NCBI RefSeq assembly: GCF_016278365.1
Contig: NZ_JADQBZ010000002.1
Location: forward strand, 303,507-367,506
Length of the DNA stretch: 64,000 nucleotides
Direction: 5' to 3'
From: Methanolobus sp.
Lineage (GTDB): Archaea; Halobacteriota; Methanosarcinia; Methanosarcinales; Methanosarcinaceae
This document shows, in pieces, positions 1 through 64,000 of the stretch (the first letter of the stretch is position 1; each line of letters starts with the position of its first letter). Below the pieces are notes generated by a model, which ran no database searches, was not told where the DNA came from, and was given only the letters and a program-made list of their open reading frames with translations. The position numbers were made by a program, and so were the translations under genes.

Positions 1-1
1 C

Positions 2-397
2 AGTTCAATACTTGAGGACCTGCACTATGAAATGGAGGAAGGGTACAAGCCTGCCATCAGTGAAGAGCGCGTGAAGGAACTCAAGGAACAGCTTGGACTG
101 ATGGATTATGAAGGAATGTTCCCCGAAATGAAGGATGGGACAGTCGTTGTAGACGATCTTAACCATTATGAAACGGAGTTCCTCATAAAGGAGCTAAAGC
201 CGGACCTGTTCTGTTCAGGTATAAAGGACAAGTACATGGCACAAAAGATGGGAATTCCATCAAGACAGATACACTCCTATGATTACAGTGGAAGGTACAC
301 CGGATTCTCAGGAGTGCTGAACTTTGCGAGGGATGTTGACATGTCAGTGAACAATCCGACGTGGAGTCTGATGAAGACACCCTGGAAGGCAGAATAA
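2..397 (+). CDS. nifD: Nitrogenase molybdenum-iron protein alpha chain, C-terminal part
   Basis: The open frame enters from the left edge, so only the last 131 residues are seen. They match the C-terminal domain of NifD: the segment MGIPSRQIHSYDYSG carries the histidine equivalent to the homocitrate/FeMo-cofactor ligand (His442 in Azotobacter), followed by a FSGVLNFARDVD helix. The protein forms the alpha2beta2 nitrogenase component I with NifK and reduces N2 in the cytoplasm. The cofactor cysteine and P-cluster cysteines lie outside the window. nifK starts 13 bp downstream in the same direction, so the genes are cotranscribed. An alternative (VnfD/AnfD) is unlikely because no delta-subunit gene separates D from K. 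Confidence 0.95.
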   Translation, partial: SSILEDLHYEMEEGYKPAISEERVKELKEQLGLMDYEGMFPEMKDGTVVVDDLNHYETEFLIKELKPDLFCSGIKDKYMAQKMGIPSRQIHSYDYSGRYTGFSGVLNFARDVDMSVNNPTWSLMKTPWKAE

Positions 398-410
398 AAG
401 GAGAGATAGA

Positions 411-1781
411 ATGCTAGATTATACGCCAAAGGAAAAGGTTGAGAGAAATGCACTGGTAGTCAACCCTGCCAAGATCTGCCAGCCCATAGGGGCGGTGTAT
501 GCTGCAATGGGCGTGCACAATTGTATGCCTCACAGCCATGGATCGCAGGGATGTCTCTCATATTTGCGCATGTGTCTCACAAGGCATTACAGGGAACCAA
601 CTGCAGCTACAAGCAGCAGTTTTTCTGAAGGGACCGCGGTGTTTGGAGGAGCATCAAACCTCAGGGAAGCACTCACGAACATAGAGGCAGTCTACCAGCC
701 CGAGGTCATAGCCATACACACCACCTGTGTAGCTGAGACCATTGGTGACGATGTTAACCAGATAATTGAGGATGTGAAGATGGAGGAACTCATCGATCCA
801 TCCATTAAGCTCTGTGCAGCATCCACGCCAAGCTATGTAGGCTCTCATGTGACAGGCTATGACAACATGGTGAAGTCCTTTGTCACAAGCTTCGCCCGCA
901 AGTCAAAGCCCAACGGGAAGCTCAATGTCATACCCGGCTTTGTGGATCCGGGGGATATCCGGGAGATCAAGAGGATACTTTCCATAATGAAGATACCTGC
1001 GATCGTGTTCCCGGACCAGACAAACGTATTCGACTCTGGCCTTTTAGGAGACGGCTCACTATACGCAAAGGGCGGTACACCTGTCGGAGATATCGAGGAT
1101 ACTGCAAACTCTGTCGGGACGATTGCATTATGCAGCATGGCCGGTGGGGCGGCAGCGCAGTTACTCAAGACAAAGTTCAAGGTCCCTGCACAGACAGGAC
1201 CAGTGCCGATCGGTGTGCGATACACTGACAGGTTCATCATGAAGGCAGCGGAACTTGCGAATGTTCCGATACCACCGGAACTCGAGCAGGAAAGAGCAAG
1301 AGTTGTCGATATGATGACCGATGCCCATCCACACTACTATGGGAAGAAGGTCGCGATCTTTGGTGACCCTGACATAATCCATGGCCTGACAAGCCTGGTG
1401 CTTGAGATGGGGATGGAGCCAACCGTAGTCCTTACTGGAACTACGAGCAAGGTATTTGAGAGTGAGATGGCACAGTTGGTACACCCACTGTATCCGGATT
1501 CACAGATACTTACCGGAGCCGATCTGTTCACTCTCCATCAGATAATGAAGAACGAACCTGTGGATATGCTCATAGGCAATACCTACGGAAAGCACATCGC
1601 ACTCGCAGAGGACATACCGCTCATAAGAGTAGGATTCCCCATCATGGACAGAGCAAATATGCACCACTTCCCGGTCATGGGATATGCAGGGGCAGCCAGG
1701 ATGGTCGAGTGGATCGGCAACACTTTCCTGGATATAAAGGACAAGACAATTCCTGAAGAAGAACTGGAGGTCGTACAGTAA
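411..1781 (+). CDS. nifK: Nitrogenase molybdenum-iron protein beta chain
   Basis: 456 residues. NifK supplies half of the P-cluster of nitrogenase component I. Three cysteines at about residues 23, 48 and 106 (in ICQPIG, GSQGC and TTCVAETIGDD) have spacings of 25 and 58, the same as the P-cluster ligands of Azotobacter NifK (70, 95, 153). The protein lacks the roughly 50-residue N-terminal extension of proteobacterial NifK, as is usual for methanogen and clostridial forms. A GGAGAG ribosome-binding site lies just before the ATG. It is the second nif gene in the window and is followed after 31 bp by nifE. The operon promoter, probably NrpR-controlled, is outside the window. Confidence 0.96.
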   Translation: MLDYTPKEKVERNALVVNPAKICQPIGAVYAAMGVHNCMPHSHGSQGCLSYLRMCLTRHYREPTAATSSSFSEGTAVFGGASNLREALTNIEAVYQPEVIAIHTTCVAETIGDDVNQIIEDVKMEELIDPSIKLCAASTPSYVGSHVTGYDNMVKSFVTSFARKSKPNGKLNVIPGFVDPGDIREIKRILSIMKIPAIVFPDQTNVFDSGLLGDGSLYAKGGTPVGDIEDTANSVGTIALCSMAGGAAAQLLKTKFKVPAQTGPVPIGVRYTDRFIMKAAELANVPIPPELEQERARVVDMMTDAHPHYYGKKVAIFGDPDIIHGLTSLVLEMGMEPTVVLTGTTSKVFESEMAQLVHPLYPDSQILTGADLFTLHQIMKNEPVDMLIGNTYGKHIALAEDIPLIRVGFPIMDRANMHHFPVMGYAGAARMVEWIGNTFLDIKDKTIPEEELEVVQ

Positions 1782-1812
1782 CGACCTCATAAACCATTTA
1801 AGGAGGAACAAT

Positions 1813-3312
1813 ATGCCGGAAATCATAAGCGTTGTGAACACGCTGGACGAGAGACAGCCATACATAGCCCTCAAGCAGGCTAAGAGAAATGATACTGCAC
1901 TTGCCTGTGACAGTACGTCCCTAGCAGGCGCAATGAGCCAGAGGGCTTGCGTGTATTCAGGTGCGCGTGTGGCCTTAAATCCCGTAACCGACGCGGTACA
2001 CCTGGTCCACGGACCTATCGGCTGTGCAAGCTATACCTGGGATATCAGGGGCAGCCTGTCCAGCGCAAAGGAGACGTTCCGTACCAGTTTTTCCAGCAAT
2101 ATGAAGGAATTGGATGTGGTCTTTGGCGGTGAGAAGAAACTCTCAAAGTGCATTGAGGAGCTGGTCGGCCTATACGATCCACCAGTAGTGTTCGTATACT
2201 CCACATGTATTGTCGGAATAATCGGTGATGACCTCCAGGCAGTTTGTAAAGAAGCAAGCCGGATACACAATATACCAGTAATAGCCGTACATTCGGAAGG
2301 GTTCAAGGGTACCAAGTCCGACGGATACAAGGCAGCATGCAATGCCCTGATGCAGCTTATAGGGACAAGGGAACCGGAGATAACTTCCCCGTACACCATG
2401 AACATTCTGGGAGATTACAATGTGGCAGGAGATGTATGGCTTGTCAAGCCTCTCTTTGAAAAGATGGGCATCCAGGTCATAACTTCAATGACAGGGGATG
2501 CGACCTGCGAAACTATCTCACAGGCACACAGGGCCCGGCTGAACCTTGTGCAGTGTTCCGGGTCCATGACATACCTTGCAAAGTGGATGCATCAGGAATA
2601 TGGCATTCCCTTCAGGAAGGTCAGTTACTTTGGAATTGAAGACATTGCAATCGCCCTGCGGACAGCAGCCGATTTCTTCGGTTCGCAAGAAATGAAGCAA
2701 ATAGCCGAGGAAATAATAGAGAGCGAGACCAGAAGGATAATGCCTGAGATCCAAAGCATCCGTAACAGGCTTCAGGGAAAGACAGCAGCCATCTATATGG
2801 GAGGCGCTGCCAAGGCACTCACGCTTATCAAGGGATTCCGTGAACTTGGAATGGAAGTGGTCATCATAGGCACTCAGACAGGAAAGAAGGATGACTATGA
2901 GCAGATAAGTTACCAGGTAAAGGACGGGACTGTGATAGTGGATGATGCGAACCCGCTTGAACTGGCTGACCTGCTGAGAAGACAGAAGGCAGACCTGATG
3001 GTAGCAGGTGTCAAGGAACGCTTCCTGGCTTACAAACTTGGAGTTGCATTCTGTGACTTCAACCATGACAGGGTGATCGAGTTTGAAGGTTACGATGGTT
3101 TCCTCAATTTCGCAAGAGAACTTGATGCTTCCATGAACAGCCCCGTATGGAAGGCATATGGGAGCAGACTACAGCCAGCAGTGGGTTCAGCTAATAGCAC
3201 AGAGAACTTTTCCAGGAGAGCGAATCAAAGAGCAGAACATGAAGAAGCAGTAAAGGAGAGAGAGAACATGCAAGATCACAATACCACCACACTGCAGGAG
3301 TCAGTAGCATGA
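1813..3312 (+). CDS. nifE: Nitrogenase iron-molybdenum cofactor scaffold NifE
   Basis: 499 residues. NifE with NifN forms the scaffold on which the NifB cofactor precursor is matured to FeMo-co. Cysteines near residues 46, 71 and 132 (SQRACVYSG, GPIGCASYTWDIRG, YSTCIVGIIGDD) have nearly the spacing of the Azotobacter NifE ligands of the interdomain 4Fe-4S cluster. GPIGCASYTWDIRGS distinguishes it from NifD. The last ~45 residues (after SPVWKAYGSRL) are a low-complexity, charged tail beyond the usual fold. The start is preceded by AAGGAGGAAC. The stop codon overlaps the nifN start (ATGA), so E and N are translationally coupled, fitting their 1:1 complex. Confidence 0.95.
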   Translation: MPEIISVVNTLDERQPYIALKQAKRNDTALACDSTSLAGAMSQRACVYSGARVALNPVTDAVHLVHGPIGCASYTWDIRGSLSSAKETFRTSFSSNMKELDVVFGGEKKLSKCIEELVGLYDPPVVFVYSTCIVGIIGDDLQAVCKEASRIHNIPVIAVHSEGFKGTKSDGYKAACNALMQLIGTREPEITSPYTMNILGDYNVAGDVWLVKPLFEKMGIQVITSMTGDATCETISQAHRARLNLVQCSGSMTYLAKWMHQEYGIPFRKVSYFGIEDIAIALRTAADFFGSQEMKQIAEEIIESETRRIMPEIQSIRNRLQGKTAAIYMGGAAKALTLIKGFRELGMEVVIIGTQTGKKDDYEQISYQVKDGTVIVDDANPLELADLLRRQKADLMVAGVKERFLAYKLGVAFCDFNHDRVIEFEGYDGFLNFARELDASMNSPVWKAYGSRLQPAVGSANSTENFSRRANQRAEHEEAVKERENMQDHNTTTLQESVA

Positions 3313-4727
3313 CCGACAGAAGTTATGCTACCGTCAATCCCTGCATCATGTGCCAGCCCATAGGCAGTGTGATGGCATTTAAGGGAATAGAGAACTCCAT
3401 GGTATTGCTCCATGGCTCACAGGGGTGCAGCACTTACATGAGACTGCATCTTGCCCATCACTTCAGGGAACCCGTGGACATCGGGTCAAGTTCCCTTAGC
3501 GAGAAGGGAGCAGTATACGGAGGAAGTGAGAACCTTAAGAAGGGGCTGAAGAACCTTATCCTGCGTTATGATCCAAAGGTTATCGGCATTTCTACTACCT
3601 GTCTTGCCGAGACAATAGGGGACGACATCGGTCGTATTATCGCCGAATTCAAAGAGGAGGAGGAAGAAATAGCTAGTGAAAGGATAATAATTCCGGTCTC
3701 AACCCCCAGTTATGAGGACAGCCACAACAGCGGATACATAAAGGCTGTGGAGGCGATCGTAAAGGAATTCACTGCCACGGATGAATCAGGAAGTGATATC
3801 TTCAATAACAAGCTCAATGTGGTGCTCTCAGAGAACGTATCACCTGAGGACACACGCGAACTCAGGAGAATATTGTCCGACATTATCGGCACAAATTCAT
3901 TCATACTGTTGCCTGACATATCGGAAACCTTTGACGCACCCATTACAGGAGAGCTCCAGAAGATATTCCCGGGAGGGACTTCCCACTCGGATATATCAGA
4001 CATGAAGAACAGTGCTGCGATGATAGGGCTCGGGATCACTAATGTTAACAGGGCGGTCAGTTATCTTGAACAAACATTCGATATCCCTTCACAGAACCTG
4101 CCACTGCCTATTGGACTGGAATATACTGACAGATTGGTGGCTGCACTTTCCATGATCGCAGGAACAGACATACTCGAAGCATACCAGAAGGAGAGAGGTC
4201 GCCTGATAGATGCTATGGTAGATGCACACAAGTACATCTACGGAACGAAGGTTGCCATCTACGGAGATCCGGACAATGTCCTGGGTATACTTTCCCTTGC
4301 ACTTGAGAACGGCATGCACCCCATATTAGTAGTAGCTTCCAGCAAGTCCCCCGGATTCGCAGAATATGCGATGGAAAGGGTCGGACAGGTTAAGCCGGAC
4401 TGCAATGTCACCATCCTTGAAGATGTGGACTTTGACGCATTCAACGATGCAGTAAAGAAGGCAAAGCCCGAGATGCTTATTGGCAACTCCAATGGCAAGT
4501 ATATTGCAAAGGAGATGGGAATACCTCTTGTAAGAGTAGGTTTCCCCATACATGACAGGGTAGGTGCCCAGAGGATACTGTCCCTAGGGTACTTAGGTGC
4601 AATGAATATGCTGGACAGGGTAACAAATACGATCCTGGAAGCCCAGGAGGAGAAGTTAGTTGCGAAATGGTCTGAACCGGACAGATACGCTCCGCTTGAC
4701 AGAGAATTTCACATAACAGAAGCATGA
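3309..4727 (+). CDS. nifN: Nitrogenase cofactor biosynthesis protein NifN
   Basis: 472 residues, partner of NifE in FeMo-cofactor assembly. It begins almost like NifK (NPCIMCQPIGSVMAFKG, HGSQGCSTYMR, STTCLAETIGDD). Cysteines at about 15, 40 and 98 keep the exact 25 and 58 spacing of NifK P-cluster ligands, whereas Azotobacter NifN is known to retain one ligand (Cys44). Position after nifE and absence of another NifN candidate support the call; a second NifK-like protein is the alternative. It is the last nif gene on this side; the next gene is convergent, and no nifB or nifX follows. Confidence 0.88.
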   Translation: MTDRSYATVNPCIMCQPIGSVMAFKGIENSMVLLHGSQGCSTYMRLHLAHHFREPVDIGSSSLSEKGAVYGGSENLKKGLKNLILRYDPKVIGISTTCLAETIGDDIGRIIAEFKEEEEEIASERIIIPVSTPSYEDSHNSGYIKAVEAIVKEFTATDESGSDIFNNKLNVVLSENVSPEDTRELRRILSDIIGTNSFILLPDISETFDAPITGELQKIFPGGTSHSDISDMKNSAAMIGLGITNVNRAVSYLEQTFDIPSQNLPLPIGLEYTDRLVAALSMIAGTDILEAYQKERGRLIDAMVDAHKYIYGTKVAIYGDPDNVLGILSLALENGMHPILVVASSKSPGFAEYAMERVGQVKPDCNVTILEDVDFDAFNDAVKKAKPEMLIGNSNGKYIAKEMGIPLVRVGFPIHDRVGAQRILSLGYLGAMNMLDRVTNTILEAQEEKLVAKWSEPDRYAPLDREFHITEA

Positions 4728-4769
4728 AAAGAACTGAAGGAATAAAATTGAAATGGGAGGTCTTCCTGA

Positions 4770-5351
4770 TCAGTGAATCCAGACTACCCGGGGATCCTGC
4801 CTCGGGGGTCTTTCCCGGGACACTTTTTCATATCCGAAAACGATGGGCGCGATAACCCGGTAATCATAGGGTATCCCCAGCTCGCTCATGAACTCGACAT
4901 TATCCTGAATGAAACAGGCAGTACCCACCCAGCAGCTACCGATACCCATGGAGGTTGCTGCAAGCATCATGTTCTGGGCACACATGGCACAGTCGTAGTC
5001 TGTGGTAAAACCGGCGTTGCTGCCAAGCACAATTACAAGGATAGGAGCATCGTAGAAGATGTCGAAATCTTCATGTTCCAGATGCTTTTTAAACTCGGTG
5101 ACATTATCGTTAGGCATATCCTTAAGCTGTGCTAGCAGCTTTGGTTTGCAGTAATCGGACATCCTTTTCATCATTTCCTTGTTCTGCACGACCACAAAGA
5201 ACCAGGGCTCTGAACCAAAACCGGTCGGAGCGTATATCCCCGCATCGATTATATGGTTTATTGACTCTTCACTAACCGGTTTGTCAAGATAATCCCGGAC
5301 ACTCCTACGCGCTTTTATATTACGCATGACCTCATTGTCTTCCCCCACCAT
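4770..5351 (-). CDS. Nitroreductase-family FMN oxidoreductase
   Basis: 193 residues from the preferred start. The sequence has the nitroreductase pattern: IKARRSVRDYLDKPV near the N-terminus (FMN phosphate contact), APTGFGSEPWFFVVV, and AAQNMMLAA-like DCAMCAQNMMLAATSMGIGSCWVG in the middle. Such proteins reduce nitro compounds, quinones or flavins with NAD(P)H; the substrate here is unknown. I chose the ATG at 5351 because AGGAGTGAGGTCA stands directly before it; an upstream ATG (5399) would add 16 residues without a good ribosome-binding site. It is the last gene of the minus-strand redox operon that starts near 6.7 kb. Confidence 0.85.
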   Translation of the reverse strand: MVGEDNEVMRNIKARRSVRDYLDKPVSEESINHIIDAGIYAPTGFGSEPWFFVVVQNKEMMKRMSDYCKPKLLAQLKDMPNDNVTEFKKHLEHEDFDIFYDAPILVIVLGSNAGFTTDYDCAMCAQNMMLAATSMGIGSCWVGTACFIQDNVEFMSELGIPYDYRVIAPIVFGYEKVSRERPPRQDPRVVWIH

Positions 5352-5410
5352 TGACCTCACTCCTCTAACCTTACTTATTTTACTCATATTAGGATGCAAT
5401 TATGCCAATT

Positions 5411-5758
5411 TCACCCTTTGCTCTTTGATTCTTCGAATTCCTTTTTTGATATCTGGACAAGTTCATCCGGGTCGTCTACATCCTTATGGACGTAAAGCCC
5501 ACACCAACAGCGCTTCATTGCATCAAAATGCTCCCTGTGAAAAGGTATGCACGGACATACCAGTTGCATGTCATGCTTCCGCTCACCTGTCAGTCCCTGG
5601 CAGGGGCAGAAGGGACTCCCTCTTTCCTTTTCCAGCATAACTTCCTGTTCCAGCAGGAAATCCACGAGCTCCTCATCCGGACTGAACTTATAGCCCAGAG
5701 GGTCGATAACCCGCTGGAACATTGTCCTGAATTGCTCTTTACGCTTCTTAGTATCCAT
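5411..5758 (-). CDS. Ferredoxin:thioredoxin reductase catalytic (beta) subunit
   Basis: 115 residues. Six cysteines in three CxC motifs, CPC (51-53), CPC (68-70) and CWC (84-86), are the signature of the FTR catalytic chain: four bind a 4Fe-4S cluster and two form the redox-active disulfide. In methanogens such proteins take electrons from reduced ferredoxin and pass them to thioredoxin or glutaredoxin-like proteins. ATG at 5758 is preceded by GAGAGGGGAATCC; a GTG 15 bp upstream overlaps the glutaredoxin stop. The adjacent glutaredoxin is the likely electron acceptor. There is no variable alpha subunit, as expected for archaea. Confidence 0.9.
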   Translation of the reverse strand: MDTKKRKEQFRTMFQRVIDPLGYKFSPDEELVDFLLEQEVMLEKERGSPFCPCQGLTGERKHDMQLVCPCIPFHREHFDAMKRCWCGLYVHKDVDDPDELVQISKKEFEESKSKG

Positions 5759-5769
5759 GGATTCCCCTC

Positions 5770-6018
5770 TCACAAATCCAGCAAACTGGAATATTTCTGA
5801 GGGTTGTAGCCGACGACCACATCCTCACCGATCTTGACGAATGGGAAAGACATCTCCTCCCCATGGGACCTGCAATCCTCCAGAATAGACTTGCGGGTCT
5901 CCTCGTCAGCCTTATCATAATCGATGTACTCAAAGGGAATATCTTTTTCCCTGAAGAATTTCTTGGCCCTCATGCACCAGGGACAGGTACTGAGAGTGTA
6001 CATTACCACTTTCTTCAT
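5770..6018 (-). CDS. Glutaredoxin-like protein (NrdH/methanoredoxin type)
   Basis: 82 residues with a thioredoxin fold. The active site CPWC is at residues 12-15, and FPFVKIGEDVVVGYN near the end is the glutaredoxin cis-Pro/GG-type region. It reduces protein disulfides in the cytoplasm. The gene sits between a Rieske protein and the FTR catalytic subunit with very short gaps, so FTR is the obvious reductant. This is inference from context, but CPWC glutaredoxins of Methanosarcina (methanoredoxin) are known redox partners in thiol metabolism. GAGGTCC precedes the ATG. Confidence 0.88.
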   Translation of the reverse strand: MKKVVMYTLSTCPWCMRAKKFFREKDIPFEYIDYDKADEETRKSILEDCRSHGEEMSFPFVKIGEDVVVGYNPQKYSSLLDL

Positions 6019-6024
6019 TGGACC

Positions 6025-6336
6025 TCACCGTTCCATATTAATGTAAACCTTGCCATCAGTGACTTTTGTTTCATACGCAGGGACTTTTATCTCCCCGGCA
6101 TCGAGAAATTCACCGCTCCTTATGTCGAACCGCCAGTCATGGCACGGGCACTGTATCGCATATTCATCCAGAATTCCTTTAGATAGAGGGCAGTCCATGT
6201 GCGGGCATTTGTTGGATATTGCATAGAAACCACCTGCCTGTCTGACCAGCAGTATCTTATTACCCTCCATTGATACTGCTTTCATTTCACCATCATCCAG
6301 ATCATTTTCATTTGTTGCAAAGAACCATGGAACCAA
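6025..6336 (-). CDS. Rieske-type [2Fe-2S] ferredoxin (second copy)
   Basis: 103 residues, a single Rieske domain without membrane helix. Cluster ligands are Cys44/His46 (CPHMDCPLSKG) and Cys63/His66 (CPCHDW). This resembles soluble Rieske ferredoxins and NirD-like proteins that carry single electrons. The start is TTG at 6336, preceded by GGAGG nine bases upstream; no ATG gives the conserved VPWFFA N-terminus, which is shared with the neighbouring paralogue (SWFFAL). It ends 6 bp before the glutaredoxin start, so both are in one transcript. Confidence 0.88.
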   Translation of the reverse strand: MVPWFFATNENDLDDGEMKAVSMEGNKILLVRQAGGFYAISNKCPHMDCPLSKGILDEYAIQCPCHDWRFDIRSGEFLDAGEIKVPAYETKVTDGKVYINMER

Positions 6337-6369
6337 AATCTAATACCTCCACCGGGACATCATATCGTA

Positions 6370-6684
6370 TCAAAGCAGAACGAGTACTTCCCCATCTTCC
6401 ACTTTGCTCTCGTAAGTCTCAAGGTTTGCGTCTTTATTACCGAGGTGCTTACCTGTCCTTATATCATATTCCCATCCATGGCAGCCGCATTTCAGAATAT
6501 GCTCATCAATAAATGTGCCCTTGGAAAGTCTGCAGCCCATATGGCCGCACTTACCATAGAGAGAATAGGTCTGCTCATTTTTCCTAAAGATAATTATGGG
6601 AGTACCCTTTACCCTGACAAACTCTATGTTCGCATCGATCAGATCTTTTTCTTTTAATGCAAAGAACCAGGATTTCTCCGGCAT
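6370..6684 (-). CDS. Rieske-type [2Fe-2S] ferredoxin (first copy)
   Basis: 104 residues, a paralogue of the next gene. Ligands are Cys46/His48 (KCGHMGCRLSKG) and Cys66/His69 (CGCHGW). The first ligand pair is CGH where the paralogue has CPH, and the local loop differs, so the two copies may have different potentials. It is the promoter-proximal gene of the redox operon: GGGAGGTTAAC precedes the ATG and a TATA element lies about 40 bp upstream. Soluble Rieske proteins are not part of core methanogenesis; the partner is unknown. Confidence 0.87.
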   Translation of the reverse strand: MPEKSWFFALKEKDLIDANIEFVRVKGTPIIIFRKNEQTYSLYGKCGHMGCRLSKGTFIDEHILKCGCHGWEYDIRTGKHLGNKDANLETYESKVEDGEVLVLL

Positions 6685-6717
6685 ATGTTAACCTCCCATA
6701 GATAAGCAGGGATTCAA

Positions 6718-6732
6718 AAATATAAATAATTG
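6718..6732 (-). promoter_or_regulatory. TATA promoter of the redox operon
   Basis: On the minus strand the 69-bp gap before the first Rieske gene holds TTATTTATATTTTT, a good archaeal TATA element, roughly 40-45 bp before the ATG. That would give a leader of about 15-20 nt containing the GGGAGGTTAAC ribosome-binding site. Just upstream is a short dyad GTGA-taat-TCAC. Confidence 0.5.
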
Positions 6733-6753
6733 TCGTGAATTATCACAGGGGGG

Positions 6754-8121
6754 TCAGGTGAGTACAGGGTCCGGCCTGCCCTGGAAATAGCGGTACTCCT
6801 TAACTATGAGGAACATGCTCAAAAGACCTGCCATTAGGTCGGACAGAGGGAACGCCATCCATACACCGGAAATGTCAAAATAACGCGGCAGAAGAAGTAC
6901 CAACGGTATGAGGAAAAGTATCTGACGGCACATTGAAAGAATAAAGGACGGCCTTGCTTTCCCGATAGCCTGGAATACCGTCGTGCTGATGACGTTCATT
7001 CCTATGATAGGAGTTGCAAGGACCATGATCCTCAAAGCTGTTTCCCCGCTGGCTATCAGGGTCGCATCCGTGCTGAATATCCTGAAGAATGAGCCGGGAA
7101 ACATGAACAGCACGGCAAAACCCAGGAAACCTATAGCAGTCGTGATTTTCAGTGACAGTTTTATTGATTCATTGACCCTTGTGAAGTTCTGCGCACCATA
7201 GTTATAACCGACTATAGGCTGCAATCCGTGAGATACTCCTATGATAGGCATCAGAATGAGCATCATCATACGGATCGCGATTCCAAATACAGCTATCGAA
7301 AGGTCTCCTCCGTAGACAGCAAGCACGTTGTTCAGGACAAGCATCATAAAACCGTTCGAGGCGCCCATAACAAAAGAACCGAAACCTATGACAGTGATCT
7401 CTTTGAGTACCGGATAACTGGGAACCATATCATGCAATTTCACTTTTAAGTGACTGCTGCCTACAAGGTAATAATGCACCAGGTATGCCGTCCCTGCCAG
7501 TTGTGCAAGCACGGTGGCGATGGCAGCCCCACGGACACCCATCCCGAAACCGAATATGAATATAGCATCGAGCACGATATTCAAAAGACCGGAGAACACC
7601 ATGCTATTCATTGCGACCTTGGCGTTGCCTTCCGCCCTGACAAGATTGTTCAGCACGAACCCGAAGGTAAAAGCAAACGTGCCCTGAAGTATGAACACAG
7701 AGTAATCCCGGGCATAGGGCAGGTTGTCGGTTGTTGCACCGAACAGGTTCAGGATGGCATCTACATTTGTAAAGAACACTATTGGCAGAAGAATGCTGAC
7801 AGCCAGGGTGTACATAAAAACATTTCCAAGAGTATTCTCTGCCTTTTTGACATCTCTTGAACCCAACATCCTTGATATAACAGAAGAGCCTCCGACGCCT
7901 ATACATATGGAAAATGCCATAATGATCATCTGCAGTGGGAAGGCAACCGCTATTCCCGCAATTCCCAATACACTTTGATCACCCAGGGCTCTTCCAACGA
8001 AAAATGTATCCACCAGGTTATAGAAAGCGTGGACCAGCAGCCCGATGATAGCCGGGGCTGATAGTTTCCACAGCAACCGGTCTATATTTTGAGTTCCCAT
8101 AAATTCGCTTTTACTGTTCAT
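6754..8121 (-). CDS. MATE-family multidrug efflux transporter
   Basis: 455 residues, about 12 hydrophobic segments in two homologous halves, typical length for MATE/NorM proteins. N-terminal WKLSAPAIIGLLVHAFYNLVDTFFVG is the family signature, repeated in the second half as VIGFGSFVMGASNGF. Such antiporters export drugs or metabolites driven by Na+ or H+. The MarR gene is 15 bp upstream in the same direction, so the exporter is probably under its control. Substrate unknown. Confidence 0.92.
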   Translation of the reverse strand: MNSKSEFMGTQNIDRLLWKLSAPAIIGLLVHAFYNLVDTFFVGRALGDQSVLGIAGIAVAFPLQMIIMAFSICIGVGGSSVISRMLGSRDVKKAENTLGNVFMYTLAVSILLPIVFFTNVDAILNLFGATTDNLPYARDYSVFILQGTFAFTFGFVLNNLVRAEGNAKVAMNSMVFSGLLNIVLDAIFIFGFGMGVRGAAIATVLAQLAGTAYLVHYYLVGSSHLKVKLHDMVPSYPVLKEITVIGFGSFVMGASNGFMMLVLNNVLAVYGGDLSIAVFGIAIRMMMLILMPIIGVSHGLQPIVGYNYGAQNFTRVNESIKLSLKITTAIGFLGFAVLFMFPGSFFRIFSTDATLIASGETALRIMVLATPIIGMNVISTTVFQAIGKARPSFILSMCRQILFLIPLVLLLPRYFDISGVWMAFPLSDLMAGLLSMFLIVKEYRYFQGRPDPVLT

Positions 8122-8136
8122 AGAAATATCCTGAGA

Positions 8137-8604
8137 TCATATCTGGTAATCTTCTGTTAGTTTTGCATCAGACCTTTTGTCAAATTCCTGCAAGGTGCCC
8201 AAGCCTTTGCCAAGCAGCCTGGCAAATATTTCTTTTTCATCTTCCGAAAAATCGGACAGAAGGATACCGTTCCATTGGGTCAGGGTCTTATGTACCACCG
8301 GAATGAGTTGTTTGCCCCTATCGGAAATGAATACTCTGTATATTCTGCGGTCATCCCTGTCCCTTGTACGGGAAACATACCCTTCGCCTTCAAGGTCCCT
8401 GATAGCTCTTGTTGCAGTAGCTTTGCTCAGGTTCAGATGCCTGGCAAGGCTTTCCTGTGAGCATCCATCCCAGCGGGAAAGGGTCAGCAGGAATGCAAAC
8501 ATCGGCCCTTTCAAGTTATAGGGTTCAAGCACCCTCTCGATATAGAGGTGGTTATGTGAGGCGATGAAGCCTATCTTTTTGCCTATGACCTCGGGTTTTA
8601 TCAT
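8137..8604 (-). CDS. MarR-family transcriptional regulator
   Basis: 155 residues from the ATG at 8604, chosen because AAGGTG lies seven bases before it. The winged helix is clear: WDGCSQESLARHLNLSKATATRAIRDLEGEGYVSRTRDRDDRRIYRVFISDRGK, with the usual MarR DxRxxRI wing. The protein probably represses itself and the downstream MATE exporter; a near-palindromic site overlaps its predicted transcription start. The inducer is unknown. Confidence 0.92.
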   Translation of the reverse strand: MIKPEVIGKKIGFIASHNHLYIERVLEPYNLKGPMFAFLLTLSRWDGCSQESLARHLNLSKATATRAIRDLEGEGYVSRTRDRDDRRIYRVFISDRGKQLIPVVHKTLTQWNGILLSDFSEDEKEIFARLLGKGLGTLQEFDKRSDAKLTEDYQI

Positions 8605-8624
8605 GGAGTACACCTTTTGAAGAT

Positions 8625-8670
8625 AGTTCCACGTGAAACTAAATCGTTTAAAGAGAAACTATTATAAAAA
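8625..8670 (-). promoter_or_regulatory. marR-MATE promoter and candidate MarR operator
   Basis: The minus-strand sequence has a TATA element TTTTTATAAT at 8670-8661. About 26 bp downstream, exactly where transcription should start, lies AGTTTCACGTGGAACT (8640-8625), an inverted repeat AGTT-x-CACGTG-x-AACT with two non-matching positions of sixteen. A second AGTTTC half-site stands upstream. Position and symmetry fit autorepression by the MarR protein; binding is inferred. Confidence 0.5.
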
Positions 8671-8799
8671 GATATTGAAGGCTAAAATTACTTAGAACCT
8701 GCAGGTCGACATGGCAGCAAAAAATAGAATTGACCGAAGGCTAGCATTCCAGCTTTTCAGCCATCCGGCGTATTCCCTGAACGACCTGCCAAAACTCTC

Positions 8800-10038
8800 T
8801 TATTCGTACCTCAATGCGTCTACCGGCCTCATCTTCGAGGCATTGTATGCAGGCACCACGCCTGAAATTATGCCTATGAAGACAGCGATGGAAATGCCCA
8901 GAAGCATCAGTTCCGGGGAGAGGGTGGAACCCATGGATGATCTCATCATCGTCAGTCCCAACGACGGTAGCAGGGACGTTAGCCCGAGACTCAGTACGAT
9001 ACCGAGCACTCCACCGACAAATCCCACCAGTGCCGAGTTGACCAAGAATATCATCATGATGTCCCTGTTCCTGGCTCCAATAGCCTTCATAGTACCGATT
9101 TCCCGTGTCTTTTCCATTACCGAAGTGAACATCGTGTTTGCAATACCTACCGAACCTACGATCAGGGAAACACCTGCTATGGCTCCCAGGAAAAGGCTCA
9201 TGGATGACATCATCTCACTGGCAGACTCAGCCATGGATAAGGAGTCGCTTACGCTGAAGTCCCTGTCCTTCTCATTCATGATATGCCTTGATATCATGAG
9301 TTTCTCTTCAACATCTGCGACCACTACCTCGACATTTTCTACATCGTTGACCTGAATAACAATAGAATCGTAGACACCTACCTCTCCATCCTCTATCAGT
9401 TCTACTGCAGCATCTATCGGCATTATCACGGCATTGTCATCCTCACCTGATGCAAGTATTCCTACAACCCTGACGGATTTCCCGTTGATAGTTATGACCC
9501 TGTTAAGGCCTATCTGGGTATCGTACATTTCGTTGGCTATCCTGTAACCAATGACCGCAACGTAATTATCTGCGGGTTCCAGCAGCCTGCCGGACTCAAC
9601 ATCATATGTGATGGTATACTGCCATAGCTGGGGATCGACACCTGTGATGGATAGTTCTGCGGATTCACCCATGTAGTACACATCCTCCTTACCGGATATC
9701 TTGCCGTACATGTAACTTATATTGTCTACAGATTTGAGAGCCCGCATATCCTTATCAGTAATTTCCGCATCATCTGAGGAAGACGAGGAACCTCCACCAC
9801 CGCCGCCCGGGGGTCCCATGGCTGAGAAGGCCCGAGTGTAGCCCGGAGTAACGGTAATAGTCGTCAAATCCATATCAGCAAGGCGGCTTTCCATATCTGC
9901 TGACATGCTGTCACTTATAGACATGATTGTGACGACTGCACCGACCCCGATGACAATGCCTATTATAGTTAGCCAGCTTCTGATCTTGCTGTGCAGCAGG
10001 ATGTTGGTAGCAAGCTTAAGATATGTCCTTCGTCTCAT
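8800..10038 (-). CDS. MacB-like ABC transporter permease
   Basis: 412 residues: N-terminal membrane helix (about 20-45, IRSWLTIIGIVIGVGAVVTIMSI), a long extracytoplasmic MacB periplasmic-core domain, and three C-terminal helices (about 285-405) ending VDALRYE, the FtsX/MacB pattern. It contains an odd low-complexity insertion near residue 70 (GPPGGGGGGSSSSSDD), probably a flexible external linker. With the ATPase at 11.4-12.2 kb it forms a type VII ABC system, which usually moves envelope substrates or transmits mechanical signals rather than importing. Overlaps the preceding gene by ATGA. Confidence 0.88.
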   Translation of the reverse strand: MRRRTYLKLATNILLHSKIRSWLTIIGIVIGVGAVVTIMSISDSMSADMESRLADMDLTTITVTPGYTRAFSAMGPPGGGGGGSSSSSDDAEITDKDMRALKSVDNISYMYGKISGKEDVYYMGESAELSITGVDPQLWQYTITYDVESGRLLEPADNYVAVIGYRIANEMYDTQIGLNRVITINGKSVRVVGILASGEDDNAVIMPIDAAVELIEDGEVGVYDSIVIQVNDVENVEVVVADVEEKLMISRHIMNEKDRDFSVSDSLSMAESASEMMSSMSLFLGAIAGVSLIVGSVGIANTMFTSVMEKTREIGTMKAIGARNRDIMMIFLVNSALVGFVGGVLGIVLSLGLTSLLPSLGLTMMRSSMGSTLSPELMLLGISIAVFIGIISGVVPAYNASKMRPVDALRYE

Positions 10039-11408
10039 TGCCCTTCCTTCAGGATCTTCCTCTTCAGTCCCTTTAAGTGGTTTGATAGTTCCTTACGGAT
10101 ATCCTCATTGGACTGACCTGTTTTCCTCTTCCTGTAGTAGAGAGCTCCACCTGTAAGGACAAACAGTACCAGGCCATACATCAGGTAGCTGTTGTCAGAT
10201 GTCTGCTGGGACGTTCCCCGGGGACCCATTGCTGCAGAGGTGGCACCTGTTGCAGACAGGTCTATAGGAACACTTTTCTCCACAGATAATCGCTGGCCTG
10301 TGGAATCCGTGTATTCTATCAGGACCAGAAGGTTATTCCTTGAACTGAATGACTGCGATTCTGTCGTGTTAGTGGAACTTGCCTGTGCCTGTCCCGGCCT
10401 TTCGCCGGTTGCTGTCGCCTGCATCATGCTGGTGGAGGTTACAGAGAAAGATGTAATAGTGTAGTCCCCTTTCTCAAGGTTTCCAACGATGGTGGAAGTG
10501 CTGCCTGTTGCCTGGAAATTGTCCTGTTCAAGTATGGACACCTTGACAGAATAAGCCTGGTTATTACCTACATTCGCAAGTGACAGAGAAACCTCGCCTG
10601 CACTGCCCTCAGAATAAGTCACATCGAAATCCGTGCCGCCCCCTACAAACATGCCAGCTTTTGTCTTGATAGTGCTTTCATTGGAATCGTAGTCCTGAAA
10701 TGTCAGGGTGATGTCAAGCTGGTACAATCCAGGATCTGCATTCACATCAGCCATAACAGAATAAGCCACAGTTACTGACTCACCCACACCGAGATAACTT
10801 ATGTACTTGGTATTGTCCGAATATACCGGCAGGATCGTACCTGTCGAATCCTCCCATGAGACAGCCATATTCTTGAGAGGAGAAGTACCTGTATTTGTAA
10901 TTATAAGCTCCAGAGGCTCCACAGTGGCAATATCAATACTTGACTTACTGATAGTAACCACCTGTGCATACTCCTTGCCCTGCACATCAACTGCAACCGT
11001 AGTTGTTACAGCTGATTCACTGTCGCTGTCTTTAACGGATATGTCAATATCATAAGTCTTCTTTGCCGCGTCCGCATCTACTTTGAGTTTGAATTTGACT
11101 ACTGTGGCATCATTTTCATCCTGACGGGCTTTCAGATAGGATATGGTCTTTGAAAGTGACTCCCCGGATGCCGGGGAAAAAGGATATTCCGGATTCACTG
11201 CAATGACCACATTGGTAAGATCCTTGTTTCCCACGTTCTGTACAGTCAGTGTAAGTTCTACGACCTCGCCAGGTCTTGCAGGACTCGGGCTCTGGCTCAT
11301 GACATTGATGTCTACTCCACTGGCACTATTAGATATAGCTGCTGACGCCGAACTAACGGACAAGATTAAAAATAATAGTATTATCAAAACTTTTCTCATT
11401 TTCATCAC
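10035..11408 (-). CDS. Exported S-layer-like/CARDB-domain protein, C-terminally anchored
   Basis: 457 residues with a signal peptide ([23 protein letters not shown]), several beta-sandwich repeats of the CARDB/NEW3 kind (PGEVVELTLTVQNVGNKDL, VEPLELIITNTGTSPLKN, GEVSLSLANVGNN), a Ser/Thr/Gln-rich stretch near 345-400, one membrane helix (about 408-425) and a basic cytoplasmic tail. It lies between the ATPase and permease genes with 4-bp overlaps on both sides, so it is very likely an obligatory partner, perhaps the outside adaptor of the ABC system. COG1361-type proteins are common in Methanosarcinaceae; their role is not established. Confidence 0.75.
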   Translation of the reverse strand: MMKMRKVLIILLFLILSVSSASAAISNSASGVDINVMSQSPSPARPGEVVELTLTVQNVGNKDLTNVVIAVNPEYPFSPASGESLSKTISYLKARQDENDATVVKFKLKVDADAAKKTYDIDISVKDSDSESAVTTTVAVDVQGKEYAQVVTISKSSIDIATVEPLELIITNTGTSPLKNMAVSWEDSTGTILPVYSDNTKYISYLGVGESVTVAYSVMADVNADPGLYQLDITLTFQDYDSNESTIKTKAGMFVGGGTDFDVTYSEGSAGEVSLSLANVGNNQAYSVKVSILEQDNFQATGSTSTIVGNLEKGDYTITSFSVTSTSMMQATATGERPGQAQASSTNTTESQSFSSRNNLLVLIEYTDSTGQRLSVEKSVPIDLSATGATSAAMGPRGTSQQTSDNSYLMYGLVLFVLTGGALYYRKRKTGQSNEDIRKELSNHLKGLKRKILKEGQ

Positions 11409-12172
11409 ATTACTTCTCTATCTATCTTTTCTACTTTCTCGACCATGCCATCCCTGATGTGTATCACCCTGTCGGCATATTGCACCGGCTTGAGATCGTG
11501 GGTGACGATGATGATGGTCTTTCCTTCGTTCCTGTGCAGATTGCTCAGGAACTCGAGGATGTAACTGCCAGTCTTACTGTCAAGGTTGCCTGTAGGTTCA
11601 TCTGCAAGGATTACTTGGGGATCGACTGCAAGGGACCTTGCTATTGCGACCCTCTGCCTCTGTCCGCCTGACAGCTGCGAAGGCAGGTTTTTCTTCTTAT
11701 CTGAAAGTCCGACAACTTCCAGCAATTCTCCTGCCCTCTTGCGGGCATAAGAGGAATCAGCCTCCTGGAACTCCAGCGGGAGCATCACGTTCTCTATTGT
11801 ATTCAGCGTGGGAATCAGGTTGAACTGCTGGAAAATGAAACCTATCATCTGGCCTCTTATCTGGGCAAGTTCGGATTCCCCGAGCTTTGAGATGTCTTTG
11901 TTATTCAGTTCCACGATACCCCTGCTGGGAATGTCAAGGCAGCCTATGAGGTTCATCATCGTGCTTTTCCCGCTACCGCTGGGTCCCAGTATCACAACGA
12001 ATTCACCTTTATTTATTGTAAGATTGACCTCTTTAAGAGCATCAAAGGTGATCTCACCCATCTGGTATGTCTTCCAGACATCACGCAGATTCAAGAGAGG
12101 TACACTGTAATCATTCTGTAATGACTGATCATCTGACCGGATAGATTCAATTTTCAAGATCTGTAGCTCCAT
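11405..12172 (-). CDS. ABC transporter ATP-binding protein (MacB/LolD type)
   Basis: 255 residues. Walker [11 protein letters not shown]-loop [13 protein letters not shown], signature [16 protein letters not shown], Walker [13 protein letters not shown] and switch HD (IIVTHDLKP) are all present. [12 protein letters not shown] is typical of the LolD/MacB subfamily, which pairs with FtsX-like permeases such as the one at 8.8-10.0 kb. The N-terminal ~25 residues before [16 protein letters not shown] are extra, and the ATG at 12172 has no strong ribosome-binding site; it overlaps a possible small upstream gene by 26 bp, so translation may be coupled or start later. Confidence 0.92.
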
Positions 12173-12341
12173 CGCTATTACCAGTGAAAACCAGTTCTGC
12201 GCTCCCGGGGGGAGAAATATTCGACAGGCGATCGAGTTGCTCAGGAGTCAGCTTCCGGATAAGAGCCGGGGTCACGTAAGTATCATTGGCGCTAATTGCC
12301 TGAGTACGGAATTGAATGAACTGCTTAAATGTGTCTTTCAT
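12147..12341 (-). CDS. Possible small protein, first gene of the ABC operon
   Basis: 64 codons, start ATG preceded by CAGGAAG at good spacing. The product (MKDTFKQFIQFRTQAISAND, later LTPEQLDRLSNISPPG) is hydrophilic with two amphipathic helices and no signal or membrane segment. I do not recognise a family. It lies between a structured leader and the ATPase gene and overlaps the latter by 26 bp. It could be a real small subunit or regulator, or a leader peptide that controls ATPase translation; it could also be chance. Confidence 0.45.
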   Translation of the reverse strand: MKDTFKQFIQFRTQAISANDTYVTPALIRKLTPEQLDRLSNISPPGSAELVFTGNSDGATDLEN

Positions 12342-12349
12342 GAAATGCT

Positions 12350-12530
12350 TCCTGACTCGCAGGAGGCACCCATCTACATAAAGAGGCCTCCGAACGAGAG
12401 ATTGGTTGTCATATATGGTGGTACGTGGTGGTTGCTAGGTGGCACGCCAGAAGTTGTCATTGGCAACCATGAGTGCCACCTCGCGGGGGTGGGCGATACT
12501 CGTCAGCAGTTATCTTGCTGACAATGCCTG
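12350..12530 (-). promoter_or_regulatory. Structured 5' leader of the ABC operon, with pseudoknot-capable inverted repeats
   Basis: This stretch lies between a predicted start near 12578 and the first reading frame at 12341. It contains: a perfect 7-bp hairpin GTCAGCA-7 nt-TGCTGAC (12502-12522); a 9-bp pair AGGTGGCAC/GTGCCACCT (12437-12445 with 12473-12481) interleaved with a 7-bp pair TGGTTGC/GCAACCA (12429-12435 with 12463-12469), a crossed arrangement that would form an H-type pseudoknot; and a 6-bp pair GGAGGC/GCCTCC nearer the gene. I recognise no known riboswitch class. A regulatory RNA element is an inference. Confidence 0.45.
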
Positions 12531-12600
12531 AATTAGCCAATTTAAATAAAAGCATACTTACAAATAAAAGACAAAATGGAACTATTTTCCATGAATAAAG

Positions 12601-12713
12601 CTTTATAAGGAGATTTTTGGAGATTAAACTCTTTATATGGAGCGCATATACTTATCATAGGCAGATAAAGAAAGATATCCGCCAAAAAGAAGACAATACT
12701 CCTTTATACGGAG
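12601..12713. promoter_or_regulatory. Three copies of CTTTATANGGAG, operator/promoter region
   Basis: Exact 12-mers CTTTATAAGGAG (12601-12612), CTTTATATGGAG (12631-12642) and CTTTATACGGAG (12702-12713) differ only at the eighth base. The last two extend to CTC(C/T)...GGAG dyads. Read on the minus strand each is CTCCNTATAAAG, so the copy at 12601 also contains the best TATA element for the ABC operon. A factor binding these sites would compete with TBP. The flanking gene at 12771 encodes a winged-helix protein and is the first candidate. Confidence 0.5.
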
Positions 12714-12770
12714 TGGAGAAATATTACCAGTTAATTAGAGCCTGATAGAAAGCAGGGTGAAAAATGAAGA

Positions 12771-13727
12771 TCAGCTCTCACCTTCTACAAGAAACAGGAT
12801 GTTACCCCTTCCCTTTTTGAATTTCTGGATCTTTCCTCTTTTTTCGAGGTCAAGGAGCATGAGACTTACTTTGCCTTCAGAGTATCTCAAGCGCTTTCGC
12901 ATGTCTTTTTGTGTGATCCTTCCACCTTGGGACCTGAGGATATCCAGTATTTCCTGCAGGTCTGCAGGGACAGGCTCAAAAGATAGTTCAATGGCCTTTC
13001 CATCTGAAAGATTTAACTCCGGGATGAGGATATGCCCTGGAGCCATATCACTTACCCCATCTTCCTCCTGAGAATATACAATTTGTAGCTGTGTCTCAGG
13101 AATCTCATGATCAGCTTTGATAAGTGGAGCAGTAGGATATTCGGTCTTAACAGGCTCAAAAACATCAGGCTCCAGTAAAAACGGGTCAGCAGTAAGAGAG
13201 TTTGTTACCCTGGTATGAGAAACAGCCGGTGAACGTTCGCTCTTATAGCGCACTTGGTAGAACAGAATCAACAGGACTAAAATAAGTGATAATGATGCCC
13301 CTATTAGAATTCCACTGCTATCTCCAGAAGATAAAACTGCTGTATCCTGGCCGGTATTCTCCGGGCTAAGCACAACAGCATCAAGCCCTGTGTTCGTATA
13401 AGAGGGAAGTAAGAGCATGTCCACGACATAGCTGCCTTCATCGGAAACAGTGATCACCTCTTCCCCATAATGCGTCAATGCATCGTTCTGGTAATATTTT
13501 GCTTTTATCAGGTAGGTGCCGCTTGGAAGGTCAAAAGAGTAAACACCGGATTTTGCCACCATCGACTGTACAGGAGTAGAGTTCACCTCGACCAGTGTAT
13601 TGTCAAGAGGTTCGAACGTACTCCATTCATAAGCAACACCGTGTACTGTGGCAACTCCGGAAGCCATGCAAAGCCCCGGCATTAATAACAATACAGCAAC
13701 GCAGCTTATGTACAATATGAATTTCAT
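12771..13727 (-). CDS. Membrane-anchored winged-helix regulator with external carboxypeptidase-regulatory-like domain
   Basis: 318 residues. A signal peptide (to about 22) is followed by an outside beta-sandwich (about 25-110: VHGVAYEWSTFEPLDNTLVEVNSTPV, GVYSFDLPSGTYLIKAKYY), one membrane helix (about 137-157, ILIGASLSLILVLLILFYQV), a ~90-residue linker and a C-terminal winged helix (about 255-315, ITQKDMRKRLRYSEGKVSLMLLDLEKRGKI). This matches the archaeal COG2512 type of one-component membrane regulators, which sense outside and bind DNA inside. It follows the exported protein gene by 27 bp and precedes the repeated operator-like sites; both could be its ligand and its target. Confidence 0.75.
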   Translation of the reverse strand: MKFILYISCVAVLLLMPGLCMASGVATVHGVAYEWSTFEPLDNTLVEVNSTPVQSMVAKSGVYSFDLPSGTYLIKAKYYQNDALTHYGEEVITVSDEGSYVVDMLLLPSYTNTGLDAVVLSPENTGQDTAVLSSGDSSGILIGASLSLILVLLILFYQVRYKSERSPAVSHTRVTNSLTADPFLLEPDVFEPVKTEYPTAPLIKADHEIPETQLQIVYSQEEDGVSDMAPGHILIPELNLSDGKAIELSFEPVPADLQEILDILRSQGGRITQKDMRKRLRYSEGKVSLMLLDLEKRGKIQKFKKGRGNILFLVEGES

Positions 13728-13754
13728 TCACATCAACAATTGCTTTTTGCTATA

Positions 13755-14687
13755 TCAAGTATTCTCAAAAAGGGAGGGTTTCCATAACTGCCTTTTTGCA
13801 GGAACGTTGCCATTCTCAAGATAATAGATGCCATCCCCGAAAAGCTCGGCTCTGCCTTTCCCAGTGGCGACAAGGGAGATATCTTCCCCTATGACCTCTA
13901 CCATAAGTCCTGAACCTGATATCTGTATATTACCAGTCACATTATCATATGATATGGCCTTATGCTTCAACTCAGTCGTTGAGACTTCAGGTATCACATT
14001 ATTTTCCAGTCTGACAGATACATCATTCTCAAAATCCACGTAAGAGATTTTTCCGCCGGAGAGAGAAAGGTCGATATCCAGATCACCTAAAAGAACAACA
14101 GTACCATTACCCTGTGCAACCAGACTGGCACTTTCCGGTATTCCTGCATGGAGAGCAAGATAGGGACTCAACTCGTCGAATATGCTTTTAAGCCGCTGGT
14201 TTGCCTCAATGAGGCTTTCCCTTGAGCTGATCAGGCATTCTTCGTCACTCGTACATGTACGGGTACTGGCTTCAGAGTCATTCACATGGGCTGTAGCTGA
14301 TGATGTGTTTGATGACATTTCCATGTACATCCTGGCATCCCCTACAAGCAGAGTGTATTCATCAAGTAGAACTTCCATGTTCCCAACATCTTCACCTTCC
14401 TGCTTTAATCTGTCAATGCTGTCTGCAAGACGCCGGGACATTCTCTCTGACTTAAGAATGATATCTTCAAGCATTGCCCGATCATCGGTATTCAGTTGTG
14501 TATCCTGCTCAAAGAACATACCCTGAAACTGGTCATCAAAGTGTTTAGCACCTGGAGGATGCTCTGGGAAGGACATGGGGCTTTCTCTTTTGTCTCCCGG
14601 TGAGCTGATGTTGTCCGGGCCGGTAAAGGCCGATATGATGACCATGGATATAAGGATCATCAGAAATATGATCGGTGCCCTTCTCAT
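13755..14687 (-). CDS. Exported coiled-coil/beta protein of unknown function
   Basis: 310 residues. N-terminal signal/anchor MRRAPIIFLMILISMVIISAF, a helical segment (about 60-175) with heptad-like runs (MLEDIILKSERMSRRLADSIDRLKQEG), two cysteines (CTSDEECL), then a beta-rich region (about 190-295) ending KGRAELFGDGIYYLENG. I do not recognise a named family. It is cotranscribed with the membrane winged-helix regulator 27 bp downstream and is therefore a candidate signal or co-sensor. Weak GTGAT ribosome-binding site before the ATG. Confidence 0.65.
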   Translation of the reverse strand: MRRAPIIFLMILISMVIISAFTGPDNISSPGDKRESPMSFPEHPPGAKHFDDQFQGMFFEQDTQLNTDDRAMLEDIILKSERMSRRLADSIDRLKQEGEDVGNMEVLLDEYTLLVGDARMYMEMSSNTSSATAHVNDSEASTRTCTSDEECLISSRESLIEANQRLKSIFDELSPYLALHAGIPESASLVAQGNGTVVLLGDLDIDLSLSGGKISYVDFENDVSVRLENNVIPEVSTTELKHKAISYDNVTGNIQISGSGLMVEVIGEDISLVATGKGRAELFGDGIYYLENGNVPAKRQLWKPSLFENT

Positions 14688-14862
14688 TTAAAATCACATC
14701 TTACCATGTTAATCATTTTTTACTTCCTGTAGTCCATTACCAGGTCGAAAGTTCATGTGCTTTATGAAAGTCTCTGTTGAATATAAACATACTTAATAGT
14801 ATAGCAAAAATGGGATTGCAATTGCACGATACAGAGCCCTACAGAAGGGTTATGGGCGCATC

Positions 14863-14909
14863 AATCCTTTAAGGCATTTCCTAGATGAGAAAAAGTGCCT
14901 ATAAGGATT
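14863..14909. repeat. Imperfect 14-bp inverted repeat
   Basis: AATCCTTTAAGGCA (14863-14876) pairs with TGCCTATAAGGATT (14896-14909) at 12 of 14 positions across a 19-bp spacer. It stands between the divergent exported-protein promoter and the IS element. It may be an operator, a hairpin or an old element end. Confidence 0.4.
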
Positions 14910-14979
14910 TCAATTTGCTAAGAAAACTCATTTATAGTCTTCAACACAACTTATTACACGTTAGCACTTATATTGCCTT

Positions 14980-15492
14980 ATGGCGGGGAAAGAACAAATT
15001 CTGATTGACCGAAAGGTAACTCTCGACGAGATTAATGATTTGATCACACACGAGAGCAATTCAAGAGTGTTGAAAAGGCTCTATTTTGTGAAATTTAGAT
15101 ATTTGGGAGATTCTGTTGAAGAAGCTGCTACTAAAGTTGGAGTAACTAAGAAAACAGGATATTACTGGCAAGAGCATTGGAGTAAAGGCGGCTATGCCGC
15201 CTTAATACCACATTTTGGCGGAGGAAGGAAGTCCAAACTTACTGATGAACAGATGAAAGAATTAAGATTATTGTTAAAAAACAAGGATTACTGGACTACA
15301 AGAGAAGTATGGGATTTGATAAAGGAAAAATATAGCGTAGAATATTCCGAGAAACAAGTAGGAGTTATACTCCGCAATTTTAACATGTATCACTCAAAAC
15401 CTTACCCTTTTGACTACAGAAAACCTGAGAATGCTGAAGAGATCTTAAAAAAAACTAACCGAAGCAATTCCAAAAGATATTGGTCAAGATGA
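14980..15492 (+). CDS. IS630 transposase, N-terminal reading frame
   Basis: 170 codons as a separate frame. It holds the two helix-turn-helix regions of IS630 transposases: SVEEAATKVGVTKKTGYYWQEHWSKGGYAAL (about 46-78) and the second (WTTREVWDLIKEKYSVEYSEKQVGVILRNF, about 106-136) that bind the terminal repeats. Meaningful homology ends at EEILKK, in an A8 run at 15447-15454; the remaining codons (TNRSNSKRYWSR) are out of frame. Continuing after a +1 (or -2) shift would give a 345-residue full transposase, the family's normal length. Confidence 0.8.
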   Translation: MAGKEQILIDRKVTLDEINDLITHESNSRVLKRLYFVKFRYLGDSVEEAATKVGVTKKTGYYWQEHWSKGGYAALIPHFGGGRKSKLTDEQMKELRLLLKNKDYWTTREVWDLIKEKYSVEYSEKQVGVILRNFNMYHSKPYPFDYRKPENAEEILKKTNRSNSKRYWSR

Positions 15493-16018
15493 GCAGTATA
15501 TCATAGGTTTCCTGGATGAATCTTCACCACAAACAAAAGCAAATACGCAACGTTTATGGTCATTTAAAAGACCTGTGATAATAAAAAATACAGACTATAT
15601 CAAAGCAAATGCATTTGCGTTTTATTCAATTAACGGTAACAATCTCATTGATTTTATGGAAAGTTCAAAAACAGAAGATGTGTGTGAATTCCTGGAAAAA
15701 ATTGTAGAGCAAAACCCAGGGAAAAGAATAATTCTTGTTCTGGATAATGCAAGATCACACCATGCAAAGAAAACGATAAGTAAAGCGAGAGATTTAAAAA
15801 TAACACTTGTGTTCCTACCACCTTATTCACCAGATCTGAATCCAGTAGAATTTGTATGGAAAACAATCAAAAGAGAAGTATCAGCCAAATTTATCAGATC
15901 AAAAGAACATTTAAGAAACATCATCGAAAGTGAATTCATGAAAGTGGAGAACTCATTATCGTTTGCAAAAAAATGGATAGAAACATTCAATCCACAAATA
16001 AAAAGTGTCATTTGTTGA
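15449..16018 (+). CDS. IS630 transposase, C-terminal catalytic frame
   Basis: About 189 codons in frame +1 relative to the first part; no start codon is needed if a shift occurs in the A8 run. The three acidic catalytic residues are intact: D in IIGFLDESSPQ, D in IILVLDNARSHHA and E in PPYSPDLNPVEFVWK. The only in-frame ATG near the start (about 15656 or the GTG at 15572) would omit the first catalytic Asp, so a separate protein would be inactive. The element is therefore either expressed by programmed slippage or disabled by one extra A. Confidence 0.8.
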   Translation, partial: KKLTEAIPKDIGQDEQYIIGFLDESSPQTKANTQRLWSFKRPVIIKNTDYIKANAFAFYSINGNNLIDFMESSKTEDVCEFLEKIVEQNPGKRIILVLDNARSHHAKKTISKARDLKITLVFLPPYSPDLNPVEFVWKTIKREVSAKFIRSKEHLRNIIESEFMKVENSLSFAKKWIETFNPQIKSVIC

Positions 16019-16046
16019 GTCAATGACTATAACTCATTTTTGCCTG

Positions 16047-16130
16047 CTATTTTCTGACAATGCAGATATTTCCGGTACCTGAGGATTTAATATCAAAGGT
16101 TATCTCGTAGCCGATACGAGTTATTTTCAT
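16047..16130 (-). CDS. 27-codon microprotein candidate beside the IS end
   Basis: ATG at 16130 is preceded by GGAAGGGGGATAG, a strong ribosome-binding site, and the frame (MKITRIGYEITFDIKSSGTG and seven more residues) ends 8 bp outside the IS flank. It may be a genuine tiny protein or the start of a gene damaged nearby. No family recognised. Confidence 0.25.
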   Translation of the reverse strand: MKITRIGYEITFDIKSSGTGNICIVRK

Positions 16131-16231
16131 ATCTATCCCCCTTCCTGACTAACAGCTGTTCCTTTTTCTGTAACCATTGGTAATCTAATATGGAATAATA
16201 GAAGCTTAAATAGTGTTTAAAGCACGGAACA

Positions 16232-16259
16232 AGCTTTGAAAGCTAATAAAGCTTTATTA
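16232..16259. promoter_or_regulatory. Two abutting palindromes upstream of an exported-protein gene
   Basis: AGCTTTGAAAGCT (16232-16244, 6+1+6) directly abuts TAATAAAGCTTTATTA (16244-16259, perfect 16 bp). Further AAAGC/GCTT units lie at 16203 and 16218. The cluster is 150-180 bp before the gene at 16412. The rest of 16040-16411 is AT-rich with no other gene seen except the microprotein candidate. Confidence 0.4.
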
Positions 16260-16411
16260 AAGCGCCTTTTTGATAGATAGATCCTCAAATAATACTCTTT
16301 TGTTAAGTATGCTTATATTTTCGGCTGGTAATTTTGGGAATGCCGTACCAGCAATGAAAGAGAACGGGACTGGATCTGGCAGATATAACTTAAAAGGAGG
16401 AAAAAAGTGAA

Positions 16412-17209
16412 ATGAAACTACACGGAAAGAAAGCACTGGCCTGTCTTTCTCTGATGCTTGTGGTATTAAGTGTAATACCCTCAGGTGCGATCAGCAATGA
16501 GACCGGCGTTCAGAATGCAACAGACATAGCAGACTTTGCAGAAGGCAAATTCAAGGGAAGGGGACCAATGGAAAGGTCAGCTATGGAAATTCCGGAGTTT
16601 GAGACTGAAGAAGAAGAGATAGCATTCTTACAGGAGAAAACTGTTGAATCTATCGAGAAAAGGATCGATATGGCAGAAAAGATGCTCGAGAACATAGATG
16701 GGACAGACAGTAAGAATGTGACTGTAGAATCTCTTGAAGAGGAGATCAGCGAACTTAAGATATTACTCGAAAAGATAAACTCTACCACAACTCTGGAAGA
16801 ACTTAAAGAGCTCATGTCCGAATCCATGAAGATGGGACAGGGAAACATAAGAGGTCAGGGTCATGGAATGGAAATGCCTGAGTTCGAAACAGAAGATGAA
16901 GAGATCGAGTTCGTAAAAGCAAGGACTGAAGAATCAGTGAAAAGGATGATTGAAATATTGGAAAATATTGATGCTGAAAAGACCGACTCTGAGAACATCA
17001 CAAGCGAGGATGTTGAAGCAATACTTGTCCAGCTTGAGGACATCAATTCAAGACTCAATAGCGAAGATCTGACACTGGAAGATCTTCAGGAGATCAAAGA
17101 AAGCATGTCCGCAATAATGGACAGCATCAGGGAAGCATGCCCTTCCCCTGCAAATGAAAGAGGAGCATTCCCGGGACACCGCGGGAACAGGGAGGGAATG
17201 ACAGCGTAA
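16412..17209 (+). CDS. Exported acidic protein with internal duplication
   Basis: 265 residues. Signal peptide MKLHGKKALACLSLMLVVLSVIPSGA, then a very acidic, mostly helical mature protein. Two homologous units start MEIPEFETEEEEIAFLQEKT (about 57) and MEMPEFETEDEEIEFVKART (about 152), each followed by a SVEK-type helix ending MLENID / ILENID. A Gly/Arg tail closes the protein (GHRGNREGMTA). Strong AAAGGAGG before the ATG. Function unknown; the charge pattern suggests a cation-binding or surface-associated role. It sits among other exported proteins of this region. Confidence 0.7.
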   Translation: MKLHGKKALACLSLMLVVLSVIPSGAISNETGVQNATDIADFAEGKFKGRGPMERSAMEIPEFETEEEEIAFLQEKTVESIEKRIDMAEKMLENIDGTDSKNVTVESLEEEISELKILLEKINSTTTLEELKELMSESMKMGQGNIRGQGHGMEMPEFETEDEEIEFVKARTEESVKRMIEILENIDAEKTDSENITSEDVEAILVQLEDINSRLNSEDLTLEDLQEIKESMSAIMDSIREACPSPANERGAFPGHRGNREGMTA

Positions 17210-17307
17210 TTTAAGACCAACAATATGTGTACTACCAGCTGGAGAGATGGGGCCCCTGGCCCTGCCTCACTACACATCGACTCATTCTGAGGAGAAACAA
17301 TGACAGT

Positions 17308-17430
17308 ATGAAAGGAAACTTTAACGGCGGGGAACCGGAAGGCGGGCGCCTGGGAAATGAAGCCAGGGATAAAGAAAATAATGGATTGTTACCCGGTCTG
17401 ATCAACAAAACAAAAGCAATCTTCAGTTAA
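17308..17430 (+). CDS. Small hydrophilic ORF, 40 codons
   Basis: MKGNFNGGEPEGGRLGNEAR and about twenty more residues. GGAG lies 15 bases before the ATG, with a three-codon frame between them (ATGACAGTATGA), so translation could be coupled. It follows the exported acidic protein by about 100 bp and lacks a signal peptide. Low support. Nothing else is seen in 17210-17517. Confidence 0.25.
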   Translation: MKGNFNGGEPEGGRLGNEARDKENNGLLPGLINKTKAIFS

Positions 17431-17517
17431 TCTAAGGATGATCAGATAAGATGACACAGGCAGCAGAGTACATTCTGCCTGCACCTATTGTCCATAACTT
17501 AAAACAGCAAACCTTAA

Positions 17518-18285
17518 TTATTCCTTATATACTCCATCTCCGGTAACAAGCCTGCCATTTACAGTGATCCAGCCGTCCTGGGACCCTGACAACAGGACAT
17601 TCATCCATTCACTGTAGCTGTTCCATTGCCAGCCCAGAATCCACCACTCATTGTATCCGGTCATGCTGACAGATATCTCTACCCGTGCATCAGGGGAAGC
17701 CTCGTACTGCACATACATGCGGCTTTCATAGTTGTGGATATTCTGCGAGCTGTTGAGGTCATATTTTGGAAGAAGGACCATTTCCCGGCCAAGAGGATTC
17801 TTTGTGTCGATGATATGGTCAGCAGGTACCATTGTTGCAAAGGAGATATGATCCTGAACAGGTGTTTCCTCAGAATACCCATCAGATATCACAGGTTCCA
17901 TTTCCCGGGGCGGGTCGCTTTCATCGGATATAGGCATTGGGAGAGGACGGAATTTTGGGACAATCTTCTCAGTCTTCATGGAAAGCATAAGCCCGTGTTC
18001 AGTATCCACAAGAGCGTATTCCCATGAAGGATCATCGCTATTGAAGTTATTCTCTACAATGTCCTGTCCAACTGAAGACGCGTTATCCATAACAGGGATC
18101 GGGATGTAAAGAGTTACGTTGCTCAGATTTGAATTCGTAGTGAGCGTGACATCATAGTCATAACTGCTGTGAAAGCTATCTTCATACATCGCTTGTTTCT
18201 GGCCTGCCCACCAAAAAGACAACACTCCGGCAGACACGACAAATACCAGAACAAAGCCAACTATTATTTTATAAGAAAGTTTCAT
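17518..18285 (-). CDS. Membrane-anchored extracytoplasmic protein, unknown function
   Basis: 255 residues from the ATG at 18285 (MKLSYKIIVGFVLVFVVSAG), which gives a clean signal anchor; an upstream ATG at 18336 would add an unlikely hydrophobic stretch. The outside part is beta-rich with YDVTLTTNSNLSNVTLYIPIPV near residue 45 and several Asn-x-Ser/Thr sites, a Pro/Glu-rich loop near 125-150, and a Trp-rich C-terminus (EWWILGWQWNSYSEWMNVLLSG). No family recognised. It is convergent with the preceding plus-strand genes and divergent from glnA. Confidence 0.65.
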   Translation of the reverse strand: MKLSYKIIVGFVLVFVVSAGVLSFWWAGQKQAMYEDSFHSSYDYDVTLTTNSNLSNVTLYIPIPVMDNASSVGQDIVENNFNSDDPSWEYALVDTEHGLMLSMKTEKIVPKFRPLPMPISDESDPPREMEPVISDGYSEETPVQDHISFATMVPADHIIDTKNPLGREMVLLPKYDLNSSQNIHNYESRMYVQYEASPDARVEISVSMTGYNEWWILGWQWNSYSEWMNVLLSGSQDGWITVNGRLVTGDGVYKE

Positions 18286-18439
18286 GTTTTCTACTCTAAA
18301 ATTATGAATAATTATGAATAAAAGATACCCTAACAAATATAAGTATTGCTTGTTACATTAGATAATAAGTTCTATACTTATTATAATAAATAAAAAAGTA
18401 AAGGCAAATTGGAGATATTCAAATTTATTTTAACAGCAA

Positions 18440-18453
18440 GGTATAACTCTACC
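18440..18453. promoter_or_regulatory. NrpR operator of glnA
   Basis: GGTATAACTCTACC fits exactly GGTA-N6-TACC, the operator known for the methanogen nitrogen regulator NrpR. It abuts the TATA element TTTTTATAATA (18454-18464); the predicted start is near 18485 and the glnA ATG at 18527. 2-oxoglutarate accumulating under nitrogen limitation would release NrpR and induce glnA. Confidence 0.8.
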
Positions 18454-18526
18454 TTTTTATAATATTCAAGCGCAGTTTTTGCATGGACTGTTTAGGAACA
18501 AGAGGAAGTACAACACAGGCGATTGA

Positions 18527-19855
18527 ATGAAAATCAACAACAAAGACGATGTTATTAAGGCCATTGAAACGCATAATGTGAAGTTCATACGATTGCAATT
18601 CACAGATATCCAGGGGACAGTAAAAGATGTCGAGATTCCTGTTACACAGATAGAGAAAGCATTGACTTCAGGGATTTCCTTTGACGGCTCCTCTATCGAA
18701 GGGATGGTAAGGATCGATGAATCGGACATGGTACTTAGACCGGATACCAGGACCTTCGCAATCCTCCCATGGGGCAGGGACAAAGGTGTCGTTGCAAGAA
18801 TGATATGCGATGTACATCTTCCCGATGGCAGGCCCTTTGAGGCTGACCCGCGCTTTGTCCTCCGGAAAATGATGAAGGAAGCAGAAGAAATGGGATTCCA
18901 GCTCAATGTAGGTCCGGAACTTGAATTTTTCCTGTTCGCCAAGGAGAATGGCAGAGCCACCACAATTCCCAACGACTACGGACGTTACTTTGAGTTTGCC
19001 CCTACCGACCTTGCAGAGGACATCAGAAGAGAGATAGTGCTTACCCTCACAGACCTTGACTTTGATATCGAAGCCTCGCACCATGAATGTGCATGTGGGC
19101 AGCACGAAATAGACTTTAAGTACGACGATGCACTGACAACTGCCGACAATGTGGTGACATTCAAATATGTTACCAGGACCATTGCTAAGATCCACGGACT
19201 GCATGCCACCTTTATGCCAAAACCAAAAGCTAACGAGAGTGGCTCCGGCATGCATGTTAACCTGTCACTTTCAAAAGATGGAAAGAATGCTTTCTATGAC
19301 CCTGACAAGGATATGCAGATCAGCGATATTGCCAGATACTTCATAGCGGGTGTAATGGATCACATCAAGGCAATCTCCTGTATCGCAAACCCACTTGTCA
19401 ACTCATACAAGAGGATAGTGCCGGGTTATGAGGCTCCCGTATACATTACATGGTCAGGTGCAAACCGTAGCTCTCTTATCCGTATACCCACACCCCGTGG
19501 CAACAGCACAAGGACAGAGCTCAGGAGCCCGGACCCATCCTGTAACCCATATCTCACCTTTGCAGCAATACTTGCTGCCGGACTTGAAGGTATCAGGAAC
19601 AAGAAAATGCCGGCACAGATAGTGGACTATAATATATTCGACCTGACAAAGGAACAGCTCAGGGAAAAAGATATTGAGACCTTGCCAGGCACCCTCAATG
19701 AGAGTGCGGACTACCTGGAAAAAGATGCATTCCTCAGAGAGAAACTCGGGGCACATGTGCATGGCAACATCCTCAGGCTTGCAAGGGCTGAGTGGGACGC
19801 GTACCGCATACAGGTGCATGAATGGGAGATAGAAAGATACCTGAACACTGTTTAA
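18527..19855 (+). CDS. glnA: Glutamine synthetase type I
   Basis: 442 residues; ATP-dependent amidation of glutamate, the entry of ammonium into metabolism, as a cytoplasmic dodecamer. GSI landmarks: FTDIQGTVKDVEIP, SFDGSSIEGM, GPELEFFLF (metal site), SGSGMHVNLSLSKDGKN, NSYKRIVPGYEAPVYITWS and the RTELRSPDPSCNPY loop. The adenylylation tyrosine of GSI-beta is absent (YNIFDLTKEQ), so control should be by effectors or small GlnK/sP26-type proteins and by the NrpR site upstream. An acetyltransferase gene follows after 3 bp. Confidence 0.96.
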   Translation: MKINNKDDVIKAIETHNVKFIRLQFTDIQGTVKDVEIPVTQIEKALTSGISFDGSSIEGMVRIDESDMVLRPDTRTFAILPWGRDKGVVARMICDVHLPDGRPFEADPRFVLRKMMKEAEEMGFQLNVGPELEFFLFAKENGRATTIPNDYGRYFEFAPTDLAEDIRREIVLTLTDLDFDIEASHHECACGQHEIDFKYDDALTTADNVVTFKYVTRTIAKIHGLHATFMPKPKANESGSGMHVNLSLSKDGKNAFYDPDKDMQISDIARYFIAGVMDHIKAISCIANPLVNSYKRIVPGYEAPVYITWSGANRSSLIRIPTPRGNSTRTELRSPDPSCNPYLTFAAILAAGLEGIRNKKMPAQIVDYNIFDLTKEQLREKDIETLPGTLNESADYLEKDAFLREKLGAHVHGNILRLARAEWDAYRIQVHEWEIERYLNTV

Positions 19856-19858
19856 AGA

Positions 19859-20398
19859 ATGCAGCCGGATCTTGTCATCAGGGAAGCAAGGCATGAAGAC
19901 TTTCAAAATGTCTTGCGTTTTATTGAACTTGTTGATGGGGATTTTTATCCCCCTCTCAGCCAGAGGGGTGACGGCGGAATCCCCGAAAGAATAAAGGCGT
20001 CCCTTGCAAGATCCGATGCCAACTATATGATTGCACATCTCACAGAGCCGGAGGAATCCGATCTGCTGCAGGGCCTTATTGCAATGGTAGGGTTCACCTG
20101 TAAATGGCAGCATGAAGATGATGCCTATATTAATTTTCTGGCCACACATCCTTCCTATCGCAAGCATGGGTTGGCAGGAGTATTGCATGGAAGACTCGAA
20201 GAAATGCTCGTTGAAAAGGGCGTCAGCAGAGTATACCTGTGCACATGGTCCGGCAACCTGGCAGCTATGCGATTTTATGAGAAACTGGGATACAGTGTGT
20301 ATTCTATTATCCTCAACGACCGGGGCAATGGGATCAATACCCTGAATTACAGGAAAGGATTGGGTACACTGAAGTCATCGATGAGTGCAAAACAATAA
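19859..20398 (+). CDS. GNAT-family N-acetyltransferase
   Basis: 179 residues. The acetyl-CoA loop is HPSYRKHGLAGVLHGRLEE, followed by VSRVYLCTWSGNLAAMRFYEKLGY, the C-terminal GNAT motif. It starts 3 bp after the glnA stop and is probably cotranscribed and NrpR-controlled, which suggests a nitrogen-related small-molecule or protein target; the substrate cannot be read from the sequence. Confidence 0.8.
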   Translation: MQPDLVIREARHEDFQNVLRFIELVDGDFYPPLSQRGDGGIPERIKASLARSDANYMIAHLTEPEESDLLQGLIAMVGFTCKWQHEDDAYINFLATHPSYRKHGLAGVLHGRLEEMLVEKGVSRVYLCTWSGNLAAMRFYEKLGYSVYSIILNDRGNGINTLNYRKGLGTLKSSMSAKQ

Positions 20399-20545
20399 TA
20401 TAAGATAATGATATCGAGTAAGGTTTAGATAGTTCTTAATTGTTACAGCATTTGTATGTGACATTAGAACAATCTTCTTCACAACGAATATGACTGCAGG
20501 CCTGATGTAGCTCTTGGTCCAGATAGCTGTGTAGACTTAAAATAC

Positions 20546-20606
20546 CGGACACGGATACCCTTTGCATGGTTAGTTAGAATAGAGGAAGTGTTGGGTACCG
20601 TGCCCG
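20546..20606. terminator. Long hairpin between convergent genes
   Basis: CGGACACGGATACCC (20546-20560) pairs with GGGTACCGTGCCCG (20593-20606): 13 base pairs with one mismatch and one bulged A, across a 32-nt loop. It lies between the converging glnA/GNAT transcript and the glutamate synthase operon, so it may end either or both. No long T tract follows on either strand, so a terminator role is uncertain. Confidence 0.35.
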
Positions 20607-20625
20607 TTTAAACCAATGTCCTATT

Positions 20626-21651
20626 TCAACACTCCTCTGGCATCCTCTCCATTTTCTTTGTGGAAAGCTTATTGATGGATTCCAGGTTTACGCCCTTTTC
20701 CAGAGACAGTTTGCCGTTCCCTATCGCACTGGTGACGAACTGCCTGCCTGTGGGGTTTCGAATTATCAGGGTTGTGTAGCCCTGAGGACTTCCGATGGAG
20801 CCTGCGGAAATATCTGAATGGAGAGCAGTGAGGTCTGTACATATTTTACAGCCAGGACGCACACAGTCTTCCACTTCATTGAGGGAGAGGACTGTTAGCG
20901 AGCCGTCCTTCAGTGTTATTTCCAGCTTGCCTTTCACATCGAAACGAGTGATATCCAGAGGATCGAGATTCTTTTGTGCAATGAGCTTGTCCTGCACGAG
21001 TTTTTCATAGTCGAAGGTCTCTGTACAGAACAGGCCCACGACCAGACGGATGTATTTCCTGAAAGGCCTCAACAGGTCGAGGTCGCTCTCACGCATCTGA
21101 TGGATCGCTTCCACGACACATGGGACCCCGACAACCGCTACGTTGGTGAATTTGCGGTTGATAATGGCCTCTTTCAGGGATGCTACAAGGGGCACCCACC
21201 AGTTATAGCGACTTCCCGCGTGATGTATAAGGGCTTCACCGGATGTTATCACGGCTGATGACGGCCGCAGGGTCCATGGGTCTTCAACGACTGTCACCAC
21301 TGCATCTATCATGCCCTGTTCCAGCGCATTTGCAAGTATAGCCGTTACCGCGCCGCCACTTTGCTTTTTTGGGATGCCGAATTCTGCTTTTGCAGAAACT
21401 ATGTCTATATAAGTACCAATTAATTCAGGTTTGCACGTATGAAGCCTGGGGCATACCTCATAGCATGCACCGCATGGCACACCGTCGTTAACTTCTTTGC
21501 AGTAACCGCTATTAAGCGGATGTGCCGATTCTATACCGGTTTTAAAGAATATGGCATCAGCAGGGCATACGGCAACGCAGGCGCCGCATGAGGCGCACTT
21601 GCCAGTATCCCATACATCTGCCTTTAAGTCAAGATAATTTTTACCTGCCAT
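20626..21651 (-). CDS. FrhB-like iron-sulfur flavoprotein, probable F420-dependent electron donor of glutamate synthase
   Basis: 341 residues from ATG 21651, which has a near-perfect GGAGTGATC site. Two 4Fe-4S motifs at the N-terminus (CASCGACVAVCPADAIFF; CGACYEVCPRLHTC) precede the FrhB/FdhB domain (KSGGAVTAILANALEQGMIDAVV, GVPCVVEAIHQMR, LVVGLFCTETF). FrhB-type proteins bind FAD and oxidise or reduce coenzyme F420. Placed last in an operon with the three glutamate synthase domains and with no GltD gene present, it most likely supplies reducing power from F420H2 to glutamate synthase. The cofactor assignment is inference from family and context. Confidence 0.82.
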   Translation of the reverse strand: MAGKNYLDLKADVWDTGKCASCGACVAVCPADAIFFKTGIESAHPLNSGYCKEVNDGVPCGACYEVCPRLHTCKPELIGTYIDIVSAKAEFGIPKKQSGGAVTAILANALEQGMIDAVVTVVEDPWTLRPSSAVITSGEALIHHAGSRYNWWVPLVASLKEAIINRKFTNVAVVGVPCVVEAIHQMRESDLDLLRPFRKYIRLVVGLFCTETFDYEKLVQDKLIAQKNLDPLDITRFDVKGKLEITLKDGSLTVLSLNEVEDCVRPGCKICTDLTALHSDISAGSIGSPQGYTTLIIRNPTGRQFVTSAIGNGKLSLEKGVNLESINKLSTKKMERMPEEC

Positions 21652-21655
21652 GTGA

Positions 21656-22387
21656 TCACTCCCATGTATATTTGCCTGCAAAAGGTCTGCTGCTTGCAGG
21701 TATTATGCGGGTGTAATTTGTATCCAGGAATGGAGCGGGATCAACCTCGATGCGTTCACAGAACTCTGTTATCAAGGGAGACAAGCGCTTCAGGTCACCA
21801 TCTGTGAAAGTGACCTTCCGGGCTCCGACACCAAGCAGCCGGTCCTGGATATCTCCGCGGAGGATAATCTCTCCGCCATGGATACCGCTTCCGATACCCC
21901 GGTCTTTTACGGCAACTTCATGTCCCATTCCAAGAACAATTATGATTCCGCCGGCCATGTATTCTCCCAGGAAGGCATGGGTTGTACCGCCAACAGCTAG
22001 CACAGGGCGCTTCTGGTCATATTCTTTCATGTGAATGCCACCCCGGTAGCCGATATCGCCTCTGACGAACACCCTGCCTCCACGCATACTGTGCGCTACC
22101 GCGTCACCTGCACTGCCGTGGATGACAATGGTACCGTTGTCCATCGTGTTCCCGGGCGCATGCTCACTATCGCCGCGTACAATACACTCCGGACCGCTCA
22201 TGAACATCCCAAGGTCACCTCCGGGCACACCGTTGATAGTTATCCGGACATTGCTCCGGAGTCCGTTCGCTATGAAGCGCTGGCCGAGCACATTGTTGAT
22301 CACTATCTCTCTTACGCCTGATGCCACTGCCTGTCGTATCATCTTGTTAAGCGGTGTGTAGTGCATCCCATTTGCGTCAATAGTCAT
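21656..22387 (-). CDS. Glutamate synthase GXGXG-domain subunit (GltB3-like)
   Basis: About 243 residues. The right-handed beta-helix repeats are visible: NNVLGQRFIANGLRSNVRITINGVPGGDLGMFMSGPECIVRGDSEHAPGNTMDNGTIVIHGSAGDAVAHSMRGG, matching the C-terminal structural domain of bacterial GltB, here a separate gene as in archaea. It shapes the ammonia channel between glutaminase and FMN sites. ATG 22387 is taken as start; GTG 22396 is also possible. It begins 13 bp after the FMN subunit gene. Confidence 0.88.
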   Translation of the reverse strand: MTIDANGMHYTPLNKMIRQAVASGVREIVINNVLGQRFIANGLRSNVRITINGVPGGDLGMFMSGPECIVRGDSEHAPGNTMDNGTIVIHGSAGDAVAHSMRGGRVFVRGDIGYRGGIHMKEYDQKRPVLAVGGTTHAFLGEYMAGGIIIVLGMGHEVAVKDRGIGSGIHGGEIILRGDIQDRLLGVGARKVTFTDGDLKRLSPLITEFCERIEVDPAPFLDTNYTRIIPASSRPFAGKYTWE

Positions 22388-22400
22388 TGTTTCCACGTTA

Positions 22401-23912
22401 TCAGGCCCCCACAGGGTCTACATTCAGAACCTTGAGCATGCTTTCATCCAGCATATAACCACGTAACTTCTCACGGTTTCCACGCAGGCTCTCAATACTG
22501 TTGATCCCGGCAGCGCCCATAAGTTCGCTCAGTTCAAGAGTCCATGAATGGATAAGATTTGCAACGTGCTGCGAGCCGACATCCGTGTCGATACGGTTCA
22601 CAAGATCAGGTTGCTGTGTGGCGATACCCCAGGGGCAGAGTCCACGGTAGCAATTACCGCACACCCTGCATCCCAGGGCTATGAGCGAAGCAGTACCGAT
22701 GTAAACTGCGTCTGCTCCAAGTGCTATGGATTTTGCGAGGTCCGCACTGCTGCGTATACCTCCGCTGGCTATGACCGATACTTCATTCCTGATGCCCTGG
22801 TCATTCAGTTTCTGGTCCACAGCTGCAATTGCAGCTTCTATCGGGATACCGACGTTGTCCCTGAATACCTTCGGGGCTGCGCCCGTACCGCCGCGGAAAC
22901 CGTCAATTACAACGGCATCTGCAGAGGATCTGGCAATGCCTGCCGCAATAGCTGCCACATTGTGGACAGCAGCTATCTTGACAAAGATAGGTTTCTTCCA
23001 TTCCGTGGCTTCCTTGAGACTGCGCACAAGCTGTGCAAGGTCTTCAATACTGTAAATATCATGATGAGGGGCGGGGCTTATAGCATCCGAACCCAGAGGT
23101 ATCATACGGGTACATGAGACATCTGAACACACTTTTTCCCCGGGAAGGTGGCCGCCAATGCCTGGCTTTGCTCCCTGCCCGATCTTGATCTCAATAGCTG
23201 CACCACGTTCCAGGTAATTGATATCCACACCAAAACGCCCGGATGCGACCTGAACGATCATATTGTTCTGATAAGGATAGAGCGACTCATGCATACCACC
23301 CTCACCGGTACCCATGAAAGTCCCGGTCTTTGCAACAGCCTTGGCCAAGCTGAGCTGGGCATTCAGGCTGATAGCACCGTAACTCATGTGACCTATCATG
23401 ATAGGTGTATCGAGTTTGAGGTTGGGAGCCAACTCTGTCTTAAGTTCTATGTCACCCTTGTCACTCTTTGTGAACTCGAGCTTTGCAGGCTTCTTTCCAA
23501 GATAGGTGCGCAACTCCATGGGCTCTCTTAGCGGATCAATGCTTGGGTTTGTGACCTGGCATGCATCAAGCACCAGCCTGTCAAAGATAATGGGATAATC
23601 CATTGCATTGCCCATTCCCGCCAGGATGATCTTCCCGGTGCGTGCCTGGTTAATAATATCCTCACGGGCCTGCGCTGTCCATAGGGGATGACTGCGGTAA
23701 TCCACCGGCTTCTCCTGCAGTGAGATGGCATCCCTCGGGCACATTGAAATGCAACGATGGCATGCTGTACACCTGCGGGAGTCAATCAGGATCCGGTCAT
23801 CCTCGATCCTGTAAACACCATAGGAACAGTTATCGACACAACGCATGCACTTCATGCACTGGTCACGGTCAATACTAATCTTATACTTTAGAGGAACACT
23901 ACCAAGGCTCAT
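22401..23912 (-). CDS. Glutamate synthase FMN/central domain subunit with N-terminal ferredoxin domain
   Basis: 503 residues. Residues 10-70 hold two 4Fe-4S motifs (CMKCMRCVDNCSYG; CTACHRCISMCPRD). The rest is the TIM-barrel FMN domain of GltB: GHMSYGAISLNAQLSLAKA, GTGEGGMHESLYPY, GRFGVDINYLERGAAIEIKIGQGAKPGIGGHLPG, VIDGFRGGTGAAPKVF and the 3Fe-4S cysteines CRVCGNCYRGLCPWGIA. It converts 2-oxoglutarate plus ammonia to glutamate. GGGAGG precedes the ATG, which overlaps the amidotransferase stop. Confidence 0.93.
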   Translation of the reverse strand: MSLGSVPLKYKISIDRDQCMKCMRCVDNCSYGVYRIEDDRILIDSRRCTACHRCISMCPRDAISLQEKPVDYRSHPLWTAQAREDIINQARTGKIILAGMGNAMDYPIIFDRLVLDACQVTNPSIDPLREPMELRTYLGKKPAKLEFTKSDKGDIELKTELAPNLKLDTPIMIGHMSYGAISLNAQLSLAKAVAKTGTFMGTGEGGMHESLYPYQNNMIVQVASGRFGVDINYLERGAAIEIKIGQGAKPGIGGHLPGEKVCSDVSCTRMIPLGSDAISPAPHHDIYSIEDLAQLVRSLKEATEWKKPIFVKIAAVHNVAAIAAGIARSSADAVVIDGFRGGTGAAPKVFRDNVGIPIEAAIAAVDQKLNDQGIRNEVSVIASGGIRSSADLAKSIALGADAVYIGTASLIALGCRVCGNCYRGLCPWGIATQQPDLVNRIDTDVGSQHVANLIHSWTLELSELMGAAGINSIESLRGNREKLRGYMLDESMLKVLNVDPVGA

Positions 23913-24961
23913 TGTGAAAACCTCCCAACAACGGGCTCGCCTGCTCTTGGCATATAGATGGTCTTCACGTCGGGGTCCATTACACGGATAGCTGCCTCCT
24001 CGCTGGATATATACAGGCGCGAGTCATTTTCTCCCACAACAAGTGGGCGAAGCTTTATCCGGTCGGTGAACCCTACAATCCCATTGCTTGTTGCAACCAC
24101 GATGGCAAAGGGCCCGTTCATGAGAGCCGGGCCATATGTCAGGCGCAGTGTACGCTTCAGCTTCTGCTCTTTTTCCGGCAGGATATCGATCTCATCCCAG
24201 AAGGAAGGTGCCAGGGCTTCAACGATCATCTCGGAGGGAAGACCGTGCCGCCTGCCCAGAAGATCGAATAAGTAGGCTACTACTTCCGTGTCAGTAGACA
24301 TTGTACACTTGTAACCGTTGCTTTCAACATAACTCCTGTTGGTACCATAGGATGTAATCTCACCATTGTGTACTACGGCCCAGTCAAGCAGGTTGAACGG
24401 GTGCGCACCGCCCCACCAGCCGGAGGTATTCGTTGGGTAACGGTTGTGTGCAAGCCATATATAACCCTTATAATCTTCGATCCTGTAAAAGTTCGCAACA
24501 TCCTCCGGCCAGCCTGATGCCTTGAAGACTCCCAGATTTATTCCAGAAGAGAAGATCAGAGATCCCGGGATTGTAGAGTTCACTGTCATCACAAGATGCT
24601 TGATGATATCTTCAGCAGGATTATTGCTGCCTACTATGAACTCGGTATATGGTTTATAGAAATATCTCCAGGGGATATGCTCTCTCTTCAGGCAGGGCTG
24701 CTCGTAAGTCGGGATCTCTTCCTGATGGACTATCCTTCCCCACTTTTGAAGCACCTCATCTACCTTCGATTTAGGTTCTACAAGGTTGTCGAAAAACACA
24801 TGAATAGCATAACAATCCGGATAATCGGGGTATATGCCGTAAGCTACATACCCTGCTCCTTCTCCACTTCCTCTTTCGTTCATCAGACTCAGGGCCTTCT
24901 TTATACTGGAGCCGTCCATTCTGGCCCTGGTCCGATCGATGACACCTATTATTCCGCACAT
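23909..24961 (-). CDS. Glutamate synthase glutaminase (class II amidotransferase) subunit
   Basis: 350 residues starting at ATG 24961, so that Cys2 (MCGIIGVIDRTRARMDG) becomes the N-terminal nucleophile after Met removal; upstream ATG 24970 would bury it. Ntn-hydrolase features: LAHNRYPTNTSGWWGGAHPF and VVHNGEITSYGTNR bind glutamine; STDTEVVAYLFDLL follows. It releases ammonia from glutamine for the FMN subunit. First gene of the four-gene glutamate synthase operon. Confidence 0.92.
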   Translation of the reverse strand: MCGIIGVIDRTRARMDGSSIKKALSLMNERGSGEGAGYVAYGIYPDYPDCYAIHVFFDNLVEPKSKVDEVLQKWGRIVHQEEIPTYEQPCLKREHIPWRYFYKPYTEFIVGSNNPAEDIIKHLVMTVNSTIPGSLIFSSGINLGVFKASGWPEDVANFYRIEDYKGYIWLAHNRYPTNTSGWWGGAHPFNLLDWAVVHNGEITSYGTNRSYVESNGYKCTMSTDTEVVAYLFDLLGRRHGLPSEMIVEALAPSFWDEIDILPEKEQKLKRTLRLTYGPALMNGPFAIVVATSNGIVGFTDRIKLRPLVVGENDSRLYISSEEAAIRVMDPDVKTIYMPRAGEPVVGRFSQ

Positions 24962-25126
24962 GTTTATCACTAGGACTATGTTTTGAGGTTCCGCATATCA
25001 ACTTCACGCCAGGCCAAACCATGCAACGGCCGGTAGAAGGATAGGAACCTGTCTGCACAAATATCAATACAAAGCAGGGCAGCAAGTAAAACAAATGCTG
25101 CCTCTGATACATTTAAATTAATTGGA

Positions 25127-25144
25127 TAAGGGAGCTAACCCTTA
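25127..25144 (-). terminator. Hairpin after the second glutamine synthetase
   Basis: TAAGGG-AGCTAA-CCCTTA, a perfect 6-bp stem, lies 7 bp beyond the glnA2 stop. On the minus strand it is followed by an AT-rich AATTAATTTAAAT. It also precedes the promoter region of the glutamate synthase operon. Confidence 0.45.
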
Positions 25145-25150
25145 CCCGAT

Positions 25151-26503
25151 TTACAATATACTCAGGTAGTTCTCGATCTCCCATGGGTGGACAATTGTCT
25201 TGTAATCGTTCCACTCGGCATTCTTTGCCTTGAGGAAGCTGTTGAAGGTGTGTTCTCCAAGAACGTTCTTCATGAAATCGCTTTCCTTCATGAGATCAAG
25301 TGCTTCCTTAAGGTTGCCTGGCAGAGATTCTATACCCCTACTTACCTTTTCTTCTTCACTGAGCTTGAAGATGTTAACATTCGTTGCCTCAGGCGGCTCT
25401 ATCTGGTTCTTTACACCGTCAAGACCGGAGTGCAACATTGATGCAAAGGCCAGGTATGGGTTACATGCCGGGTCCGGGCACCTGAGCTCTACTCTTGTAC
25501 CTGCGCCTCTTGTTGCAGGTATTCTGATCAGTGCGCTCCTGTTGGATGCGGACCATGCTGCATAGATAGGTGCTTCATATCCCGGTACAAGTCTCTTGTA
25601 CGAGTTAACCGTGGAGTTTGTGACAGCTGCAAATTCTCTTATGTGCTTAAGCAGACCGCCGATGTAATACCTGGCAGTTTGTGAGAGACCATCGCTTGTT
25701 TCCGGGTCATAGAATGCGTTCTTACCATCCTTCATAAGTGACTGGTTTGAATGCATGCCTGATCCGTTCACACCGTACAGGGGCTTTGGCATAAAGGATG
25801 CATAGTAGCCATGGTGGTAGGCGACAGACTTAACGACATACTTGAAAGTGACAACACTGTCAGCCGTGGAAAGTACATCTCCGAACCTGAAGTTGATCTC
25901 ATGCTGTGATGGCGCTACTTCGTGGTGGGATGCTTCGATCCTGAAACCCATGTCCACGAGTGCAAAGTCTATAGCTCTTCTGACATCCTGTGCAAGGTCA
26001 AGGGGTGCGAAGTCGAAGTATCCTCCGTTGTCTGTGAGCTGTGTAGTTGGCTTACCATCAGCATCCAGCTTAAACAGGAAGAACTCAAGCTCAGGGCCGA
26101 CGTTCATTGTATAACCCATTTTGTCAGCTTCTGCGATAGCTCTCTTCAGGATGAACCTTGGGTCTCCTTCGAAAGCCTTGCCGTTAGGTCTCTTGACATC
26201 ACCGATTATACGTGCAACTGCTCCTTCCTTTGGCCTCCATGGAAGGATCCTGAATGTGGATGGATCTGGCATGAGCACCATGTCGGACTCTTCGATCCTT
26301 GTGAAACCTTCAATGGATGAACCATCGAACATCACACCGTTCTTGAAGACATCCTCAAGGTCTGTTGCAGGGATAGCCCAGCTCTTGACCATACCAAGTA
26401 TATCAGTGAACTGGGTCCTTATGAACTTCACATCACGCTCTTCTACGATCTTCAACACGTCTTCAACGGTTGTGGGCTTTGATACTGACTTTGAGTTTAC
26501 CAT
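25151..26503 (-). CDS. glnA: Glutamine synthetase type I, second copy
   Basis: 450 residues from ATG 26503 (GAGGAG seven bases before). Same landmarks as the other GS (FTDILGMVKSWAIP, MFDGSSIEGFTRIEESD, GPELEFFLFKLD, NGSGMHSNQSLMKDGKN, NSYKRLVPGYEAPIYAAWSASNRSALIRIP) but diverged over the whole length. Adenylylation tyrosine is absent. It lies directly upstream of the glutamate synthase operon, in the same orientation, so the two may form a GS/GOGAT pair. Only an imperfect NrpR site is seen, so this copy may be less tightly nitrogen-controlled. Confidence 0.95.
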   Translation of the reverse strand: MVNSKSVSKPTTVEDVLKIVEERDVKFIRTQFTDILGMVKSWAIPATDLEDVFKNGVMFDGSSIEGFTRIEESDMVLMPDPSTFRILPWRPKEGAVARIIGDVKRPNGKAFEGDPRFILKRAIAEADKMGYTMNVGPELEFFLFKLDADGKPTTQLTDNGGYFDFAPLDLAQDVRRAIDFALVDMGFRIEASHHEVAPSQHEINFRFGDVLSTADSVVTFKYVVKSVAYHHGYYASFMPKPLYGVNGSGMHSNQSLMKDGKNAFYDPETSDGLSQTARYYIGGLLKHIREFAAVTNSTVNSYKRLVPGYEAPIYAAWSASNRSALIRIPATRGAGTRVELRCPDPACNPYLAFASMLHSGLDGVKNQIEPPEATNVNIFKLSEEEKVSRGIESLPGNLKEALDLMKESDFMKNVLGEHTFNSFLKAKNAEWNDYKTIVHPWEIENYLSIL

Positions 26504-26531
26504 ACAACTACTCCTCAATTCTAGGGGGGTA

Positions 26532-26545
26532 AGTATCCCATTACC
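26532..26545. promoter_or_regulatory. Imperfect NrpR-like site before the second glnA
   Basis: AGTATCCCATTACC matches GGTA-N6-TACC at seven of eight fixed positions. It lies about 10-20 bp downstream of the minus-strand TATA element TTATATATAC (26562-26553), where it would overlap the transcription start. The remaining part of 26504-26842 contains the hdrC promoter (TTTATAG near 26811) and nothing else obvious. Confidence 0.4.
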
Positions 26546-26842
26546 TACTTGCTAGTATATATAACTTTTTATTGCGATTGACTGGAGGCATTATTCCCCG
26601 AGAAAATATGAGAAACATTCACTGATAAAGATTAGTTCCAAAAACACAAAATACGATAAGAACCAGACACAATCCAGCGAGAAAGTTAAAGGTGTCCGCC
26701 GGAATAAAAGATATATCGATAAGTAGGCAAATCTTTAAAGTAGATAAATACCGGAACCGCTTTTCAATATTTGCCGTGACATAAAACATACAACTCTCAA
26801 TGAAATATAATTTATAGTACAAGATACGGAATATGATATAGG

Positions 26843-27373
26843 ATGCCAGAAACCATTACCACGGATGCCGAGATTCTTGAAAGAATGAAAGCTGCCTGCA
26901 AGGACACGCTCAAATGCATGCAGTGTGGCGTATGTAGCGGAAGCTGTCCCTCCGGCAGGCACACGGCACTGAACATACGCAGAATTGTGAGAAAGGCCAC
27001 CAGGACCACAGATATTCTGAAAGACGAGCAGTTGTGGATGTGTACCACATGTTACAACTGTCAGGAGCGCTGCCCCAGAGATATCGATATTGTAGACGTG
27101 GTGTTCAAATTGAGGGCCATCGCAGTGCACGAGGGCATCATGCTTCCGGAACATGTCAAGGTGAGCGAGTTATTACTGGAATACGGCCATGCAGTGCCAA
27201 TAGATGAAGATCGCAGGAAACAGAGAGCGGAGCTCGGGCTTGACGAGTTGCCGCAGACTGTTCATAGTCATCCAAATGATCTTGATGAGGTCAAAGCCCT
27301 GCTTGAATCATGCGGATTTGACAGGATCCGGGATAACAGGAACGAGAGCGTTTCAGGAAAGGAGACAGGATGA
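26843..27373 (+). CDS. hdrC: CoB-CoM heterodisulfide reductase iron-sulfur subunit C
   Basis: 176 residues. Two 4Fe-4S motifs, CMQCGVCSGSCPSG (25-38) and CTTCYNCQERCPRD (about 68-81), are those of HdrC. The soluble HdrABC complex reduces the CoM-S-S-CoB heterodisulfide in the cytoplasm with flavin-based electron bifurcation in many methanogens. HdrB follows with a 4-bp overlap; no hdrA is adjacent, as is usual for hdrC1B1 of Methanosarcina. Short leader with a TATA near 26811. Confidence 0.93.
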   Translation: MPETITTDAEILERMKAACKDTLKCMQCGVCSGSCPSGRHTALNIRRIVRKATRTTDILKDEQLWMCTTCYNCQERCPRDIDIVDVVFKLRAIAVHEGIMLPEHVKVSELLLEYGHAVPIDEDRRKQRAELGLDELPQTVHSHPNDLDEVKALLESCGFDRIRDNRNESVSGKETG

Positions 27374-28260
27374 AAGGATTATCGCTATTCCTTGGTTGCG
27401 TAATACCAAACAGATATCCCGGCATAGAGATGGCAACCAAGCTGTGCCTTGCAAAGATGGATATCGACTGTGTAGAACTCAAGGGAGCTTCCTGCTGCCC
27501 TGCGCCCGGGCTATTCAGGTCATTTGACAAGGCATCCTGGCTGGCCCTTGCAGCCCGTAACATAGTCCTGTCTGAAGAGATGGACAGAGACATACTGACT
27601 ATATGTAACGGATGCTTCAGCACACTGGCGGACGCAAACAGTATCCTGAAGAATGACACCATCCTTCGCGAACAGACCAATGGGCATCTGGCAAAAACTG
27701 GAAGGGAATTCAAAGGGAATATCGATATCAGGCATATTATAGAATACTTATACACAGAGATGGGACCAGATGAGATCAGGAACCATGTTGAAAGGCCCCT
27801 GAACATCCGAGTGGCTGTACACTATGGATGCCACCTTCTCAAACCTTCCAGAGAAAGAGGGCTGGGTAGTTTTGAGCGCCCGGAGTTCTTTGATGAGCTC
27901 GTTGAATGTCTTGGTGCCACAAGTGTGAACTACCCTGACAAGAACGAATGCTGCGGTGCAGGCGGTGGTGTCCGCTCTGCACTGAAGGAAGATTCCCTGA
28001 AACTTGCGAAGCATAAACTCTCAAGGATTAAAGATGCGGGAATCGATTGTATAGTCAATGCGTGCCCTTTCTGCCACATGCAGTTTGACACCGGACAGGA
28101 AGAGATCCGCCAGATCACAGGTATCGAATACAACATACCCATATTGCATTATACCCAGTTACTGGGGCTGGCCCTTGGTTTCTCTCCCCGGATGTTGGGC
28201 ATAAACCTTAATGTTATAACGGACAATCAATTCATTGAAAAGATAGAAAATGGACAGTAA
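27370..28260 (+). CDS. hdrB: CoB-CoM heterodisulfide reductase subunit B
   Basis: 296 residues with two CCG domains: the first around FLGCVIPNRYPG, CCPAPG and CNGCF; the second around HYGCHLLKP, NECCGAGGGVR and CPFCHMQFD. These cysteines bind the two unusual non-cubane 4Fe-4S clusters where the heterodisulfide is split. ATG overlaps the hdrC stop (ATGA), fitting a BC subcomplex. HdrD-type fusion is excluded by size and by the absence of the ferredoxin domain. Confidence 0.94.
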   Translation: MKGLSLFLGCVIPNRYPGIEMATKLCLAKMDIDCVELKGASCCPAPGLFRSFDKASWLALAARNIVLSEEMDRDILTICNGCFSTLADANSILKNDTILREQTNGHLAKTGREFKGNIDIRHIIEYLYTEMGPDEIRNHVERPLNIRVAVHYGCHLLKPSRERGLGSFERPEFFDELVECLGATSVNYPDKNECCGAGGGVRSALKEDSLKLAKHKLSRIKDAGIDCIVNACPFCHMQFDTGQEEIRQITGIEYNIPILHYTQLLGLALGFSPRMLGINLNVITDNQFIEKIENGQ

Positions 28261-28320
28261 AAGAGGCAGCCTCACCAACAACTTTAAAATGCAAGATGAT
28301 ATTACACAATACCGCACAAT

Positions 28321-28398
28321 GAGCGTGTGGCCTAGTCAGGATATGGCGGCAGCCTCCTAAGCTGCAAGCCGAGGGTTCAAATCCCTTCACGCTCGCCA
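28321..28398 (+). tRNA. tRNA-Arg (anticodon CCT)
   Basis: Acceptor stem GAGCGTG/CACGCTC, anticodon arm GCAGC-CTCCTAA-GCTGC giving CCU (codon AGG), T arm GAGGG-TTCAAAT-CCCTT. Discriminator G is followed by an encoded CCA (28396-28398). A CTTTAAAAT promoter element lies about 40 bp upstream. Confidence 0.93.
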
Positions 28399-28436
28399 TT
28401 TTCTCTTTTTAGAACAATCACAACGGAGATTGACAA

Positions 28437-28889
28437 TTGATAATAAGGAAAGCAAATGTTCAGGACGTTAACGCGATAAAGGATATTATAGAGCCTTACG
28501 CAAAAAAGGAGATCATGCTTCCCCGGCCCTTAAGCGAACTATACGAATCCATCCGGAATTTCTACGTGTGCGAGGAGGACGGAGAGATTATCGGCTGCTG
28601 CGCCATGCAGGTCAGCTGGCAGGACATGGCCGAAGTGCTCTCACTGGCAGTTAAGCCGGACTATACAAGGCAAGGTATCGGATCAATACTCCTGGATGCA
28701 TGCCTGAACGATGCAAAGGAACTTAGGGTTAATACGGTTTTTACACTGACATACGCCGTGCCATTCTTTGAGAAAAAAGGGTTCAATGTAGTGGATAAAC
28801 AAACACTGCCCCACAAGATATGGAGCGGCTGCATAAAATGTCCCAAGTTCCCCAACTGCGATGAAGTTGCCATGGTAAGGAAACTGTGA
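28437..28889 (+). CDS. GNAT acetyltransferase, probable N-acetylglutamate synthase
   Basis: 150 residues, start TTG at 28437 with GGAG nine bases before. MLPRPLSELYESIRNFYVCEEDGEIIGCCAMQV, the loop VKPDYTRQGIGSILLDA and the C-terminal KIWSGCIKCPKFPNCDEVAMV are characteristic of the short ArgA-like acetyltransferases that acetylate glutamate for arginine synthesis. argB lies 5 kb away but is not linked. A general GNAT role is the alternative. Confidence 0.72.
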   Translation: MIIRKANVQDVNAIKDIIEPYAKKEIMLPRPLSELYESIRNFYVCEEDGEIIGCCAMQVSWQDMAEVLSLAVKPDYTRQGIGSILLDACLNDAKELRVNTVFTLTYAVPFFEKKGFNVVDKQTLPHKIWSGCIKCPKFPNCDEVAMVRKL

Positions 28890-28900
28890 CCATCCCGGCC

Positions 28901-29338
28901 TCAACTGAATCTTTTTTCAAGATACAGAGTCATACTCTCCTCTTTAACTACTTTGAAGCCATGTCTTAGGTACATACCTATCGCCACGTGCAGAGACATG
29001 TCGGTTTTCAGTACAGCCCTTGCATAACTGGCTTCTGCATAGGACAATACTGTCCCGAACAGTGCGCCACCTATCCCCCGGCCTCTCAGGTCCCTGCGAA
29101 CATATATCCTCCGGATCTCACAGGTATCAGGTCCGGTTCTTCTCACAGCCGCCGTACCTCCCAATACCCCATTTTCCAATGCAATAAAGAAAGCACCGTC
29201 TTTTTTCAAGTAACTGGCTTCGATGTCTTCAAGATCGGAATCCTTCAGCGGATCATAAGTAAATCCTTCCTCCCCCAACACTCCGAGCACCAGTGACCTT
29301 ACACTACCGGAATACTCATTTGAAAAAGGCAGTATCAT
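28901..29338 (-). CDS. GNAT-family N-acetyltransferase
   Basis: 145 residues. The acetyl-CoA motif is IYVRRDLRGRGIGGALFGTVLSYAE. The N-terminal part (MILPFSNEYSGSVRSLVLGVLGEEGF) and C-terminal MYLRHGFKVVKEESMTLYLEKRF fit small GNAT enzymes. ATG overlaps the stop of the M20 amidohydrolase gene, so acetylation and deacylation are encoded in one transcript; they may act on related small molecules. Substrate unknown. Confidence 0.78.
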   Translation of the reverse strand: MILPFSNEYSGSVRSLVLGVLGEEGFTYDPLKDSDLEDIEASYLKKDGAFFIALENGVLGGTAAVRRTGPDTCEIRRIYVRRDLRGRGIGGALFGTVLSYAEASYARAVLKTDMSLHVAIGMYLRHGFKVVKEESMTLYLEKRFS

Positions 29339-30537
29339 GCTGAGAGATAATCCCCCGGGTCTTTTAGAAAATCGAGTACAAGAGTGCAGAATGCCTTTGT
29401 ACCGATAAGAAGGACATCCTCATCGATATCGAAACTGCTGGAATGATTGATCTCCATAATCTTCTTCTCCGGATTCCTCGTACCAAGGATTGCGAATATA
29501 CCCGGCACTCTCTGCAAATAGAATGCAAAATCCTCGGCACCAAATATCCTCCCGGCATCCTCATTGACATCAAAATGGTTATTCCGGAGCACCCTTACAG
29601 CAGCCCGTGCAAACTTTGCATCGTTCATAAGTACCGGATAACCTGCCTCCACATCAATACTATAATGGGGAAGGCCGACAAGGTCCTTTATCGAGTGTTT
29701 AGCCATCAGCCTGTCAAGAATATCCCTCATGATACGCTCTATCTGCATGGAATCATTGTTATCGAATGTCCTGAAGCTTCCGTCCATCTCGAGCTCATCC
29801 GGAGTCCTGTTGAACTGACTGCCAGAACTAAGAGCCCCGATACCAAAAACATAATTCTCAGGATTTACGTGTCCGGGCAATTCAGAATAAAGTGTCGTGA
29901 TAAATTCTGCCGCTATCCGCACAGGATCGACACAGGAAGCAGGAGTTGAATGATGACCCCCTTTCCCGAAAATACATATCCTGAACCGATTGGAACTTGC
30001 CATACAGGGACCCGCCCTGATGTTAAACACACCCATATCAACATCCCCGAAGATGTGCAATCCTATGACCGCGTCCACACCTTCAAGACCTCCCTGCTCG
30101 ATCACCCGCTGAGCACCTCCGGGAGGGACCTCTTCTGCAGGCTGGAAGATGAGGCGAACAGTTCCACTAAAACTATCCTGACGTTCTTTTAAAAGCCGGG
30201 CTGTGCCAAGAAGGATGGCCATGTGACCGTCATGCCCGCAAGCATGCATTACTCCTTTGTTTCCGGAGATGTAATCCTTATTGGAACCTGTCAGCTTCTC
30301 TGTAACAGCAAGAGCATCCATGTCCGATCGGATAGCTATACAAGGACCCCGGCTTCTGCCATGGACATTGGCCACAACACCAGTGTCTGCTATTTTTTCA
30401 CAGTTTATTCCAAGTTCTCCAAGGACAGACATAATTCTCTCCTGGGTCCGGTATTCCGCATAACTCAGTTCCGGTCCCCGGTGGAATTCACGCCTCATAT
30501 TTTTTATCCATTCATCAAGGGAGTTCAAAGGATTCAC
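29335..30537 (-). CDS. M20-family amidohydrolase (N-acyl-amino-acid/hippurate hydrolase type)
   Basis: 400 residues. Motifs of the M20D family: FHRGPELSYAEYRT, MHACGHDGHMAILLG (Cys/His/Asp metal site), IFQPAEEVPPGGAQ (catalytic Glu pair), a dimerisation lid (about 180-290) and FGAEDFAFYLQRVPG near the end. These enzymes remove acyl groups from amino acids. Start is GTG at 30537 without a strong ribosome-binding site. Overlaps the downstream GNAT gene by 4 bp. Confidence 0.88.
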   Translation of the reverse strand: MNPLNSLDEWIKNMRREFHRGPELSYAEYRTQERIMSVLGELGINCEKIADTGVVANVHGRSRGPCIAIRSDMDALAVTEKLTGSNKDYISGNKGVMHACGHDGHMAILLGTARLLKERQDSFSGTVRLIFQPAEEVPPGGAQRVIEQGGLEGVDAVIGLHIFGDVDMGVFNIRAGPCMASSNRFRICIFGKGGHHSTPASCVDPVRIAAEFITTLYSELPGHVNPENYVFGIGALSSGSQFNRTPDELEMDGSFRTFDNNDSMQIERIMRDILDRLMAKHSIKDLVGLPHYSIDVEAGYPVLMNDAKFARAAVRVLRNNHFDVNEDAGRIFGAEDFAFYLQRVPGIFAILGTRNPEKKIMEINHSSSFDIDEDVLLIGTKAFCTLVLDFLKDPGDYLSA

Positions 30538-30687
30538 CCGATCAATAATATAATAGTATTATGCAACAATGATAGCATAAAAGATAGAACCCGATGTATT
30601 TAACTCATATGAGTGATTCCTGAGATTGTTGCAAGCCCCATATGCAAAAATGCAGCCCATTCACGAAAACACATCCGGATGATGCAA

Positions 30688-31629
30688 ATGATCAAAACAA
30701 GGATAAGGGATTTCCTGATAACAAAAGAGGATTGGATATTCGCTGTTTCCGACTATTTCCACCCTCATGGCATCAGGTCAACTTTAAGATATGTGCCTGA
30801 TGAGAACGGAGAAAGAGAACTCAACGGCATCCGATATAAAAAATATGATTTTGATGTCTCCTTTGATTTCATGAGGCAAAACAGGCCTCAATGGGTTGAA
30901 GATGTTCACGTTGTCCCCGAGAGCGAGGTAAAACAGGTGCTCAGGCCTAATGAGGCGATAGATGCACTGGCCGGGCTGGACAGGAGGATAGCGGTTATTG
31001 TTAAGACCCTTGAGGATGCCGGCGTTCCCAGAGACAAGATGGGAGTCACAGGTTCATTTCTCCCGGGACTCCAGAATGAAGGTTCAGATATCGATTTTGT
31101 AGTATACGGCAAAGACTGGTTCACTGCCAGGGATACTATCAAGGATGCAAAGCTTGCAGAGGGCCCGATAGAGGATATTGACGAGGACATGTGGAGGAAA
31201 ATATACAACAAGCGAATTCCCGAGATAAGCTTTGATGAGTTTGTCCTTCATGAAAAGAGAAAAGGCAACAGAGGAGTGGTTGAAGGAACCTACTTTGACC
31301 TACTGTTCGTGCGTGACTGGGAGCAGATCACAGTTCCTGCCAACAGGGGGAAAGATATCAGGAAAATGAAGATAGAAGCAAAGGTCACCAATGTGGATCT
31401 AGCGTTTGATAGTCCTTCAGTATACAAGGTTGAACACAAGGAAATCGACCACGTACTTTCCTATACGCACACATATGCAGGGCAGGCCCTTGTCGGGGAG
31501 ACCATTGAAGCTAGCGGCATGGTTGAGGAGGTAGATAATCTCAGAAGACTTGTGGTGGGCACCTCAAGGGAGCCAAAGGGAGAATGGATAAGATCCCTTA
31601 CATTGCTAAAAGCAGAAGGCAGAATCTGA
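30688..31629 (+). CDS. Predicted archaeal nucleotidyltransferase (COG1665 type)
   Basis: 313 residues from ATG 30688, chosen because the conserved N-terminus of such proteins is KTRIRDFLITKEDWIFAVSDYFHP and GGATG precedes it; ATGs up to 30613 are in frame. The polymerase-beta-like motif GSFLPGLQNEGSDIDFVVYG (about 128-147) with a later acidic strand YFDLLFV supports nucleotidyl transfer to an unknown acceptor. It is an archaeal conserved hypothetical family. No operon partner; the neighbouring genes are divergent and convergent. Confidence 0.72.
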   Translation: MIKTRIRDFLITKEDWIFAVSDYFHPHGIRSTLRYVPDENGERELNGIRYKKYDFDVSFDFMRQNRPQWVEDVHVVPESEVKQVLRPNEAIDALAGLDRRIAVIVKTLEDAGVPRDKMGVTGSFLPGLQNEGSDIDFVVYGKDWFTARDTIKDAKLAEGPIEDIDEDMWRKIYNKRIPEISFDEFVLHEKRKGNRGVVEGTYFDLLFVRDWEQITVPANRGKDIRKMKIEAKVTNVDLAFDSPSVYKVEHKEIDHVLSYTHTYAGQALVGETIEASGMVEEVDNLRRLVVGTSREPKGEWIRSLTLLKAEGRI

Positions 31630-31689
31630 AAATAAAAGAGAAGAGGAGCAGGTTAAAGTATAAATAAAGGGAAAAAATAAAGTGCGGCC

Positions 31690-32004
31690 TTATCCGCCGC
31701 CGGTGACCTGTCCGATATCAACTGCCTGTGAGTCCCTTTGGGAATAACTCTGTGCATACGCTTCTGCATCCATTCCCTTTTCAGCCTCTTTTTTCTCCTT
31801 CAATTCGCCTGGATCGATTATCAAGAGGACATCGACTATATAGTAAAGACCTGTTGTGTCGATCTGCGCCCAGATACCTTCATCATCCTTTTTGATATCC
31901 AGCACCCTTCCTGTGGTGCCGGTATTCAGGTACCTTACAGCAGCTCCGACCATGAGGGGATTTCCGTTAATGTCCAGAGCTTCTAAATGTCCATTTTCAA
32001 CCAC
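31690..32004 (-). CDS. DUF2098-family protein
   Basis: 104 residues from GTG 32004, which has GGAG eight bases before; a TTG 42 bases upstream has none. The core GNPLMVGAAVRYLNTGTTGRVLDIKKDDEGIWAQIDTTGLYY is a small SH3-like beta barrel seen in methanogen-specific DUF2098 proteins. The charged C-terminal tail (LKEKKEAEKG... to GQVTGGG) looks disordered. It lies 51 bp downstream of mptA and may be cotranscribed. Function unknown. Confidence 0.75.
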   Translation of the reverse strand: MVENGHLEALDINGNPLMVGAAVRYLNTGTTGRVLDIKKDDEGIWAQIDTTGLYYIVDVLLIIDPGELKEKKEAEKGMDAEAYAQSYSQRDSQAVDIGQVTGGG

Positions 32005-32055
32005 GCAATTGGCTCCCTGTAAGCTATGTTTATACGAGGTATACAACTGACAGCA

Positions 32056-33033
32056 TTAATGATTGACGATGTCTGTAATATACTCCTGTGAGATTTCCTT
32101 GCGCAGTTCTCCAAGAGTTGCGAGCCTTTCAGCAAAAGCATTGTGTCTGTGGATGCTTTCCTCATTGATCTGCTTGATCGTCACAATGGCTTCATCGGGC
32201 AGGAGCGGGAAGTCCTTAACTACGTTCTTGGCCATCGTGCGCACACAGTCCTCGACAAACTTGGGATTATTGTGTGCTTTCTGGACAACCATAGCTTCAT
32301 CCGAACGCTTGAGAAGCTCGAAAACACTGGAACTCATTGATCTTTCGATTATCTCGATGATTGTGTCCAGTGAAACGAACTTGCTTCCCTCAACCTCTAT
32401 GGAAATGATGCCCCTGCCACGCTGATTGTGAGTTGCCATAGGCACTCTGTGAAGGAATTCTGCAATCTTGATATCCTCTATTCCGAGAGACTCCAGCTCC
32501 TTGCGCGCGTTGTCCCTCATGATTTCCTGTGCGCACGGGCAGGCAGTCATTCCGACAACTTCTGCACCGATGAGCTTCTTGACCACCATGTTCTCCAAAT
32601 CCTCGCGCATGGCTATAGCTTCTGCGAAGATATCCACGACTTCTTGGCATTCCATCTTTGTAGAGGGCGATTCTCTTTTCACCACATACTCACTCTTGAG
32701 GATGACCTCTGCCCGAGTGGCATACTCATGCCGGTTCAACAAGCTTTGCGCAATGTCGCTGCATAGCTGCTCGATCTCATATACAGGCATGTTGACCGCT
32801 TTCTCAAGCACTTCATCCACCGCTTCAAAGTTACGCGAGAGGTTGGCACCTTTCAGGTGAGAAGGAAGGTCTACGAAAATGTCAAACGTAGCTATCAAAA
32901 TGATAGGACGCCTCTCTTTTCTTTTGACCTCCACAAGTTTCTTCACATTAGTGACACCTACACGGGTCAGATTAATCGCTATCTGGGGCCTGTTTGCCTG
33001 TATGTCAGGTAGTATAACAATAGGAACTTCCAT
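32056..33033 (-). CDS. mptA: GTP cyclohydrolase MptA (FolE2/COG1469 family)
   Basis: 325 residues. First step of tetrahydromethanopterin biosynthesis: Fe(II)-dependent hydrolysis of GTP to 7,8-dihydroneopterin 2',3'-cyclic phosphate. Signatures are [25 protein letters not shown] at the N-terminus, [22 protein letters not shown], and the metal-binding [33 protein letters not shown] precedes the ATG. Essential C1-carrier gene in methanogens. Confidence 0.94.
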
Positions 33034-33387
33034 GATATTACCTCTATTAGAATAGGAATTGAACTATGTTCAGTAATATTGCAGATACCCTCTTGAAATG
33101 GATTCATCACATGTAAATGTTGTGTTAAAAGCAGCCCGAGATTTAATTTTTTTCACAAATATAGAGCAGGTTTTCTAAAAATATTGTTCATTTTTTAATA
33201 TCTTGCTCCGGCTACCGAATAATAAATTGATACTGAGAACAAGTAAATTTGTTTTGATACAGGGTACTGCTCGAGCAAAAATACAATATTCTAAAAAAAT
33301 ACTGAAATGACCTCTATTCCATTATTTTCCATTACCTGAAATTTGCTTTATTGGATAAAACACAAACAAAGGACAACATTAAAAGAA

Positions 33388-33445
33388 AAATATATATACC
33401 CCATGCACTAAATATGGTTAGCAGTGGTAATCGTAGATTGATTAC
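33388..33445 (+). promoter_or_regulatory. mc1 promoter and short leader hairpin
   Basis: TATATATACC at 33391-33400 with a preceding purine-rich BRE predicts a start near 33421. The leader then carries GTAATC-7 nt-GATTAC (33427-33445) just before the GAGGTGAC ribosome-binding site. The remaining 33034-33390 is AT-rich, holds the minus-strand mptA promoter somewhere near its left end, and shows no gene. Confidence 0.5.
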
Positions 33446-33456
33446 GAGGTGACAAT

Positions 33457-33747
33457 ATGTCTGAAACAAGAAACTTTGTGTTAAGAGACAAGAAGGGAAA
33501 TGAACATGGTGTGTTCACTGGGAAACAGCCACGTCAGGCTGCACTGAAGGTAGCTAACCGCGGAAAGGGAACAAAAACAAAGCCAGAGGAGATCAGGCTT
33601 CGCGAACGTGGGACAAAGAAGATCCACGTATTCAAAGGATGGAGAGAAATGGTCGCGGCACCCAAGAACAAGCCAGAATGGATGCCAGACAAGATCAACA
33701 AGCCATTCGTGAAGAAAGTCGGCATTGACAAACTAGAAAAGATCTAA
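33457..33747 (+). CDS. Chromosomal protein MC1
   Basis: 96 residues. MSETRNFVLRDKKGNEHGVFTGKQPRQAALKVANRG and KIHVFKGWREMVAAPKNKPEWM are those of MC1, a basic monomeric DNA-bending protein found in Methanosarcinales and some haloarchaea. It binds and kinks DNA and helps organise the nucleoid. Strong promoter, optimal ribosome-binding site and terminator fit an abundant protein. Confidence 0.96.
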   Translation: MSETRNFVLRDKKGNEHGVFTGKQPRQAALKVANRGKGTKTKPEEIRLRERGTKKIHVFKGWREMVAAPKNKPEWMPDKINKPFVKKVGIDKLEKI

Positions 33748-33755
33748 AGTGCAAG

Positions 33756-33782
33756 CCCATTTATCATGGGTTTCTTTTTTCT
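33756..33782 (+). terminator. Terminator of mc1
   Basis: CCCAT-TTATC-ATGGG (33756-33770) is followed by TTTCTTTTTTCT, a stem and T-rich tract 9 bp after the mc1 stop codon. Confidence 0.7.
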
Positions 33783-33905
33783 ATTGAGCAGTATGTCTCT
33801 GCTAAATAAGTTTTAAATCGTTTAAGCATCTTTTATACCATTTACGGATACCGGATCGTAAATGATTCTAATCCTGCGGCATGCATGTAATACACAGGTA
33901 ATAAT

Positions 33906-34790
33906 ATGACACTTAAACGAGAGAACGTGCTGATAGAGGCGCTCCCCTACATAAGGGATTTCTACGATTCAGTGATGATAATCAAGGTTGGTGGCCATGC
34001 CATGGTCAACTCACAGGTAATGAGTGATATCGTCCAGGATATCGTATTGCTCAGGTTCGTTGGCATTCACCCCATCATAGTCCACGGCGGAGGACCGGAG
34101 ATTACCGAAAAGATGGAACGCATGGGGAAGAAACCCGAGTTTGTAGGCGGGTTGCGCATCACTGACGATGAGACACTGGAAATAGCAAGGATGGTGCTTG
34201 TGGGCAATATCAACACAGAGATCGTATCACTTATCGGCAGGCATGGCGGCAAGGGGATAGGCCTTTCAGGAAAGGATGGTAAACTGATAATTGCCAAGAA
34301 GAAGCCTTTCCAGAAAGTAATGATCGAGAATGTCGAGCATGAGGTAGACCTTGGATGGGTCGGGGATACAGAGATAATCAATACGGAAATCCTGAACATA
34401 GTCACCCGGGAAGGCTACATCCCCGTTATATCCCCTATTGCCATGGATGTGAACGGCAAAGCCCTGAACCTGAACGCCGATACTATTGCAGGAGATATTG
34501 CCGCAGCCCTGAGTGCCAAGAAACTCATCCTGATGACAGACGTGCCCGGAGTGCTGATGGAGCCAAGCGACAGGTCATCACGTATATCCAGGGTGACCCT
34601 TGAGGATGTCGAGCACCTTATCAGTACAGGTGTTATCTCAGGCGGCATGATACCGAAGATGAGGGGCGCCGCAACTGCAGTAGAGAGTGGTGTGGAGAAC
34701 GTCCACATCATCGATGGAAGTATATCACATTCTGTATTGCTTGAACTGTTCACGGATTCGGGGATAGGTACAATGGTCTGTAAAGACTGA
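33906..34790 (+). CDS. argB: Acetylglutamate kinase
   Basis: 294 residues. Phosphorylates N-acetylglutamate in arginine synthesis. Amino-acid-kinase fold motifs: VMIIKVGGHAM (Lys of phosphate site), PIIVHGGGPEI, FVGGLRITDDETLEIARMVL, ALNLNADTIAGDIAAAL, LILMTDVPGVL and GGMIPKM. A TATA-like element and an AATA-rich leader precede the ATG. No other arg gene is linked. Confidence 0.95.
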   Translation: MTLKRENVLIEALPYIRDFYDSVMIIKVGGHAMVNSQVMSDIVQDIVLLRFVGIHPIIVHGGGPEITEKMERMGKKPEFVGGLRITDDETLEIARMVLVGNINTEIVSLIGRHGGKGIGLSGKDGKLIIAKKKPFQKVMIENVEHEVDLGWVGDTEIINTEILNIVTREGYIPVISPIAMDVNGKALNLNADTIAGDIAAALSAKKLILMTDVPGVLMEPSDRSSRISRVTLEDVEHLISTGVISGGMIPKMRGAATAVESGVENVHIIDGSISHSVLLELFTDSGIGTMVCKD

Positions 34791-34829
34791 GACGGGATAT
34801 AACCCGTCACATCCTATTTTGCGCCGGCT

Positions 34830-35873
34830 TCAGTCAGTTATAGGCGCACCGAATGTATGGTCATCCAGTTCCAGCACTGATTCCCACAGGCCCTTGCATC
34901 CACAGTCCAGTGCATTCAGGCAGGCAAGGTCCTGTGTCACCGAGAAGAGCCTTATTGAATCGGCCACATCGTGGCTGCATTCCTTGCAATTGTGCGGACC
35001 TCTTTTGGAACCTGCACCCACAGGGTCCGAAGTGATGACCTTATCAGGGAACTCTTCTTTAGCCTTCTTCAGCACTTCAACGATGCTCCACAGCCAGGGA
35101 GGACGATACTGACCCTTCTGCCACAGATTTTCAACGAATGTGCCGTTCTGTATATTGCACAGGTTGATCGAGAAAGTATCAGCGCATGCACCAGCATCCC
35201 TTATGGAGTTTACCATGTCATCCATGGCCTCTTTCTCTGAAAGGAAAGGAGGCTTGAGCATAAGGTATGCTTTTACCGTGGCACCGCTGTTCCTGGCAAT
35301 AGTCGCAGCCCGCTTGAAATCATCAAATGTGAAACCTTTGTTGATGGAATCCTTGCGCACTATGTCGGAGCTTGTTTCAAGACCGACGGCGATCTCAAAA
35401 GGCTTGCCTCCCATTGAGTTGCGGCAATCGATCATCGCATCCTCTTTGACAAATTCCGGCCTGGTCTCCACTAACACTTTTATGACCCTCGAATCACTTT
35501 TTAATGCTTCCAGTATCCTGTGCCTGACTTCCAGCGGTATCTCCCGCGTATCCAGGAAACTGCCGGAGGTGAATATCTTTACCATGAACTCGCTAAAACC
35601 AGAAGCCTTTCTCATCGCTTTCCCAAGCTGGGAGAACAGGTCTTCGTCAGATGGGGAGACTTGTGCACTATCGTACACATAGCCGCACATGGTGCAGCCG
35701 CCTGCCTTGCCCCACCAGCAGCCGGAGGTACTGAAGATTATAGTGAGAGTATCTACTTTCTTCCCGTCGACCAGATCAGCTCCGGTCCACATTGCGCACG
35801 GCTCATCCGGACGTGAGGATTTGACCTTCTGTCGGTTCCGGATGTCAAGAACTATTTTATTCAGTGTCATCAT
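34830..35873 (-). CDS. Archaeosine biosynthesis radical SAM protein RaSEA
   Basis: 347 residues. Radical SAM cysteines are in [22 protein letters not shown] (C-x7-C-x2-C as seen in this family); [13 protein letters not shown] and VETRPEFV follow, and a C-terminal Cys-rich segment [32 protein letters not shown] is diagnostic of COG1244/RaSEA. With ArcS it converts a lysine adduct of tRNA G15 to archaeosine. Start overlaps the GMP synthase stop, implying one transcript with guaAB. Confidence 0.86.
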
Positions 35874-36787
35874 TCGAACTCTATTGTTGCCGGTGGCTTT
35901 GGAGTGAGATCGTAAACAACCCTGGAAACGGTAGGTAAAGATGCCGATATCCGGGATTCTATCCTGTTAAGGACTTCCCATGGCAGCTCCATGGCTTCTG
36001 CGGTCATGCCATCCCTTGAACCGACAGCCCTTACTGCAATTATCCAGCCGTGAACCCTTACATCACCCTTGACACCAGTACCCTTTCCGATAATGGCTGC
36101 GAAGGTCTGCCACGGATGGAACTGTTCCACCAGTTCATCCTCTACGATGGCGTTTGCTTCCCTAACGATACTCACAAGCTCTTCAGTGACCTCGCCCACT
36201 ATCCTGACGGACAGTCCCGGTCCCGGGAAGGGCATCCTCTCAGAGATCTCATGCGGCAGCTCAAGGGCCCGCGCAAGTTCACGAACCTCGTCTTTGTATA
36301 GGTCCTCTACAGGCTCGACTATTGACTTAAAGTCCATTACAGAAGGGAGGCCGCCTACATTATGGTGGGACTTGATACCTCCCTCTGACTCTATCCTGTC
36401 CGGGTAGATGGTACCCTGGATCAGATAATCGGCCTTGAGCTCTTTTGCTTCCTTTTCAAAGACGCGGATGAATGTCTCACCCACTGCCTTTCGCTTCTCC
36501 TCAGGGTCCGTGATACCTTTAAGAGCGCCAAGGAAGCGGTCTTTTGCATCAATGATTACTAGGTTCATGTCGCAGAATATTTCCTTTATCCGCTCTGTTT
36601 CGCCTTTTCTCATGAGGCCTGTATCGATGTATATAGGAGTCAGCCTGTCGCCGATGGCGCGATGGGCCAGGACAGCACATACAGAACTGTCAACGCCACC
36701 AGAAAGAGCGATTATTGCCCTGCCGCCTGTGACCTGCTGCTGTATCTTCTCAATTGCCTTAGGAATGAACTTATCTGCTTTTACCAT
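35870..36787 (-). CDS. guaAB: GMP synthase, ATP-pyrophosphatase subunit
   Basis: 305 residues from ATG 36787, with GGAG nine bases before. PP-loop [20 protein letters not shown], then [11 protein letters not shown] and [15 protein letters not shown], and C-terminal dimerisation [18 protein letters not shown]...[12 protein letters not shown]. It adenylates XMP and accepts ammonia from the separate glutaminase subunit, whose gene lies about 19 kb away at 55.3 kb. Split GMP synthase is normal in archaea. Confidence 0.94.
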
Positions 36788-36995
36788 AAATGTGAACTCC
36801 AAAAATAGGATTTTTGTTTCTGAGATTTTACTCTTGAGATATAAGTTTGTGCATATTAATGCTCGCCTTTTTTAAAACCCCTATAAGAGAGCCGCCATAG
36901 TTAAGAGTTACTGCACGCCTATTACTTACACCCCGCTTACAAGGGAGTTATATATACCTGGAACATAGGTCGAACAAAATAAATGCGGTTGTATA

Positions 36996-39116
36996 ATGTA
37001 TCAAACCCTCCAGAAGTACTTCGGATATTCTGAATTCCGCCCCCTTCAGAAAGACATAATCCAGGATGTGCTTGATGGAAAGGATACTTTTGTGCTTATG
37101 CCCACAGGAGGCGGGAAGTCCCTGTGCTATCAATTGCCTGCATTGCTGATGGACGGGCTGACGGTTGTGATCTCTCCCCTGATATCCCTTATGAAAGACC
37201 AGGTCGACAGCCTCAGGGCCAACGGCGTCAATGCGGCATTCCTGAACAGCACCCAGAATTATACCGAATCCAGGAAGATCTGTGACGACATTGCCACAAA
37301 CGACATCAAAATATTATATATGGCGCCGGAGAGACTTGCAATGTCCGGCACATTATTGATGATCACAAAGGCAAAGGTCAGTCTTTTCGCCATTGATGAA
37401 AGCCACTGCATATCTGAGTGGGGCCATGATTTCAGGCCCGAGTACCGCAAACTCAGCATGCTCAAAAAGAAGTTTCCCAAAGTGCCGATCATTGCCCTGA
37501 CAGCTACCGCAACACCTAAGGTGAGGGAAGACACCCTCAACCAGCTGGGACTTACAAACCCCAAAACCTACATTGCAAGCTTCAACCGCAGCAATCTTCT
37601 TTATGAGATCAGACCGAAAAAGGAAACCTATGACCAGATATTGCAGTACCTGAGAAGGAATAAGGGAAAGGGCGGAATAATCTACTGTCAGAGCCGCAAG
37701 AACGTAGATACAGTCACCGCAAAGCTCAGAAAAGCTGGTTTCAATGCACTTCCATACCATGCAGGACTGAGTGACACTCAGAGGGCGAGAAACCAGGAAG
37801 CTTTCATCAAAGACAAAGCAGACATCATTGTCGCTACCATCGCTTTTGGCATGGGTATCGATAAACCTAACGTGCGCTTTGTTATCCACTATGATCTCCC
37901 GAAGAACCTGGAAGGTTACTACCAGGAAACCGGGAGAGGTGGCAGGGATGGGCTTGAATGTGAATGCATCCTATTCTTCAGCCACGGCGACAGGTACCGT
38001 ATAGAGTATTTTGTCAAGCAGAAGGGCAGGAAGGAAGAGCGGGATATCGCCCTGAAACAGCTTCAGGATATGGTAAACTACTGTGTGAGCACAACATGCC
38101 GCAGAAAAGCTCTTCTCAGATACTTCGGGGAAGAACTGGAAGAAGACAACTGCAGCGGGTGTGATGCCTGTCTCAGGCCCAAGGAGACGGTGGACGGGAC
38201 AGAAGAAGCAAAGTTGCTCATCAGCTGCGTAGAGGAGCTTGGCGAGCGCTATGGCATGAATCACGTTATAGATGTCCTGTGCGGTGCCAATATAAAAAAG
38301 ATCAAGGAAAAGAAACACGACAAGCTGAAGACTTACAATTCAGGCTATCGCCACACCCGGCCCAATTGGCAGGACATGGCACGCGAAATGGTGCAACAGG
38401 GAGTGGTCGCGGTAGAGGGCAGCAGGTATCCCCTTCTCAAGCTCAACAAAGTGAGCAGGGAGGTTATGCAGGGCTCGCGTAAGGTAGCCTTTACAAGAAT
38501 TGCACCGCTTGAATTCCCTGACACACAGACCTGTGAGGATGATGAGCCTTATGAACCGGATACAATCGCAAAGCCAGTCACACCGCCGCGAGCCCGGAAA
38601 ACCGCACAGAGCAGTGACAGTGAACTGTTCTCCAGGCTCAAGGACCTCAGGAAGGAAATGGCCGATCTTCAGGATGTCCCCCCTTACATAATATTTGCGG
38701 ACACGAGCCTCAAACAGATGGCTGCAAAAAAACCTTCCAGCAAGGAAGAGATGCTAAAGATAACAGGTGTCGGAGAGTACAAACTGAAGAAGTACGGCGA
38801 CATTTTCCTCAGGGAGATCAGCAAGTATTGTGAAGAGCAGAACGGTGGTTCCCCTAAAAGCGCGGTAGAGGAAAAGGCTCCGTCATCACTTCATAAAAAG
38901 ACCATGCAAGACCTCGTGGAACCGGAGCTGCCGGCAAAGGACGCTGGGAAGGAAAAAGATAAGCCCGAAAAGAAACACGAGACCATCCTGAGGACCATCA
39001 GCGGGCTTGAGAGGGAGATGGTCATCCTGGCAAGGGCCAAACTCGGGGACTCATTCTCGGAAGAGGAGATAAGGGAAGTGTGGGCGGAAGTAATCTCGGG
39101 AAGCAGACAGGCTTAA
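36996..39116 (+). CDS. recQ: RecQ-family ATP-dependent DNA helicase
   Basis: 706 residues. SF2 motifs: FRPLQKDIIQDVLDGKDTFVLMPTGGGKSLCYQLPA (0 and I), DESHCISEWGHDFRPEY (II), ALTATATP (III), IIYCQSRKNVDTV (IV), ATIAFGMGIDKPNVRFVIHYDLPKNLEGYYQETGRGGRDG (V, VI). A zinc site (CRRKALLRYFGEELEEDNCSGCDAC), an RQC-like part, an HRDC domain (about 545-620) and a charged C-terminal extension (620-706) not usual in bacterial RecQ. 3'-5' helicase for recombination and repair. TATATATACC lies about 45 bp upstream of the ATG. Confidence 0.94.
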   Translation: MYQTLQKYFGYSEFRPLQKDIIQDVLDGKDTFVLMPTGGGKSLCYQLPALLMDGLTVVISPLISLMKDQVDSLRANGVNAAFLNSTQNYTESRKICDDIATNDIKILYMAPERLAMSGTLLMITKAKVSLFAIDESHCISEWGHDFRPEYRKLSMLKKKFPKVPIIALTATATPKVREDTLNQLGLTNPKTYIASFNRSNLLYEIRPKKETYDQILQYLRRNKGKGGIIYCQSRKNVDTVTAKLRKAGFNALPYHAGLSDTQRARNQEAFIKDKADIIVATIAFGMGIDKPNVRFVIHYDLPKNLEGYYQETGRGGRDGLECECILFFSHGDRYRIEYFVKQKGRKEERDIALKQLQDMVNYCVSTTCRRKALLRYFGEELEEDNCSGCDACLRPKETVDGTEEAKLLISCVEELGERYGMNHVIDVLCGANIKKIKEKKHDKLKTYNSGYRHTRPNWQDMAREMVQQGVVAVEGSRYPLLKLNKVSREVMQGSRKVAFTRIAPLEFPDTQTCEDDEPYEPDTIAKPVTPPRARKTAQSSDSELFSRLKDLRKEMADLQDVPPYIIFADTSLKQMAAKKPSSKEEMLKITGVGEYKLKKYGDIFLREISKYCEEQNGGSPKSAVEEKAPSSLHKKTMQDLVEPELPAKDAGKEKDKPEKKHETILRTISGLEREMVILARAKLGDSFSEEEIREVWAEVISGSRQA

Positions 39117-39144
39117 CCCACACTTGGATTTAACAAGGGCTTTT

Positions 39145-39906
39145 TCACATCATCATGAACTGCATTGTCAGATAGAATATCAGGTCCCCGAACACAACTG
39201 CGGTGATAAATCCGGCTGTTATGGGTATCATGAAGGGAAGGCCCGGTGTTACCCATACACTGTCATCCATCCTGCCTGCCTTGACGTGGCTTTTCAACTG
39301 AGCAACGACGTTTGAGGTAAGTTCGGTACCGGCTCTTGTGAAGCTGAATTTGACACCTTCCTTGGTTTCCTCATAGGACTCTATCATGCGGATATGATCT
39401 TTACCAAGTCCGGATACAGGAGTCCTGTAACCGATGAACATGTAGAATGGCCTGCGCAGTGACTCTTTCAGTGGATTGTGCAGTAGATTGTAAATGAAAA
39501 GCCCGATTGGTACAACTATTGTGAGTATAATGGAGTTGCCAAAGACACTGAAGGCGAAAATATCAAAGATAGGAGTTCCCTGGAGAGGCAAGCTGGTATT
39601 GAATACCATAATAGCCGGGAAGGTTGGGACTATTAACGATATTACCATGAGCGCCTTGGCATCGGCGCCACCAAATGCCCCGAACTGGAAAAGGATGTAA
39701 ACGAAAAGGTAAACGAACGCGAAGGTCAGCAGGTTCCTGATAAGGTAAGGCATTCCAAGGGTCATGAAGTCGTACAGGATGAAAACGTAACAGACACCAA
39801 ACATCGCCACCCATACTTCATTTACGACCCTGCGGCTTTTTATGTCAGAATAGCATGCATACAATAAGAAAGGCATGCAGGCAAGCACTTTAAGTAGTTC
39901 CATCAT
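39145..39906 (-). CDS. Prepilin/prearchaellin peptidase (A24 family)
   Basis: 253 residues, about six membrane helices. Catalytic aspartates are in YSDIKSRRVVNEVWV (about residue 20) and FGGADAKALM (about 80), the A24 pattern. It cleaves class III signal peptides of archaellins or pilins at the membrane. A ~70-residue loop (about 165-220: GKDHIRMIESYEETKEGVKFSFTRAGTEL) before the last helix is typical of the archaeal PibD/FlaK-type relatives with insertions. No pilin gene is adjacent. Confidence 0.82.
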   Translation of the reverse strand: MMELLKVLACMPFLLYACYSDIKSRRVVNEVWVAMFGVCYVFILYDFMTLGMPYLIRNLLTFAFVYLFVYILFQFGAFGGADAKALMVISLIVPTFPAIMVFNTSLPLQGTPIFDIFAFSVFGNSIILTIVVPIGLFIYNLLHNPLKESLRRPFYMFIGYRTPVSGLGKDHIRMIESYEETKEGVKFSFTRAGTELTSNVVAQLKSHVKAGRMDDSVWVTPGLPFMIPITAGFITAVVFGDLIFYLTMQFMMM

Positions 39907-39924
39907 TTCCGTTATCTCCGTTTT

Positions 39925-41205
39925 TCAATGTTTTTCCCATTTTTTGAGCTTCATGACCTCAGAAAGGGTCGCTCCTCTTCTTATTTCTTCGGACAGGCGT
40001 TGTTCTGTCTTCTTAACTTCCTTTGCCCGCCTTGCAATCTCATAGGCACGCTCCCTCGGAATCACTACTACACCGTTATCGTCTCCCACTATGTAGTCGC
40101 CGGGCCTAACGGTCTGGTTGCCGCAAACGATCTCGGAGTTGATCTCACCAAAACCCTTGGGCTCCCCGGCGTTGGGAACATGACACGTGGCAAATACAGG
40201 CAGCACCATTGACCGGATATCCTCTATATCCCTGACAGCACCATCAACAACGACGCCTGCTATCTCCTTGTTCAGGCAGCTCTGGGTCGCAAGGCCACCC
40301 CATGGAGCCACATGACTGCTTCCGTTATAGATCACGATCACATTATTTTTCCCTGCCACATCAATGGCCTCAACAGGCTTTGCCCAGTCACCCCTGAAGG
40401 TCTGTACTGTAACAGCAGTGCCGACCATTTTCCTGCCGGGCACCTGAGAAAATATGTTCTGCATAGCTCCCTTGCGGTGCATGGCATCGGAGATGTTAGA
40501 AGTAGAAACTGACATGAGAATATCACGTATCTCGTCATCGCGGCTTTTTCCCGAATGGGATACATTAGAAGGCACATCCACACTGCTCCTTATGAACCTG
40601 GCTGAGGCTGTCACGTCAGATGAACGGACTATGTTGCCCCCCACTATCACTATCTGAGCACCGGCTGTAACGGCCTGTGCGCATGAAACAGAGTCTAAGC
40701 CGCCTGCAACAGCAACAGGTATGTTCACTTTCTTTAAGACTTCCTTCATGATAGTGAGTGAATCGTGCCCTGTCATCTGCTGATCGATGCCTGCATGCAC
40801 GTTTATGTAGTCAACACCCATACGCTCGAGGTCTTTTGAGCGGGATATCGGCTCGGATGAAGATATGAGATCAGCCATGATCCGGGCGCCATATTTCTTT
40901 GCGGCCCTGACAGCTTCAAGTACTGTGGAATCATCAGCACTCCCAAGAATGACTACTATATCCGCACCGGCCTTTGCTGCCATCTCTACTTCCATGGCTC
41001 CGGTGTCGGCTATCTTCATATCTGCCACAAGGGTCCTACTGGGGAACGCTGCTTTGAGCCTCCTTATGGCATCCATTCCCTCGCTTTTGATAAGCGGAGT
41101 GCCTGCCTCTATCCAGTCCGCACCTCCCTCCAGGGCTTCTCCAGCAATCTGGATAGCGCGGTCTGTTTCCAGAATATCCAGGGCAACCTGGATTATAGGT
41201 CTTAT
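39925..41205 (-). CDS. 3-hexulose-6-phosphate synthase fused to RraA-like domain; apparent AUA start
   Basis: 426 residues if read from the ATA codon at 41205. Residues 1-~210 form the HPS barrel ([59 protein letters not shown]); ~225-426 the RraA/HMG-aldolase-like domain ([43 protein letters not shown]). It makes hexulose-6-phosphate from ribulose-5-phosphate and formaldehyde, or the reverse for pentose synthesis. Between the in-frame stop at 41275-41277 and ATG 41076 there is no ATG, GTG or TTG, although the HPS N-terminus is fully coded. AAGGTGATC stands just before ATA, where family members have Met. A TATA (TTTATACG) lies near 41253. Confidence 0.85.
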
Positions 41206-41365
41206 ATGATCACCTTCATTTATTTCTGTACTACTAAATACTTTAGAACGTATAAATCTAATCTCAACAAAATGTCAGTAAGATAAGGAAATGACCTGAT
41301 GGGAAATATCCGAACAGGGAATCCTATCAGTAAACATTTATCCCATGTAATTCCTTTATTGTCCG

Positions 41366-42292
41366 ATGAAATTTAAGGGCCACCACATCATCTCAATGAC
41401 ATCGTTTTCCAGGGATATGATCGATAGCATCCTTGAGACAGCAGAAAGAATGGAGCCGATAGCTCTTGGAAAACAAAGATCAGACCTGCTTAGTGGCAAG
41501 GTCCTGGCAGTGCTCTTCTTTGAACCAAGCACAAGAACCCGCATGTCTTTTGAAACAGCCATGTACCGCCTTGGAGGAAATGTGCTTAATCTGGGATCCA
41601 TAGATGCCAGCTCGATCGCAAAGGGCGAAACCCTTGCAGATACTATAAGGGTCGTGGACGGTTATGCAGATGCAATCGTGTTGCGCCATCCAAAAGAAGG
41701 GGCAGCACGGCTTGCATCCGAGTTCTCAACTGTACCCATCCTGAATGCAGGTGATGGTGCAGGTCACCATCCCACACAAACTCTCCTGGACCTCTATACC
41801 ATTAAAAGGGAAAGTCATCTTGAGGGAGTAAAGATAGCACTTGCAGGAGACCTGAAATATGGCAGGACTGTACATTCCTTGTGTTACGCGCTGTCCCTGT
41901 ATGGTGCAGATATTACCCTGATATCGCCAATGGAACTTAGAATGCCGGAGGAGATAATAAAGGATCTTGAAAAAAGAGGTGCAAAAGTCACCGAGACAGA
42001 CTCCATAGAACATGCCATTAACGAGGTTGATGTGCTATACATGACCCGCATACAGAAGGAGAGATTCCTTGACCCGACAGAATACGAGAAAGTCGCTAAT
42101 AAGTTAAAGATCACACCGGAGCTCCTGGCAAATGTCAAAACTGAGCTTAAGATATTACATCCGCTTCCAAGGGTTAACGAAATACATACTGGAGTGGATG
42201 AGATGCCGCATGCATGTTACTTCAGACAGGCTTTCTATGGAGTGCCGGTCAGGATGGCTCTGCTTGCGCTTGTGCTGGGGGCGATGGAATGA
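41366..42292 (+). CDS. pyrB: Aspartate carbamoyltransferase catalytic subunit
   Basis: 308 residues. FFEPSTRTRMSFETAMYRLGG (carbamoyl phosphate site), DAIVLRHPKEGAA, HPTQTLLDLYTI, GDLKYGRTVHSL, HPLPRVNEI are all present. First committed step of pyrimidine synthesis. TTTATCC near 41337 predicts a start within a few bases of the ATG and no ribosome-binding site is visible, so the mRNA may be nearly leaderless. pyrI overlaps its stop by ATGA. Confidence 0.95.
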   Translation: MKFKGHHIISMTSFSRDMIDSILETAERMEPIALGKQRSDLLSGKVLAVLFFEPSTRTRMSFETAMYRLGGNVLNLGSIDASSIAKGETLADTIRVVDGYADAIVLRHPKEGAARLASEFSTVPILNAGDGAGHHPTQTLLDLYTIKRESHLEGVKIALAGDLKYGRTVHSLCYALSLYGADITLISPMELRMPEEIIKDLEKRGAKVTETDSIEHAINEVDVLYMTRIQKERFLDPTEYEKVANKLKITPELLANVKTELKILHPLPRVNEIHTGVDEMPHACYFRQAFYGVPVRMALLALVLGAME

Positions 42293-42756
42293 TTAACGAG
42301 GAACAGGAACTCAGGGTTAAGAGAATCGAAAATGGAACGGTTATAGATCATATCATTGCCGGTCAGGCCCTTAATGTGTTAAAGATACTTGGCATCCCGG
42401 ATTCTTCACAGGGGGTTGTGAGTGTGCTTCTCAACTCACCCGGAAAATTTGGGATTAAGGATGTTGTTAAGATAGAGAACCGGGAGCTAAATGTCCGCGA
42501 GGTGGACAGGATAGCACTAATAGCACCCAATGCCACTATCAATATAATCCGGAATTTCAATGTCTCTCAGAAAAAGAAAGTTCACATCCCCATTTTCGTT
42601 GAAGGTGTTGTCAAGTGCGTGAATCCGAATTGTATCTCCAATAGTAATGAACCTGTCACATCAAAGTTCGATGTTGCGGTAGAAGGATGCCTCCGGTTAA
42701 GATGCACATATTGTGGCAGATTCATCTCTGAAGATATTGCAAAGCATCTTCTCTAA
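42289..42756 (+). CDS. pyrI: Aspartate carbamoyltransferase regulatory subunit
   Basis: 155 residues from the ATG overlapping the pyrB stop. N-terminal nucleotide-binding domain (RVKRIENGTVIDHIIAGQALNVLKILG) and C-terminal zinc domain with four cysteines (CVNPNCISNSNE... LRCTYCGRFI). It confers allosteric control by CTP/ATP. The translational overlap fits the fixed stoichiometry of the holoenzyme. Confidence 0.94.
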   Translation: MINEEQELRVKRIENGTVIDHIIAGQALNVLKILGIPDSSQGVVSVLLNSPGKFGIKDVVKIENRELNVREVDRIALIAPNATINIIRNFNVSQKKKVHIPIFVEGVVKCVNPNCISNSNEPVTSKFDVAVEGCLRLRCTYCGRFISEDIAKHLL

Positions 42757-42803
42757 ATTGAGAAAATAAACAGAAAATAGGAATATTGGATATAGCCAGC
42801 GCA

Positions 42804-42863
42804 TATACCACCCTGACGTGGAGTTGGGTGCTATAAATGAATATATATTTGTACAAATATATA
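42804..42863 (+). terminator. Hairpin plus 22-bp AT palindrome after pyrBI
   Basis: TATACCACCC (42804-42813) pairs with GGGTGCTATA (42826-42835) with one mismatch over a 12-nt loop. It is followed at 42842-42863 by a perfect 22-bp palindrome centred on TTGTACAA with alternating TA arms. Both lie between convergent pyrI and dapB. The hairpin may terminate pyrBI; the palindrome's role is unknown. 42864-43001 shows only short dyads (CTCATAAATGAG). Confidence 0.45.
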
Positions 42864-43001
42864 ATACTCACGCTCATAAATGAGAAATTACGGTCTATTT
42901 TTACGACCATCTAAAAAAACATCTATATCCTTTTGGCCACAAAAAGTATATGAAAATACCACACTTTCAAATAAAGTCAAAACGGGGGAATTCGATGAGC
43001 C

Positions 43002-43793
43002 TTATAACCCAAGAATGTCCTCCATTGTATAGATACCAGGATTTGCACGGGCAATCCATACAGCAGCTTTTACCGCGCCGCCTGCAAATGCCTGCCTGGA
43101 ATGCGCCTGATGTTTTATCTCGATCCTTTCACCATCGCCTGCAAAAAGTACGGTGTGATCCCCTACAATATCCCCGCCGCGCACAGCATGGATACCTATT
43201 TCCCTGCCTCTTGGGGCCAGCCCCTCACGTCCGTAGACATATTCCTTACCTCCAAGGGCCTCACTGATAACTTCAGCAGCCTTTTTAGCAGTACCGCTTG
43301 GAGCATCTTTCTTCTGATTGTGATGGGCTTCGATAATCTCGACATCCATTTCACCGAGATACCTGGCGGCTTCTTTCAGTATTCTGAAGAAGACGTTGAC
43401 GCCTACCGCGTAGTTAGGTGATATGATTCCTGCGACATTGTTCTTCAGGATAGCATCTTCAATGGTTGCCTTCTGTTCAGCAGTAAAGCCTGTCGTGCCT
43501 ATAACAAGATTCACTCCGCATGCTGCAGCCTTTGGAGCATTGACAACCGTTGCCCCGGCAATAGTAAAATCCACAAGTACATCAGTATCAGATGACTTAA
43601 GTACGGACTCGATGTCCTTAACATCTGAGATTGGAACATTCAGTGAGCCTAACTGGGCAGTTTCCCCTACATCCTCCCCTATGTTCACAAGGTCAAATGC
43701 AGCTGAAAGCCTGACACCTTCGGTTTTAAGGATATTGGATAAGATGAGCTTACCCATTTTACCTGATGCGCCCGTAATTGCTATATTGATCAT
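43002..43793 (-). CDS. dapB: 4-hydroxy-tetrahydrodipicolinate reductase
   Basis: 263 residues from the ATG that overlaps the dapA stop. NAD(P) site INIAITGASGKMGKLI, VLVDFTIAGATVVNAPKAAACGVNLVIGTTGFT, catalytic EAHHNQKKDAPSGTAKKAAEVI. Second step of the lysine branch. Last gene of the rps17e-dapA-dapB transcript. Confidence 0.94.
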   Translation of the reverse strand: MINIAITGASGKMGKLILSNILKTEGVRLSAAFDLVNIGEDVGETAQLGSLNVPISDVKDIESVLKSSDTDVLVDFTIAGATVVNAPKAAACGVNLVIGTTGFTAEQKATIEDAILKNNVAGIISPNYAVGVNVFFRILKEAARYLGEMDVEIIEAHHNQKKDAPSGTAKKAAEVISEALGGKEYVYGREGLAPRGREIGIHAVRGGDIVGDHTVLFAGDGERIEIKHQAHSRQAFAGGAVKAAVWIARANPGIYTMEDILGL

Positions 43794-44665
43794 GCTATAC
43801 ACCCAAGTTCATGAAGTATGTCTTTCAGGATATTATCGCCCTCTTCACTGAGAGGTGCCAGCGGGAGTCTGAGATCCCCTCTTGCAAGACCCATTAGCTC
43901 CAGAGCACGCTTAACGGGTATGGGATTTGTCTCAGAGAACAGCGCTCTTATGAGCGGGGCCATTCTGAAGTGCATTTCCCTTGCAGTTTTCAGGTCCCCT
44001 CTGCGAGCCGCATCTACGAGCTTTACCATCATCCCGGGTACCACATTGGCAACAACTGAAATAACACCGATGCCACCAAGCGACAATATCGGCAGTGTCA
44101 AGCCATCCTCGCCGGACAGGACTTCAAAGTCCTCATCAGCGGTCAGCTCAAGGATACGAGAAACCTTCTCAACACTTCCGCTTGCTTCCTTGACAGCTAC
44201 GATATTTCCAACTTTTGCAAGCTCTGCGATTATTTCCGCCGAAACATCCTGTCCGGTACGGGAAGGCACATTATAAAGGATGATAGGAATATCAGTGGAT
44301 TCAGCTATTGTCTTAAAATGAGCAAGAAGCCCTGCCTTATTGGACTTGTTGTAATAAGGAGAAATTACAAGAGCCGCATCGGCCCCTGCATCTGTCGCAT
44401 GCTTGGTCAGTTCGACAGCTTCAACCGTGTTGTTGGAACCCGTACCGGCAATTACCGGGACATTGGCGCAATCCATGGAAAGGTTAATGAGCTGTTTATG
44501 CTCCGTCATTGAGAGGGTTGCCGACTCACCTGTTGTGCCACAGGCCACGATTCCTGAAACACCGCCTTCTTCAACAAATGAGACAATCTTCCTGAAACTT
44601 TCCGCGTCAATGGTATTGTCCTTTGAGAATGGCGTGACAAGCGCAGGTAGAACTCCTTCGAACAT
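43790..44665 (-). CDS. dapA: 4-hydroxy-tetrahydrodipicolinate synthase
   Basis: 291 residues from ATG 44665 (GGGGTG before it). FEGVLPALVTPFSKDNTID, GTTGESATLSMTEHKQLI, catalytic Tyr in IPIILYNVPSRTG and Schiff-base Lys in NIVAVKEASGS. It condenses pyruvate with aspartate semialdehyde. It starts 19 bp after the S17e gene and overlaps dapB. Confidence 0.95.
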   Translation of the reverse strand: MFEGVLPALVTPFSKDNTIDAESFRKIVSFVEEGGVSGIVACGTTGESATLSMTEHKQLINLSMDCANVPVIAGTGSNNTVEAVELTKHATDAGADAALVISPYYNKSNKAGLLAHFKTIAESTDIPIILYNVPSRTGQDVSAEIIAELAKVGNIVAVKEASGSVEKVSRILELTADEDFEVLSGEDGLTLPILSLGGIGVISVVANVVPGMMVKLVDAARRGDLKTAREMHFRMAPLIRALFSETNPIPVKRALELMGLARGDLRLPLAPLSEEGDNILKDILHELGCIA

Positions 44666-44684
44666 GGGACACCCCTTCAAAGGT

Positions 44685-44879
44685 TTATTCTTTGGGCTTG
44701 TGTGTGATCTTTCTTGTTACGTAACCTGCAACACGGTTTCTGATAACTTTACTCTCTATGGTGGTATACTTTGTCACAAGAAGCTTGTTTGCGTCAAAGT
44801 CCCCTGTAAAGGAGTCGCTATACTTGTCAACTAACCGTAGTGAGATAGTCTTGATGTTGTTCTGTCTAATATTTCCCAT
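44685..44879 (-). CDS. rps17e: 30S ribosomal protein S17e
   Basis: 64 residues, full length for the archaeal protein. [20 protein letters not shown] and [27 protein letters not shown] are the S17e signature. Its coupling to dapA suggests lysine synthesis is expressed with the translation machinery; the same order is known in other Methanosarcinales as far as I recall. Confidence 0.93.
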
Positions 44880-45000
44880 GATAATTCTCCATTAGTATGT
44901 AATGAAACTGTAAACTTTATGACAATAAGTTGTAACGGCTTATAATAAATACCCTTACATTTATACCTTTTGGATTATCGGGATAGACTTCCAACCTTAA

Positions 45001-45291
45001 TTAAATGTCGGTCTTGCCCAACAACCTATCTATGGTTCCCGCATCCCTGAACACCTTTTCCCTGATACCTTTACGGTTTATGAAAAGTCCGATAAAGACT
45101 ATAAGCAACCCAGGATTTGGGAACAAAGTAGTGAGCAGGGTACCCACGAGTACCACAGTTGAGGCCATGAGCCCTTTAAAGGCTCCCTTGCGGTACGATG
45201 CCAGACCCGTGCGCCTGTAGATGCGGATGTCGCGCAGGGTGAGGAAAAGAACAACAAGATAAGCTAACATTGCAATATATGTATAATACAT
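45001..45291 (-). CDS. Small membrane protein, unknown function
   Basis: 96 residues with two to three membrane helices (MYYTYIAMLAYLVVLFLTLR; LMASTVVLVGTLLTTLF; NPGLLIVFIGLFI) separated by a basic loop (RDIRIYRRTGLASYRKGAFKG). No family recognised. Single gene between rps17e and dinB, transcribed away from dinB. Confidence 0.6.
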   Translation of the reverse strand: MYYTYIAMLAYLVVLFLTLRDIRIYRRTGLASYRKGAFKGLMASTVVLVGTLLTTLFPNPGLLIVFIGLFINRKGIREKVFRDAGTIDRLLGKTDI

Positions 45292-45400
45292 TCTTCACCT
45301 GATGATTGATTCAATCGGTAGATTCCAGTACCTTTATGGAATACTTTCATGGCGCTACCAATAGTTTAATTAAAGTACTTATTATATAAAAATAATCTCA

Positions 45401-46489
45401 ATGAACAAGCCACCGCACAGCAGGATAACAATGCACGTGGACATGGACAGTTTTTATTCTTCCATTGAGGTCAGGGAGCGGCCTGAACTTAGAGGTTTGC
45501 CTGTGGTTGTAGGCTCTGACCCAAAAGGAGGGAAGGGAAGAGGAGTTGTCAGCACCTGCTCATATGAAGCAAGGAAATTCGGCATCCACTCAGCAATGCC
45601 CATATCAAGAGCCTATCGTTTGTGCCCTGAAGCCATCTACCTGCCTGTTAATATGGAGCTTTACAAGGAAACATCGAACAATATAATGGAAATACTGCGT
45701 ATATTTGCAGACAGGTTCCAGCAAGTCAGTGTTGACGAAGCCTATCTGGACATCGGGGACAGCATAGAAGACTACCGATCAGCCACCATGCTTGCACAAA
45801 AGATCAAGCAGGAGGTGCTTTGCAAGCAGGGTCTGACCTGCTCTGTTGGGGTCGCGCCCAACAAGGTCATTGCCAAAATAGCTTCCGACATTAACAAGCC
45901 CGATGGACTGACGGTCGTAAGACCAGAGGAAAAAGAAAGTTTCCTCTATCCTCTTTGTGTGTCCCGGATACCCGGGATTGGAAAAAAGACACAACCAGTA
46001 TTGGTAGAGATAGGCATAAACACAATCGGGCAGCTTGCGACAGCCGATGTCCAGCTTCTGATATCACGTTTTGGGAAATATGGCCTTGTAATGCACCAGC
46101 TTGCAAACGGCATTGATCCAAGGCAGGTAAAAGAGAAGGAAGAGGTAAAGTCCATCAGTACAGAGGATACCTTTGACGAAGACATTTTCGATCCCGGACT
46201 AATAAAAAACGTGTTCTGTGAACTTACTGAAAAAGTACATGCAGACCTTACGAAAAAGAGGTTCCGGTTCAGAACAGTTAGCATAAGGGTCCGCTTTGAT
46301 GATTTCAGGACCTATACACGAGCCAAGACCCTGCATGCAGCAACGACCGATAAGATATCAATAACTAAAGTGGCTGTTGAGCTGATGGAAGAGTTCATGG
46401 GCTGTGGCAGGTTCAGGTTGCTTGGGGTAGGGGTCAGCAAACTCGAAAAGATCGATGAGAGGCAGACATTCCTGAGCGATTTTTGCTGA
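45401..46489 (+). CDS. dinB: DNA polymerase IV (Y family)
   Basis: 362 residues. MHVDMDSFYSSIEVRE carries the first catalytic Asp, SVDEAYLDI the second Asp/Glu pair, and GIGKKTQPVLVEIGINTIGQLA the helix-hairpin-helix. It copies damaged templates. The TATA-like TTATATAA at about 45382 would place the transcript start near 45410, so the ATG at 45431 (AGGATAAC before it, giving MHVDMDSF) may be the true start. A PCNA-binding tail is not obvious. Confidence 0.92.
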   Translation: MNKPPHSRITMHVDMDSFYSSIEVRERPELRGLPVVVGSDPKGGKGRGVVSTCSYEARKFGIHSAMPISRAYRLCPEAIYLPVNMELYKETSNNIMEILRIFADRFQQVSVDEAYLDIGDSIEDYRSATMLAQKIKQEVLCKQGLTCSVGVAPNKVIAKIASDINKPDGLTVVRPEEKESFLYPLCVSRIPGIGKKTQPVLVEIGINTIGQLATADVQLLISRFGKYGLVMHQLANGIDPRQVKEKEEVKSISTEDTFDEDIFDPGLIKNVFCELTEKVHADLTKKRFRFRTVSIRVRFDDFRTYTRAKTLHAATTDKISITKVAVELMEEFMGCGRFRLLGVGVSKLEKIDERQTFLSDFC

Positions 46490-46679
46490 CGCGGGGTAAC
46501 TGTGAATTGAAAACTTAAAACGGCAGCCATATTTGAGCATATTTAAAAAATATAATTAATATAAAATATGCAGCACCAGCAAAAAGTCTTGTGCGGACAT
46601 AGATTTTTATTCTTAAGATATCTATTTTCAGCTTAAATGTATCGATAGATACAGCCCATAATTCAGAGGGAAATACCTG

Positions 46680-48596
46680 ATGAAAAATAAAGCCAAAAAC
46701 TACCAGAACAAATGCAAAAGCAGACCAAGGACACTCGGGCCTGTCTCACGTCTTGAAGAACATGTGAATCCGGAGTGGTGGAAAAAGATATTCAATTCCC
46801 TTTACCTGAAAACAGATGCAGATATAGTTGATGATGCCGCCATCACCAGACAGGAGATAGACACTTTTCACAACATCCTCAAATTAACACCTGAGAGTCA
46901 CGTGCTTGACCTGTGCTGCGGGCAGGGAAGGCATACACTGGAGCTTGCAAGAAGAGGCATGAAGAATGTGGAAGGGCTGGATAGATCCCATTATCTTATC
47001 CAGAAGGCAAAGACATCTGCGAAAAAAGAGGGACTGAGTATTAAGTTCAGGGAAGGCGATGCCAGGAAAACCCCCTATATAACTGATAGTTTCGATGCGG
47101 TCATGCTTCTGGGAAACAGTTTTGGTTATTTTGAAACAGCTGAAGAAGACCTGAGAGTATTAAAAGAAGTCAAACGGATACTCAAGCCCTGGGGAAAGAT
47201 CCTGCTTGATGTGGCGGATGGTTCTTATCTTAAAGAGAATTACCAGCCAAGGTCCTGGGAATGGATCGATAAACACAATTTTGTGTGCAGGGAGCGGTCC
47301 ATATCCATCGACGGTCAGAAGCTGATATCAAGAGAGGTAATCGTCAACGAAACCTCGGGTGTTGTTGCAGACCAGTTCTACGCAGAGCGACTTTATACAA
47401 ACGAAGGCCTCATTGAACTTCTGAAGGAGGCAGAATTTACAGATATAGAGATAGTGGATTCCATTAAGTCCGAGACCCTCCGCAACCAGGACCTGGGAAT
47501 GATGGAAAGGCGCATATTCGTAACTGCATCTATCAAGAAGGAATGGACACCCAAGAAGAAGAAAACAAAAGATGCTGAAAAGAACATAGTGGTCGTTTTC
47601 GGGGACCCGAAGAAGAGAGATGAACTAAAACCCTCTGGCGTCTTTGATGATGACGACCTGTATACCATTGATCAGCTGAAAGGCAGTATCCAGCCAGCCG
47701 AAGGTTACTCTTTCAAATACCTGGACAACCACGATACGCTCATCCCTGACCTTGCAAAGCTCAAAGGCAAAGTAGATTTCGTGTTCAACCTGTGTGACGA
47801 GGGTTACAGCAACGATCCCAGAAGGGAACTGCATGTACCCGCACTGCTGGAAATGCTGGGTATCCCCTACACCGGATCAGGACCTCAATGTCTTGCATTC
47901 TGTTATGATAAGGCACTTGTCAGAGGAATTGCAAAGGATCTGGAAGTACCGGTGCCTGAAGGTATAATCATAAAGGCGGAGGACAGCATGTTTGAGCTAC
48001 CATTGGGCTTCCCAGTTATTGTAAAACCTAACTTTGGCGATTCGAGTTTCGGACTTAACCAGCACAGCGTATGTAACAGCTATGATGAAGTTGTCAGGGC
48101 CATCTACGGCATAAGAGAGGGTCTGGGATACGATAAACCGATACTCATTGAAGAGTTCCTGACAGGAAAGGACCTCAGCATAGGGATCATCGGCAACCCT
48201 CCTGAGAACTACACAGTCCTTCCTATAATTCAGGAGGACTACTCCGAGCTTCCGGAGGACCTGCCAAAGGTGTGTGGATATGAGGCAAAGTGGATACCGG
48301 AATCACCATACTGGAAAATAAAATCTGTTTCTGCGGACCTGCCACGGGATATAGAAGAAAAGATCATAGATTGCAGCCTGAAGCTCATCAACCGGCTTGA
48401 GTGCAGGGATTACACTCGCCTTGACTGGAGACTTGATGCAGCAGGCAACCCTAAGCTTCTGGAAGTGAACCCAAATCCAGGCTGGTGCTGGGACGGCCAC
48501 CTGGCAAAGATGGCAAAGCTTGCTGGCATTTCATACGAGGAAATGCTGCTATATATACTCAAGAGCGCGGATGAAAGAATTTTTGCACAGAAATGA
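46680..48596 (+). CDS. Class I methyltransferase fused to D-Ala-D-Ala-ligase-like ATP-grasp enzyme
   Basis: 638 residues. Residues about 35-285 are an SAM methyltransferase (HVLDLCCGQGRHTLELARRG, motif I; FDAVMLLGNSFGYF; VKRILKPWGKILLDV). A Lys-rich linker (KEWTPKKKKTKDAEKN, about 287-302) leads to an ATP-grasp region (305-638): VDFVFNLCDEGYSNDPRRELHVPALLEMLGIPYTGSG, FPVIVKPNFGDSSFGLN, ILIEEFLTGKDLSIGI, LDWRLDAAGNPKLLEVNPNPGW, as in D-Ala-D-Ala ligases. Archaea without murein do not need D-Ala-D-Ala, so it probably ligates another carboxylate and amine, with methylation of the same product. No neighbour indicates the pathway. Confidence 0.82.
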   Translation: MKNKAKNYQNKCKSRPRTLGPVSRLEEHVNPEWWKKIFNSLYLKTDADIVDDAAITRQEIDTFHNILKLTPESHVLDLCCGQGRHTLELARRGMKNVEGLDRSHYLIQKAKTSAKKEGLSIKFREGDARKTPYITDSFDAVMLLGNSFGYFETAEEDLRVLKEVKRILKPWGKILLDVADGSYLKENYQPRSWEWIDKHNFVCRERSISIDGQKLISREVIVNETSGVVADQFYAERLYTNEGLIELLKEAEFTDIEIVDSIKSETLRNQDLGMMERRIFVTASIKKEWTPKKKKTKDAEKNIVVVFGDPKKRDELKPSGVFDDDDLYTIDQLKGSIQPAEGYSFKYLDNHDTLIPDLAKLKGKVDFVFNLCDEGYSNDPRRELHVPALLEMLGIPYTGSGPQCLAFCYDKALVRGIAKDLEVPVPEGIIIKAEDSMFELPLGFPVIVKPNFGDSSFGLNQHSVCNSYDEVVRAIYGIREGLGYDKPILIEEFLTGKDLSIGIIGNPPENYTVLPIIQEDYSELPEDLPKVCGYEAKWIPESPYWKIKSVSADLPRDIEEKIIDCSLKLINRLECRDYTRLDWRLDAAGNPKLLEVNPNPGWCWDGHLAKMAKLAGISYEEMLLYILKSADERIFAQK

Positions 48597-48633
48597 ACCT
48601 TTGAAGACATTGATATTCGAGATTCACAGGGAG

Positions 48634-48653
48634 GAGTAAGTTCTTACTTACTC
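48634..48653 (+). terminator. Hairpin after the fusion gene
   Basis: GAGTAAGT-TCTT-ACTTACTC, a perfect 8-bp stem with a 4-nt loop, 37 bp after the stop codon and followed by a pyrimidine-rich stretch. Confidence 0.5.
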
Positions 48654-48732
48654 TCTCCGATTTACTTGCCTCCAGATGGATTCTGAATTGTATTTTAGTA
48701 CATGTTATTCCTCATGATTATTAGTTTTCCGA

Positions 48733-48820
48733 GGTTAATCACAGTCTGCTGCCGGAACTAAGTTAAATATAGTATTTTTGAAAGGGTTTATTTAAGTAGG
48801 ATTCCGGCAGAAAGTTAACC
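48733..48820. repeat. Nested inverted repeats upstream of a gene remnant
   Basis: Outer pair GGTTAA (48733-48738)/TTAACC (48815-48820); inner perfect pair CTGCCGGAA (48749-48757)/TTCCGGCAG (48802-48810). The spacer is AT-rich. It could be an operator, a small non-autonomous element, or part of the promoter of the truncated gene that starts at 48874. Confidence 0.4.
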
Positions 48821-48873
48821 TGAAAGATGTCGACATATTTGTATAATCAGTACAAGCAGAGATAGGGGAGAAC

Positions 48874-49050
48874 ATGGAAGTAAATCGCGGCATAGGGGAG
48901 CAGCTGGAAGATATTGGAGAGATAGATGTTGTTGTGGGAATCCTTACAAAGAATGTAGAACCCACTATATTGCATGTAATGAACGTTGTAAGAGAGGGAA
49001 TACTTCAATACCTTTCTCGATGGCATACCTCAAAGAGGTTCTTGGCATGA
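48874..49050 (+). pseudogene. N-terminal remnant of a glycosyltransferase-like gene
   Basis: ATG preceded by ATAGGGGAGAAC. 58 codons: after MEVNRGIGEQLEDIGE comes IDVVVGILTKNVEPTILHVMNVVREGI, resembling the start of archaeal family-2 glycosyltransferases, in which a VGILTKN-type strand begins the nucleotide-sugar fold. After about residue 44 similarity ends and the frame stops inside the convergent AlkD-like gene. About 85 bp overlap the tail of that gene, so the rest was probably lost by a deletion whose junction is near 48975-49000. Family call is from memory of the motif. Confidence 0.5.
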
Positions 49051-49699
49051 CCGTCTTATTTTTCATCACATATTCGAATATTTCCTGCTGGTGCGCTTTA
49101 CCTGCTTCCTTGAGCATCCACCCATAACCCTTGCGTACAAGGTCATCTTCATCTTCTAGCAGCCGGTCGGCTATTTCCAGGACATCTTCCAGGAATTTCC
49201 CGTTCCTGGCTGGCAGCACAAGAGTAACAGCTGCAGCCCTCCTGAACCACCGGTTATCAGAGGCGGTCCACTCTTTGAGCCTGTGCATGTAATCGGGATA
49301 AGTTTCAATGAACGTGGCAACCGAATGATTACATAAAGTATCGCATTTTGCCCAATTGTTAACGTATTTCCCAATCCATTCTTCAAATATCTCAAAGTCA
49401 GAAGGCTCGTAGTATTTCCTGAAACGGTAAACCCAGTCAAAAGCAACAGAGGATTCTTCAAAGAGGTCTGATGCAAGGAGATGTTCGCACAGAGAAAATA
49501 CCTCCTGCTTGCTTTCATCCTTTATCTGCCGGAAGTATTTATCTGCGATTTTAATGACAGTTGCTGCCTTTACACCATAACAGTTTATCCCTTCCTTGAA
49601 AAAGCGCGCAGATGAAGCTTTTGTTTTTTCTTCTGCACTTTGGGCCAGTTCCACCCTTATACTTGATACAAGATCTTCATGCATTTGCTCGCCAGCCAT
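48965..49699 (-). CDS. AlkD-like DNA alkylation repair/HEAT-repeat protein
   Basis: 244 residues from ATG 49699 (MAGEQMHEDLVSSIRVELAQ); upstream in-frame sequence would overlap the divergent pirin gene. All-helical repeats with FFKEGINCYGVKAATVIKIADKY, WAKCDTLCNHSVATFI, WTASDNRWFRRAAAVTLVLPARNG and EDDLVRKGYGWMLKEAGK, the pattern of COG4912 AlkD-type glycosylases that remove alkylated bases. Its catalytic Asp is likely in the AKCDTLCNH segment. Confidence 0.82.
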   Translation of the reverse strand: MAGEQMHEDLVSSIRVELAQSAEEKTKASSARFFKEGINCYGVKAATVIKIADKYFRQIKDESKQEVFSLCEHLLASDLFEESSVAFDWVYRFRKYYEPSDFEIFEEWIGKYVNNWAKCDTLCNHSVATFIETYPDYMHRLKEWTASDNRWFRRAAAVTLVLPARNGKFLEDVLEIADRLLEDEDDLVRKGYGWMLKEAGKAHQQEIFEYVMKNKTVMPRTSLRYAIEKGIEVFPLLQRSLHAI

Positions 49700-49777
49700 G
49701 GTTTCTTTTGTAAAGATATAAAGAAGATGACACAAATGGTTAATACGGCTTACGGACGATATCCATAGGGGGAAACA

Positions 49778-50677
49778 ATGGACAATACCAGCGATATAAG
49801 CAATACCAGTAATGTCAGACAGATACTGAAGAGCGTGCCGATCACCGAAGGGGCCGGAGTGCATCTAAAAAGGGCGTTCACTTCAAGCAGAGGCCCGGAC
49901 CTAGACCCGTTCCTTATGCTTGACAATTTCCACTCGGGCAATCCGAGTGATTACAGGATGGGATTCCCGTGGCATCCACATCGTGGTATGGAAACTATAA
50001 CATACATGATTTCCGGGAGTGTGGAGCACAGGGACAGCCTCGGGAACAAAGGCACGATAGGCCCCGGCGACATACAGTGGATGACCGCGGGCAGCGGCAT
50101 AATACACCAGGAAATGCCAAAGGGAAACGAGAATGGAGAACTCTGGGGACTACAACTGTGGACAAACCTCCCTGCAGCACATAAGATGATGCAGCCCAGA
50201 TACAGGGAAATTAAAAGTGAACAGATACCTTCAGTGCATACCATGAACGGCACCGTGGTCAAAGTGATATGCGGAGATGTCGATGGGATGCACGGACCTG
50301 TTAAGGATATCATGACTGAGATAGAATATCTGGATGTGAACATACCGGCCAACGCCTCATTCAGGCATCCCACGCAGCCGGAAAATACTATTATGGCATA
50401 TGTTCTGGAAGGAGAGGGTTATTTCGACCCGGAAGGTACCTTATCTGCAGGAAGTGAGAGCCTTGTCATATTCGAGAGTGATTACTGGGTAGAAGTAAAA
50501 GCTGCAGACAAAGGAATAAGGTTCCTGTTGCTTTCAGGCAAACCATTGAATGAACCTGTTGCATGGCGCGGACCGGTAGTAATGAACACGCAGGAAGAAT
50601 TAAGACAGGCTTTTGAAGATTACAGGGAGGACAGGTTCGTAAAAGGAGAAGCCCATTTTACAGAAAGCTCACAATAA
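49778..50677 (+). CDS. Pirin-family cupin protein
   Basis: 299 residues, bicupin. N-terminal metal motif FPWHPHRGMETITYMISGSVEHRDSLGNKGTIGPGDIQWMTAGSGIIHQEMP holds His, His, His and Glu of the pirin iron site; the C-terminal cupin (about 165-285) lacks the full ligand set. Pirins are quercetinase-like or regulatory; the function in methanogens is unknown. TAGGGGG precedes the ATG. Divergent from the AlkD-like gene. Confidence 0.9.
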   Translation: MDNTSDISNTSNVRQILKSVPITEGAGVHLKRAFTSSRGPDLDPFLMLDNFHSGNPSDYRMGFPWHPHRGMETITYMISGSVEHRDSLGNKGTIGPGDIQWMTAGSGIIHQEMPKGNENGELWGLQLWTNLPAAHKMMQPRYREIKSEQIPSVHTMNGTVVKVICGDVDGMHGPVKDIMTEIEYLDVNIPANASFRHPTQPENTIMAYVLEGEGYFDPEGTLSAGSESLVIFESDYWVEVKAADKGIRFLLLSGKPLNEPVAWRGPVVMNTQEELRQAFEDYREDRFVKGEAHFTESSQ

Positions 50678-50691
50678 AGGTCCCATCAAAA

Positions 50692-51495
50692 CTAAAATGG
50701 CATAAAATCAATATTCGTAAATCCTCCAAGTATCAGGAAGCCTATGATCAATGGTTGATGCACCAGGTAAATAAAAAGTGAGTTCCTGCCCAGAAGACCA
50801 AACAGTCTCACCAGATAATTATTTTCAAGGTCACGTATCCTGAACTGCCTCCTATAACCACGGTACAGGATGTTTCCGGCTGAAACACCCAGGAGGACCA
50901 GGCCGAACCAGGGAATTAAAGGGACGTAATCTATGGAATAAAAACCGTAGGGCCTGAGGCCAAGCCAGAGCAACCAGGGAAAATCAACATATGCACCTTC
51001 TGCAAAAAAACCTATGAAAAGGATAGCCAGACCTACAAACAGGGGTTTCATCTGAAATTTAAGAAAAGGATATGCCAGGATAATAGAAACGCCTATCAGG
51101 TGAAGTATCCCGAAAAAGATGGTACCGCGGGGAAGAAGTGTGCCTGTGACAAAGGTAATGACAAGTCCCCATGAGAATATAGCAGCACCCCTTCTTACAT
51201 ATTTGGGAAATAGACTACGATTTCCACTTGCACGACTCCTTGCCCGGGAATAACTAAGAGTGAGGGACAGGCCTACAAGGAAAATGAAAGTCATAGAAGC
51301 ACTTCTTCCTATTATCAGCAGGATACCTGAATTAACATCCAGTTCGTATATACCTAAAGATCTCAAGTCGTAGAACAAATGATAGATCACCATGAGGACA
51401 ATCGCCACACCCCGGAAAAAGTCAACCTCCCAGAAGCGAGTCTGGAAAGTCTTGTCTATTGTTTGTCCCATTACTGATGAACCTGGCACTGCCAT
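50692..51495 (-). CDS. DUF1624/HGSNAT-like membrane protein
   Basis: 267 residues, about seven membrane helices. FWEVDFFRGVAIVLMVIYHLFYDLRSLGIY with the conserved Arg/Gly and His is typical of the heparan-alpha-glucosaminide N-acetyltransferase-like (DUF1624) proteins; LFGLLGRNSLFIYLVHQPLIIGFLIL near the end resembles acyltransferase-3 proteins. Probably transfers an acyl group to a surface molecule. Starts 2 bp after the zinc-ribbon gene stop in one transcript. Confidence 0.78.
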   Translation of the reverse strand: MAVPGSSVMGQTIDKTFQTRFWEVDFFRGVAIVLMVIYHLFYDLRSLGIYELDVNSGILLIIGRSASMTFIFLVGLSLTLSYSRARSRASGNRSLFPKYVRRGAAIFSWGLVITFVTGTLLPRGTIFFGILHLIGVSIILAYPFLKFQMKPLFVGLAILFIGFFAEGAYVDFPWLLWLGLRPYGFYSIDYVPLIPWFGLVLLGVSAGNILYRGYRRQFRIRDLENNYLVRLFGLLGRNSLFIYLVHQPLIIGFLILGGFTNIDFMPF

Positions 51496-51497
51496 CT

Positions 51498-51962
51498 TTA
51501 CTTCCTATCCTTATCCCTTTTGAACATGGAAGACAGATGCAGTGCATAGGTACCATCTTCTTTTATCGCCATCACTATTTCCTTGCGATCGAAAAGGGAT
51601 TCAAGGTTCAGCTCATAGGAACCCGGGCCCAGTATACGTACGGATTCCACACGTTCGCCTTCATCTTCTGAGATACTTCGGTCTTTTTTCTCAGGACCGA
51701 TTATCTCATCGATCTCCCGTATTATCTTTCCTGCAGGCTTATCTTCAGGCTTGTGTCCTGAACTCTCATCTATTACCGTATGATGTTCAGTCCCTCTCCC
51801 AGCCTCACCTTTATCACCTTCAGATGCCTCTTTTTCAGCTCGCTCCTTTTCTTCCTCTTTTACGTAGAGGAACTTATTCCAACCGCAGCTAGGACAGCCG
51901 CTAAGTATAACGGGAGCACCGTCGTCGAATATTGATTCACATCGTGTGCACTTGTGAGGCAT
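51498..51962 (-). CDS. Zinc-ribbon protein (DUF2072-type)
   Basis: 154 residues. An N-terminal zinc ribbon, HKCTRCESIFDDG and LSGCPSCGWNKFLYV (two CxxC), is followed by a charged, disordered linker (about 35-105) and a conserved C-terminal block VESVRILGPGSYELNLESLFDRKEIVMAIKEDGTYALHLSSMF. This is an archaeal conserved family of unknown function, probably nucleic-acid or protein binding. First gene of a pair with the DUF1624 protein. Confidence 0.75.
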   Translation of the reverse strand: MPHKCTRCESIFDDGAPVILSGCPSCGWNKFLYVKEEEKERAEKEASEGDKGEAGRGTEHHTVIDESSGHKPEDKPAGKIIREIDEIIGPEKKDRSISEDEGERVESVRILGPGSYELNLESLFDRKEIVMAIKEDGTYALHLSSMFKRDKDRK

Positions 51963-52032
51963 GGTTCACCGGATTATATAAGCACTATGTATATTAAAAT
52001 CCTTGCGATAATCTGCAGATAAGGATAAGACA

Positions 52033-52896
52033 TCACCTATTAAGATATCTCCCAATCAACGGTCCCAGTCTCCTTCTGGTTTCATAAGATATCATCCCGG
52101 GAGAGGTTGTAATAGCCCCTGCCAAGGCATCCTTGCACATGCACTTCTGATCCGGGCTTATCTTTCCGATGGCTTCCACAATAATATCCTTTACGGCAGC
52201 TTCGTTCTTGACAGCGTTCTCAATGACCGTTTCTATAGTGACATCCTCCTCATTCCATACATCGTAGTCTGTCACAGTGGCTATCATGGAGTAGCATATT
52301 TCCGCTTCACGTGCCAGTTTGGCCTCAGGTATTGCAGTCATGCCAATAATATCAAAGCCCAGCGCCTGGTATACCCTGGACTCTGCACGTGTCGAGAACT
52401 GCGGGCCCTCCATGCACACATAAGTTCCGCCTTCCTTTACATCATAGCCTTTGGACCGGGCAATATCCACAAGAGATGATGACATTTCGGGGCAGAACGG
52501 GTCAGCAAATCCTATGTGTGCCACGATTCCACCCTCAAAGAATGTGGAAGGTCTTGATCTTGTGCGGTCATATATCTGGTCCGGGATGACAATATCAAGT
52601 GGAGCCAGTTCTTTTTTCAGACTACCAACTGCAGATGCTGCTATGATGCGCTTGACGCCCAGTTTCTTCAGTGCAAAGATATTCGCCCTGGAGTTGAGCT
52701 CGGTAGGAGATATCCTGTGTCCGGTACCATGTCTTGGCAGAAAACACACACTTTTATCGCCATGTTCACCTATAATGATCGAGTCAGAAGGTTTTCCAAA
52801 GGGAGTGTCGATATCAACAGTCCGTACCTTATCCAGCATATTGGTATCGTAGATACCGCTTCCGCCTATGATGGCAATATCAGCCTTTTCATTCAT
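52033..52896 (-). CDS. mtnP: S-methyl-5'-thioadenosine (or thioinosine) phosphorylase
   Basis: 287 residues from ATG 52896 (GAGAGGAATCTC before). PNP-family motifs: IAIIGGSGIYDTNML, LPRHGTGHRISPTELNSRANIFALKKLG, GGTYVCMEGPQFSTRAES, MTAIPEAKLAREAEICYSMIATVTDYDVWNEEDV. It splits methylthio-nucleosides to purine base and methylthioribose-1-phosphate. Because the neighbour is a hypoxanthine-type phosphoribosyltransferase and some methanogens deaminate MTA to MTI first, thioinosine is a possible substrate. Confidence 0.87.
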   Translation of the reverse strand: MNEKADIAIIGGSGIYDTNMLDKVRTVDIDTPFGKPSDSIIIGEHGDKSVCFLPRHGTGHRISPTELNSRANIFALKKLGVKRIIAASAVGSLKKELAPLDIVIPDQIYDRTRSRPSTFFEGGIVAHIGFADPFCPEMSSSLVDIARSKGYDVKEGGTYVCMEGPQFSTRAESRVYQALGFDIIGMTAIPEAKLAREAEICYSMIATVTDYDVWNEEDVTIETVIENAVKNEAAVKDIIVEAIGKISPDQKCMCKDALAGAITTSPGMISYETRRRLGPLIGRYLNR

Positions 52897-52927
52897 GAGA
52901 TTCCTCTCTTTCATATCCAGGGAACAC

Positions 52928-53626
52928 TCAAGCCAGTCCCCATGATTGTTTTCCACTCTCCAAGGTCTGCTTCACGATTCCCCTGCGAGTCATCTCGGCC
53001 ATGATCTCAGGGAGCCTGCCAGGCTGTGCTATCTCAAAGGAAAAAGAATCTAGCGAATGATGCACGTAAAGTCCATGCCTTATCGAAGGGATGTCCCATG
53101 ATGTGCGACTCTCCTTTGACATAAGTCTTGAAATGATGTCTATCATATCTTCCATAAAGTTCCATGGGAAGACAACCCAGGCCCACTCTTCAAGGCGCTC
53201 ACCGCAATATTCCGGATCAAAAGCAGAGCATTCAAGATACTGGAGTGTTGCTGTCCTGACCTCCTTTGGATTCTGTTGCATAACATATTCCCTGGAATGC
53301 AGGAGACTTTTCCCTGTATCGGCTATATCATCAACGATCAGTACGTTCTTTCCCTTAACGCAATCATTTGCCAGAGGATACCTTATCATTGGCTCATTAC
53401 CTGCAAGTGCAGTCCCGACATAGTGCTCTATCTTAAGACTTGTCAGGTCATCCAGTCCGAGAAAATCACATAGCACACGCCCACCAAACCAGCCACCTCT
53501 TGCAAGAGCTATTATCATGTCGGGCTGATAGCCAGAATCTTTTATCTGGTCTGCAACATTTCTGCATAGATCGTAAATATAATCCCAGTTTGTAATTACA
53601 CATTTGAACTTGTCAGGTAACGCCAT
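52928..53626 (-). CDS. Phosphoribosyltransferase (purine, COG2236 type)
   Basis: 232 residues. The PRPP loop is NVLIVDDIADTGKSLLHSREYV; MIIALARGGWFGGRVLCDFLG is the PPi loop. The C-terminal 55 residues (DIPSIRHGLYVHHSLDSFSFEIAQPGRLPEIMAEMTRRGIV) are an extension found in archaeal members. It likely salvages hypoxanthine or guanine, matching the phosphorylase gene 31 bp downstream. GGAGGAAATC precedes the ATG. Confidence 0.82.
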   Translation of the reverse strand: MALPDKFKCVITNWDYIYDLCRNVADQIKDSGYQPDMIIALARGGWFGGRVLCDFLGLDDLTSLKIEHYVGTALAGNEPMIRYPLANDCVKGKNVLIVDDIADTGKSLLHSREYVMQQNPKEVRTATLQYLECSAFDPEYCGERLEEWAWVVFPWNFMEDMIDIISRLMSKESRTSWDIPSIRHGLYVHHSLDSFSFEIAQPGRLPEIMAEMTRRGIVKQTLESGKQSWGLA

Positions 53627-53761
53627 TTTGATTTCCTCCGGATTTTGATATATTTAGACAGAAATGACATATATTCTTTCGCTTTCCTGCAACCAGACGC
53701 AACCTTTATCTGCAATGATACTCTTCTTAGGGGTACCCTTACGAATTGAAGCAATAACCGA

Positions 53762-53836
53762 AGCGGGGTGGGGTAGCCAGGAGATCCCGACGGGCTCATA
53801 ACCCGTAGACCGATGGTTCGAATCCATCCCCCGCTA
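53762..53836 (+). tRNA. Initiator tRNA-Met (anticodon CAT)
   Basis: AGCGGGG/CCCCGCT acceptor with terminal A-T pair, anticodon arm CGGG-CTCATAA-CCCG with the three G-C pairs typical of initiators, T arm GATGG-TTCGAAT-CCATC, discriminator A. CCA is not encoded. Confidence 0.93.
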
Positions 53837-54007
53837 CTTCTTTTCAATTCGTTGTTTTTTATCAGAACTATATATATGTTAATTTTTCTATTTCTTGCTC
53901 TATATGACAAGCATGTATGTGATACTTATTACATGAACCAGTTCACAACAACGTTAAATATGAACGCCCATTTATTAGAACTAAAAGAGAGACAGGATGG
54001 TCCTTAA

Positions 54008-55327
54008 ATGGTTATGGATAAATTAGGGAGTTCCTTACAGGATGCCCTCAAGAAACTGGTAAAATCAGGACGTATAGATGAACGAACTGTGACCGAGGTA
54101 GTCAAGGACATCCAGAGAGCCCTGCTCCAGGCAGATGTTAATGTCAAACTCGTCATGGAGATGTCAAAGCATATCAAAGAGCGGTCGCTCAATGAAGAGG
54201 TTCCCTCAGGTATGAGCCCAAGGGAGCACGTGCTCAGGATAGTCTACCAGGAACTTATCAACATTATCGGAAAAAGTACCGATATACCTCTCAAACCCCA
54301 GAAGATAATGATGATAGGGTTGCAGGGTAGCGGTAAGACCACAACCACATCCAAGCTGGCCCGATATTTCCAGAGGAAAGGGCTTAGACCTGCAGTAATA
54401 TGCGCCGATACGTTCCGCCCGGGTGCTTACCAGCAACTTAAAACGTTGTGTACCAAACTCGATGTAGCATTCTACGGTGAAGAGGGAAACCCTGATGCTG
54501 TGGGTATAGTTGAGAGAGGACTAAAAGAATTACATAAGTATGATGTCATTATTGTTGACACTGCAGGAAGGCACTCCCTTGAGAAAGACCTCATCAAGGA
54601 AATGGAAGATATACATGCAATGGCACAGCCGGATTATAAGCTTCTCGTACTTGATGGTGCTATCGGGCAGCAGGCTAGCGAGCAGGCGCGTGCTTTCAAT
54701 GAATCTATCGGAATATCAGGAGTTATAATCTCCAAGCTGGATGGTACTGCAAAGGGTGGCGGTGCTCTTTCCGCAGTATCCGAGACAAATTCCTCAATAG
54801 CCTTTATCGGGGTCGGGGAAACGCCTGAGGACCTTGAGAGATTCGAGCCTGACAGGTTCATCTCCAGATTACTTGGGATGGGCGATATCAAGAGCCTTAT
54901 AGAAAAGGCAGAAGAGACGCTGGCAGACGAGGAACTTGACGTACAATCCATGATGATGGGCCGGTTCACTCTCAAGGACATGTACAAGCAGCTCGAGAGT
55001 CTGAATAAACTCGGACCCATGAAGCAGATCATGCAGATGCTCCCCCTTGGAGGACTCGGAGCAAAGATACCCGAGGACGCTTACCAGGTTACCGGCGACA
55101 AGCTCAAGCGCTACAGGGTACTGATGGACTCCATGACCGAAGAGGAAATGCTCAATCCGAGAGTTATTGGTAGCTCCCGCATAAAGAGGATAGCCATTGG
55201 TTCAGGATCCAGTGCAGAGGATGTGAGGGAACTCCTCAAATATCACAAGATGATGCAGACCGCCATGAAAGGATTCCGCGGCGGCAAGTTCAACATGCAG
55301 AAAATGATGAAGAAAATGGGTATGTGA
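54008..55327 (+). CDS. srp54: Signal recognition particle 54-kDa protein
   Basis: 439 residues. N domain, then GTPase motifs [21 protein letters not shown] (G1), [17 protein letters not shown] (G3), [14 protein letters not shown] (G4/G5); methionine-rich M domain after about 300 ([30 protein letters not shown], ending [10 protein letters not shown]). It binds signal sequences and 7S RNA and delivers ribosomes to FtsY. Convergent with guaAA, one base apart. Confidence 0.96.
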
Positions 55328-55328
55328 G

Positions 55329-55898
55329 CTAGTACCTCTCACATACTTCAAAGAAATTCGTCAGAAGCTTTTCTCCTTTTTCAGTGTGTGCAACTTCAGG
55401 GTGCCACTGTACGCCGTAAATAGGCCTTTCAAAGTGTTTCATGGCCTCGATCTCGCAAATTGGAGACCTTGCGAGCCTTATGAAATCTTCCGGCAGCACG
55501 CTTACCTCATCGGCATGAGAGGCCCACACATGTGTCCTTGGACCAAGCCCTTTGAGAATCTCATCCTCGTCAATTATCTCAATTTCCACACTGGCATAGC
55601 CTCCCGAGCTACCCTGGCGGACCTCGCCTCCGAATGACTTGGCTATTACCTGATGTCCGAGGCAAATGCCCAGTAGAGGGATGTCGATACTTTCCAGATA
55701 CTCTGCACAGTTGCCTGCGCGCTCCATGCTTGGGCCACCGCTCAATATCAATCCATCCGGTTCCATGTCGAGGATATCTTCAACCGAAGTAGTGTTTGGG
55801 ATTATTCCGGTATCCATATCAAGGTCCCGGACCGCACGATGGATAAGATGGCAGAACTGGCCATAGTTGTTGATTACAAGAATCTTTAATGTTCTCAT
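55329..55898 (-). CDS. guaAA: GMP synthase, glutamine amidotransferase subunit
   Basis: 189 residues, class I glutaminase: [13 protein letters not shown], nucleophile Cys in [17 protein letters not shown], His and Glu in [14 protein letters not shown]. It feeds ammonia to the GuaAB subunit encoded at 35.9-36.8 kb. Single-gene transcript; its stop is one base from the srp54 stop. Confidence 0.94.
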
Positions 55899-56116
55899 GT
55901 GTTCGACCTTTTATGATGATTTTATGAGGCTATTTAAAGATAATAGAATAATATTGTTGCTATTGTAACTCACGATATAAGACAGTTTCATATTCCATCT
56001 GTCTACGAAACATAGTATTAAGTAAATCTAGATACAAACTATATCAGGAAGAGGAAATTCCATATAATGGTAAATATAATTATTGTATTTACCGTATGGC
56101 ATAAAGAGGAATTGTT

Positions 56117-57484
56117 TTGGAAGTAAGAACCACAGGTATTCCCGGCCTGGATGAGATATTGGGAGGAGGAATTCCCCGTCCTTCAACTGTACTTCTCGCC
56201 GGAAACCCTGGCACCGGAAGAACCACATTGGGAATACAGAGCCTTTGCTATGCCGCCGCAAGAGGAGAAAAGGTATTATATGTGTGCCCAACCTCAAAAT
56301 CAGAAAAATCCGTAAGAGAAGCATTATCAGGATATGATTTCTATGATGATTCACTGAATATCCGCATCTACAGCATAAGCTCGGTAGAACGGGATCCTCT
56401 CACCATGCTGGTCGACCTTGGGAACACCGTTGCAAATATGAAGCCCGACAGAGTGATGATAGACCCGGTCACTCCGATAGGTTTTGGTTTCGCTGAAGCT
56501 GAAAGAAGAAGGTTCATGTATTCACTCAACACCGCCATAGGCGAGTGGAATGCTATTGTATACATGACAGGGACAATGGCAACAAGCGATGTTTGCAGGT
56601 CGGTCATCAGTGATATCGCTGATGGTGTGATATACCTGACCCAGAAGATAGGGCGGGTGCACAATGACCGTCGTCTCAAGGTGATCAAATTCAACAGTAT
56701 ACACTACCTTGATGGAGAGCACTCTTTTGAAATAACCGGCTCCGGGGCGAATGTTTATCCACGAATGGAGTACCTTGTAGCTGAGAATTATAATAGCTCG
56801 GAAAGGACTGGATTTGGAATAGCCCGGTTAGATGAGTTTCTCGGAGGAGGGCTTTTCAAAGGATCATCCACGCTCCTGGCAGGCAATACAGGCACCGGTA
56901 AGACTTTATTCGGACTACAGTTCATTGTACATGGTGCCATGAAGGGGGAGCCGGGCATAATAAGCAGTTTCGAGGAAACACCACATGAACTGAGGCATTA
57001 TGCGGCAAACGCCGGAATGGATCTTAAAGGCCTGGAGGAACGAGGGTTGATACGGATACTGCATAATTCCCCTTCAGGAATCAATGCGTGCAAGCAAGCA
57101 ATGCAGCTCAAGGAAGCCATTAATGAAACAGGTTCAAAGAGAATACTCCTTGACGACATCTCGGGCTTTGACTACGTTTTTAATGATAGCACCGAGAAAA
57201 GGGAGCATATCTCAAATCTGATCCGGCTTTTTAAGAACAAGGAAGTGACTTCCATGTTCATCAGCAGCAATCAGTCAACATGGAACGAGCCACTTGCTCC
57301 ACCAATCCCGATTTCACCAATTGTTGACAATCTTCTGTTTCTCAGGCATACGGAAGACAGGGAAAAGATAACAAAATCATTCTATATTTTAAAGAGCCAT
57401 GGCACAGACCATGAAAAGCGCCTCATACGATATGAGGTCACTGGCGAAGGGATAAAAATCTCCGATTTTCAAAAAGATAACTGA
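56117..57484 (+). CDS. Double KaiC-like RecA-superfamily ATPase
   Basis: 455 residues, two KaiC domains (about 1-230 and 231-455). Walker A of the first is GNPGTGRTT, with Arg in place of the invariant Lys at about 35; of the second GNTGTGKTL, normal. The second domain also has SSFEETPHELRHYA with paired Glu residues and RILLDDISGFDYVF as Walker B. Such archaeal KaiC/RadA-like proteins take part in signalling or taxis control; no histidine kinase or archaellum gene is near. TTG start with GAGG before it. Confidence 0.84.
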   Translation: MEVRTTGIPGLDEILGGGIPRPSTVLLAGNPGTGRTTLGIQSLCYAAARGEKVLYVCPTSKSEKSVREALSGYDFYDDSLNIRIYSISSVERDPLTMLVDLGNTVANMKPDRVMIDPVTPIGFGFAEAERRRFMYSLNTAIGEWNAIVYMTGTMATSDVCRSVISDIADGVIYLTQKIGRVHNDRRLKVIKFNSIHYLDGEHSFEITGSGANVYPRMEYLVAENYNSSERTGFGIARLDEFLGGGLFKGSSTLLAGNTGTGKTLFGLQFIVHGAMKGEPGIISSFEETPHELRHYAANAGMDLKGLEERGLIRILHNSPSGINACKQAMQLKEAINETGSKRILLDDISGFDYVFNDSTEKREHISNLIRLFKNKEVTSMFISSNQSTWNEPLAPPIPISPIVDNLLFLRHTEDREKITKSFYILKSHGTDHEKRLIRYEVTGEGIKISDFQKDN

Positions 57485-57525
57485 TAGATAGTTACTGAGA
57501 GTCTTCGCTTATACTGCGGAAAACA

Positions 57526-57580
57526 TTTAAATAGTTCACCGTGCTACTATGTCACACACTAGCACGGGCATAATATGCCC
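57526..57580 (+). promoter_or_regulatory. Promoter and operator-like dyads of the aromatic operon
   Basis: TTTAAATA (57526-57533) predicts a start near 57555. A perfect 8-bp pair CCGTGCTA (57539-57546)/TAGCACGG (57560-57567) brackets this point. It shares two G residues with a second dyad GGGCAT-AAT-ATGCCC (57566-57580), so in RNA or DNA the two structures exclude each other at the junction. Confidence 0.5.
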
Positions 57581-57617
57581 TGCGTACAATTCATAAATAA
57601 ACGGAAGGCATAAGACG

Positions 57618-58415
57618 ATGACAGGAATCGGAAAGAAAATTCGCATTGAAAGAATAATGCATAGAGAAAGCAGAAATATGGTCGTTATTCCCATGGACCA
57701 CGGCATATCTAACGGGCCTATCAAGGGACTTATAGATGTCCCTGAATCAATAAACAAGGTTGCTGAAGGAGGGGCGGATGCAGTACTGATGCAAAAGGGA
57801 ATTATCATACACGGCCACAGGGGATACGGGCACGATGTGGGACTGATAGTACACATCAGTGCGTCAACTGCCCTTGGACCTGATCCAAACGACAAGGTGC
57901 AGGTATGCTCGGTGGAAGAAGTGGTAAAAATGGGTGCTGACGCCGTATCCATCCACATAAACGTAGGTTCGGAAACTGAATCCGACCAGCTCAGGCAGCT
58001 TGGGGAAGTATCCGAGCAGTGCACTTACTGGGGAATGCCCCTACTGGCCATGATGTACCCACGTGGGAAAGATATAGAGAACCCCCATGATGCCGAGCTT
58101 GTAGCCCATGTAGCAAGAGTTGGCGCCGAACTGGGCGCAGACGTTGTCAAGACCCTTTACACAGGAGACCCCGATACATTCAGGGACGTTGTAAGAGGAT
58201 GTCCTGTGCCTGTGGTCATAGCCGGAGGGCCAAAGACCAACACCGACCAGGAGTTCCTGGAGATGATCAGGGGTGCAATGGAGGGTGGCGCACGGGGTGT
58301 TGCTATCGGAAGGAATGTGTTCCAGCACGAAAACCCCACAAAAATTACAAAAGCTATAACAGAGATAGTGCACTTCAACAGGAGTGTAGAAGAAGCGCTG
58401 GAAATGCTCAAGTAA
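57618..58415 (+). CDS. 2-amino-3,7-dideoxy-D-threo-hept-6-ulosonate synthase (AroA')
   Basis: 265 residues, DeoC/FbaB-type class I aldolase fold: [46 protein letters not shown], catalytic Lys in [29 protein letters not shown]. In archaea lacking DAHP synthase it condenses aspartate semialdehyde with a deoxy-ketose phosphate to start aromatic synthesis. The AroB' gene follows directly, which favours this role over plain fructose-bisphosphate aldolase. Confidence 0.92.
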
Positions 58416-58449
58416 GAGAGATAAAGCCAGTACATCTGGAAGTGCTCAT

Positions 58450-59592
58450 ATGAAGGATAAGATGATTTGGATAAAGGCCGATGAAGGAAACTGGGACGAC
58501 AGGAAGATTGTGATCACAACAGGTATTGAATCTGGTGCAGATTGTATTCTTGTCAATGGTGCGGATGTCAGCAAGGTCAAAGAACTGGGAAATGTGAAAG
58601 TTGCTGCCTTTGCCTATGATAACAAGTCAGAGGCGGATGTCATTGTTGTAGGGAAAGGGGGCGAAGGGGATGGCACAAAGCCGCTTCCACCGGACTACGG
58701 AGGTTCTCTTGACGTGACAACGGCCATCCGACTAAAGGAAAAAGGTGTCAAAGTCGCCGGATACGTAATCATCCGCAACAAGGAATATGAGAACTTTGCC
58801 GCAGAATTGGGCAATGTCTGTGATTACCTCATCACTGTGGGAACAGACTGGCAGGTCATCCCACTGGAGAACCTTATAGCAGGGCTGCAGAAAAAGAATG
58901 TGAAACTGATATCCGGTGTGAAGAATTCCGAGCAGGCAAAGCTTGCCTTTGAGACAATGGAGCACGGTTCCGACGGAGTGCTTCTGGACACCAAAGACCT
59001 CAACCAGATAAAAAAGACTGCTACCCTTGCAGAAAGTGCAGGTGTAAAAGACATTGAGCTTAAGACTGCCATAGTCACAAGGGTCGACCCTATAGGCATG
59101 GGAGACCGGGTCTGCGTGGATACCTGTAACCTCATGGTCAGGGGCGAAGGCATGCTTGTGGGTTCGCAATCAAATGGTATGTTCCTGGTGCACTCGGAAT
59201 CCGAAGAAAGTCCCTATGTGGCATCCCGTCCGTTCAGGGTCAATGCCGGTGCTGTACATGCTTACGTAAAAGTGGGTGAGAAAACCCGCTACCTCTCCGA
59301 GCTGAAAGCCGGTGATGAGGTCACTATCGTGGATGCCAATGGCGGGCAGAGGACAGGCGTTGTAGGCAGGGTCAAGATAGAGAGAAGGCCTCTGGTACTT
59401 GTGGAAGCAGACATCGACGGCAAGATAGTCAAGAACATATTGCAGAATGCTGAAACAATAAAACTTGTGACCAAAGATAAAAAACCTGTATCTGTAACAG
59501 ACCTCAAAGTGGGTGATGAGATACTCGTGCACTCAGAGGACATCGGACGCCACTTCGGGATGAAGATCGAAGAAACGATCATTGAAAAATAA
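58450..59592 (+). CDS. 3-dehydroquinate synthase II (AroB')
   Basis: 380 residues. MIWIKADEGNWDDRKIVITTGIESGAD, GDGTKPLPPDYGGSLDVTTAIRLKEKGVKVAGYV and VDPIGMGDRVCVDTCNLMVRGEGMLVGSQSNGMFLVHSE are characteristic of the archaeal enzyme. NAD-dependent oxidative deamination and cyclisation of the AroA' product gives 3-dehydroquinate. Second gene of the operon. Confidence 0.94.
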   Translation: MKDKMIWIKADEGNWDDRKIVITTGIESGADCILVNGADVSKVKELGNVKVAAFAYDNKSEADVIVVGKGGEGDGTKPLPPDYGGSLDVTTAIRLKEKGVKVAGYVIIRNKEYENFAAELGNVCDYLITVGTDWQVIPLENLIAGLQKKNVKLISGVKNSEQAKLAFETMEHGSDGVLLDTKDLNQIKKTATLAESAGVKDIELKTAIVTRVDPIGMGDRVCVDTCNLMVRGEGMLVGSQSNGMFLVHSESEESPYVASRPFRVNAGAVHAYVKVGEKTRYLSELKAGDEVTIVDANGGQRTGVVGRVKIERRPLVLVEADIDGKIVKNILQNAETIKLVTKDKKPVSVTDLKVGDEILVHSEDIGRHFGMKIEETIIEK

Positions 59593-59616
59593 TCAGGCAT
59601 AGTAGCAGGTGTGGCA

Positions 59617-60321
59617 ATGGTGCATATAGGCAATTTTGACCTTGGAAAGAAACCTGGAATTGTAGCAGTTATTTCTGAAGAACCAGTGGAAAGTGCCAAG
59701 GCCGCTAAATGGCTGGGTGCAGACCTGCTGGAGCTTCGCCTTGATATGCTGGAGTTCAGCAACCCGGATGAAATGAAGAAGGCCATTGAGAAGATCAAAT
59801 CTACCACAGGCCTTCCGTGTATTGCAACCAATAGGTTACAAACCGATGGTGGCAAATGGACAGGAAGTGACGAGGCAAGAATAGAATTACTGGATCAGGC
59901 TCTCCTCAAGGCTGATGCAGTCGATATAGAACTTGCCGCGGATGCGGGCCTGAGAGACTCACTCATAAGAAAGGCAAAAGATGCCGGAAAGATGGTTATC
60001 GTTTCCTCACATGATTTTAAATCCACGCCTTCCCCGGCAGAGATGAGGGAAATCATTGACCGCTCTTTTAAAGCCGGCGCAGACATCGCAAAACTGGCGG
60101 TCACACCTGCATCCATGCAGGATACGCTTAATCTGCTGCAGGTTACCCTGGATGCAGGCGGGACGGTCTGCACAATAGCAATGGGAGATAACGGCAGGCA
60201 TACAAGGATAGTTGCACCCTGCTATGGTTCAGTGCTTACATACGGCTCCATCGGCAAAGCAGTGGCACCCGGACAGATACCGATCCATCAACTCAAGTCA
60301 GCCCTGGTGATACTCTTTTGA
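59617..60321 (+). CDS. aroD: 3-dehydroquinate dehydratase type I
   Basis: 234 residues from ATG 59617 (AGGTG before it; a GTG lies two codons upstream). LGADLLELRLDMLEFSNP, MVIVSSHDFKSTPSPAEM with catalytic His, and Schiff-base Lys in AKLAVTPASMQDTLNLL mark the type I enzyme, which dehydrates dehydroquinate. Its stop overlaps the TTG start of aroE. Confidence 0.94.
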   Translation: MVHIGNFDLGKKPGIVAVISEEPVESAKAAKWLGADLLELRLDMLEFSNPDEMKKAIEKIKSTTGLPCIATNRLQTDGGKWTGSDEARIELLDQALLKADAVDIELAADAGLRDSLIRKAKDAGKMVIVSSHDFKSTPSPAEMREIIDRSFKAGADIAKLAVTPASMQDTLNLLQVTLDAGGTVCTIAMGDNGRHTRIVAPCYGSVLTYGSIGKAVAPGQIPIHQLKSALVILF

Positions 60322-61139
60322 GAACCGTGTTCGCTGTTTTCGGAGACCCTGTGGGTCATTCGCTATCGCCTGTAATGCACAATGCAGCATTTGAGGCCCT
60401 TGGCATGGATTATACGTACCATGCCTTCAAAGTAGGAAAAGAGGAACTGAAAGATGCACTTGCAGGTGCAAAGGCTATGGGATTTGGAGGTGTCAACCTT
60501 ACCGTACCCCTGAAGCAGGAAGCCCTGAGCATAGTAGATGCTGACCCGCTGGCTGCGGCTATCGGAGCTGTGAATACGATTGACTTCAAGGAAGGCATGA
60601 AAGGTTACAATACTGATGGTTTAGGTGCTAAACGAGCACTTGAAGAGGAAGATGTGGATATCCGGGGCTCGGAAGTACTTATCGCTGGTGCAGGTGGTGC
60701 GGCCCGTGCTATCGCCTTCCAGTTTGCCAGAGATGGTGCCAGTGTTACCATAGCCAACAGGACGCCGGAAAGGGCACTCGAGCTGGCGGCTGATGTCTCA
60801 GCTGTCGGAAAGGTCAGAGGCTGTGGCTTTGAGAACCTTCGGGCACTTATCGGAGAAAGTGATATCCTGGTGAACTGCACGGTCCTGGGGATGCATCCTG
60901 ATACTGAGAGGACCATCGTGACCTCAGAGGATATGCACCCGGACCTCACTGTTTTTGATATTGTTTACAATCCCCTGGAAACCCGCCTGCTCAAAGAAGC
61001 AAAGCTTGCCGGCGCCAAACCTGTCAACGGTATCATGATGCTTGTTTATCAGGGAGCTGAAGCTTTCAGGATATGGACAGGTGTTGAACCTCCTGTTGAT
61101 ATCATGAAGAGAGCAGTCCTGGAGGAGTTACAGACTTGA
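60318..61139 (+). CDS. aroE: Shikimate dehydrogenase
   Basis: 273 residues, TTG start overlapping the aroD stop. VFGDPVGHSLSPVMHNAAFEALGMDYTYHAF, NLTVPLKQEAL (catalytic Lys), AVNTIDF, GYNTDGLGAKRAL, NADP site VLIAGAGGAARAIAFQFA and NRTPERA. It reduces 3-dehydroshikimate. TTGA overlaps on both sides show translational coupling through the operon. Confidence 0.95.
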   Translation: MRTVFAVFGDPVGHSLSPVMHNAAFEALGMDYTYHAFKVGKEELKDALAGAKAMGFGGVNLTVPLKQEALSIVDADPLAAAIGAVNTIDFKEGMKGYNTDGLGAKRALEEEDVDIRGSEVLIAGAGGAARAIAFQFARDGASVTIANRTPERALELAADVSAVGKVRGCGFENLRALIGESDILVNCTVLGMHPDTERTIVTSEDMHPDLTVFDIVYNPLETRLLKEAKLAGAKPVNGIMMLVYQGAEAFRIWTGVEPPVDIMKRAVLEELQT

Positions 61140-62452
61140 AGGTACTCATCATTGGCGGCACCGGGGAAATGGGACAGTGGTTCACCCGTTTCTTCAAAAA
61201 TAACGGTTATGATGTAATGGTCTGGGGCAGCGGAGGGAAGGTAGAGATAGCCCAGAAGATGGGGGTTAATTTTGCCCCGGACATTGACATGGCAATATCG
61301 GAGAGCGATATCGTCATAGTTACAGTTCCCATTGACATCACCGGGCAGGTTATCCGGGAAACTGCACCGAAGATGAAAAGTGGCAGTCTCCTGATGGACC
61401 TGACATCACTCAAGGTCAAACCTACGGAAGTCATGAAAGAGTACGCACCTGCGGATGTGGAGATACTGGGAACACATCCAATGTTCGGTCCTTCCATACC
61501 CAGCCTTCACGGACAGATATTCATACTAACGCCTATTGAGGGAAGATGCCAGAAGTGGTTCCCTGTGATCAGGGCCCTGCTGGAAGATAACGGGGCTCAC
61601 ATAGAGATCATCAGCGCACAGGAGCATGACCGTTTTGTATCTGTTGTCCAGGGGCTTACACACTTTGCTTACATAACCATAGGCACCACATTCAACAGAC
61701 TGGACTTTAGCGTCGCACAGTCCAGGAGATTTATGAGTCCTGTGTATGATATCATGGTGGATTTCGTTGGCAGGATACTGGGCCAGAATCCTTACCTGTA
61801 CGCCTTCATCCAGATGGAGAACCCTGAAGTGTTGAAAGTGCATGAGGCGTTCATGCAGGAATGCAGGGAGATGTCAGCAATCGTGCGGGAGAATGATGTG
61901 GAGAGCTTCATCTCCAGAATGAAAGATGCTTCAGCCCATTTCGGAGACACCGCCGCAGCACTGCGTCGCTCTGATAAGCTCATAAATTCCAAGATAGCCG
62001 AGCTTGACGAACTTGTGAACTCAATAGGTATGGAGAAGGGGCTCAGGCACATCTATTCAGATGTTGTGCATGTAGGCATAGTAAAAAAAGTCACACCTCG
62101 GAGTGTTGTACTTTCCACAGGTAGCAAGCTCGTTTCAATGAAGCTGGAAAACATCCGCCTCTTATCCCCGGAAGAGCTCAGGAAATGGAAAACAGAGAAC
62201 CTCAGGGGGCATTCAAGGGATATATCCGTCATCATTCCAAAGAATGCTGACCCGGAGGTCATACGCAGCATCATTAGCAATAATATGAATGTCATCTCAG
62301 TCCGGTTAATAGATATATATACATGTGCTAAGAGTGATACCGGATCAAGCGTGACCTATCGTGTAGGTATAATAGGAGATGCCAACGCCACAGTGGTCAA
62401 TAATGAGATAGCAGCACTGCTCACAGGCATAGGTTGTAAACTCAGAGGATAA
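61136..62452 (+). CDS. tyrA: Prephenate dehydrogenase with C-terminal extension
   Basis: 438 residues, TTG start. NAD site VLIIGGTGEMGQWFTRFFKNNGYDVMVWG; LLMDLTSLKVKPTEVM, LGTHPMFGPSIPSLHGQIFILTP and VQGLTHFAYITIGTTF are prephenate dehydrogenase motifs. About 150 residues after RHIYSDVVHVGIV are additional; the last part (DINVISVRLIDIY-like, VTYRVGIIGDANATVVNNEIAALLTGIG) could be a regulatory domain. Tyrosine branch, last gene of the aromatic operon. Confidence 0.9.
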   Translation: MKVLIIGGTGEMGQWFTRFFKNNGYDVMVWGSGGKVEIAQKMGVNFAPDIDMAISESDIVIVTVPIDITGQVIRETAPKMKSGSLLMDLTSLKVKPTEVMKEYAPADVEILGTHPMFGPSIPSLHGQIFILTPIEGRCQKWFPVIRALLEDNGAHIEIISAQEHDRFVSVVQGLTHFAYITIGTTFNRLDFSVAQSRRFMSPVYDIMVDFVGRILGQNPYLYAFIQMENPEVLKVHEAFMQECREMSAIVRENDVESFISRMKDASAHFGDTAAALRRSDKLINSKIAELDELVNSIGMEKGLRHIYSDVVHVGIVKKVTPRSVVLSTGSKLVSMKLENIRLLSPEELRKWKTENLRGHSRDISVIIPKNADPEVIRSIISNNMNVISVRLIDIYTCAKSDTGSSVTYRVGIIGDANATVVNNEIAALLTGIGCKLRG

Positions 62453-62489
62453 CTCTGTCACCTACACTTTAACATCATTTGAACCTGGT

Positions 62490-62514
62490 TAGCACAATTA
62501 TATACATAGTGCTG
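62490..62514 (+). promoter_or_regulatory. TATA box flanked by TAGCAC and GTGCTG
   Basis: TAGCAC (62490-62495) and GTGCTG (62509-62514) flank TTATATAC (62498-62505). The half-sites are those seen at the aromatic operon start, with the same 19-bp start-to-start distance but the opposite order. A bound factor would cover the TATA box of the small membrane gene. Confidence 0.4.
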
Positions 62515-62561
62515 GGACAAACATTATCAGGTACCTATGCTTACACTAATTCTGTGATAAT

Positions 62562-62852
62562 TTGAACAGAGCACCCGCAACTCCACAACAATATATAAGG
62601 TTCCTTAAGATAGGTATATTCTTTACAGCCCTTTTCGGAATGTACCTGGGAATCCAGGGGCTTTACCTGATGTTAGTAGAGAAGAATTACGTCACCGGAG
62701 CATCTCTGTTCCTTGCAGCACTCCTGATAGCTCCCCCGCCAATCGGCATATCCAGGATGGCAAAGGAACAATTCGGTATAGATCTGTCCATACCTGTGAG
62801 AATGGTGGCTACAACCATACTACTGTTTATAGCATGGCTGAGCCTTCCTTAA
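62562..62852 (+). CDS. Small membrane protein, unknown function
   Basis: 96 residues, TTG start with GTGATAA before it. Three hydrophobic segments: IGIFFTALFGMYLGIQGLYLML, GASLFLAALLIAPPPIGI and MVATTILLFIAWLSL. No family recognised. It follows tyrA but has its own promoter with half-sites like those of the aromatic operon, so an aromatic amino-acid-linked role is possible. Confidence 0.6.
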   Translation: MNRAPATPQQYIRFLKIGIFFTALFGMYLGIQGLYLMLVEKNYVTGASLFLAALLIAPPPIGISRMAKEQFGIDLSIPVRMVATTILLFIAWLSLP

Positions 62853-62870
62853 AGCGGACTAAGATAGTTA

Positions 62871-63539
62871 TCAGATCCTGCTTACAAGATCTTCAAGCGC
62901 AACCTTAGGATCCTTAGCTTTAACAATGCCCGAGGCCAGCAGGACACCTACGGAGCCAAGCTCGAGGGCCGCCAGGAGATCCTCTCCTTTTGATATGCCT
63001 GCCCCACACAGAACTTTAACTGCAGGGTTTACTCTTGTGACAGCCTCCACGGAACCTGTAACAACCCGCGGGTCTGCTTTTGATACGGGTATTCCACTGC
63101 CTATAAGTTCCGGCGGCTCCACTGCCACGTAATCAGGGCCCAGAGCAGCGGCAGCGGCAGAAGTTGTGATATTATTGGTACAGACGATAGTCGTAAGACC
63201 TGTTTCTTTTGCCTTGTTTATAGATGCATCAATGTTTGCCAGTGTCAGGCAGTATTCGGAGTGGTTAATGAGAGTCCCGACTGCCCCTGCATCCTTTATG
63301 CACTGAGCGAAAGCATGTCCTGTAAAACCCCCTGCGCCTACGCTGTCCAGATGCTGCGCATAAACAGGGATATCCACCTGTGAGGATACACGATAAATAT
63401 CACAGAACTGGGGTGCCATCGCAATATCTATGCCGGAATCTTCAGCAACTTGCCTGCATGCCTGCGCTATCTTTACGGCGCCTTCGCCTGTGCCTTCAAT
63501 GTATGTCTTCAGGTTCAAAACTATCAGTGTGGAACTCAT
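62871..63539 (-). CDS. tpiA: Triosephosphate isomerase (archaeal type)
   Basis: 222 residues, the short archaeal form. LIVLNLKTYIEGTG (Lys), YAQHLDSVGAGGFTGHAF, GTLINHSEYCL (catalytic His), YVAVEPPELIGSG (catalytic Glu) and CGAGISKGED, VGVLLASGIV. Interconverts DHAP and glyceraldehyde-3-phosphate. It lies downstream of the HPS gene in the same direction with a terminator-like hairpin in between. Confidence 0.94.
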   Translation of the reverse strand: MSSTLIVLNLKTYIEGTGEGAVKIAQACRQVAEDSGIDIAMAPQFCDIYRVSSQVDIPVYAQHLDSVGAGGFTGHAFAQCIKDAGAVGTLINHSEYCLTLANIDASINKAKETGLTTIVCTNNITTSAAAAALGPDYVAVEPPELIGSGIPVSKADPRVVTGSVEAVTRVNPAVKVLCGAGISKGEDLLAALELGSVGVLLASGIVKAKDPKVALEDLVSRI

Positions 63540-63575
63540 ATGATCTCTCCGGTGAGAGATAATACCTCAAAATAG

Positions 63576-63608
63576 AAAAAAGCGTGTGTCTATTTGCTGA
63601 ACACACGC
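63576..63608 (-). terminator. Terminator of the HPS gene at the right edge
   Basis: On the minus strand GCGTGTGT-11 nt-ACACACGC (perfect 8-bp stem, 63608-63582) is followed directly by TTTTTT (63581-63576), 13 bp beyond the stop codon of the partial gene. Confidence 0.75.
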
Positions 63609-63621
63609 ACAAAATATATGT

Positions 63622-64000
63622 TTAGAAGTCAGTCATTACCCTGAACTGGTCTATTTCAGGGTTGTTAAGGCCTTCAATGAACTTCTCGGCAACCTGCCTT
63701 ACATCTTTGGCATTGGTGATTGCCCTGCCTACTACAAGGACATCAGCGCCTGCCTTAAGTGCATCAGGCATTGTGTCAATACGGATACCGCCAGCAACCG
63801 CCACAAGGATCTTTGGTGAGAGAGCCTTTATGTCCTGGATATTGCCCCATGCATGAGCAGTTTCCTCAACATCGATAGCACGGTGCAGTTCCACAACATC
63901 AGGCAGTTCTTTGAGCTGCTTGAGTATTGCTACAGGGTCCGGGCAGTTCAGAGTATCCATGACAGCATATATTCCGGTCTTGTGAGCTTCCTCAATGGCT
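63622..64000 (-). CDS. 3-hexulose-6-phosphate synthase, C-terminal part (possibly Fae-HPS)
   Basis: About 126 residues; the frame continues past the right edge. TGIYAVMDTLNCPDPVAILKQL, VVELHRAIDVEETAHAWGNIQDIK, VAVAGGIRIDTMPDALKAGADVLVVGRAITNAKDVRQVAEKFI are HPS motifs; the style matches the C-terminal half of the methanogen bifunctional formaldehyde-activating enzyme/HPS. Its N-terminal domain is not visible. It is a distant paralogue of the HPS domain at 40-41 kb. Confidence 0.85.
   Translation of the reverse strand, partial: AIEEAHKTGIYAVMDTLNCPDPVAILKQLKELPDVVELHRAIDVEETAHAWGNIQDIKALSPKILVAVAGGIRIDTMPDALKAGADVLVVGRAITNAKDVRQVAEKFIEGLNNPEIDQFRVMTDF

Follow-up and report, generated by a model that had tools for sequence, protein, structure and literature searches.

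We found a conserved, structured leader RNA ahead of an ABC transporter operon in the archaeal genus Methanolobus. Comparison among relatives leaves us with little doubt that this leader is real, and it probably regulates in cis. The copy described here lies in a 64,000-nucleotide stretch of DNA from a Methanolobus sp. (the window), where the minus strand encodes the hairpin-bearing leader, flanked by the ABC operon on one side and the gene of a DUF7343 protein on the other. The comparison establishes, at the level of sequence, a promoter, three helices, the transcribed strand, a duplicated module of leader and small ORF, and a family-wide link to the ABC operon. The relatives bear out part of the preliminary description, in which a structured leader had been proposed ahead of this operon and its 64-codon frame. 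That description had recognised no known riboswitch class, and Rfam 15 agrees: at gathering thresholds the window contains two tRNAs only, and six leader loci gave nothing at E <= 0.5. We found no published description of the element in the open-access literature, subscription papers and supplements being outside the search. In all likelihood the leader is an RNA control element that has not been described before.

The operon and its promoter

All genes of the unit are on the minus strand. The leader is followed by the 64-codon small ORF (12147..12341), an ABC transporter ATPase of the LolD/MacB type (11405..12172; PF00005), a secreted NEW3/CARDB-domain protein recognised by Pfam search (10035..11408) and a MacB/FtsX-type permease (8800..10038; PF12704 and PF02687). 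The NCBIfam models LolD and MacB score best for the ATPase, yet under their curated cut-offs. The small ORF belongs to a family restricted to Methanolobus (18 of 112 Methanosarcinaceae genomes); the window's member has no match in Pfam, and 21 members of the family have none in NCBIfam. Towards its end, the window's ORF departs from the reading frame of its relatives, so that it overlaps the ATPase start, whereas other members from the same clade end in DFHW or DFQW; we suspect from this a recent frameshift. On the other side of the leader, in a conserved neighbourhood, lies the gene of a predicted membrane protein with a C-terminal DUF7343 winged helix (12771..13727, minus; PF24034), which is a candidate transcription regulator of the gene cluster.

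The core promoter, a BRE/TATA-like AAGTATGCTTTTATTTAAA (12541..12559, minus), is nearly invariant throughout the genus. About 35 nt ahead of it is an upstream element, AAAGCTTTATT (12594..12604, minus), a candidate activator site. The combined operator-promoter pattern, AAAGCTTYATT-N28-56-AAGTATSYTTWTATT, is present in 40 of the 112 Methanosarcinaceae genomes, and its reversed control gave 0 matches in the same set. Three copies of the core promoter stand in the window's gene cluster, against 0.17 expected in the window. The further AAGTATGYTTWTATT motifs precede the DUF7343 operon (14776-14794, minus) and an acidic secreted helical protein encoded at 16412-17209 (16305-16323, plus). A transposase-like gene, split into two ORFs with HTH and DDE_3 parts (14980-16018, plus), is located between these two divergent promoters. 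The genes that share the promoter look like one regulon, and because the operator-promoter is common to them, the units with a leader are probably regulated. In the window species, CTCCNTATAAAG occurs three times at a spacing of about 55-60 nt upstream of the promoter (12594-12720, minus), possibly as operator repeats.

A study on Methanolobus psychrophilus gives a TATA-to-start distance of 19-22 nt (PMC5378194). With this spacing, the conserved promoter predicts a transcript start at about 12521-12524 in the window. This is the 5′ edge of the first hairpin rather than a site inside or downstream of the element, and the earlier placement of the element in the 5′ UTR therefore agrees with the position deduced from the promoter.

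Three hairpins supported by covariation

Hairpin P1 (12500..12524, minus; 12524-12516 with 12508-12500) lies where the transcript is predicted to begin. P2 (12434..12484, minus) pairs 12480-12473 with 12445-12438 and is closed by 12484-12483/12435-12434. P3 (12356..12398, minus; CTCG..GGAGGC / GCCTCC..CGAG) stands immediately ahead of GGAAG (12348..12352, minus), the purine-rich ribosome-binding site of the small ORF. On direct reading, P3 is followed by this site and not by a terminator-type U run, which does not fit an intrinsic-terminator attenuator. The window's minus-strand leader folds better than its shuffles (z -2.26; 2/200).

The ABC operon and its upstream region were recovered in searches of 27 and of 112 genomes. 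In 16 Methanolobus loci, AAGTATGCTTTTATTTAAA is followed, about 20 nt on, by three hairpins in fixed order and, behind them, a ribosome site with a small ORF. We examined covariation over 36 pairs in a set of 25 Methanolobus leaders that leaves out the clade of the window. In this set, 94.3% of the pair cells hold, compared with 37-47% in controls slid by 1-3 columns. Pairs changed on both sides (15 versus 8.5), double-changed cells (70 versus 27) and the covariation score (0.313 versus 0.215) all exceed the values from shuffles; relatedness of the sequences alone may beat shuffles, but the slid control retains relatedness. Helices 1 and 3 of the set are the covarying counterparts of P1 and P3, with seven pairs of helix 3 changed on both sides, and helix 2, the counterpart of P2, has 99% of its cells paired. 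The covariation in relatives that the preliminary description had put forward as its check was thus found. Folded singly, two of the leaders are far more stable than their shuffles (z -6.4 and -5.3).

The Methanolobus leaders contain 78 G-U cells against 9 C-A cells, which indicates that the RNA is the window's minus strand, on which the operon is encoded. Thermodynamically, folding of the plus strand is slightly more favourable (z -3.6), but these counts, the promoter and the direction of the genes all argue for minus. Unpaired columns contain 4.8% G and 45% C, while stems contain 32% G, so the stretches that join the hairpins look as if they are kept free of pairing. The identity of the bases is also kept in unpaired stretches, namely the P2 loop CCAACCACAUCC and the linker GUACCAACAA.

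The window carries a divergent copy. Its clade comprises five genomes (G000, G006, G002, G017 and G009) whose P1 and P2 loop are altered relative to the rest of the genus; the apical part of P2 has been replaced, and the loop sequence differs from that of other Methanolobus. The genus model gives the window's copy 12.2 bits (E 0.083, a truncated match) and its clade relatives 30.8, 28.6, 25.1 and 18.7 bits. Given the weak score, the window's copy is assigned to the family by its synteny, its promoter, the positions of its helices and these intermediates (18.7-30.8 bits). Across leader and ATPase, the window and G006 share 92% DNA identity with identical promoters. All nine pairs of P1 are formed in the five species, and P1 and P2 are 100% paired in every clade member, with too few changes there to reveal covariation. 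Judged by sequence, the window's leader has the operator-promoter, P1, P2, P3 and the co-orientation with the ABC operon that characterise the family, its own model score being weak.

The crossed inverted repeats

The inverted repeats named in the preliminary description all exist: 12429-12435/12463-12469 (7/7), 12502-12508/12516-12522 (7/7), 12362-12367/12386-12391 (6/6) and 12437-12445/12473-12481, the last being the core of a longer arm pair (12434-12445/12473-12484). The first and the last of these cross each other, and had been read as a pseudoknot. When the stretch that carries the repeats was dinucleotide-shuffled, crossed perfect helices of this size appeared in 21 of 2000 cases (~1%), and a perfect helix of at least 9 bp in 37 of 1000, so that the window's repeat pattern, taken alone, is moderately unusual. 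It gains its significance from the comparison with relatives, which backs P1, P2 and P3 and not the crossed pair.

The pseudoknot does not hold up as a conserved feature and is rejected on two grounds, a comparison of duplex energies with those of shuffles, made in five species, and folding. In four clade relatives, the complementarity of loop and tail is no better than in shuffles (p 0.22-0.83); the 7-bp pair of the window itself is borderline, with p 0.019 when the tail is shuffled or 0.14 when the loop is. One arm, TGGTTGC (12463..12469, minus), lies in the P2 loop, where the predicted fold pairs it locally with CAACT, and the first two bases of the other, GCAACCA (12429..12435, minus), close P2. 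Both arms are thus engaged in nested pairing within an extended P2 hairpin in the folds predicted for the window species, and the crossed pair cannot form with the typical Methanolobus P2 loop. It could still form in the window species alone.

Copies and distribution

At E <= 0.01, 17 of 27 Methanolobus genomes match the model, mostly at two places, and most of the closely matching genomes have two copies, each normally ahead of a paralogous small ORF. The second promoter and leader lie about 2.8 kb further upstream and head an operon that encodes a secreted protein and a DUF7343 protein, and the ORFs behind the two Methanolobus leaders are paralogous. In three loci (L016, L060 and L064), the RNA is retained although the small ORF is missing or truncated; to regard the leader merely as the 5′ UTR of the small ORF is therefore insufficient, since the RNA outlasts an intact ORF in some genomes.

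Outside the genus, the Methanosarcina genome G081 has two leader copies (46 and 44 bits) with the same type of promoter, which precede an Lcl_C-domain protein and a flavoprotein operon. The promoter-leader module looks portable, as it stands before different genes. The two G081 copies are near-identical (L106, 7846-8006 and 10484-10644), and each is followed by a conserved 11-codon ORF, MKIMGCTYYSK; the flavoprotein is of the TAT type. Methanomethylovorans, Methanococcoides and other Methanosarcinaceae have weak matches where synteny would place the leader, and no member outside this family was found among 186 genomes of the order. The Methanosarcina-type leaders could be aligned, but the alignment is too gapped for a single consensus structure. 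In Methanosarcina and Methanococcoides the leader has diverged too far for the comparison to yield a single shared secondary structure.

Competing helices

In all five species of the window clade, the small ORF has a ribosome site complementary to the 3′ strand of P3, so that the two can pair (p 0.003-0.027, values that are not independent as the species are close relatives). This pairing and P3 exclude each other. It is not above chance in other Methanolobus; masking of the ribosome site by the P3 arm is thus confined to the window clade and is rejected as a general mechanism. The 13 Methanosarcina-type leaders have a 5′ arm, TGACTGC, with a distal partner at p < 0.05 in 12 of them and a proximal partner at p < 0.1 in nine. 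Since exclusive helices occur in several genera and differ by genus, competing helices appear to be a recurrent theme and not a fixed one. Direct reading of a Methanococcoides leader (L218), upstream of the ATPase, shows a 16-nt long-range complementarity, CTCCCTCTCAAGGTGG/CCACCTTGAGAGGGAG; its formation would come at the expense of P1 and would hide a purine-rich stretch.

Possible mode of action

We lean towards a reading in which the leader acts on translation or stability through a factor. The element would be a cis-regulatory 5′ leader of Methanosarcinaceae, transcribed from the minus strand from a conserved operator-promoter, with three hairpins linked by unpaired, G-poor, C/A-rich stretches. 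It may act after initiation, affecting either how the small ORF and the exporter are translated or how stable the mRNA is, with a trans-acting factor, either an RNA-binding protein or a G/U-rich small RNA, reading the C/A-rich stretches. In the window clade, the 3′ strand of P3 would exchange its own partner for the ribosome site and thereby shut translation. The signal may come from envelope stress or export, as the exporter, secreted proteins and the predicted membrane-anchored winged-helix protein are nearby.

Alternatively, the hairpins and the G-poor unstructured stretch might simply guard the 5′ end and hold the ribosome site open, without regulation. The stability of the hairpins and the position of P1 at the predicted 5′ end suit such a constitutive stabilising leader. 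Long 5′ UTRs are also common in M. psychrophilus, where the authors link them to transcript stability and cold and predict that the Hsp20 leader buries its own ribosome site (PMC5378194). The likeness extends to the genus, a leader of more than 150 nt and ribosome-site masking; the cases in that study differ in being single genes with temperature-dependent start choice, and its main text makes no mention of a conserved RNA family, ABC genes or transporters. We consider purely constitutive stabilisation unlikely, as it would account neither for the kept identity of the unpaired bases in the P2 loop and linker nor for the common operator-promoter, which suggests regulated units.

It is improbable that the leader is a riboswitch that directly senses a small molecule, presumably the exported compound, and switches the exporter. 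An exporter operon, conserved unpaired bases, a covarying structure in the predicted 5′ UTR and exclusive helices (P3 arm against ribosome site in the clade of the window, alternative partners for TGACTGC in many leaders of the Methanosarcina type, a competitor of P1 in Methanococcoides) would all be expected of one, and in these traits the leader resembles riboswitches with translational expression platforms, whose alternative pairings can cover the ribosome site as in the window clade. It differs from them in consisting of simple tandem hairpins instead of a junctional aptamer, and in having neither an Rfam match nor a known ligand. There is no conserved junction or pseudoknot, the crossed pair is not conserved, the loops drift from clade to clade, and in G081 the cassette precedes unrelated genes (Lcl_C-domain protein, flavoprotein). 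We regard it as very improbable that the leader gives rise to, or doubles as, a small RNA acting in trans, with C-rich loops that would bind purine-rich ribosome sites of other mRNAs: the C-rich loops are conserved and the two near-identical G081 copies lie ~190 nt and more from the nearest large ORF, but in all loci examined the leader is upstream of and co-directional with genes, no terminator-like end was seen, and the small ORF is usually ~15-40 nt downstream.

In bacteria, GcvB controls ABC-transporter mRNAs by way of C/A-rich elements close to their ribosome sites (Sharma et al. 2007, as cited in PMC11456600). The leader resembles the targets described there in its unpaired C/A-rich stretches upstream of a ribosome site on an ABC-transporter mRNA; it differs in being archaeal, in having these stretches set between conserved hairpins and in lacking a known partner RNA.

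Protein-binding leaders of the TRAP and ANTAR type contain repeated hairpins or repeated short motifs. The present leader is similar in its serial hairpins and repeated single-stranded ACC motifs, and differs in having no known binding protein.

To our knowledge, few archaeal cis-regulatory RNAs are known beyond widespread classes such as crcB. The leader described here combines clear covariation, duplication within genomes, a link to an exporter operon and a conserved promoter. Because a divergent form exists in Methanosarcina, where genetics is available, control of translation by an archaeal leader RNA, and the factor involved, can be tested directly. More speculatively, and doubtful as it stands, promoter and leader may form a portable cassette that serves as a family-wide archaeal RNA switch: the DUF7343 membrane sensor would set transcription, the fast-evolving leader with its exclusive helices would set the translation of envelope and export genes, and an unknown factor would read the G-poor, C/A-rich stretches. 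If true, this family-wide switch would represent a cis-regulatory RNA of a new class, in methanogens that are open to genetics.
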